From Gemmatimonadota bacterium (GTDB lineage: Bacteria; Gemmatimonadota; Gemmatimonadetes; Longimicrobiales; Gaopeijiaceae): a DNA stretch of 36,585 bases. The notes below the pieces were generated by a model. That model was not told the origin of the DNA. It searched no databases and saw only the letters and a list, made by a program, of their open reading frames with translations. The translations under genes and the position numbers were made by a program. The stretch covers positions 3,660 through 40,244 of the forward strand of contig VXMI01000201.1 in the NCBI GenBank assembly GCA_009841165.1, given 5' to 3'. How positions within the stretch are numbered: the stretch's first letter is position 1; each line of letters begins with the position of its first letter. Of the stretch, positions 1-36,585 are shown one piece after another.

Positions 1-2
1 AG

Positions 3-2510
3 GAGCTGAACCTCAGCTGGAACAACCTGACCGGCCCGATCCCACCGGAACTGGGGCAGTTGGGCAATCTGCGGCACTTGTACCTGCTCGAAAACCGCCT
101 GTCGGGACACATCCCGCCGGAACTGGGGTCGCTACGGGAACTCCTGCGGTTGTCTCTGGGCGGGAACCTGCTGACGCGCACCATCCCGCGGGAACTAGGC
201 GACCTGGCCAAGCTGAAATCCTTGAACCTCAACGTCAACCGATTGGAGGGCACGATTCCGCCGGAACTGGGAAACCTCACCGAGTTGACAAGGCTCAGGC
301 TGGATCAAAACGAGCTGGAGGGTCAGATCCCATCGCAACTGGGCGGCCTGACCAAGCTCTCCGGGATGAATCTCGGCTGGAACAACCTGACCGGGCCGAT
401 CCCACCGGAACTGGGCAACCTCGCGAACCTTGTGGGGCTGAATCTCGACAACAATGAACTAACAGGACCGATTCCGTCCGAGTTGGGCAGCCTTACCAAG
501 TTGTTCGGCCTGGCCTTGGCCAATAACGACCTGACGGGACGGATTCCGCCTTGGGTGGTCGACCGTAAGTCACTTGCTCAGCTGCGCCTCGGCGGGAACG
601 CGCTCACGGGACCGATTCCTCCAGGGTTGGGCAGCCTTACCCAATTGACCAGCCTGTATCTGGCTGGCAACCAACTCACGGGACCGATCCCACCGGAACT
701 CGGAAACCTGCACCAACTGGAACGGCTCAGCCTGGGTTCCAATCGATTGACGGGCTCGGTCCCGCCGGAACTGGGGCACCTCCGCAGGTTGGTCTCCCTT
801 ACGCTGAGCGGCAATCTGCTGACCGGTTCGATTCCGGAGACCTTCGTCGAACTGAACAATCTGGTCACTCTGGGCTGCCGCAGGACCGAGGGCGTCTGCT
901 TGCCGGCGACGGTGGCATTCCGGGACTGGGCCCGTCAGGTGGAAGCCCGCGGAGGCATCCAGAATGCGATTGATATCCCGTGGTGCGACGAAATCGATGC
1001 TTACGCGCTGCGGCGCCTCTACCAGGCCACGAACGGCGACCGCTGGACGGGCTCCGACGGTTGGCTTGAAAACGAGGACCTGGGCCGGTGGCGCGGCGTG
1101 CGGACCGATTCGGACGGGCGGGTTACCGGCCTCGATCTGAGCGGCAACGGGCTGTCGGGCCACCTTCCGGACGCGATGGGACTGCTCGCGAACCTGACCG
1201 AACTGAAGGTCGGGGACAATGCGCTGAGCGGCCGGATGCCCTTGTCGCTCGCGGACCTGCCGCTCCAGGAGTTCGACTACTCCGAAACGTCGCTGTGCGT
1301 CGCGGACGATGCCGGCTTCCGCCAATGGTTGAACGGCATCCCGCGCCACGTGGGAACTGCCGCTCTGTGTCCGCCACTCTCCCAACGCGAGGCCCTCGAA
1401 TGGTTGTTCCGGCGAACGGACGGATCGGGTTGGAACGAGAGCACCGGCTGGCTGTCCGACGTCCCGTTGGAGAACTGGCACGGCGTGCAGACCAACGCCT
1501 CCGGGCAGGTCGTCGCGCTTTCGCTCCGGGGGAACGGCTTGTCGGGACCGATTCCGCCGGAGATCGCCGAGCTCCCGGCCGTCACTCACGTTGACCTGGG
1601 CTCAAACCGCCTCGAAGGCCGGATTCCTGATGAGATCGGCCGACTATCCGAGTTGCGTGTTCTGGACCTGATCGATAACGCGTTGGCGGGACCGATTCCG
1701 CCGGAGATCGGTGGGCTGTCGAAGCTGACCACGCTGAACCTCGGGGGTAACCGACTTTCGGATGCAATCCCGGTAGAGATAGGCCGGCTGTCCGAGTTGC
1801 GCAGGCTGGAACTGGGCGCGAACAACCTCTCCGGGCCGATCCCGTCCGAGGTGGGTGACTTGAGCCGTCTGGAGCGGTTGAGCCTCGGTTGGAATCAGCT
1901 CAGTGGCGAGATCCCCGGCGAGCTTGCACGACTATCGTCGCTCAGGCGCCTGGATCTTGGAGACAACGTGCTATCGGGCTCTATCCCGTCGGAATTGGGC
2001 ACTCTGAGCGAGCTTGTGGAAATCCGGCTCGGTCGCAATCGGCTCAACGGAGCGATTCCCGAGGAGATCGGTCGCCTCGCGAACCTGGTTCGGCTCGACC
2101 TGGCCGACAACGATCTGTCGGGTCCGGTGCCGGCGGAACTGGGCGCCTTGAGCCACCTGGAGGGCTTCCTCCTCCAGTCGAACCAGCTCAGCGGAGAGAT
2201 TCCCGAGGAGATCGGTCGCCTCGCGAAGCTGGTTCGGCTTGACCTGGCCGACAACCAACTCTCGGGACCGATCCCGTCGGCCCTTGGCGACCTCACGAAC
2301 CTGGTCGAACTGAACCTGGGCGACAACCGGTTGACCGGGCGGCTGCTCGCCGATCTGGGACGCGCCACCAAACTGGAGAATCTCGATCTGCGGTCCAACG
2401 CGCTGTCCGGTCCGGTGCCGTCCGAACTCGCTGACCTCACGCTGCTGAAGTTCCTGATTCTGGCGGACAACCCGGATCTGGCCGGGCCGCTCCCTCAGGG
2501 CATCAAGGCG
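3..2510 (+). repeat. Tandem LRR-coding DNA repeats (72-bp period)
   Basis: The LRR blocks are also visible as DNA repeats of about 72 bp, with near-identical cores such as CCGATCCCACCGGAACTGGG recurring near 37, 397 and 684. The blocks are broken by non-repeat cap modules around 850-1110 and 1270-1500. Such repeats can change copy number by recombination and are liable to assembly collapse. Confidence 0.7.
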
Positions 2511-4136
2511 CTCGAGCAACTCGAGCGGTTCATGGCGGGAGGTACGGGTTTGTGCCGGCCGGCGGATTCCGGCTTCGACGCGTGGTTCGCCGGCATACCC
2601 GAACGCCGTCTGTTGCGCTGTGCAGGAGGAGCCGCGGTCTACCTGACCCAGGCCGTGCAGTCGTGGGACGATCCGGTGCCGCTGCTGGCGGGCAAACCGG
2701 CGCTGCTTCGCGTCTTCGTCACGGCACCACCGGAAGCCGCCGTGACGATGCCGGAAGTACGGGCCACCTTCCATGTCAACGGCACCGAAAGGCACACCAT
2801 CCTTATCGCCGCCCGGATGCAGCCCATCCCCTCGGAAGTCAGGGAAGGGGATCTTGAGGTTTCCGTCAATGCCGAGGTGCCGGACTGGCTCATCGTGCCC
2901 GGCCTGGAGATGGTGATCGAGGTCGACCCGGATCAGACTCTCGACCCGGCCCTGGGCGTGACGAAGCGAATTCCCGAGGAGGGCCGAATCGCCGTGGACG
3001 TGCGGGCCGTGCCCCCTCTACACTTGACACTCGTTCCGCTTCTCCCCGAGTCCGATCCGGACTCGTCCATCGTCGCATCCGTCCTGGCGATGGCGGAGGA
3101 TCCCGATGGCCACGAGTTGCTGGACGACGTTCGGACGCTGCTTCCGATAACCGAGTTCACCGTCACGGCACACGAACCTGTCGCGACATCCTTCAGGGAT
3201 CCATTCCGGCTGATTCGCGAAACTGAAGCGATGCGTCTGATGGAGGGAGGTTCGGGATACTGGATGGGCATAATCCAGCCACCGCCGAGGACCGGAGGCT
3301 CAGACTGGTACTATCTGTTGCCAATCGGAGTAGCGTACGCGGGCGGGCAAGCCAGCGTGTCGATCCGCGAGGCTTCGGTCATCGCCCACGATCTGGGACA
3401 CAACCTGTCGCTGTTACACGCCCCCTGTGGCGGGCCGCGGGGCGTCGATCCCTGGTTTCCATATCCCATCGGAAACACGGGCGCGTGGGGATACGACTTC
3501 GCGGAGAAGGCGCTGGTGGGCCCGGACACGCCGGACTTGATGTCCTACTGTGGACCACCGGACTGGATCAGCGACTTCTTCTTCAACAAGGCGCTCAACC
3601 ACCGTCTTGCCGAGGACGGCGCCACGGCGGCCGCGATGGCCGACGAGGCGAATCCCGAGCGCACGCTCCTGTTGTGGGGCGGACGGGACGAGGATGGCCT
3701 TCCGTACCTGGATCCCGCTTTCGTCGTTGACGCCGCGCCCTCTCTGCCAGTCGCTGGAGGGGACTACACCATCGACGGCGCGACCGTTGATGGCACTCCC
3801 GTCTTCTCGCTTGCCTTCGATATGCCCGTCATCGCGGACGCCGAGGGTGAAGAGTCCAGCTTCGTATTCGCCCTGCCTGTCCAATCGGGCTGGGAGGACA
3901 GCCTGGCGAGCATCACGCTGTCCGGCCCCGGAGGTTTGGCCGTGCTGGACGAAACCACCAATGAACCCATAGCCATCTTCCGCGACCCCCGGACCGGCCA
4001 GGTACGCGGATTCCTGCAGGATCCGGCTCTCGCGGGGACCCAGGTCGCGGCGGACGCAATGGAAGGTGCCGTCGGGCAGGCGATGGAAGTGCTCTTCAGC
4101 CGAGGCATTCCCGGACGCGAGGCGTGGAGGCGATGA
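3..4136 (+). CDS. Large LRR protein with C-terminal metzincin-like metalloprotease domain (5' end outside window)
   Basis: The reading frame is open from the first bases, already inside LRRs, so the N-terminus and signal peptide lie upstream and no start is assigned. Repeats follow the plant-specific 24-residue type (LxxLxLxxNxLxGxIPxxLGxL). Three LRR blocks are seen: about 3-840, 1005-1270 and 1385-2510. The second and third begin with an N-cap-like ATNGDxW...GWL / RTDGSGW...GWL module, and each block ends with a Cys/Trp cap (for example GLCRPADSGFDAWFAGIP near 2550). From about 2630 a beta-rich domain starts, followed by a zinc-site motif HDLGHNLSLLH at 3387-3419 and a Met-turn-like LMSYC near 3540, then a beta-type tail. 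Known: metzincins use HExxHxxGxxH plus a Met-turn; here the general-base Glu is Asp. Inferred: a secreted or surface adhesion/processing protein. The LRR assignment is firm; catalytic activity is doubtful. Confidence 0.85.
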   Translation, partial: ELNLSWNNLTGPIPPELGQLGNLRHLYLLENRLSGHIPPELGSLRELLRLSLGGNLLTRTIPRELGDLAKLKSLNLNVNRLEGTIPPELGNLTELTRLRLDQNELEGQIPSQLGGLTKLSGMNLGWNNLTGPIPPELGNLANLVGLNLDNNELTGPIPSELGSLTKLFGLALANNDLTGRIPPWVVDRKSLAQLRLGGNALTGPIPPGLGSLTQLTSLYLAGNQLTGPIPPELGNLHQLERLSLGSNRLTGSVPPELGHLRRLVSLTLSGNLLTGSIPETFVELNNLVTLGCRRTEGVCLPATVAFRDWARQVEARGGIQNAIDIPWCDEIDAYALRRLYQATNGDRWTGSDGWLENEDLGRWRGVRTDSDGRVTGLDLSGNGLSGHLPDAMGLLANLTELKVGDNALSGRMPLSLADLPLQEFDYSETSLCVADDAGFRQWLNGIPRHVGTAALCPPLSQREALEWLFRRTDGSGWNESTGWLSDVPLENWHGVQTNASGQVVALSLRGNGLSGPIPPEIAELPAVTHVDLGSNRLEGRIPDEIGRLSELRVLDLIDNALAGPIPPEIGGLSKLTTLNLGGNRLSDAIPVEIGRLSELRRLELGANNLSGPIPSEVGDLSRLERLSLGWNQLSGEIPGELARLSSLRRLDLGDNVLSGSIPSELGTLSELVEIRLGRNRLNGAIPEEIGRLANLVRLDLADNDLSGPVPAELGALSHLEGFLLQSNQLSGEIPEEIGRLAKLVRLDLADNQLSGPIPSALGDLTNLVELNLGDNRLTGRLLADLGRATKLENLDLRSNALSGPVPSELADLTLLKFLILADNPDLAGPLPQGIKALEQLERFMAGGTGLCRPADSGFDAWFAGIPERRLLRCAGGAAVYLTQAVQSWDDPVPLLAGKPALLRVFVTAPPEAAVTMPEVRATFHVNGTERHTILIAARMQPIPSEVREGDLEVSVNAEVPDWLIVPGLEMVIEVDPDQTLDPALGVTKRIPEEGRIAVDVRAVPPLHLTLVPLLPESDPDSSIVASVLAMAEDPDGHELLDDVRTLLPITEFTVTAHEPVATSFRDPFRLIRETEAMRLMEGGSGYWMGIIQPPPRTGGSDWYYLLPIGVAYAGGQASVSIREASVIAHDLGHNLSLLHAPCGGPRGVDPWFPYPIGNTGAWGYDFAEKALVGPDTPDLMSYCGPPDWISDFFFNKALNHRLAEDGATAAAMADEANPERTLLLWGGRDEDGLPYLDPAFVVDAAPSLPVAGGDYTIDGATVDGTPVFSLAFDMPVIADAEGEESSFVFALPVQSGWEDSLASITLSGPGGLAVLDETTNEPIAIFRDPRTGQVRGFLQDPALAGTQVAADAMEGAVGQAMEVLFSRGIPGREAWRR

Positions 4137-4409
4137 GCACGACATCACGACCGCCTTGGGTTGCTTGCCGCCTAACCGGGCCGTGAAACGCCCAGATCCG
4201 ACAATGGGAGGAGCAGTGGAACTGTCATCGGGTAGGCTCCCGAAGATGATCCTGCGCGGACGCAGATGGCTTCGGCTAGAACGGGTGAGATCGGGCAGCG
4301 CAGGGACGGGACAGGCAAACGCCCGTTTCGCGATTCCAGCCACGGCAATCGCCGCGATCGCCGTGCCGGTCCTCTCCTGCGGCGATGGTGCCATCCTGCA
4401 CAAACCGCC

Positions 4410-6407
4410 ATGCTGAGGTTCGCCGAAGAGATCCTCGTTCTCGTTCTGGACGAGGCGCGCGGCGAGCTGGCCCCCGCCCTGCCAGCGCGCTCGTTCGACC
4501 TGGCACTCGCCGGTGCCGTGCTGATGGATCTCGCACTCGAGGATCGCATCGACACGGATCCCGAGCGGCTGATTCTCGTCGACTCCACACCCCTCGGCGA
4601 CGACATCCTGGACCCGACGCTCTCCGAGATCGCCAGCGCCGGCGAAACGCATGACACCGGCTACTGGCTGGAGTGGACGGCACGGCGGGGACGCCGGATC
4701 CGCAAGGCCGCCCTGGCGCGCCTGACCGAACGCGGCGTACTCAGGTCCGAAGCGCACGGGGTCCTGTCGCTGACCCCCTCGGTGTCCCGGTCCCGACGCT
4801 ACCCCGTCTCGGACGGGCAACCGGTCGAAGAAGCCCGGCTGCGGATCATGCGGATCCTGTTCAGCGACGACGTTCCCGACCCGCGCGACATCGCGATCAT
4901 CGCCCTCGCGAACGCCTGCGGCGTATTCCGCACCATTCTTTCGTCCGAGGAGCGGGAGCAGGTACGGGACCGCATCGATCTGCTGAAAAACCTCGACCTG
5001 ATCGGCCGGACCATGAGCCTGGCGATCGAGGGTCTGGACGCGCCCGATGAACCGGCGCCGGAGCCTCGCCGACCGAAAGAGATCCCGGTGGTGCCGGGCC
5101 TGCCGCTGCTGGGCAACGGCCTGGCCATGCGGAGGGGACTGGTGGCCTTTCTTGCCCGCCAGTACCGCGAACTGGGCCCGATCTTCCGGATACGCGCTCC
5201 GGGGCGCCGGTTCGTGTGCATCGCGGGGCCGGAGGCGGCCAACTTCCTCACCTCGCACGGCAAGACCGTCTTCCGGTCGCTCGAGCCCATGGCGAGTATG
5301 CACAACCAGATGGACTCGTCGCGTTCGATCGTGACCATGGACGGGATCGATCACGTCACCACGCGGAAGGCCCAGGCCAAGGGATACGCGGTCCGGATCA
5401 TGCGGAACCGGGCGCAGGAGGTCGTCGACATCACGCGCGACGAGATCGGCAAGTGGTCGGTGGGAGAGCCGTTCGAGGCGTTGCCGGCGTTCCAGGACGT
5501 GATCGGCGAGCAGATGGGCCACATGATGGCGGGCTATTCGCCGGAGGGCTACACGCGAGATCTGTCCACGCTGCTGGGCGGACTGCTCCTCAGCGCCGCG
5601 ACGGTTCCACACGTCATGAGACTCGGGCGATTCCGCCGTGCGCGCGAACGGGCCCGCGAGCTGGCCCAGGCGGTCCTCGCACACAAGCGCAAGGTGGGTC
5701 CGCGCAGAACTACGCCCGACTTCATCGACCTGATGCTCGAGCTGCGCGAAGCCGATCCCCAGCTTCTTCCCGAGACCAACCTGCCCCTGACGGTGCTCGC
5801 GCCCTACATGGTGGGACTGGACACCACGGCGAGCACGTGCGCGTTCATGATCTACAACGTCGTGAAACACCCGCAGATCATGGAGAGCATGACCGCCGAG
5901 GCGGACGCCCTGTTCGATCGGGGCCGCGTGAGCGCCGAGGGCCTTAAGAACCTCGATGTCGCGCGCCGCGTGGCGATGGAGACCCTGCGGCTTCACCCTG
6001 TTTCGCCCGCCGTGCTGCGGACGACCGCCAACTCGTTCGAGTTCGCGGGTCACCGGGTTCGGGCGGGCACGCAGGTCATGATCGGAACCGCCGTCGGGCA
6101 CACGCTCGAAGAGTACTTCCCCGACCCGGAGCGCTTCGACATCGACCGCTACACGCCGGCCCGCGGCGAACACCGGCAGCGCGGCGCCTACGCTCCCTTC
6201 GGGGCCGGGAATCACCGGTGTCTCGGGAGCGGTCTCGTCCCGGTCCAGCTCGCGCTTACCATGGCCACGATCCTGCGAGAACTCGAACTGGAGCCGCTCG
6301 CGCCCGGCTACGCGCTGCGCGTGAGGTCGTTCCCGACCATGCAGCCGATGGACTTTCGAATCCGCGTCCTGCGCCGACGGGCACACAGCGTCGCCGCCAC
6401 GGCGTAG
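4410..6407 (+). CDS. GPP34 (GOLPH3-like) domain - cytochrome P450 fusion
   Basis: This is a 665-residue protein in two parts. Residues 1 to about 205 match the GPP34/GOLPH3 fold (RFAEEILVLVLDEARGEL, then LALAGAVLMDLALEDRI). In eukaryotes this family binds phosphatidylinositol-4-phosphate; bacterial members have no settled role. After a Pro-rich linker, residues from about 225 form a cytochrome P450: proline-rich VPGLPLLGNG, I-helix VGLDTTAS (5811-5834), ExxR as ETLR (5979-5990), and heme loop FGAGNHRCLG with Cys604 (codon 6219). P450s insert one oxygen atom into a substrate using external electrons; no ferredoxin or reductase gene is nearby. I chose ATG 4410 because the 48 in-frame codons upstream (from 4266) are Arg-rich with no family similarity; no clear ribosome site is seen at either start. 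The 273 bp before 4410 show nothing else. The next gene starts 14 bp downstream. Substrate unknown. Confidence 0.88.
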   Translation: MLRFAEEILVLVLDEARGELAPALPARSFDLALAGAVLMDLALEDRIDTDPERLILVDSTPLGDDILDPTLSEIASAGETHDTGYWLEWTARRGRRIRKAALARLTERGVLRSEAHGVLSLTPSVSRSRRYPVSDGQPVEEARLRIMRILFSDDVPDPRDIAIIALANACGVFRTILSSEEREQVRDRIDLLKNLDLIGRTMSLAIEGLDAPDEPAPEPRRPKEIPVVPGLPLLGNGLAMRRGLVAFLARQYRELGPIFRIRAPGRRFVCIAGPEAANFLTSHGKTVFRSLEPMASMHNQMDSSRSIVTMDGIDHVTTRKAQAKGYAVRIMRNRAQEVVDITRDEIGKWSVGEPFEALPAFQDVIGEQMGHMMAGYSPEGYTRDLSTLLGGLLLSAATVPHVMRLGRFRRARERARELAQAVLAHKRKVGPRRTTPDFIDLMLELREADPQLLPETNLPLTVLAPYMVGLDTTASTCAFMIYNVVKHPQIMESMTAEADALFDRGRVSAEGLKNLDVARRVAMETLRLHPVSPAVLRTTANSFEFAGHRVRAGTQVMIGTAVGHTLEEYFPDPERFDIDRYTPARGEHRQRGAYAPFGAGNHRCLGSGLVPVQLALTMATILRELELEPLAPGYALRVRSFPTMQPMDFRIRVLRRRAHSVAATA

Positions 6408-6421
6408 CTCCCGTAGCTCCA

Positions 6422-7615
6422 GTGACGGGCGTCCGGCCACAGGCCAGCATTCCGCGCTACCACTCCCTCGACCGACTGCGGGCAGCCATGATGCTGCTCG
6501 CGGTGGCCCGTCACGCCGCGGTCAGCTACGTGCCCGTCGTCTTCTTCGAATGGCCGTACCGGGACCCCCAGGCCGACATGCTCTCCTACTGGGTGGTCAT
6601 CTTCATCCGCGTGTTCAACCTGCCCGTATTCTTCGCAATTGCGGGTTTCTTCGCAGCCTACCTGCTCGACACACGCGGCACGCAAGAGTTCCTGCGGCAC
6701 CGATGGAGCCGGATCGGGGTGCCGTTCCTGGTAGCGTGGCCCCTCCTTGGGGTCACGATGTTCTTCATCGTGCCGTTCGCGGCCCAGTTCAGCGCCACCC
6801 CGCCGAACGCCGCCTACAGCCTCGCGGAGCTGACCTCTTCCAGGGCCCTGGACCACCTGTTCATGCACCTGTGGTTCCTCTACCACCTGCTGATCCTGTG
6901 CGTGGCCACCACTGCAATCCGCCCGCTGGCCGCCCGGATACCCGCAGCCCTGCGCGCCCGGGCGATGGACCTCTTCGAGCGGGGGGTGCACCGAGGAGGC
7001 ATCGCGGTGCTGATTCTGGCCGCGGGCCTCATCCTGTACCGGATGGAGTCGTGGGCGATCGACTACTACGCCGGCCCGTTCCCCGCCCCGCGCCAGCTGG
7101 CGCTGTACGGCCTGTTCTTCGGGTTCGGGTGGATGCTGTTTCGCAAGCGCGAGACGCTGGAGGGCTTCAAGCGCCCCACATGGGCTCTGCTCGCCGCCGG
7201 AGTGCTGTGCTTTCTCGTGTACCGTCACTTCTTCGAGCTCGGCTGCCCCCCCAGGCCTGACAGAACGTGCCCGGAGGCTGCCGAGGGACACCTGCCGGCG
7301 GTTGTCTTCCTCGCGCTCTCGATGTGGCTCATGACGTATGGCCTGATCGGACTGTTCCTGCGCTACCTGGACATGCCGAGCCCGCGCTGGCGGTACATGG
7401 CGGACGCTTCGTACTGGATCTACATCGTGCATGTGCCGTTCGTGATGCTGTTGCCCATTCCGCTGGCGGGCGTGCCGCTTCCCGGGGTCGTCAAATCTGC
7501 GCTCGTCGCGGTCATGGCGATCGGATTGATCCTTGTGACCTACCACTACCTGGTCCGACCGACGTTCATCGGGAAACAGCTGAACGGGCGCCGCTATCCG
7601 CGAGGGACGACTTGA
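6422..7615 (+). CDS. Acyltransferase family 3 (AT3/OpgC-like) membrane protein
   Basis: This 397-residue integral membrane protein has about ten hydrophobic segments. The N-terminus YHSLDRLRAAMMLLAVARH matches the AT3 signature (LDxLRxxAxLxVxxxH), in which the His in the first membrane helix is thought to be catalytic. A late segment, ASYWIYIVHVPFVMLL, is also typical of the family. AT3 proteins move acyl groups (acetyl, succinyl or longer) onto sugars, glucans, lipids or small molecules at the inner membrane. The GTG start at 6422 lies 14 bp after the P450 stop; longer frames run into the P450 gene and lose similarity. The stop overlaps the next gene by 4 bp (TTGA), so translation is probably coupled. 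Inferred: it may acylate the P450 product or a lipid carrying it. The family call is firm; the acceptor is unknown. Confidence 0.85.
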   Translation: MTGVRPQASIPRYHSLDRLRAAMMLLAVARHAAVSYVPVVFFEWPYRDPQADMLSYWVVIFIRVFNLPVFFAIAGFFAAYLLDTRGTQEFLRHRWSRIGVPFLVAWPLLGVTMFFIVPFAAQFSATPPNAAYSLAELTSSRALDHLFMHLWFLYHLLILCVATTAIRPLAARIPAALRARAMDLFERGVHRGGIAVLILAAGLILYRMESWAIDYYAGPFPAPRQLALYGLFFGFGWMLFRKRETLEGFKRPTWALLAAGVLCFLVYRHFFELGCPPRPDRTCPEAAEGHLPAVVFLALSMWLMTYGLIGLFLRYLDMPSPRWRYMADASYWIYIVHVPFVMLLPIPLAGVPLPGVVKSALVAVMAIGLILVTYHYLVRPTFIGKQLNGRRYPRGTT

Positions 7616-10600
7616 GGGCGGCGGGCGGCCCGATCGCCTGGATGGCCCGCAACCGCGTCGCGGCCAACCTCCTGATGGTCGGGATCCTGGCGGCCGGACT
7701 CTTCTCTCTCGGGAGCCTCGACCAGGAGGTGCTGCCGGAACACTCGCTGGACCGGATTCAGGTCTCGGTCCCCTACCCGGGCGCGTCCCCGGCAGAGGTG
7801 GACGAATCGATCGTCCGAAGGATCGAGGAGCGGATTCGGTCGATCGAGGGGATCAGGAGCGTCCAATCGGTGGCCTCGGAGGGACTCGGGTCGGTTGTCG
7901 CCGAACTCGCCCGAGCCGCCGACGCCGACAGGGCGCTGGAGGAAATCAAGGCGGCCGTCGACGGAATCCCGACATTCCCGGCGGGCGCCGAGCGGCCCGC
8001 AGTGACCGAAATGACGTCGCGCCGCAGCGTCATGCGGATCGCCCTCTACGGAGATGTCCAGGAGCGTACACTCAAGGAGCTGGCGCACCGCGTCGAGGAC
8101 GAACTCTCGTCGCTCGCGGCAGTTTCGCACGTGCGGACGAGCAGCGTGCGCGACTACGAGATCTCGATCGAGGTGCCGACAAGCCGTCTGAACGCGCTGG
8201 GCCTCACGCTGGCGGACGTGGCCGCCGCGGTCCGGAGCGGTACGCTTGAGCTGTCGGCGGGAAGCATCGACACGCCGGGCGAGCAGGTCCGGATCCGGAC
8301 CGCCGGCCGCAGCTACAACCAGCACGACTTCGAGAACATCATCGTGCTGGCCACGGGCGACGGGACCACGGTGCGGCTAGGGGACATCGCCGAAGTGCGC
8401 GACGGCTTCGCGGACGGAGGACTGGTCAGCCGCTACAACGGACAACCGGCCGCCTTCATCGAGGTCTACAGGACCGCGGATGAGCGCGTTCTGGACATCG
8501 CCGAAGCCGTCGAGCGGCAACTGCGGGAGAGTGTGGCGCCGGGGCTGCCGCCGGGGGTGGGGGTGGACATCTGGAGCAACGACGCGGACCCCCTCGCGGC
8601 CCGCCTCGGCCTGATGCTCAAGAACGGATTCCTGGGACTCCTGCTGGTGCTGGGCGTGCTCACGCTGTTCCTGGACCTCAGGCTTGCGTTCTGGGTTGCC
8701 GCGGGCATCGCGGTCTCGTTCGTCGGGACCCTGGCCGTCATGGCGGTGCTCGACGTCTCGATCAACCTGACCTCCCTCTTCGCCTTCATTCTGGCCGTCG
8801 GGATCGTCGTGGACGACGCGGTCGTGGTGGGCGAGAACATCGCGGCGGAGCGCGAACGCGGACACGGCGGGCCGGCGGCGGCCATCCGGGGCGCCCGGCG
8901 CGTGAGGGCACCGGTGACTTTCGGCGTCCTCACCACCATGGCTGCCTTCCTCCCTCTGTTTTTCGTCCCCAGCTCGGTCGGAGCGATGGCCGAGGCGATC
9001 CCCGTAATCGTGATTTCGGTGCTGGCGTTCTCGCTGCTGGAGTCGCTGCTGGTTCTGCCCCACCACCTCTCCAGGCTGCCTGCGGGCGGCTCTTCGGCTC
9101 CGCGCGGGCCTGCCACCGCTCGCCTTCACACGCGCGCGCAGGCCAGCGTCAACCGCGCGCTGGAGCGGTTCGTGAACGGTCCGCTGGATCGTCTCTTGCG
9201 CGTTGCGACAGCCCGGCCCGGGACCGTGGTCGCGGCGGGAGCGGGCACCCTCATCGTCGTCCTCGCCCTGGTTCCCGCCGGGATCGTCGGCGTGGCGTTC
9301 ACGCCCACTGTCGAGGGCAACCTGGTGACCGCAACGCTGGAGATGCCCGAAGGCACGCCCCGGGCACGCACCGCCAACGTGGCCCAGCAACTGGAGGACG
9401 CCGGACGCCGGGCGGTCGACCGCTTGTCGACCGGACAGCCCGAGGGAGCGGAAGCGCTGGTGACCGGCGTTGCAGTCACTCTGGGGGGAGCACCGGAGAC
9501 GCTCGGAGCCGCCATCGTAGCATCGGGCGGCGCTCCCGAATCGGTGCCCCGCGCTCACATCGCGACGGTGCAGTTCAGGCTCCTCGATGCGCAACTCCGG
9601 ACGATCACCGCTTCAGCCCTTGAGCAGGCCTGGCGCGAGGAGGCCGCGCAGGTCACCCGCCACCGCAGCCTGTCCTTCAGCGCCAATCTCGTCGATCTGG
9701 GCCTGCCCGTGCACGTGGAACTCGCGCATCCGGATCCCCGTCGGCTGACGGCAGCCGCTGACACCGTCGCCACGATCCTGCGCGGGTTGCCGGGCGTTTT
9801 CGATGTCCGGTCGGACCAGGACCAGGGCGTCCGGGAGATCCAGCTCGACCTGAAGCCGGAAGCCCGTACGCTGGGCCTCGGTCTCGACGACCTCGCCCGT
9901 CAGGTCCGTGCCGCGTTCTTCGGCGAGGAGGTCGTCCGGCTGCAGCGGGGCCGGGAGGAGGTCCGCGTGTATGCGCGCCTCGCCGAGCACGAGCGTGACG
10001 CAATTGCCGATCTGGAGACCTACCGGGTTCGCACACCCGCGGGAGGCGCGGTCCACCTCGGCCAGGTCGCGGCGGCGAGGTTCGGCAATTCGCCCATCGT
10101 GATACGGCGCCAGGACGGCAGCCGCGTCGCAACCGTCACGGCCGACGCGCAGGGTCCCGCAACACCGGCGGCGATTCAGCGGCTGGACACGGTCCTGGAG
10201 GAAATGTCGGCCCGGGATCCCGGCCTCGAGCACTCGTTCGCCGGCGAGCGCCAAGAGGTGGCCGAGTCGATGGGGGCTCTCGGCATCGGCTTCGCCCTCT
10301 CGCTGTTCGCGATCTACGCGCTGCTGGCGATCCCGTTCCGCTCGTACGTCCGGCCGCTGATCGTGATGGCCGCGATCCCGTTCGGTCTGGTGGGCGCGGT
10401 GCTGGGCCACCTGCTGCTTGGGTTCGAGATCGCCGCCACCTCAATCTTCGGCTTCGTGGGGCTCAGCGGCGTGGTCGTCAACGACTCGATCGTGATGCTC
10501 GACTTCATCAGCGAGCGGCAGCGCGCGGGCATGCCCGTCCGCGACGCGATCATCGGCGGCGCCAAGGCGCGCTTCCGTCCGATCTTCCTGACCTCGCTGA

Positions 10601-10767
10601 CCACCTTCCTGGGCGTCGCGCCGCTCATTCTGGAGCAGGACCTGCAGGCGCGGTTCCTGATCCCCATGGCAGCCTCACTCGGCTTCGGAATCATCGCCGC
10701 GACCGGTGTGCTGATGGTGATCGTCCCGGCTCTCGCGACGCTGCAGATGGGGCGCGAGGGGCATTGA
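7612..10767 (+). CDS. RND-superfamily efflux transporter (AcrB/HAE1-like permease)
   Basis: This 1051-residue proton-driven RND permease is close to the usual family length. An N-terminal membrane helix (MARNRVAANLLMVGILAAGL) is followed by a periplasmic porter domain, then a helix cluster holding the paired acidic motif GIVVDDAVVVGENI (near 8800) needed for proton relay. A second porter domain and a second cluster with GVVVNDSIVMLDF (near 10465) follow. I chose the TTG start at 7612: it has GAGGG 5 nt upstream and overlaps the preceding stop as TTGA; ATG 7642 is an alternative. No membrane-fusion adaptor or outer-membrane channel gene is present, although such pumps normally need them, so it either uses partners encoded elsewhere or acts alone. 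Context with a P450 and an acyltransferase suggests export of a modified lipid or small molecule (inference). Confidence 0.93.
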   Translation: MRAAGGPIAWMARNRVAANLLMVGILAAGLFSLGSLDQEVLPEHSLDRIQVSVPYPGASPAEVDESIVRRIEERIRSIEGIRSVQSVASEGLGSVVAELARAADADRALEEIKAAVDGIPTFPAGAERPAVTEMTSRRSVMRIALYGDVQERTLKELAHRVEDELSSLAAVSHVRTSSVRDYEISIEVPTSRLNALGLTLADVAAAVRSGTLELSAGSIDTPGEQVRIRTAGRSYNQHDFENIIVLATGDGTTVRLGDIAEVRDGFADGGLVSRYNGQPAAFIEVYRTADERVLDIAEAVERQLRESVAPGLPPGVGVDIWSNDADPLAARLGLMLKNGFLGLLLVLGVLTLFLDLRLAFWVAAGIAVSFVGTLAVMAVLDVSINLTSLFAFILAVGIVVDDAVVVGENIAAERERGHGGPAAAIRGARRVRAPVTFGVLTTMAAFLPLFFVPSSVGAMAEAIPVIVISVLAFSLLESLLVLPHHLSRLPAGGSSAPRGPATARLHTRAQASVNRALERFVNGPLDRLLRVATARPGTVVAAGAGTLIVVLALVPAGIVGVAFTPTVEGNLVTATLEMPEGTPRARTANVAQQLEDAGRRAVDRLSTGQPEGAEALVTGVAVTLGGAPETLGAAIVASGGAPESVPRAHIATVQFRLLDAQLRTITASALEQAWREEAAQVTRHRSLSFSANLVDLGLPVHVELAHPDPRRLTAAADTVATILRGLPGVFDVRSDQDQGVREIQLDLKPEARTLGLGLDDLARQVRAAFFGEEVVRLQRGREEVRVYARLAEHERDAIADLETYRVRTPAGGAVHLGQVAAARFGNSPIVIRRQDGSRVATVTADAQGPATPAAIQRLDTVLEEMSARDPGLEHSFAGERQEVAESMGALGIGFALSLFAIYALLAIPFRSYVRPLIVMAAIPFGLVGAVLGHLLLGFEIAATSIFGFVGLSGVVVNDSIVMLDFISERQRAGMPVRDAIIGGAKARFRPIFLTSLTTFLGVAPLILEQDLQARFLIPMAASLGFGIIAATGVLMVIVPALATLQMGREGH

Positions 10768-10788
10768 CGCCAGCCCGCCTGGCCCAGC

Positions 10789-12204
10789 CTAGCCGGCGAG
10801 CGCCTCCTTCCCGAAACGCTCGGCGGCCTCCAGCGTCTCCCGCACGTCGTCCCACGTGGTATTGTGGTTGACGATGCAGAGCCGCAGCGAAAACAGTCCG
10901 CGGGGCATGGCCGAGGACATGAACGCCGGGTCCTCCCAGAACAGGCGGGCCAGAACGGTACGATTGACTTCGTCCAGGTCGTCGTTCGCAATGTCCTGAT
11001 CGGCCGGATCGACTCGGAAGCACACGACGCTCAGAGACGCCGGGCTCGTGCACGCCAGCACGGGGCTTTCGTCGATGTATTCCTGTGCGCGGGCGGCCAG
11101 ATCCATCCCGCTGGAGATGGCCCGCCTGAAGGCCGCCATCCCGAACGTCTGCACCGACATCCAGATCTTGAGCGCCCGAGCGGAGCGGCTCATCTGCAAG
11201 CCGCGGTCCCAGAAGTTGGGATGACCCGAGCCCCACAGTGCATCCTGCAGAAAGTCGGGCCGGATCCCGAACGGCTTCTCGAGCGTCGAGATGTCCCTGA
11301 CCATGAGACAGCCCACTTCGTAGGGCTGGAAAAACCACTTGTGCGCGTCGAGCACGATCGAGTCGGCGCGCTCGATGCCGCGCAGGATCCGCTTGCCTCG
11401 TTCGGTCACCACGGCGAACCCGCCGTACGCGGCGTCGACATGCAGCCACATGCCCTCCGACGCACACAAGTCGGCCAGTTCCTCCAGCGGGTCGACGGCC
11501 CCGGTCGCGGTAGCGCCTGCATTCGCGCACACGGCAATGGGCTTCAGTCCGGCCGCGCGATCGGCCGCCACCATCGAGGCCAGAGCGCCCATATCGATCC
11601 GAAAACACTCGTCGCTCGGCACGATCCGGGCGTGTTCCGCGCGGACACCGACGATCTTCACGGCCCTCAGGTGTGCACTGTGGCTCTGATCACTCATGTA
11701 GACGCTGGCGCGCTCCGGGTATCCGGCGGCTTCCCTCGCGGCCACGAGCGCGTCCAGGCTCGCGGCCGAGCCACCGCTCGTCAGCAGCCCACCGGCCGTG
11801 TCCGGGTAGCCGAGCCATTCGCGAAACCACTCCACTACCACGCACTCGAGCTGGCTGGCGCCGCTCGATATGAGCCAGTTGCAGGAGTTGATGTTGTGGC
11901 CCGCGGCGAGGAAGTCCGCGATAACTCCCGGCTAGGTAGGACACGACGGCACGAAGCCGAAGCAGCGGGGATGGTCGAGGCGAAGTGCCGGTGGAAGGAT
12001 GTCGGCCAGAGCCTGCTCCAGAACTTCGTCGGAGGGCCGCCCGCGCTCGGGCGGATCCTCCATGAGCTTCTCGACAAGCTCGTCACGGAACTCTCCATCC
12101 CATGCCTCCGTCCGGCCCAGCTCCTCGCTGCGCCGTACGAGAGCCTCGGCGGCCCTGGCGGCCAGGTCGAGCATGGCCGGGGCGGGCATCTGGAGGTCCG
12201 ACAT
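10789..12204 (-). pseudogene. Group II PLP-dependent decarboxylase interrupted by an in-frame amber codon
   Basis: Two pieces lie in one frame. The upstream piece (12204 to 11935) ends HPRCFGFVPSCPT, then a TAG codon (plus-strand 11932-11934), and the frame continues as PGVIADFLAAGHN... to 10789. Downstream it is complete for an aromatic-L-amino-acid/tyrosine decarboxylase-type enzyme: GGLLTSGGSAAS, WLHVDAAYGG (Asp that pairs with the PLP ring nitrogen) and DAHKWFFQP (the PLP-binding Lys). The family often has PTWPG or PTFPG here, so TGG to TAG is the simplest explanation. Other genes in the window end in TAG, which argues against recoding. A restart at 11841 would lack the N-terminal third of the substrate pocket. 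I preferred ATG 12204 (GGAG 6 nt upstream) over ATG 12216. Convergent with the RND gene, divergent from fic. Alternatively a sequencing error in an intact gene. Confidence 0.82.
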
Positions 12205-12231
12205 CTCATTCTCCATGGGAGTAAACTAACC

Positions 12232-12243
12232 GGGACCGGTCCC
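12232..12243. promoter_or_regulatory. 12-bp perfect palindrome in the divergent decarboxylase/fic spacer
   Basis: GGGACCGGTCCC is self-complementary. It lies 28 bp before the decarboxylase ATG at 12204 and 54 bp before the fic ATG. It is a candidate operator for either gene; no regulator is identified. Confidence 0.35.
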
Positions 12244-12261
12244 AAAGAAAGTATTCTGTTA

Positions 12262-12294
12262 CATTCGATTTTCCATAACCGAACAAATCGAATG
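12262..12294. promoter_or_regulatory. Perfect 10-bp inverted repeat immediately before fic
   Basis: CATTCGATTT (12262-12271) and AAATCGAATG (12285-12294) are exact reverse complements separated by 13 bp; the right arm ends 2 bp before the fic ATG. The position covers the ribosome-binding region, so either a bound dimer or an RNA hairpin here would block fic expression. The AT-rich sequence contrasts with its surroundings. The likely binder is the Fic protein's own C-terminal helix-turn-helix (inference). Confidence 0.6.
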
Positions 12295-12296
12295 CC

Positions 12297-13325
12297 ATGA
12301 CCGATCACCACGTCAAGCGGCCGCAAAAGCGAGGCCGACCGCCCCGCCGAGAAGTATACGGTCGGTTGCGAGCCGATGTCACCGAGTTGTGGGAGCACCT
12401 GGGCGGTCTGCCGGTCCCGCAAAACGCGGCCGGGATCTGGCGGGGCATCTGGTACCGGGAGGCTCATCATTCCACGGCGATCGAGGGCAACACCCTGGTC
12501 CTGGAGCAGGTCGAGCAGCTTTTGGCGGAAGGACGAGCCGTCGGCGACGGACAACTTCGGGAGTATCTGGAGGTTCGCGGCTACGCCACGGCAGCCGAGT
12601 GGGTGTACCGGCAGGCGGTCAACCGCTCCGGGCTCACTCACCCGCGGGCCGTCCTGAGCCACGCCGAGCTCCGGCAGGTTCACCACACGGCGCTGTCTCC
12701 GGTCTGGGAGGTGGCTCCCCATCCGGCCGCCACGGACCGCGAGACCCCCGGCAGCTTCCGTGAACACGACATCCGGCCGTTTCCCGGCGGAATGACCCCC
12801 ATCTCGTGGCCACTCGTGTCCGTGGAGATGGAGACCTGGATCGAGAGGGTCAACAGACTACATCCTGCACAGCTGGACTTCCCCGAGCACCTCGCCGAGC
12901 TCCATTGCCGATTCGAGCAGATACACCCGTTCCTCGACGGCAATGGACGAACGGGACGCCTGCTTCTAAACCTGGTCCTCGTCCGGCTCGGTTACCCGCC
13001 CGCGATCATCTACAAGCGCGAGCGCTCACGGTATCTCGATGCCCTCCGAAACGCGGACCGGGGGGAGCCGGGTCAGCTGGGCGAGATGCTGGCCCGCGCG
13101 ATTCTCGACAACCTCTATCGTTTCGTCATTCCCGCAGTTGCCGACCCGACGGGCCTGGTTCCGCTAAGTGCCCTGGCGACCCCGGATCTAAAGGCTTCGG
13201 CCCTCCGTGCCGCGGCCGGACGAGGTCGGCTTCGGGCAGTCCGCAACGCAAGCGGTCGCTGGCGCAGCTCCCGGGCCTGGGTGGAGGACTACCAGGAGAG
13301 TCGATACCGCCGGGATCGGGAGTAG
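12297..13325 (+). CDS. Fic-family AMP transferase, class II, with C-terminal HTH-like domain
   Basis: This 342-residue protein has the full Fic active-site motif [12 protein letters not shown] (His210, codon 12924). Fic enzymes usually transfer AMP from ATP to a hydroxyl side chain of a target protein. An inhibitory helix motif (S/T)xxxE(G/N) is present as STAIEGN with Glu63, placed N-terminal of the core, which defines self-inhibited class II Fic proteins. Residues from about 285 ([20 protein letters not shown] through [14 protein letters not shown]) resemble an excisionase/MerR-like helix-turn-helix, so the protein may also bind DNA. The N-terminus is basic ([12 protein letters not shown]). 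ATG 12297 directly follows a 10-bp inverted repeat, which fits autoregulation. It is divergent from the broken decarboxylase. The enzyme family is firm; the target and the DNA binding are inferred. Confidence 0.92.
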
Positions 13326-13446
13326 GCGGACACCTCCGCCTGCTGATCGCTGGCCTCTTCAAGCTCCGCAGGCCCAAGCGCGAGCCAAAAAAAACACGAG
13401 CTTCGGGAGACACTGGCCAAGTCCGCGTGGCAGTGTGGTCTATTGC

Positions 13447-13498
13447 GTCGTGCGGCTCTTGGTTCAGTTTACGATCTAAACTGAACCAAGAGCACGAC
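13447..13498. repeat. Strong hairpin: 17-bp perfect stem, 5-nt loop, 5 further pairs
   Basis: GCTCTTGGTTCAGTTTA (13455-13471) pairs exactly with 13477-13493 around the loop CGATC. After a 3-nt bulge, GTCGT (13447-13451) pairs with ACGAC (13494-13498). It lies 122 bp after the fic stop. No T-run follows, so it is not a classic intrinsic terminator. It could be a bidirectional structural terminator, a miniature element end pair, or a protein-binding dyad. Confidence 0.7.
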
Positions 13499-13684
13499 AG
13501 GTTGCGAAGGGGATCCTCACAACAGTGCAAGCGGCCGGTTCCCCGGCTGGAATCCCTCCGCCGTTTCCGCTATCGTTGCAACTCCAACGGCCTCTGCCGT
13601 TTACCGGCGATGGGCCGAAGCGTAAGGCGATTTGTGGCATATTGCGGCCAGCGAACAGCTAAAAAGCCACGCCCGCCGGGAGGA

Positions 13685-13734
13685 CCAGCGCCCCGCTGGA
13701 CTAGGGGCCAGCCCTTCCGAACGGGCGGACTGGC
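13685..13734 (+). promoter_or_regulatory. Paired hairpins in the metH leader
   Basis: CCAGCG (13685-13690) pairs with CGCTGG (13694-13699) across a 3-nt loop. GCCAGCCC (13707-13714) pairs with GGG (13723-13725) and CTGGC (13730-13734) with a small bulge. They end 20 nt before the GTG start of metH, a position suited to control of translation. No known riboswitch class was recognised. Confidence 0.35.
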
Positions 13735-13753
13735 GGGAAGTGCGGGACACCAG

Positions 13754-17462
<3,709 letters not shown>

Positions 17463-17470
<8 letters not shown>

Positions 17471-19322
17471 CCTGCGTGAGATGCTCTCCGGCGGGCGCGT
17501 CCACGTCATGGACGGGGCGATGGGCACCATGCTGTACGCGCGCGGCGTGTTCTTCAACGTCTGCTACGACGAACTGAACGCGACCCACCCCGACCTGGTC
17601 GAGGACGTCCACGAGCAGTACATCCGCGCCGGCGCCGACATCATCGAGACCAACACCTTCGGCGCCAACCCCGTCAAGCTGTCCTCGCACGGGCTGGACG
17701 CGCGCACCGAGGAACTCAATGAGCGGGCCGCCGCGATCGCCGTGCGGGCCGCCTCGGGGCGCGCCGCGGTGGCGGGCGCGGTCGGGCCGCTGGGGATCCG
17801 GCTCGAGCCCCTGGGCCCAACGTCGCTGGAAGAGGCCCGCGACTACTTCGGCCGCCAGGTGGACGGCCTGCTCGCGGGGGGCGTCGACGGCTTCATACTC
17901 GAGACCTTCTCGGACCTGGTGGAACTGGAACAGGCGTTCCGCGCGGTGCGAAGCCGCTGCGACTTCCCCGTGATCGCGCAGGTGACCGTCGGCGAGGACG
18001 GCGTCACCGCGTACGGCACGACGGTCGAGCAGGCAGCCCGCGCGGCCGAGGCGTGGGGAGCGGAAGCGGTGGGGCTCAACTGCTCTGTGGGCCCCGCGGT
18101 CATCCTGGAGGGCCTGGAGGCTATGGCCCAGGTCACCCGTCTGCCGCTGGCGGCCGTGCCGAACGCCGGCCTGCCCCGCGCCATCGGCGACCGAAAGATC
18201 TACGTCACCGAGCCCGAGTACATGGCGCAATACGCGCGGCCCGCGATCGACGCCGGAGCACGGATCGTGGGCGGATGCTGCGGCACGACCCCCGAACATA
18301 TCCGCGGCATCGCCGAAGTGGTGGCGACCATCCAGCCGCAGAGCACCTCGGTCCGCGTGATCCGCTCGGTCGGCGAGTCCTCCGCGCGCAAGACCCCTCC
18401 CCCGCTGGCGTCGCGCTCGGAGCTGGGACGCCGCCTCGCGGCCGGCGAATTCGTGACCATGGCCCGGGTATTACCCCCCCGGGGGTGGGACACCGCCCGG
18501 ATGCTGGACGATTGCGGCGCTCTGGCGCAGGCGGGAGCCGACGTCATCGGCATCCACGAGGACCGCCGCACCGCGCGGCTGAGCGTTCTGGCGCTGGCCG
18601 GCCTGATCGCGCGGTCGTGTCCGGCCGAGCCTCTGGCCCACTACACCTGCCGCGACCGCACCCTCTTCGGCATGATCAGCGACCTCCTGGGCACGGCGGC
18701 CTCCGGGGTGCGCAACGTCCTCCTGCTCACCGGCGACCCGCCCGGCGCCGCGCCCTACTCCGACTTCAGGTCCGTCGTCGACGTCGACTCGATCGGCCTC
18801 ACCAACGTGGTCACCGCCATGAACAGCGGCGTCGACCCTTCGGGCAACGACATCGGCCCGCCGCCCGGCTTCGTGGTGGGCGTGGCGCTCCGCCAGGGAA
18901 CCCGCGACCCCGCCCGCGAACTGGGCCGCTTCCACTGGAAGGTCGACGCGGGTGCCCACTTCGCCGTGACCCAACCGGTCTTCGACGCCGACCACCTGGT
19001 CGAGTTCCTCGCAGGCGTCGGCAACGGCGGTGGCGGGCCCGGGATCCCCGTCGTGGCCGCGATCCAGCCGCTCGGGTCGCTCCGCCACGCGGACTTCCTC
19101 AAGAACGAGGTGCCGGGCGTCGTCCTGCCCGACCGGGTGCTGGAACGGATGCGGCGGGCCGAGTCCCGGAGCGCGGACCACGCCGCCGCCGAAGGGATCG
19201 CGATCGCACGCGAGACGGCCGCAGCGCTGGCGGGCGAGGTGGCGGGGCTGGAGGTCGCCGCCCACAGGGGGCCCGGCCTGGGCGCGGCGGTGGCGGTGCT
19301 GGAGGGTCTGGCGGTCGTGTGA
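17463..19322 (+). CDS. Bifunctional homocysteine S-methyltransferase / methylenetetrahydrofolate reductase
   Basis: This 619-residue fusion resembles the YitJ-type proteins. Residues 1 to about 290 form a homocysteine S-methyltransferase with zinc ligands Cys207 (GLNCSVG), Cys272 and Cys273 (GGCCGTT). Residues from about 315 form a methylenetetrahydrofolate reductase barrel ([36 protein letters not shown]-like [19 protein letters not shown]). The reductase makes the 5-methyl-THF that MetH consumes, and the 8-bp overlap with metH suggests coupled translation in one methionine operon. Odd: family members have Glu in ExxPP (E. coli MetF Glu28, proton donor), whereas this sequence reads ARVLPPRG with Arg335 in that place. 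Either another residue takes over or reductase activity is lost. The methyl donor of the first domain cannot be told from sequence. Confidence 0.93.
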
Positions 19323-19403
19323 CTCTCCCGCCGGATACTACTAATAATGTAGTTGTTCGGTCCTTCCGTCCCTCGCCGACATCTCGCGGGTGCAACCGGA
19401 GCC

Positions 19404-19432
19404 TTGACACTGTTTTCGTGTTTCACGATACT
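19404..19432 (+). promoter_or_regulatory. Sigma-70-type promoter of the toxin-antitoxin pair
   Basis: A perfect -35 TTGACA (19404-19409) is followed by a 17-bp spacer and GATACT (19427-19432, 4 of 6 to TATAAT). The expected transcript start is about 35 nt before the antitoxin GTG, with AGGAAGG at 19455-19461 as the ribosome site. Confidence 0.65.
19416..19428. promoter_or_regulatory. Operator-like palindrome inside the toxin-antitoxin promoter
   Basis: TCGTG-TTT-CACGA is a 5-bp dyad lying in the spacer and touching the -10 element. VapB-type antitoxins usually bind such dyads to repress their own operon, so this is the natural autoregulatory site (inference). Confidence 0.5.
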
Positions 19433-19473
19433 CGTGTTGCAATCGTTTTGTGTGAGGAAGGAACGACGGACCT

Positions 19474-19716
19474 GTGAAGAATATCACTATCACCCTGCCC
19501 GAGGATGTCGCCCGGTGGCTGAGGGTCAGGGCCGCCAAAGACGATCGTAGCGTCTCCAGGTGGATCCGCGAATTGTTGGAGCGGAAGCGGGACCGCGAGG
19601 ACGACTACGAGGTCGCCATGAAACGGTATTTGGCCAGAAGGCCGCGCAAGATCGACTGGCCTGGCGGGCGTCGCCCATCCCGCGACGAACTGTATGTCCG
19701 AACTCGTCTTCGTTGA
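19474..19716 (+). CDS. Antitoxin, ribbon-helix-helix (VapB/CopG-like)
   Basis: This 80-residue protein begins KNITITLPEDVARWLRVRAA, the beta-strand plus helix pattern of ribbon-helix-helix DNA-binding proteins, followed by SVSRWIRELLERKRD as the second helix. The Arg/Asp-rich C-terminal tail is expected to be flexible and to block the toxin's active site. It starts with GTG at 19474 after a purine-rich AGGAAGG, and overlaps the toxin gene by 23 bp. In this family the antitoxin both represses the operon and neutralises the toxin. Confidence 0.88.
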   Translation: MKNITITLPEDVARWLRVRAAKDDRSVSRWIRELLERKRDREDDYEVAMKRYLARRPRKIDWPGGRRPSRDELYVRTRLR

Positions 19717-20158
19717 CACGAACGTCTTCGTCTACCGTCACGATCGTGGCGATCCCGCCAAGCAGGCCCGGGCCGACGAGTGGATCGCCCACCTTGCACG
19801 CTCCCGCACCGGACGCCTGAGCTTCCAGGTCCTGCAGGAGCTCTACGTGACCCTGACCGGCAAGGCGCGGATCGGTGTCGCCCCGACAGAAGCGCGCGGA
19901 ATCGTTCAGGACCTTGCAGTGTGGCAACCCGTAGCGATCGACCTCGGTATCCTGGAACGAGCCTGGCATATCCAGGACGGCCATTCCGTGTCGTGGTGGG
20001 ATGCCGTCATTGTCGCGGCGGCCCAATCCCTGGGCTGCTCGATCCTGTTGACCGAGGATCTGCAGCATGGGCATGCGTTCGGAGAGGTCCGCGTGGTCGA
20101 CCCGTTCAGATCGAGAGAGCTGGCGCCCGCCGAGATTGTTCCCCGACCGTCCCGCTGA
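19694..20158 (+). CDS. PIN-domain ribonuclease toxin (VapC-like)
   Basis: This 154-residue PIN-domain protein shows the expected acidic residues for metal binding: VDTNVFVY near the N-terminus, the Glu of VLQELY, the Asp of SWWDAVIV and the Asp of LTEDLQHG. VapC toxins cut specific RNAs (tRNA or rRNA) with Mg2+ or Mn2+. ATG 19694 lies within the antitoxin's end, so the two are translated together. The last 12 residues (PAEIVPRPSR) extend past the usual fold. It is convergent with the CxxC protein gene at 20225. The RNA target cannot be predicted. Confidence 0.92.
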   Translation: MSELVFVDTNVFVYRHDRGDPAKQARADEWIAHLARSRTGRLSFQVLQELYVTLTGKARIGVAPTEARGIVQDLAVWQPVAIDLGILERAWHIQDGHSVSWWDAVIVAAAQSLGCSILLTEDLQHGHAFGEVRVVDPFRSRELAPAEIVPRPSR

Positions 20159-20224
20159 CCCGCCCCATCGCCGTGGACGTGAACGATCGCGACGTGCACA
20201 TCCGTCGGAGCGCCGCCCCGTGCC

Positions 20225-20542
20225 TCAAACGTCGCACGTATCTCCGTTACAACCCGGATTCCGGCTGCCGACCAGGCGGAGGATCGGGGGGACGTACAGC
20301 AGCAGGCCCAGGGGAACGAACAGTGGCACCTCCATGCAGACTCTCCGCGTGGCGAACACGCCGGTGAAGAGCTGCTTCCGACGCCGGTCAACGACCACGA
20401 TCTCGCCGACGGGCACGTCACCGAGTGGCGAGGGCTCCGTGGAGAAAGCTACGCGGCCGAACCAATCCACGCGCGCAGTGCGGGATGCCTGGCGGACGCA
20501 GTCGGGGCACGCCGCGTTGTAGTGGAGGGTAAGGGCGGGCAT
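20225..20542 (-). CDS. Small CxxC thiol-oxidoreductase-like membrane protein (DUF393/DCC-like)
   Basis: This 105-residue protein opens LTLHYNAACPDCVRQASR, with a CPDC redox motif placed as in DCC/DUF393 thiol-disulfide proteins, followed by a short beta region (VPVGEIVVVDRRRKQLFTG) and one hydrophobic segment (VPLFVPLGLLLYVPPILRLV). The tail holds two more Cys (NPGCNGDTCDV). It lies 92 bp downstream of the ZrgA-like gene on the same strand and may share its transcript. A redox or metal-handling role at the membrane is inferred; similarity to DUF393 is moderate. Confidence 0.65.
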   Translation of the reverse strand: MPALTLHYNAACPDCVRQASRTARVDWFGRVAFSTEPSPLGDVPVGEIVVVDRRRKQLFTGVFATRRVCMEVPLFVPLGLLLYVPPILRLVGSRNPGCNGDTCDV

Positions 20543-20620
20543 CCTGGCCGGATGGTTGGCGGGGTGGCCCGTCGTCGGAATGGGCTCAGCCTCTTCCCGT
20601 GGCGGTGCCGAGACGGCACT

Positions 20621-20739
20621 CCCGGCTCGCCGGCTCAGAACCGGAACGAGGCATCGGGCGCGACGCGACCAGCCGCCTCCCCTGCCGCAGTGAAGACCGT
20701 CAGGTCCACCTGCACCACGTCGGGCAGGAGGTCCGCGAA
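20621..20739 (-). repeat. Direct-repeat copy 1 (3' end of the zrgA-like gene)
   Basis: Positions 20635-20739 match 35234-35338 at 96 of 105 bases by hand count, in the same orientation 14,599 bp apart; the 14 bp beyond the stop also match at 12. This copy is the intact gene's end. Confidence 0.85.
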
Positions 20740-21306
20740 CCGCAGGCTCGCCGGTCCGGTGGGCTCACTGGAACAGGTGAGGGAGGCGAGAAGGTGCACC
20801 TCTTCGTGTACCTGGCCCTCATCCTCCTGGTGCTGGTGGCCCTCATCCTCCTGATGCTGGTGGCCCTCGTCCTCCCCAGGCTGCTGGTCCTCGCCGGCAT
20901 GGTCACCTTCGAAACCTTCGGGCGCTTCCACCTCCGCCGAGTCCAGCGCACAGGTCACCCCTTCCGGAAAGGCGAAGAGACGAGCACCTCCGGTTCGGAG
21001 TCTGTCGAGCGCCTCCGCGGCGGTGGCCCGCTCCTCCGCCGAGCGGGGGGCGCGCTCGAATCCGAACACGGATTCCGCTGGGAGTTGCAGGTCGACGGTG
21101 AGGCGGGTGCCGTCCACGGCCAGGCCCATTCGAGCGATGCCGTGTTCGTGGGCCCCGGGCGTCCCCAACCGTTCGCCCTCGACCAGGGGTGGAGCAGGAC
21201 GCGCGGAGGATGAATCGCCGCATGCGACGCACAGCAGAAGACATGGGATCGTCCACCCGACGAAGGGGGAGCGGACCTGTGGTCGATCGAGTATGGCGTA
21301 GGTCAT
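20635..21306 (-). CDS. ZrgA-like (DUF2796) His-rich exported metal-binding protein
   Basis: This is a 223-residue protein from ATG 21306. A hydrophobic leader ends CLLLCVACGDSSS, which resembles a lipoprotein site although the -3 residue is Cys rather than Leu. The body matches the ZrgA/DUF2796 pattern: HEHGIARMGLAVDGTRLTVD, then VFGFERAPRSAEE, a His/Glu/Asp-rich low-complexity stretch with two GHQHQEDE units (about 20810-20880), and a C-terminal LLPDVVQVDLTVFT strand. ZrgA proteins are linked to zinc acquisition under Zur control. It is divergent from a Fur/Zur-family gene and near a ZnuD-like receptor, which supports zinc binding in the periplasm. ATG 21357 is an in-frame alternative but extends the leader with polar residues. 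A second, truncated copy of its 3' end lies at 35234. Confidence 0.82.
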   Translation of the reverse strand: MTYAILDRPQVRSPFVGWTIPCLLLCVACGDSSSARPAPPLVEGERLGTPGAHEHGIARMGLAVDGTRLTVDLQLPAESVFGFERAPRSAEERATAAEALDRLRTGGARLFAFPEGVTCALDSAEVEAPEGFEGDHAGEDQQPGEDEGHQHQEDEGHQHQEDEGQVHEEVHLLASLTCSSEPTGPASLRFADLLPDVVQVDLTVFTAAGEAAGRVAPDASFRF

Positions 21307-21428
21307 GGCAGGAACCGGTGGGGGTTGCGTGCGTTCAGAGTACGACGTCGGATGCATTAAGGATAGTGTGTTTGATCGGGTGTTATCGTCTTGTCACGGA
21401 AACTGTCCACCCTCCACCCCTGGATTCC
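21307..21428. promoter_or_regulatory. Divergent control region between zrgA-like and fur-family genes
   Basis: The spacer is locally AT-richer (21350-21400) and must hold promoters for both genes. ATAGTGTG (21363-21370) recalls the core of the 18-bp motif at 27262. No clear Zur dyad was identified here. Confidence 0.3.
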
Positions 21429-21797
21429 ATGCAACGAGACACCGCTCAACGGCGTGCGATCCGCCGCGTGTTCCTGAACGCCGGGCGCCCTCTCACGCGT
21501 GACGAGATCCTCGAGTTCGGCCAGGCGATCGTCCCGTCACTCGGGGTGGCGACCGTGTACCGGAACCTGAAGATCCTGACGGGCGAAGGGTGGCTGTCGG
21601 AAGTCGAGCTCCCTGGCGGCGGGATTCGGTACGAGTTGGCTGACCGTCCGCATCACCACCACTTCCTCTGCCGCTCCTGCGATCAGGCGTTCGATGTCCA
21701 TCGGTGCCCGGACGAAGTCGAGGCGCTGGCGCCCGACGGCTTCGAGGTCGACAGCCACGAGCTGATTCTCTTCGGTCGCTGTGCGGCTTGTGCGTGA
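21429..21797 (+). CDS. Fur-family metalloregulator (probably Zur-like)
   Basis: This 122-residue repressor has the N-terminal winged helix (TRDEILEFGQ ... GVATVYRNLKILTGEGWL) and the metal/dimer domain with HHHHFLCRSC, VHRC and a terminal CAAC. The two CxxC pairs form the structural zinc site of the family. ATG 21429 is chosen because it begins the conserved helix; the in-frame sequence upstream crosses the promoter region. Neighbours (ZrgA-like, ZnuD-like, His-rich exported proteins) point to zinc rather than iron sensing, but Fur, Zur and PerR cannot be separated from sequence alone. Confidence 0.9.
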   Translation: MQRDTAQRRAIRRVFLNAGRPLTRDEILEFGQAIVPSLGVATVYRNLKILTGEGWLSEVELPGGGIRYELADRPHHHHFLCRSCDQAFDVHRCPDEVEALAPDGFEVDSHELILFGRCAACA

Positions 21798-21854
21798 CAG
21801 GCCAATCGCCGAGGTTGTCGGCCAGCCCAGGGCCGTGGGCAAAACCCCCCTTGT

Positions 21855-21882
21855 CCATTATCGATAAGAGATTATCATTACG
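21855..21882. promoter_or_regulatory. Fur/Zur-box-like site before the metal receptor genes
   Basis: The AT-rich stretch holds ATTATC twice (21857-21862 and 21871-21876) and a GATAA-GAGA-TTATC dyad (21863-21876), similar to the GATAAT building blocks of Fur-family boxes. It lies 58 bp after the fur-family stop and 78 bp before the next ATG, the right place for a repressor site over the promoter of the downstream receptor genes. Confidence 0.55.
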
Positions 21883-21959
21883 TCTGATTTCCGGTCCGCG
21901 TAGCGCTCGTTCCCGCTTTGGGGTCTCGCGCCGGTCCACGAAGCGGCAAGGGAGAGCCG

Positions 21960-22277
21960 ATGGCCCATCGGGCTGATCCAGTGCGAATCCGGGAGCGCGT
22001 GCGCGTGCTCACCGCAATCGCCGTCTCCCTCTCGCTGCTCGTCGTCTCCGTCGTGGAGGCCTCCCACTCGCATGAAGGCGAGGCCGAGTCGGCCGCGGAG
22101 TGTTCCGTATGCCACGTGGGGAACACACCCGGCCACAAGACCGGGTCGCATACGCCGGGACTCGCGGTCCCGAGCCTCTTTCGGACCCCGGCAATCGCGG
22201 GACACGGGCCGACTCCCACGGCCCTCCACCAGTCTTCCCATCGGAGCCGCGCTCCCCCGCTCTCCGTCTCTCTGTAG
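21960..22277 (+). CDS. Small exported His/Cys protein (DUF2946-like)
   Basis: This 105-residue protein has AAGGGAG 6 nt before ATG 21960. A basic N-terminus and hydrophobic segment (VLTAIAVSLSLLVVSVVEA) form a signal peptide or anchor. After it come HSHEGEAES and CSVCHVGNTPGH, a CxxCH plus His pattern suited to metal binding; the remainder is Pro/Ser/His-rich. Small proteins of this kind (DUF2946 and relatives) often sit beside metal TonB receptors. It lies 87 bp before the ZnuD-like receptor and probably shares its transcript. The function is unproven; gene reality is supported by the ribosome site and context. Confidence 0.62.
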   Translation: MAHRADPVRIRERVRVLTAIAVSLSLLVVSVVEASHSHEGEAESAAECSVCHVGNTPGHKTGSHTPGLAVPSLFRTPAIAGHGPTPTALHQSSHRSRAPPLSVSL

Positions 22278-22364
22278 CGAGAAGTCCACCAGGTCGGCCC
22301 CCAGGGTCAGCCAAAGGCCTTTCCACGGTTGCGTCGCTGATGGCGCACCCAGCAGGAGACGATC

Positions 22365-24620
22365 ATGCCGCCACCCGGCTTTGCCATAGCGATATCCAGA
22401 TACTTCCCCGTCCCCGTTCTCCTCCTAGGGACGATCCTCGCGGGCATTCCAGCACCCTCCGCAGGCTCGACAACCGTCTACCGGCAGGCCGCAGACACCC
22501 TCGACCACGTAGCGGGCACCGTCCGGTCGGCAGACAGCGGGACGCCTCTCGCGGGCGCGATGGTGGTGGTCGAGAGCACCGGCGGCAACGCAGTGACACA
22601 CGGCGACGGGTCGTTCCGCATCGCCGTGCCGGATGCCGAGCGGCATCGGATCCGAATCGATCGCCTCGGCTACGCAGCGGTAGCCGTCGATGTCCAACCG
22701 GGAGAGCCGGCCATTGTCGATCTCGAGGTGGCCGCCATCCCCCTTCCGGACGTGGTCGTCACGGCGGTCCTCAGTCCCACGTCCGCGAACGAGACGATCC
22801 GGCCTTCCGCCGTCTTCGCGCAGGAGAAGCTGCAGCGGCACCTGGCGGGGACCCTTGCCCAGACGGTTGCATCGGTCCCGGGGGTCGCCGTGACCAGCAT
22901 GGGGCCGGGCACTTCCCAGCCGGTCATCCGCGGTCTGGGCGGAGACAGGATCCTCATGCTCGAAGACGGCCAGCGCGTGGGTGACGTCGTCAACAGCGGC
23001 GCGGACCACGCCACGGCGGTGACCCCTTCCTCGGCTCGGCGGATCGAGGTGATTCGCGGACCAAGCGCAATTCTCTACGGCAGCAACGCACTCGGCGGCG
23101 TGATCAACGTCGTCAGGGACGAAGTGCCCCGTGCGGTGCCCTACCGCCCGACCGGATTCACCACGCTCCAGGCGCAGACCGTGACTCGCGCCGCCGGGGG
23201 AAGCGGCCAGTTGACAGTCGGAGTCACCGGGCACATGCCTCTTCGCGTCGAGGTATCGAGACACCAGGGAGGGGACCTGCGGACGCCGATCGGGACGCTT
23301 GCGGGCACCGAGACCGACACGTGGAGCGTGGCGGGCGGGACGTCGTGGGTGGATGACTGGGGATACGCGGGCGGTTCATTCCGCTTCTACCGGAACGACT
23401 ACGGGATCCCCGGAGGCTTCCTCGGCGGCCACACGACCCCGGTGCGCACGGAGCAGGAGAGAGCCGCGGGTCGACTTCGCAGCGTGATCCGGCCCGGGCA
23501 AGGCTTCGAGGCGATTGAACTCGATGCCGGCTACACGTGGTACCGGCACCACGAGTGGGAACCCCCGAGCATCCTGGGAACGCTGTTCGAGCGACAGATC
23601 GCGAGCGGGGAGGCCAAGGCGCGGCACGCTGCGTGGGGGCCGTTCGCATCGGGCGCGGTCGGAGCAAGGGTCTCGTGGGAGCAATTCGGATTCGGGGGCG
23701 CGCTGTATTCCCCGAATACAGAGCGCAGGACGCAGGCCGCGTATGTCCTCGAGGAGATCCAGCTCGATCTTGTCCTGATCGAGGCCGGACTCCGCTACGA
23801 TCGGGTCGACCTGGAACCCGACCGGGAGGAACTGTCCGACATCGGGCACATCCGCGCACGTTCCTTCAGCGCGGTCTCCGGATCCCTGGGCGCACTGCTG
23901 CGGGTGACAGGTCAGTTCACCCTGGGAGCAAGCGCGGCCCGGGCCTTTCGCACCCCGGATGTACACGAACTCTACTCGGAGGGGCCGCACCTCGCGGCCA
24001 ATTCATTCGACGTCGGCAATCCCTCGCTCGAGACGGAAACGGGACTCGGGCTCGACGTGTTCGGCCGCTTCACGAGGCAACGCCTCAGCGCCGAGGTGAC
24101 GTGGTTCCGAAACACGATCTCGGGCTACATCTTTCCGCAGGCGACGGGGAAGCTCAGCCGCATACTGCTCCCCATCTATCAGTACGTGGGCGAGGACGCG
24201 CTGCTGACCGGTTTCGAGAGCCTGCTCGGGTGGTCGATGCCGGCCGGATTCAAGCTGGAGGCCGCCGCGTCGTACGTGCACGGCACGATCCGCGCCACGG
24301 ACGAGCCTCTCCCGTTCATGCCCCCGCTCCAGGGTCGCCTCGCGATCGGCTATTCGCCGGTGGACTGGTTCGTGGAGGCCGAGGCCCGGATGGCCGGGAG
24401 CCAGGAACGGACCGGGCGGTTCGAGCAGACAACTGACGGATACGCGGTCCTTGGCCTCTCGGGCGGCGTGCGGCTCACCGTCGCCGGGCGACTGCACGTG
24501 GTGACGCTCCACCTCGAAAACCTCGGCGATACCGTATACCGCAACCACCTTTCCCGCGTGAAGGAGATCATGCCCGAGGCCGGAAGGGGCCTGGGTGTCA
24601 ACTACCGGGTCGTGTTCTAG
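22365..24620 (+). CDS. TonB-dependent outer-membrane receptor, ZnuD-like
   Basis: This 751-residue protein has AGGAG ahead of ATG 22365 and a signal peptide (VPVLLLGTILAGIPAPSAG). Residues about 48-125 form a carboxypeptidase-regulatory-like beta domain, 130-235 the plug (VIRGLGGDRILMLEDGQRVG, RRIEVIRGPSAILYGSNALG) and the rest the beta-barrel. The plug stretch GADHATAVTPSSARRIEVIR is typical of ZnuD-type zinc receptors, which import zinc or zinc carriers using TonB energy. It follows a Fur-family repressor gene and a box-like site, and precedes a His-rich lipoprotein. Zinc is the best guess; copper or another metal is possible. Confidence 0.9.
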   Translation: MPPPGFAIAISRYFPVPVLLLGTILAGIPAPSAGSTTVYRQAADTLDHVAGTVRSADSGTPLAGAMVVVESTGGNAVTHGDGSFRIAVPDAERHRIRIDRLGYAAVAVDVQPGEPAIVDLEVAAIPLPDVVVTAVLSPTSANETIRPSAVFAQEKLQRHLAGTLAQTVASVPGVAVTSMGPGTSQPVIRGLGGDRILMLEDGQRVGDVVNSGADHATAVTPSSARRIEVIRGPSAILYGSNALGGVINVVRDEVPRAVPYRPTGFTTLQAQTVTRAAGGSGQLTVGVTGHMPLRVEVSRHQGGDLRTPIGTLAGTETDTWSVAGGTSWVDDWGYAGGSFRFYRNDYGIPGGFLGGHTTPVRTEQERAAGRLRSVIRPGQGFEAIELDAGYTWYRHHEWEPPSILGTLFERQIASGEAKARHAAWGPFASGAVGARVSWEQFGFGGALYSPNTERRTQAAYVLEEIQLDLVLIEAGLRYDRVDLEPDREELSDIGHIRARSFSAVSGSLGALLRVTGQFTLGASAARAFRTPDVHELYSEGPHLAANSFDVGNPSLETETGLGLDVFGRFTRQRLSAEVTWFRNTISGYIFPQATGKLSRILLPIYQYVGEDALLTGFESLLGWSMPAGFKLEAAASYVHGTIRATDEPLPFMPPLQGRLAIGYSPVDWFVEAEARMAGSQERTGRFEQTTDGYAVLGLSGGVRLTVAGRLHVVTLHLENLGDTVYRNHLSRVKEIMPEAGRGLGVNYRVVF

Positions 24621-24669
24621 CATGCCTGCGCACGACTCAGCCACTTACGAAACCGCAAGGAGAACCGAC

Positions 24670-25146
24670 ATGAAGACATGGAGCTACAGAAACCTGCCGT
24701 TCGCGGTACTTGCCGCCCTCGCCCTGGTCCTCGGGGCGTGTAGTGACTCGATGACCGAGCCCGAGGAAGAGCACTACGAACCCGAAGGTCTGGAACTCGT
24801 GATGGGCGGCCAGGTGATCGCGTCGTACGACGGCGACACACAGAGCTGGACCGGCGAACTCGAAGTCGACGAGGGCGAGGAGACTCCGCACATCTCGGTC
24901 CGCTTCGTGGATCACGACGGCGATCCGATCCCGTTGGGAGACGACACCTACCTGGAAGTCGACATCGAAGACACATCGATTGCCGAGTTCGAACAGGACA
25001 CGCCCGGTGAGTTCGGTGGCCACCTGCACGGCCACATGGAAGGCGAAACCGACGTGACGTTCAAGCTCATGCACGGTGCGGTCGGATCGGGGCACGCCGA
25101 CTTCGTGACGACGCCCGTGCACGCTCACGTTCACGACCACGGCTAG
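24670..25146 (+). CDS. His-rich acidic lipoprotein, putative metal-binding
   Basis: This 158-residue protein has a clear ribosome site (AAGGAGA) before ATG 24670 and a lipoprotein leader ending LALVLGACSDS, with Cys as the lipid-bearing residue. The mature part is acidic, with a predicted beta-sandwich (GLELVMGGQVIASYDG, HISVRFVDHDGDPI) and clustered His: GGHLHGHMEGE and the C-terminal HAHVHDHG. It lies 49 bp after the ZnuD-like receptor and is probably the last gene of that operon. I do not recognise a named family; a periplasm-facing zinc chaperone or buffer feeding the receptor system is inferred. Confidence 0.78.
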   Translation: MKTWSYRNLPFAVLAALALVLGACSDSMTEPEEEHYEPEGLELVMGGQVIASYDGDTQSWTGELEVDEGEETPHISVRFVDHDGDPIPLGDDTYLEVDIEDTSIAEFEQDTPGEFGGHLHGHMEGETDVTFKLMHGAVGSGHADFVTTPVHAHVHDHG

Positions 25147-25200
25147 CGGGGCCGGATGTTACGTTCGTAGGGGATTTCCACCCAGCAATCGGAGGAGGCG

Positions 25201-25221
25201 ATGACGATGGGCCCGTGGTGA
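25201..25221 (+). CDS. Possible 6-codon leader peptide overlapping the HAD gene start
   Basis: ATG 25201 directly follows a strong GGAGGAGG (25191-25198) and reads MTMGPW before TGA 25219-25221, which overlaps the GTG 25218 start of the HAD gene. The HAD start itself has no well-spaced ribosome site. Translation of the mini-frame may therefore deliver ribosomes to the HAD gene. Confidence 0.35.
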   Translation: MTMGPW

Positions 25222-25910
25222 CTGACAGCCTCCACATCCACCAGGCCATCGCGCCCGCCCGCGCCGTCCTTTTCGACTTCGACTTCACGCTGGCGGATTC
25301 CTCCGAAGGCATCGTGGTCTGCATGAACCACGCGCTGGGCCGCCTGGGACTCCCTCCGGCGCCGGCCGACGCCATCCGCATGACCATCGGGCTCGACCTG
25401 CGCACGGCGCTCGGGATTCTGGCCGGCGAGGAGTGGCGGTCGCGGGAGGACGACTTCCTCGAGCATTTCGTCAGGAAGGCGGACGAGGTGATGGTCGCCA
25501 GCACGTGCTTCCTGCCGGGCGCCGCATGTGTGCTCCGGACACTTCACGACGCCGGCTACCGGGTCGGGATCGTGACCACCAAGTACCGGCACCGTGTCGA
25601 GGACGCCCTTGAGCGGGACAGCTTCCGGGCGCTGGTCGACGTGATCGTCGGCGCGGACGACGTGCCCCGGCCCAAACCTGCCCCCGACGGGCTCCTGCGG
25701 GCGGCCGGCTCGCTGGAAATTCCCACCCGCGACTGCGTCTTCGTCGGGGATTCAGAGGTGGACGCCATGGCGGCCCGGGCGGCAGGCGTGCCGTTCGTGG
25801 CAGTGCTGTCGGGGACGACGGGGGAGGAGGTGTTCGCCGGGTATCCGGTGAGGGCGGTGCTCGCGGGTGTGGGAGAGGTTGTGGGAGAGGGGAATGGTCC
25901 CGGGATGTAG
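25218..25910 (+). CDS. HAD-superfamily phosphatase (phosphoglycolate phosphatase/PpaX-like)
   Basis: This protein of about 230 residues carries all four HAD motifs: DFDFTLADSS (nucleophile and acid/base Asp), IVTTK (motif II), RPKPAPDGL (motif III Lys) and FVGDSEVDAMAARAAG (motif IV metal Asp). The alpha-helical cap between motifs I and II fits the phosphoglycolate phosphatase/pyrophosphatase subgroup. The substrate is a small phosphorylated metabolite that cannot be named. GTG 25218 (or 25215) is used because the only ATGs nearby are out of frame; initiation probably depends on the upstream mini-frame. It converges with the DUF3472-like gene 31 bp away. Confidence 0.9.
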   Translation: MTDSLHIHQAIAPARAVLFDFDFTLADSSEGIVVCMNHALGRLGLPPAPADAIRMTIGLDLRTALGILAGEEWRSREDDFLEHFVRKADEVMVASTCFLPGAACVLRTLHDAGYRVGIVTTKYRHRVEDALERDSFRALVDVIVGADDVPRPKPAPDGLLRAAGSLEIPTRDCVFVGDSEVDAMAARAAGVPFVAVLSGTTGEEVFAGYPVRAVLAGVGEVVGEGNGPGM

Positions 25911-25941
25911 GCGAAGGTCGCTCGAGACCGGTGTGTTGTCG

Positions 25942-27159
25942 CTATTTGCGGTGATCCGCACCGAGTACGTTTCGCGGCGGGGCGGACCAGTAGCCAAGGT
26001 TGTGCTGTATGTCGGTGCCGTGTGAGTAGACCACCGCCGAATCACAGAGTTTGGTCCGGTGTCCATTCGGACCCGTCGCGTCTTCCCCGCCACTGGTAAG
26101 GGCGTGAACAGAGATGGGCGCGACACGATCGGCCAGCACGTCCAGGACCGCCAGCGAAGAGGACTCGAAGTCCTCGCACTCATAGGCTGCATTCCCGACC
26201 AGCGTGTGCCACCAGTGCAGATCTTCACCCCATGAGACGGGGGGATCCTCAATACGTCGCCGCCACGATCGGGTCTCGCCGACGAACGTGGTGGAATCGG
26301 TCATCAGGTTCGTCACCCACAGACCCCACCACCGATACTCGTCCGTTTCGCCGGAGGGTCCGGTATCCACAACGAATCGATAGGGCGTCCCTTCCTCCCA
26401 CTCAAACGGAAGCATGATCTGATGACAGCGGCACTCGGTGTTCTCCGTATCCACCATCCCGCCGTCGGTGTTCGAGGCATCCGAGTCCCATATGGCGAAG
26501 TTCACAACGCGTTGGGGGAGCGGCTCACTCTTGAACACGCCTTGCGACTGGAGACCGGCATAACCCGCCAGATGACCTTCTTCGTCATGGAGGAACTGCA
26601 TCGCCCAATAGTGGAGCAGCCCCTTCTCATGCAGACTCTCGTCCGGCGCCTGTACCGGAAGCATGGTCCACTCGATGCGCGCCATCGGATAGAGCGAATC
26701 GGGAAACGTATAGAATCCGAATGTGTTCGCCGGTCCCCACTCGCCGATGGGTGTCACCGTGACTTCGGACGTGCCCGAGGCTTCACCGGCCATCGCCGTG
26801 ATGTTGGCCGTGCCCTGCCCGAGTGCTGTCACCAGCCCGGACGCGTCCACCGTCGCGATGGCGGCGCTGCCGCTCGACCACGTCACCGCCGCACTCGCCA
26901 TCACCCGCCCGTTCTGGTCCAGCACCTGCGCCGAGAGCTGCACGGTCGCGCCCACGCCCGACAGTTCGGCGGCAGCCGGAGTGACGATGACCGCTGTTGC
27001 ACGGGGCGGGTCGGGGGGCGGCGGCTCCGTGGCTCCGTCGCCGCACGCGGAAATCCAGGCAACGCCCGCCAGCGCCACCGACGCGAGGCAGGCGATGCTG
27101 AAGCGGTCGCCGGTCGCCACAAGGCCAGGGCTTCGCCGTGATGGCTCCGCAGGATACAT
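25942..27159 (-). CDS. Lipoprotein with Ig-like (Big_2) domain and DUF3472-like domain
   Basis: This 405-residue protein starts from ATG 27159 (a TTG at 27183 is in frame but less likely). The leader ends LAGVAWISACGDG, a good lipoprotein site, followed by a Pro-rich linker. Residues about 45-130 form a bacterial Ig-like domain (VQLSAQVLDQNGRVMASAAV, ATVDASGLVTALGQGTANIT). The rest resembles DUF3472 proteins (GYAGLQSQGVFKS, RVVNFAIWDSDA, YRFVVDTGPSGE), a beta-sandwich found in surface proteins of unknown ligand. Inferred to be outer-membrane or surface exposed. It lies downstream of, and in the same direction as, the hybrid sensor/TonB operon, but has its own AT-rich upstream region carrying the shared 18-bp motif. 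Confidence 0.8.
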   Translation of the reverse strand: MYPAEPSRRSPGLVATGDRFSIACLASVALAGVAWISACGDGATEPPPPDPPRATAVIVTPAAAELSGVGATVQLSAQVLDQNGRVMASAAVTWSSGSAAIATVDASGLVTALGQGTANITAMAGEASGTSEVTVTPIGEWGPANTFGFYTFPDSLYPMARIEWTMLPVQAPDESLHEKGLLHYWAMQFLHDEEGHLAGYAGLQSQGVFKSEPLPQRVVNFAIWDSDASNTDGGMVDTENTECRCHQIMLPFEWEEGTPYRFVVDTGPSGETDEYRWWGLWVTNLMTDSTTFVGETRSWRRRIEDPPVSWGEDLHWWHTLVGNAAYECEDFESSSLAVLDVLADRVAPISVHALTSGGEDATGPNGHRTKLCDSAVVYSHGTDIQHNLGYWSAPPRNVLGADHRK

Positions 27160-27261
27160 GAAGTGACGCACCCGGTGCCGCAACGGAAATGGACGACGCC
27201 GAGTCCGGTTCGCCGTCGGTCGGTATCAGGACTTGACAGCATTAAAGATGATGGCTGTTAT

Positions 27262-27279
27262 GTGGCTATAGTGTGGCGA
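27262..27279 (-). promoter_or_regulatory. Shared 18-bp motif, copy B (upstream of the DUF3472-like gene)
   Basis: Read on the minus strand it is TCGCCACACTATAGCCAC; it differs by one base from 35081-35098. It lies about 100 bp before ATG 27159, in an unusually AT-rich spacer (27237-27300). A further dyad, GCTATA (27265-27270) and TATAGC (27287-27292), overlaps it. It may be an operator or a core promoter. Confidence 0.5.
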
Positions 27280-27394
27280 ATAGCGATATAGCTGTGGTGA
27301 TAACGTGGCGGTGCATCGGCGAGTGGCCACCAGAGAAAGGGAGAGCACGACCGACCGCGTCCGAGCGGAGTCGATTGGGGGCTGGTGAAATGCC

Positions 27395-29734
27395 CTAGCG
27401 GTCGGTCGGCACGGCCAGGCGGTAGCCGACCCCGCGTTCGTTGAAGATGTAGCTGGGACTGGCCCCGCTGCCGCCAAGTTTCCGGCGGAGCTTCTTGACG
27501 CAGGTCCGCAGGGCCTCGGTCTTGCGCCCGGAGCCCATGCCCCAGATCCGGCGAAGCAGGACGTCCCTGGTCACGACCCGTCCCGCGTTGACCGACAGAA
27601 CACGCAGAAGCTCGTACTCGGTGGCGGTGAGCGCGACCGGGCGCCCGGCCACGGTCACCTCGCGCCGGTCGTAGCGGATCCGGAGCTCGCCCGACTCGAA
27701 GGGCTCGGTCTCGACCCGCCGGCTCAGCGCTGCACGGACCCTCGCGACCAGTTCCGTTGGCGAGAACGGCTTGACGAGATAGTCGGCGGCGCCCAGCTCC
27801 AGCGCCCTGGCGATGGTCTCGTCCCGGCGATAGGCGGAGATGAAGATGACCGGCAGGTCGGCCAGTTCGGGAACCTGCTGCATCAGTTCGATCCCGTCCC
27901 TGCCGGGGAGCACCAGGTCGAGGAGCACCAGGGCGGGCCTCTCGGTTCGGATCAGAGACGCCAACTCCTCCGAGTCCCCGGTCACGAGCGCGGCGTAGCC
28001 CGCGGTCCGCAGCGCGTCGCGCACGAACCGGAGCGTGTGCGGGTCGTCGTCGACCACGAGGATCCGCGTTCGATCTCGATCGTCCCGGCCTGACGTGGGC
28101 GGGCTGGCGACGGAGGCCGCCGGGGCCCCCAGGACGGTCGGCACCGTGAACGTGACCCGCGCGCCCTGGCCCGGCCCGCCGCTTTCGGCCCGGATGCGCC
28201 CGCCGTGCGCCTCCACCAGTCCCTTGCAGATGGCGAGGCCCAGGCCCTGGCGCACTCCCCCGGCCTTGCCGTCGCCTGCCGCATGCTTGCGGAACAGGTG
28301 CGGCAGACGCTCGGGCGGTATCCCGCGGCCGTGGTCGGTGATCGAGACCGCGACATGGACATCGTCGGCGCGAACCGCCTCGACCAGGATGGGCGACGAC
28401 GCCGGCGAGTGTCTGGCGGCGTTGGCGAACAGGTTGTTGAGGACCTGCACGATGCGTCTCTGATCCACCATGACCAGAGGCAGATCGGACGGCAGATCGA
28501 TGACGATGCTGTGCCGGCCGCCGCCGCTCAGGAAGGTGTTTCTCGCCCGGTCTACCAGGGCGGCAACCTCGGAGGGCCGGGGTGAGACCGACAGTGTGCC
28601 CGAGTCGATCCGCCCCGCGTCGAGGAGGTCGCTGATCAGGCGCTGCATGTGCTCGGCCTGCTCGTCGATGATGCGGTGGAACTCACGCTCCTCGGCAGGA
28701 TCCAGCTCCCGCGCCGGCGAAAGCAGCGTCGCCGTCGAGCCCTTGATCGAGGTCAGCGGCGCCCGCAACTCGTGGCTCACCATGCTCAGGAACTCGGTCC
28801 GCTGCCGTTCGAGTTCCTCCAGCGGCTCCAGGTCCTGAATGGTGACCACCAGGGACACGACCCCGCCGTCCCTGGCGCGGATCGGCGTGGCGTTGACCAG
28901 GGTCCTCATGCTCCGGCCTCCCGGCACCGAGAGCACGTACTCTTCGGCACGCACGGTCTCCGCGGCACCCAGCGCCTTCGCAAGCGGCAGCTCCGCGAAC
29001 GAGATTTCGTCGCCGTCGGGGCCCCGAACCGTCATCGTCTCCAGCACCTCCTGCGGCGAGCGGCCCGACGGGTCCAGGCCCGCAACGATCCGCCGCCCCT
29101 CGCGGTTGAACCGCACGAGTTCGCCGGTCTTCGCATCGAACACCGCCACGCCGACCGGCGAGGTGTCGACCAGGGCCTCCAGATCGGCGCGAGCCCTCCG
29201 CTCGTCGCGATATGCCTGGGCGTTGGCGATGGCCGTGGCCGCCTGCGATGCGAACAGCACCAGAGTCTCTTCGTCCTCGTCGGTGAATCCCTCCCCGCCC
29301 TCCTTGTTGGCGAGATAGAAGTGGCCGATGTGCACGCCCCGGTGGCGAATGGGCACCCCCAGGTAGCTCTGGTGAAGAATCGGAGCGGTGTCGATGCCGA
29401 GCGCTTCAAGGTGGGACGCCAGGTCGTCGACCCGCAGCCGCCCGCTCTGCAGCAGGTATCCCCAGAGGCGCTCTCCCTGGGGCACGTCCCGGAGCTGCCG
29501 GCGTTCCTCGGACGTCAGGCCGGACGAGACAAAGTCTCGAATGCCCTCGACCCGGTCCACGGTCGTGATGGCCGAGCTCTCCGCGCCGGTCAGAACGCGC
29601 GCGCTGTCGACCACCTCGCGCAGCACCGATTCCAGGTCGAGACTTTCGCTGATGCGCAGGCTCGCCGAACTGAGCCGGGCCATGCGCTCCCGCAGACTGG
29701 CGATTGCCCGCCCGGATTCGTCGGTGTCGGTCAA
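27395..29734 (-). CDS. Single-polypeptide two-component system: GAF-PAS-HisKA-HATPase-REC-OmpR winged helix
   Basis: This is a 779-residue soluble protein with no membrane helix. Residues about 25-175 are a GAF domain, 185-305 a PAS domain, 312-385 HisKA with FLSMVSHELRAPLTSIKG (phospho-accepting His321), and 400-532 the ATPase (NLFANAARHSP, DHGRGIPP, GLGLAICKGL). Residues 556-672 are a receiver (VVDDD, phospho-acceptor Asp606 in LLDLVLPG, Lys655), and 680-775 an OmpR/PhoB-type winged helix (LTATEYELLRVLSVNAGRVV, GVGYRLAV). Sensor kinase and DNA-binding output are thus joined, so an intracellular signal bound by GAF or PAS could directly change transcription. The TTG start at 29734 is supported by AGGAG 5 nt upstream. 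It follows two TonB receptor genes after 27 bp, so it is likely cotranscribed with its targets. The signal is unknown. Confidence 0.93.
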   Translation of the reverse strand: MTDTDESGRAIASLRERMARLSSASLRISESLDLESVLREVVDSARVLTGAESSAITTVDRVEGIRDFVSSGLTSEERRQLRDVPQGERLWGYLLQSGRLRVDDLASHLEALGIDTAPILHQSYLGVPIRHRGVHIGHFYLANKEGGEGFTDEDEETLVLFASQAATAIANAQAYRDERRARADLEALVDTSPVGVAVFDAKTGELVRFNREGRRIVAGLDPSGRSPQEVLETMTVRGPDGDEISFAELPLAKALGAAETVRAEEYVLSVPGGRSMRTLVNATPIRARDGGVVSLVVTIQDLEPLEELERQRTEFLSMVSHELRAPLTSIKGSTATLLSPARELDPAEEREFHRIIDEQAEHMQRLISDLLDAGRIDSGTLSVSPRPSEVAALVDRARNTFLSGGGRHSIVIDLPSDLPLVMVDQRRIVQVLNNLFANAARHSPASSPILVEAVRADDVHVAVSITDHGRGIPPERLPHLFRKHAAGDGKAGGVRQGLGLAICKGLVEAHGGRIRAESGGPGQGARVTFTVPTVLGAPAASVASPPTSGRDDRDRTRILVVDDDPHTLRFVRDALRTAGYAALVTGDSEELASLIRTERPALVLLDLVLPGRDGIELMQQVPELADLPVIFISAYRRDETIARALELGAADYLVKPFSPTELVARVRAALSRRVETEPFESGELRIRYDRREVTVAGRPVALTATEYELLRVLSVNAGRVVTRDVLLRRIWGMGSGRKTEALRTCVKKLRRKLGGSGASPSYIFNERGVGYRLAVPTDR

Positions 29735-29761
29735 GGGGTCTCCTGTGGAAGCTGGGCCCCT

Positions 29762-32401
29762 TCAGCCACCCCGGAGGCGCTCCAGCGTGATCCGCAGCCA
29801 CATGAACCGGCCGTTGAACCCGGCAGGTGCATACTGGCTGTATTTGTTGCCGAGTCCCGTGAAACGGTTCGGATTCAGTTCCGGAAAAGCGTTGAGGACG
29901 TTGTCCGCGCCGAAGGTCAACCGGACGCCGCCGCCAAACCGGTAGCTCACCGACAGGTCCGCCATCCCGTAGCCGCCGAAGTCCAAATCCTCCTCGGAAT
30001 CGTACCAGCCGCCAAAGTAGTTGAAGCGCACCACCGCGCCCAGAGGGCCCGCAGTGTGACGGACGGAAACAATGGCGCGGTTGCGAGGCAGACCGAACTC
30101 GTAGTCCCTGATCTCCTTCACATCCGCCAGAGGTCCGCCGGGCGTGAACTCCTCCACGGTTGTCACGGTGCGGCTGAGAGCGGCGTCGAGGACCGTGACG
30201 CCGCGCCCCACCTCGAGGACGTAGCTGCCCACCAACTCGCAACCCGTTGTCGAGGTGGTGAAGTCGTTGTTGAAGTAATTGATGTAGTTCCAGCTGCGGG
30301 CAGAAGTGAGGCCCTCGGACTCGAGTGTCTCGATCAGTTCGTCGCGGACCCGGTCCGGGCCCAGGTCGGGCCGGTTGAGTTCGATATCCCTCGACAGGGC
30401 CAGCCGGTCCTCGACGCGGATGCTGAAGCAGTCGACGGTGGCCGCTACCGGTGCCCGATTCCAGACGAAACCGAGCGAGGCGTTGCGCGACCGCTCCGGC
30501 TTGAGGGAACTGCCCCCGAGCGCCATGCCGACGGGGCTGGAGGGCGCGATCGTCGCGACGATCGACAGCTGCCGCTCATCGCCGGAGCCGGCGTTCTTCG
30601 ACGTTGCGTTGATCGCGTTGGCCTGCCCGGGGGTCGGAGCGCGGAAGCCGGTGCTGAAGGTTCCGCGCAGCGCCAGATTCGAAGTGAGTTCCGCCCGGCT
30701 GGAGAGTTTCCCGTTCGCGGTGGTTCCGAAGTCGTCGTAATGCTCGAAGCGCGCGGCTGCCCCCACGGTCAAGCGCTCCCGGACTTCGGTTTCCGCCTCC
30801 AGATAGGCGGCCGCACTGCTTCGCGCCCACTGTCCCTCGGTGTCCTCGCTGAAGCCGGGGAACCCGTTCGTACCTGCCGTGAACCCCTGGCTCTGCAGAT
30901 CCAGCGTCCTGCCGTTCCACTCGAAGGTGCGCGCCCACGAGTCAGGCTCTCCGCTGCGAATCCGGAACGCTTCCCGCCGCCACTCGGCACCGAAGCCGAG
31001 GTTGAGGTCGGCCGCCAGTACCGGCACCGCCACCGGATAGGTGAAATCGGCGTTGAGGTTGACCTCGTCCTGGCGGTAGGCGCCGGGATCGAATTCGAAG
31101 TCGGCGGGGTTGGCCGGTCCCAGCGCCGCGTTGACGGTGTTGCGGATGAAGAAGTCGACGTCGCTCGCCCCGGTCGAGCCGCTCAGATCCCACGTGAAGC
31201 CGGCAGCGGACTCGCCGCGGACCCCCGCAACCGCGGAATGGTCCCGGGTGTGCCCACCGAAGCGCGGCGTGAAGCCGCCGGGGAACAACTGGTTCATGAC
31301 AAAACAGTCCGGATGGGCCTGGCGGAAGGCGCTGGCCAGGAAGGTCCCGTTCCGATAGTAGTCGCCATGGGGATCGAGCATCGTGGGACAGCCGCCGCTG
31401 CCGTCGCCGGTCAGGTCACCGACCAGGCGGTGGGCGCCTCTGGTGTACACGCCCTCTCGGCTGTCGGGATTGCGGTAGTAGAAGCCGCCGTCGGTCTCCT
31501 TCCGGGCATAGTTGCCGAAGGCGTAGAAACGTGCCCCGTCCCCGAGCGGAATTCCGAGGTTGACGAAGGTCTTGAGGTCGCCGTTGACGTTGGGGCTGCC
31601 CCAGATCTGCGCCGGGTTGGGGACGTGGGGGTTGCCCGCGGCCTCCAGCGCCGCCGCGTCGTCCCTCTGGACGCTGCGCACGGTCTCGCCCGCTTCGCCG
31701 AACTCGGCGCTGAGGTTGAGGAAGCCGTCGGCCGGGAGCGGCAGGCCGGCGTTTACCGCAATGTGGGACTGTCTGCCGTCGCCCTCCGTGGTCAGCCCGG
31801 ATCCGGTCTCCACCTGATACCCCTCGCGGTCGTCCTTCAGCACGAAGTTCATGACGCCGGCGATCGCGTCAGACCCGTATTGGGCCGCCGCCCCATCCCG
31901 CAGAACCTCGACCCGCTCCAGCGCGATCGACGGAATCGTCGACAGGTCAGGCCCCTGTGCGCCTTCCGAAGCCTTGGGCACCAGCCAGGCGATGACCGCC
32001 CCGCGGTGGCGGCGCTTCCCGTTCACAAGCACGAGCGTGTGGTCCGCCGCCAGATTGCGAATGTTGGGAGGCCGCACGATGGTCGCCCCGTCCGCGATGG
32101 GCTGCGTGTTGACGTTGAAGGTCGGAACGACCGTACGCAGCAGGTCCAGCAGGTCGGCCCCACCCTGTGCCCGCACGTTGGCCCCGCTGACCACATTCAC
32201 CGGCGAGTAGGACTCGATCGCGGTCCTGCCTCCGCGCCGCGTGCCGACGACGACGATCTCGTCCAGTTCCATCACCGCGGGGATCGTATCGGCGCCGGAG
32301 AGCGTGTCGGGAGGCTCCTGGGCCTGCAGCGCCGGGGCTGCGGCCGAAAGCGCGGTCCCGAGCAGCAGGATGGAGGCGGGACCGGCAGGGATCCTGCCCA
32401 T
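29762..32401 (-). CDS. TonB-dependent receptor (second in operon)
   Basis: This 879-residue protein has a signal peptide (ILLLGTALSAAAPALQAQ), a TonB-box-like acidic/hydrophobic stretch (MELDEIVVVGTRRGG), a plug domain (DLLDLLRTVVPTFNVN, ALERVEVLRDGAAAQYGSDA) and a long beta-barrel ending in aromatic-rich strands (FNGRFMWLRITLERL). It lacks the carboxypeptidase-like N-terminal domain of its neighbour. The ATG shares one base with the upstream stop (TGATG), so translation is coupled. The plug and barrel style (YGSDAIAGVMNFVLKD, LKPERSRNASLGFVW) is that of the large iron-siderophore/oligomer receptor class whose ligands range widely; the substrate is unknown. No SusD partner is present. In-frame sequence upstream of 32401 is only an antisense extension. 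Confidence 0.93.
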   Translation of the reverse strand: MGRIPAGPASILLLGTALSAAAPALQAQEPPDTLSGADTIPAVMELDEIVVVGTRRGGRTAIESYSPVNVVSGANVRAQGGADLLDLLRTVVPTFNVNTQPIADGATIVRPPNIRNLAADHTLVLVNGKRRHRGAVIAWLVPKASEGAQGPDLSTIPSIALERVEVLRDGAAAQYGSDAIAGVMNFVLKDDREGYQVETGSGLTTEGDGRQSHIAVNAGLPLPADGFLNLSAEFGEAGETVRSVQRDDAAALEAAGNPHVPNPAQIWGSPNVNGDLKTFVNLGIPLGDGARFYAFGNYARKETDGGFYYRNPDSREGVYTRGAHRLVGDLTGDGSGGCPTMLDPHGDYYRNGTFLASAFRQAHPDCFVMNQLFPGGFTPRFGGHTRDHSAVAGVRGESAAGFTWDLSGSTGASDVDFFIRNTVNAALGPANPADFEFDPGAYRQDEVNLNADFTYPVAVPVLAADLNLGFGAEWRREAFRIRSGEPDSWARTFEWNGRTLDLQSQGFTAGTNGFPGFSEDTEGQWARSSAAAYLEAETEVRERLTVGAAARFEHYDDFGTTANGKLSSRAELTSNLALRGTFSTGFRAPTPGQANAINATSKNAGSGDERQLSIVATIAPSSPVGMALGGSSLKPERSRNASLGFVWNRAPVAATVDCFSIRVEDRLALSRDIELNRPDLGPDRVRDELIETLESEGLTSARSWNYINYFNNDFTTSTTGCELVGSYVLEVGRGVTVLDAALSRTVTTVEEFTPGGPLADVKEIRDYEFGLPRNRAIVSVRHTAGPLGAVVRFNYFGGWYDSEEDLDFGGYGMADLSVSYRFGGGVRLTFGADNVLNAFPELNPNRFTGLGNKYSQYAPAGFNGRFMWLRITLERLRGG

Positions 32402-35028
32402 CAAAAGGAAACGGTCACGGTCATCGAGACCGTCCGGGACGCGCCCAGCCAGGCGGCGTTCTCGGTGATGGTGGACAGATAGGGGCTGTCGAGCACGTTG
32501 TTCGCCACGATCGAGAACTCGGTCGACCGGAACAGGTCGCCTGGCGCCTCGCCCCTGAAGCTGATGTAGGCGTCCACGGTCCAGTAGGGGTCGGTGTACC
32601 AGTCCGCCGTCAGACTGACGCGGCGCGCAGCCGTGTACTTCGTGGACACCCCGCCACCGAGCGGTCCGTCGCGGTCCACGGAAACGACCCACAGCCGGGG
32701 CGGCACACCCGCGACATCCGTACCGGGCACGATGCCCTGGCTGGCATCGATGAGCGGATCGCCGGTTCCGAGGTACTTCGAATCGTTCAGCGTGAGGGCG
32801 GTGTAGAGCGATGTTCGCTCCGACACTGCAGCCGTGGCGGCCAACTCGATGCCCCGGGTCTCGATCCCGCCCGCGTTGAAGTAGGCGCCGCCACCCGGGA
32901 TGAGGTAGTTGGGACCAGCGGGCGTCAGCGGTCCCACGTAGAAGATCCTGTTGTCGAAATCGATGGAATACAGCGTCGCGCTCAGGGCAAGCCGGTCGCC
33001 GGCGTACTGAACCCCGACATCGATGTTCGACGCGGTCTCGGGCTCCAGCTCGTTCACGCTGCGGCCCGGCACCTCGAGCAACGTGCTGCTGATCGCGCGG
33101 AAGTTCTCGGCGTAGCCCACGAACAGGTCGAGGCCGTCGACAGGCGTCTCGTACGTGACGCCGCCGGAGAGGAGGAGGTCCGAGTCGGAATCGACGCCGA
33201 GGTCCGGATCGATGCCGAACTGGTCTTCGCGCGACACGGAGATCAGGAACTGCTTGACGCCGGCGGTCAACTCGAACGGACCGAAGTAGAGAGTCTCCTC
33301 CACGAACCACCTGAAGACGTCCTGTGGAAAGTCCCACTCGTACTGGTGCCAATAGGGCTGCTCGTCCCCCTTTAAGCCGACCACCGGGTCCAGAATGCGG
33401 TGCCAGTCCCGGCCCAGATGGCGCCGCGAGTCCTCGTACCAGATGCCGGCGCGCAGCGCGCTGCCGCCTCCCGCGCCAAACACCGCGGACCACTCCCCGT
33501 CGATGCTCGCGCCGGTCCGGTCTTTCCCGTAGTGGCTGTGCCGGTACGACTGAACCGCGGTCGCCCCGGGGTGGCATGCCGGATCGACCTCCGGCCCGCC
33601 CGAGCCGTAGTAGTTGAAGATGTACGACGACGTGCACCCCGGCACCGGTCCAACGGCCGCGCCATTGCCGTCCACGAAGCGGATCACCCCGAGCTGGCTG
33701 CCGCCCCGAACCGGCGGACGGCCCGCCAACTCCGACTCGGGTCCGCCGCCGTCGTCCACCACGTCCACGATGTAGGGGGGCAGCCAGTCGCCCCGCCCCC
33801 GGTTGCGGTGGTGGTATGCGCCCGCGCTCAGAGAGATCAACTCGCCGACGGACCAGTCGGCGCTCAGGTAGGCGAAAGTGTTCGTCCGCAGCGTTCCCCA
33901 GCCGCGCCGGTACGACTGGTTCAGGTAGGGCACCCCGGGCCAGTGACCGATCAGCCGGTCCCAGCGAGGATTCGCGTGGAAGTCGGCCTCGCTGTACAGC
34001 CGCTGGTAGTTGTTCTCCAGGATGTCGTCGTACGAGAAGTAGCCGGTGAGGTCGAGGGCACCGTGCGAAGACACGACCTTGGCGGCGAAATGCTCCCGTT
34101 CGTTCCGTGCGGAGCCTCCCATCCAGTCGGTCGCCTCCTGCCGGATCGCGGCGACCCAGGCCCGCGTCGTGCCGCCGAACAGCGTTCCCGTCTCGACACG
34201 CGCGGCGAACCGCTGGCCCCTGTTCTCGCCGATCGTGATCGAGGCCGTCCGGCTTGCTTCTTCCGCAGGGTCTGCCGTCAGGAAGTTGAGCGTCCCGCCC
34301 AGGGCCTCGACCGACCGCGAGGCGATGTCGGCGGTTCCCTGCGACACCTCGACGCCGCCGAGGTTGATCGGGTCGACGAACCGGTTCGCCTTCGCCCCGC
34401 CCCAGTAGTCCGACGTGCCGTTGGGGAATCCGTCGATGGTGGTGCCGATCTGCACGTCGTTGATGGTCGACTGGAACCCGCGCATGACCACGTTGCTCGA
34501 CCAGTCGTCGAAGGCATACGCGTCCCCTTCCTGGACAGACACGCCGGGAAGGTTGTCGATCACCGACGTCACGGACGTGATGCTCGACTGCTGCCTCATC
34601 ATCGGTGCGGCGACGAAATTCCGCGCGAAGACCGTGGGCTCCTCCGCCACCACGCTGATCGGATCGAGCTGGAAGAAGGGTTGCAGAACGATGGCGACGA
34701 CTTCGACGGCCCCCGCGCGGACGGTGACCTGGAGCTCCCGCGACGCATAGCCGAACAGGGTGGCGGTCAGGATGTAGTCGCCGGCGGCGAGATCGGCGAA
34801 AGCGAAGGCGCCATCGGCATTCGTGACGCCTTCCGTGTCCACGCCGGAAGCGGACGCCGTCACTACGACACCCGGCAGGGCGCTGTCGGCCGCATCGGTG
34901 ACCGTGCCGCGAATCGTGCCGGTTGTCTGGGCGGTCGCGGCTGCCGTTGCCAGAGCCAAGGCAGAGACGGTTGCGATCGAAAGTCGGACAGCGCGGCGGG
35001 CGAGTGAAACCGCAACCTCCGGGGGCAT
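32401..35028 (-). CDS. TonB-dependent receptor with carboxypeptidase-regulatory-like N-domain (first in operon)
   Basis: This 875-residue protein has GAGGAGG 5 nt before ATG 35028 and a signal peptide (TVSALALATAAATAQ). Residues about 36-120 form a CarboxypepD-reg-like domain (GTIRGTVTDAADSALPGVVV, DYILTATLFGYASRE), then a plug (SVTSVIDNLPGVSVQEGD, VVMRGFQSTINDVQIG) and a barrel ending VSMTVTVSF with the usual terminal Phe. It is the first gene of an operon with a second receptor (1-bp overlap) and a hybrid sensor-regulator. Plug sequences of this kind resemble metal-siderophore or catecholate receptors, but the ligand cannot be assigned. The upstream region carries an 18-bp motif shared with the DUF3472-like gene. 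Confidence 0.93.
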   Translation of the reverse strand: MPPEVAVSLARRAVRLSIATVSALALATAAATAQTTGTIRGTVTDAADSALPGVVVTASASGVDTEGVTNADGAFAFADLAAGDYILTATLFGYASRELQVTVRAGAVEVVAIVLQPFFQLDPISVVAEEPTVFARNFVAAPMMRQQSSITSVTSVIDNLPGVSVQEGDAYAFDDWSSNVVMRGFQSTINDVQIGTTIDGFPNGTSDYWGGAKANRFVDPINLGGVEVSQGTADIASRSVEALGGTLNFLTADPAEEASRTASITIGENRGQRFAARVETGTLFGGTTRAWVAAIRQEATDWMGGSARNEREHFAAKVVSSHGALDLTGYFSYDDILENNYQRLYSEADFHANPRWDRLIGHWPGVPYLNQSYRRGWGTLRTNTFAYLSADWSVGELISLSAGAYHHRNRGRGDWLPPYIVDVVDDGGGPESELAGRPPVRGGSQLGVIRFVDGNGAAVGPVPGCTSSYIFNYYGSGGPEVDPACHPGATAVQSYRHSHYGKDRTGASIDGEWSAVFGAGGGSALRAGIWYEDSRRHLGRDWHRILDPVVGLKGDEQPYWHQYEWDFPQDVFRWFVEETLYFGPFELTAGVKQFLISVSREDQFGIDPDLGVDSDSDLLLSGGVTYETPVDGLDLFVGYAENFRAISSTLLEVPGRSVNELEPETASNIDVGVQYAGDRLALSATLYSIDFDNRIFYVGPLTPAGPNYLIPGGGAYFNAGGIETRGIELAATAAVSERTSLYTALTLNDSKYLGTGDPLIDASQGIVPGTDVAGVPPRLWVVSVDRDGPLGGGVSTKYTAARRVSLTADWYTDPYWTVDAYISFRGEAPGDLFRSTEFSIVANNVLDSPYLSTITENAAWLGASRTVSMTVTVSF

Positions 35029-35080
35029 GGCGCCTCCTCGGTGTCTAGGTTTTGCAACCAGTGAAGATAACGACCAGTTC

Positions 35081-35098
35081 GTGGCTATAGTATGGCGA
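35081..35098 (-). promoter_or_regulatory. Shared 18-bp motif, copy A (upstream of the TonB/hybrid-sensor operon)
   Basis: Read on the minus strand it is TCGCCATACTATAGCCAC, ending 52 bp before ATG 35028. One base differs from copy B at 27262-27279. Conservation in two otherwise unrelated AT-rich leaders suggests an operator for a common regulator; the winged-helix sensor encoded in this operon is the local candidate. Confidence 0.5.
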
Positions 35099-35233
35099 TT
35101 GGGGACTTATGAATGGCTGTCTCGTGGCCAACAACGGTCCGGGCATGCTGCGCGTGGGCGGGGGAATGGCTTCGGGCTGTAGGGTCAATCGACTGGCCTG
35201 GATGAGCCAGCGTTAGTCCCCCCGCTCGCCAGC

Positions 35234-35338
35234 TCAGAACCGGAACGAGGCATCGGGCGCGACGCGGCCGGCCGCCTCCCCTGCCCCGGTGAACACCGTC
35301 AGATCCACCTGCACCACGTTGGGCAAGAGCTCCGCGAA
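35234..35338 (-). pseudogene. Remnant of a second zrgA-like gene (3' end only)
   Basis: The minus strand reads FAELLPNVVQVDLTVFT then GAGEAAGRVAPDASFRF and a stop, identical at 31 of 34 residues to the end of the ZrgA-like protein at 20635. Similarity stops abruptly at 35338: the preceding codons read CRV instead of SLR and no start or signal peptide exists upstream. At DNA level it matches 20635-20739 at 96 of 105 bases. It is a broken duplicate, in direct orientation. Confidence 0.88.
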
Positions 35339-35453
35339 AACGCGACAAAAACGGGCAAAGAGCGATAAGTTATGTCATATTTCATCCGATTATGGCACCG
35401 GTGGGGGGAAGAAGGGTCCGTAGCCGCTTCATTGGACAGAACCATTGCAAGAC

Positions 35454-36368
35454 ATGCTCGACGTGCCCGAGCCGCGGGCCATCGCCGAGGTTTGCATGCC
35501 CGACGGGACGGGAATCGCTCTGCGCCGCCACGGCAATCCCGATGGGCCCCGGCTCGTTCTCAGCCACGGCAATGGGCTGGCGATCGACCTCTACTATCCG
35601 TTCTGGTCGCTGCTCACCGACCGTTTCGATCTGGTTCTGTACGACTTCCGCAACCACGGATGGAATGTCCCGGGCGACCCCCGCTCTCACAACGTCGCGA
35701 CCTTCGTTTCGGACAACGATCATATCGCGCGGGGCATCGACCGGCACTTTGGCAAGAAGCCCTGGATCGGCGTGTTTCACTCCCTGTCCGCCGTGACGGC
35801 CCTGAACCAGGAGCCGCCCGGCGGCGCTGCAGCCGCCCTGGTGCTCTTCGATCCACCCATCCTGCCGCCCTCGGGAGAGCCCCTGGAGATCGACGCCCGA
35901 TGGCAGAAAATGCGAATAGCCGCCCGGCTCCGCCCGGAGCGCTACGGGAGCCGCGGGCAGTTCGCGGACATGATGACCCGGTCGCCCATGTTCGCGCGGC
36001 TGCGTCCCGGCGTGGCGGACCTCGCGTCGCGGGTGCTGCTCCGTCCGGCACGCGAAGGAGACGGCTACCAGCTTTGCTGCCCGCCCGAATACGAGGCGCA
36101 AGTCTTCGAGTACATCTTCGCGTACAACTTCACGCCCGATCCCGCAAAGATCGGATGTCCGGTCCAGGTGATCGGAGGGGATCCGACGCTCGCCTTTTCG
36201 TTCCTCCCCAGCCTGGACGTGAGCGGACTGATTTCGTTCCACTACGACTTTGTGCCCGGGGCCACCCACTACCTGCAGCTTGAGAACCCGGAGGAATGCG
36301 TCTCCACCATGGTGGAGTTCCTCGAACGCCACGGATTCGTCGAGGCGGCCGGCATTCGGCCACAGTGA
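35454..36368 (+). CDS. Alpha/beta-hydrolase fold protein
   Basis: This 304-residue protein has an oxyanion-loop motif LSHGNGLAIDLYYPFW, the strand-turn YDFRNHGWN, a nucleophile elbow GVFHSLSAVTAL and a late catalytic His in GATHYLQLENP. The elbow reads FHSLS rather than the usual GxSxG, so both flanking glycines are replaced while Ser is kept; the acid is probably the Asp of VIGGDPTLAF. The substrate is unknown; esterase, thioesterase or lactonase activity is plausible. ATG 35454 is chosen over the in-frame TTG 35445 because it starts the compact N-terminus. The stop overlaps the next start (TGATG), so it is coupled with an AMP-forming ligase gene, which hints at acyl-CoA or acyl-adenylate chemistry. 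Confidence 0.85.
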   Translation: MLDVPEPRAIAEVCMPDGTGIALRRHGNPDGPRLVLSHGNGLAIDLYYPFWSLLTDRFDLVLYDFRNHGWNVPGDPRSHNVATFVSDNDHIARGIDRHFGKKPWIGVFHSLSAVTALNQEPPGGAAAALVLFDPPILPPSGEPLEIDARWQKMRIAARLRPERYGSRGQFADMMTRSPMFARLRPGVADLASRVLLRPAREGDGYQLCCPPEYEAQVFEYIFAYNFTPDPAKIGCPVQVIGGDPTLAFSFLPSLDVSGLISFHYDFVPGATHYLQLENPEECVSTMVEFLERHGFVEAAGIRPQ

Positions 36369-36585
36369 TGGCAATGGACCATATCGACTGGCAACTTGGG
36401 CGGTTTCGGGACGGCGCCGACGCTCCGGCCATCGTCTGGCGCGATCGCCCGCATGCCTACGCGGAACTCACCGCCCGCTACCGGGAGTGGCTCGGACGGC
36501 TGCGTCAGGCGGACGTGCGGCGAGGGGACGCCGTAGCGGTGGTCAGCGACTTCTCGCCCGGGGCGGTCGCGTGCCTGCTGGCCCT
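36368..36585 (+). CDS. AMP-binding (acyl-CoA synthetase-like) enzyme, N-terminal part, cut by window end
   Basis: The ATG at 36368 overlaps the hydrolase stop by one base. The 72 visible codons read MAMDHIDWQLGRF, then APAIVWRDRPHAYAELTARY, and later RRGDAVAVVSDFSPGAVACL, the N-terminal pattern of ANL-superfamily adenylating enzymes (AxxW...TYxEL...GVxxGDxVA). The catalytic motifs lie beyond the window. Expected to activate a carboxylic acid as its adenylate, perhaps together with the hydrolase. Confidence 0.8.
   Translation, partial: MAMDHIDWQLGRFRDGADAPAIVWRDRPHAYAELTARYREWLGRLRQADVRRGDAVAVVSDFSPGAVACLLA

Follow-up and report, generated by a model that had tools for sequence, protein, structure and literature searches.

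The window, a stretch of 36,585 nucleotides from a Gemmatimonadota bacterium, contains a gene in which a GPP34 (GOLPH3-like) domain is joined to a cytochrome P450, followed by genes for an Acyltransferase 3 family membrane protein and an RND family transporter (Table 1). The fusion is encoded by a single open frame from ATG 4410 to the stop codon at 6405-6407. The match to the GPP34 family scores 127.9 bits (Pfam cut-off 29.1) and covers model positions 2-196 of 201, the match to the p450 family scores 185 bits (cut-off 23), and each half still matches its family when searched alone against Pfam. An earlier note, made from the letters of this DNA, had read the gene as a GPP34 domain within residues 1-205 fused to a P450, with both halves intact. 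The profile searches bear out this reading: the GPP34 domain is near full model length and all P450 catalytic motifs are present in the window copy, a PERF motif among them. A large leucine-rich-repeat protein gene (60-4136, + strand) lies directly upstream of the fusion, and leucine-rich-repeat genes (∼36% identity) are also found upstream of several other loci of the same group.

Table 1. Features of the GPP34-P450 locus and of the integrative element found in related genes. Positions refer to the window unless a locus is named.
Feature	Position	Strand or contig	Size or basis
GPP34-P450 fusion gene, group A of the family	4410..6407	+	665 aa
GPP34 (GOLPH3-like) domain, residues 5-204	4422..5021	+	PF05719, E 7e-37
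Linker between GPP34 and P450, residues 205-222, Pro/Glu-rich (approximate)	5022..5075	+	Pfam domain borders
Cytochrome P450 domain, residues 223-665	5076..6404	+	PF00067, E 3e-54
I-helix oxygen-activation motif GLDTT (469-473), acid-alcohol pair D471-T472	5814..5828	+	Motif alignment
K-helix ExxR motif ETLR (524-527)	5979..5990	+	Motif alignment
Haem-binding loop FGAGNHRCLG (597-606), Cys604 at 6219-6221	6198..6227	+	Motif alignment
Unoccupied attB	6219..6232	+	Core TGTCTCGGGAGCGG; one synonymous mismatch versus occupied-gene core TGYCTCGGCAGCGG
Acyltransferase 3 family membrane protein (start approximate)	6425..7615	+	PF01757, E 4e-24
RND family transporter	7624..10767	+	Homology to RND permease of L114
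Integrative element in a group A fusion gene	L040:6819-11824, L043:1-5003	VXQO01000113.1	Junction comparison

The frame is open further back, to ATG 4266. In an alignment of nine sequences, conservation sets in exactly at ATG 4410 and the DNA upstream of it is unconserved, so that translation most likely starts at 4410. No sign of a start confined to the P450 part was found. That two adjacent genes have been misread as one, with the true start at the P450, is hardly credible given the single open frame, the start conserved in the nine aligned sequences and a linkage kept in 61. An assembly artefact is excluded because the identical GPP34-P450 architecture recurs in independent assemblies. The long open frame that runs over the fusion gene on the opposite strand is taken to result from the high G+C content.

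Four GPP34 genes occur in the source genome (4.27 Mb, 96.6% complete): two encode free-standing proteins and two are as long as a fusion, the second fusion being that of locus L114. GPP34 is present in 23/23 genomes of the genus, and a match above the cut-off occurs in 70 of the 395 genomes of a phylum sample. Usable fused sequences read from related Gemmatimonadota loci number 61 and were divided into groups A (containing the window gene), B, C and D by P450 score, B and C not being clean clades. The scan of the collection used exact peptides; it sees close relatives only and says nothing about occurrence outside the phylum. The nearest relatives are mostly from Gemmatimonadota MAGs, with one from the BD2-11 clade, which has featured in sponge papers, and the source bacterium may itself be sponge-dwelling. 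Two loci (L034 and L042) carry GenBank titles that say Gammaproteobacteria; the matching contigs (G271:C162 and G159:C100) are placed in the window's family, so that these are probably mislabelled MAGs.

When 119 GPP34 domains are placed in a maximum-likelihood tree, all of the fused ones form one clade (support 100/95) nested among the phylum's GPP34 proteins, with the free-standing proteins from the same genomes beside it; group A is likewise a clade (support 99/99). L139, labelled free-standing inside the fused clade, is a fused gene cut at the edge of the fetched locus (cf. L111). Pairwise distances in the GPP34 half and in the P450 half are correlated over the 61 sequences with r = 0.985, a value inflated by shared ancestry. 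The P450 parts of groups A and D are only ∼29% identical. Because the fused GPP34 parts form one clade, a single fusion event in these Gemmatimonadota, followed by duplication, fits best; this is the simplest and most likely reading, with the position of the tree root assumed. The dN/dS of the fused genes is 0.09-0.27 and they are under purifying selection. One locus (L100:7274-11445, − strand) carries a tandem pair of fusions, one of group C and one of group D, surrounded by Rieske, MPAB-type and RND genes.

The I-helix motif GLDTT is found in 19/19 group A sequences and is absent from group D and from three of the four group C sequences. Since these lack the acid-alcohol pair, they may not be ordinary monooxygenases; the haem loop of group D aligns as PYGLGTHRCLG, with the Cys retained. 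The nearest solved chain for the window P450 is a bacterial CYP51 (7jj1; E 9e-36, 127 bits, 408 residues), and for groups A and D alike bacterial CYP51 is the closest P450 of solved structure. Both fused P450s of this genome resemble it most. Assignment of the window P450 as a CYP51 sterol 14-alpha-demethylase was rejected, given GLDTT rather than His-Thr and a score of only 127 bits over that length. No redox partner is fused to the P450 half and none was recognised nearby.

The family profile of the GPP34 half matches the solved structures of GOLPH3 (3kn1, E 2e-22) and Vps74 (2zii, E 3e-21). The residues of GOLPH3 that bind PI4P are W81, R90, R171 and R174, and the R90L replacement on its own largely abolishes Golgi localisation (PMC13408441). 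In the alignment the equivalent residues of the window protein are P25, A34, R95 and R98. No family member aligned has counterparts of W81 and R90; group A mostly carries Asp at position 95, and it retains R98, which group D does not. With W81 and R90 lost family-wide and the R171 position variable, PI4P binding of the GOLPH3 type is not supported by the alignment and a phosphoinositide-like binding mode appears unlikely. This weakens the suggestion of a phosphoinositide-binding tether as in the eukaryotic relatives; peripheral membrane binding through another surface, as a tether or for lipid presentation, is plausible and agrees with the lipid-type gene neighbourhoods. The segment that corresponds to the beta-hairpin, hydrophobic and membrane-inserting in PI4P effectors of the GOLPH3 type, reads FLWVF in free-standing relatives, similar to FLLF in GOLPH3. 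In group A it reads GVLSLT. An AlphaFold model of the window protein, with nine close relatives as input, had a mean pLDDT of 37 and was discarded.

An Acyltransferase 3 gene lies directly downstream of every intact group A gene with a 3′ flank, and in L043 it lies behind the integrative element. With the MdoC model the acyltransferase scores 148 bits, short of the cut-off of 338, and it was not assigned as MdoC. No RND transporter was found beside other group A loci, and no Rieske gene near any group A locus. Around group D a Rieske oxygenase gene with a KshA_C domain (PF19298) occurs within a few kb in 26/32 loci, usually together with an RND pump; the KshA-type loci include five with an SdmB-like SDR (205 bits, below the cut-off of the SdmB model) and three with a 5-alpha-reductase-like Steroid_dh protein (PF02544, E 1e-52). 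Some loci have an FAD oxidase or MPAB-type oxygenase gene. The L114 locus of the source genome has the gene order Rieske, fusion, RND. Several steroid-type genes beside the P450 are seen for some group D paralogues and not at the window locus. The acyltransferase of group A, taken with the Rieske and steroid-type neighbours of group D, suggests polycyclic lipid chemistry for the GPP34-P450 family, and does so less strongly where the window gene itself is concerned.

An integrative element that carries a tyrosine integrase splits the haem-loop codons in 10 of the 19 group A genes, from 10 genomes, and in these the frame departs from homology directly after CLGSG. On contig VXQO01000113.1 (L040 and L043) the remainder of the gene lies ∼10 kb on, behind the integrase (PF00589, E 2e-16), and the cargo of the element includes two GmrSD-like genes. 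Left junctions are also present in L037, L038, L041, L064, L073, L076, L078, L083 and L084, and right junctions were located in G002, G008, G012, G014, G019, G022 and G094. Both ends are constant, the left reading gene - TGYCTCGGCAGCGG - ATCTCCRGTGGTCAGAAT and the right GWTTGCAAA - TGCCTCGGCAGCGG - gene, and a 14-bp core is present twice, at both ends of the element. The haem-loop codons serve as the attachment site of this element; in the window copy the site is empty. Many relatives of the integrase occur per genome, several of them beside tRNA genes, so that the element belongs to a large family and stands out by its target. In many genomes of the genus one tyrosine integrase subfamily reaches 10-15 copies or more, several of them next to tRNA genes and others apparently inside or beside protein genes. 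At L154 (G008:C365) a 99% identical integrase is followed, ∼90 bases past its stop codon, by a right end in which the core breaks off after its first 12 bases and gives way to unrelated sequence, possibly an insertion at a second site.

The interrupted genes have no stop codon in their 608-codon parts, the split-off part is stop-free as well, and dN/dS among the 608-codon parts is as low as among intact genes. Repeated insertion in recent times and reversible insertion would each account for these observations. Judged by the known P450 fold, the truncated products are missing the C-terminal sheet as well as the helix that follows the haem Cys, and for this reason are probably inactive.

Neither squalene cyclase (PF13243) nor squalene epoxidase (PF08491) was matched in the source genome; de novo sterol synthesis was rejected on these grounds, and a sterol substrate would therefore need to be imported. 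In two genomes of the genus a 1125-residue frame (L193:7386-10760, + strand; L194:7765-11139, − strand) combines PF08491 squalene epoxidase with PF13243 squalene/oxidosqualene cyclase. A tie between the SMO-cyclase genes of G006 and G010 and GPP34-P450 was rejected, the genes not being adjacent. Fused SMO/OSC genes are mentioned in PMC10070321, and steroid gene clusters have been reported for sponge-symbiont MAGs in ten phyla (PMC9531527). A GPP34-P450 was not found in the text of either paper; the steroid context is already known and the fusion inside such a context appears to be new.

A function for GPP34-P450 can be proposed from sequence with moderate confidence. The full proposal is tentative, its chances falling a little short of even: a bacterial P450 family of single origin with an N-terminal GPP34 domain, held at the membrane and acting in polycyclic-lipid hydroxylation followed by O-acylation. 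The GPP34 domain would keep the enzyme on the membrane through some part of its surface outside the PI4P pocket, and the P450 would draw from the bilayer a water-insoluble polycyclic substrate, such as a sterol, steroid or similar triterpenoid, perhaps derived from a host. The group A P450, supplied with electrons by separate redox partners, would hydroxylate this substrate, and the hydroxylated product would be esterified by the membrane acyltransferase whose gene lies directly downstream. Several observations count against parts of this proposal. Steroid-type neighbours are a feature of group D, and of one or two group C loci, rather than of the window's own group; the acid-alcohol pair is missing in group D and three of the four group C sequences, so the reactions may differ between groups. 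Resemblance to CYP51 does not determine the substrate, and the PI4P pocket is lost.

The same loss of W81 and R90, the hairpin of group A, which is less hydrophobic than that of the free-standing proteins, and the binding of protein tails by GOLPH3 itself (PMC13408441) are consistent with GPP34 being a protein-protein or substrate-gating domain that docks, for example, a redox partner or acyltransferase, with the P450 tailoring a secondary metabolite exported by RND pumps, the genes for which adjoin many fusion copies. This alternative is considered less likely, as the steroid-type oxidative neighbours favour lipids over a typical biosynthetic cluster and no synthase was recognised nearby. That the fusion has little functional meaning, GPP34 being a stabilising passenger on an ordinary soluble P450, is improbable, as purifying selection acts on the gene and the halves have stayed together while the groups diverged. 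An extension of the membrane proposal, in which GPP34-P450s would be membrane-docked sterol-modifying enzymes of sponge-associated Gemmatimonadota, acting on polycyclic lipids of the host or their own, and the group A gene a switch, split at the haem loop and restored by precise excision of the element, is a decidedly long shot.

GPP34-P450 is a real, conserved architecture for which no published description was found in open full text, although it may already be listed elsewhere; the earlier note likewise knew of no characterised protein of this kind. Nor did the literature searched contain any account of what GPP34 proteins do in bacteria. Being naturally fused with an enzyme of readable chemistry, the domain offers here a direct handle on its bacterial role, which the P450 substrate and the membrane partner, once known, would reveal. 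If the substrate is a sterol, the family bears on which organisms make or modify sponge sterols and hence on the interpretation of sponge biomarkers. The recurrent haem-loop insertion is in addition a clear case of a mobile element that lands in gene sequence encoding an enzyme's catalytic core.

The nifD and fdxN elements and the sigK skin element are excisable gene-interrupting elements, and the element described here is like them in being site-specific, carrying its own recombinase and interrupting a conserved gene at one and the same codon; it differs in that insertion junctions only are seen and in its target, a P450 haem loop. A natural fusion of CYP51 to a ferredoxin is known from Methylococcus, whereas in the window protein the fused partner is N-terminal and is GPP34. 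Bacterial CYP51 (7jj1 and 6mcw) is the closest solved P450 for groups A and D, but identity is low and its I-helix has His-Thr where the window has GLDTT. The sponge-symbiont steroid clusters (PMC9531527) and the bacterial SMT/sdm clusters (PMC10070321) are similar in that Gemmatimonadota are among the phyla named and that an SdmB-like SDR adjoins some group D genes; the commonest of these clusters are built on ERG24-CYP51-LSS, whereas the source genome is without a cyclase. The domain is homologous to that of GOLPH3 and Vps74 over almost its entire length, with a Trp conserved in nearly all (W86 of the window protein aligning with W152 of GOLPH3), but the window protein is bacterial and fused to an enzyme, with W81 and R90 replaced and R171 variable.
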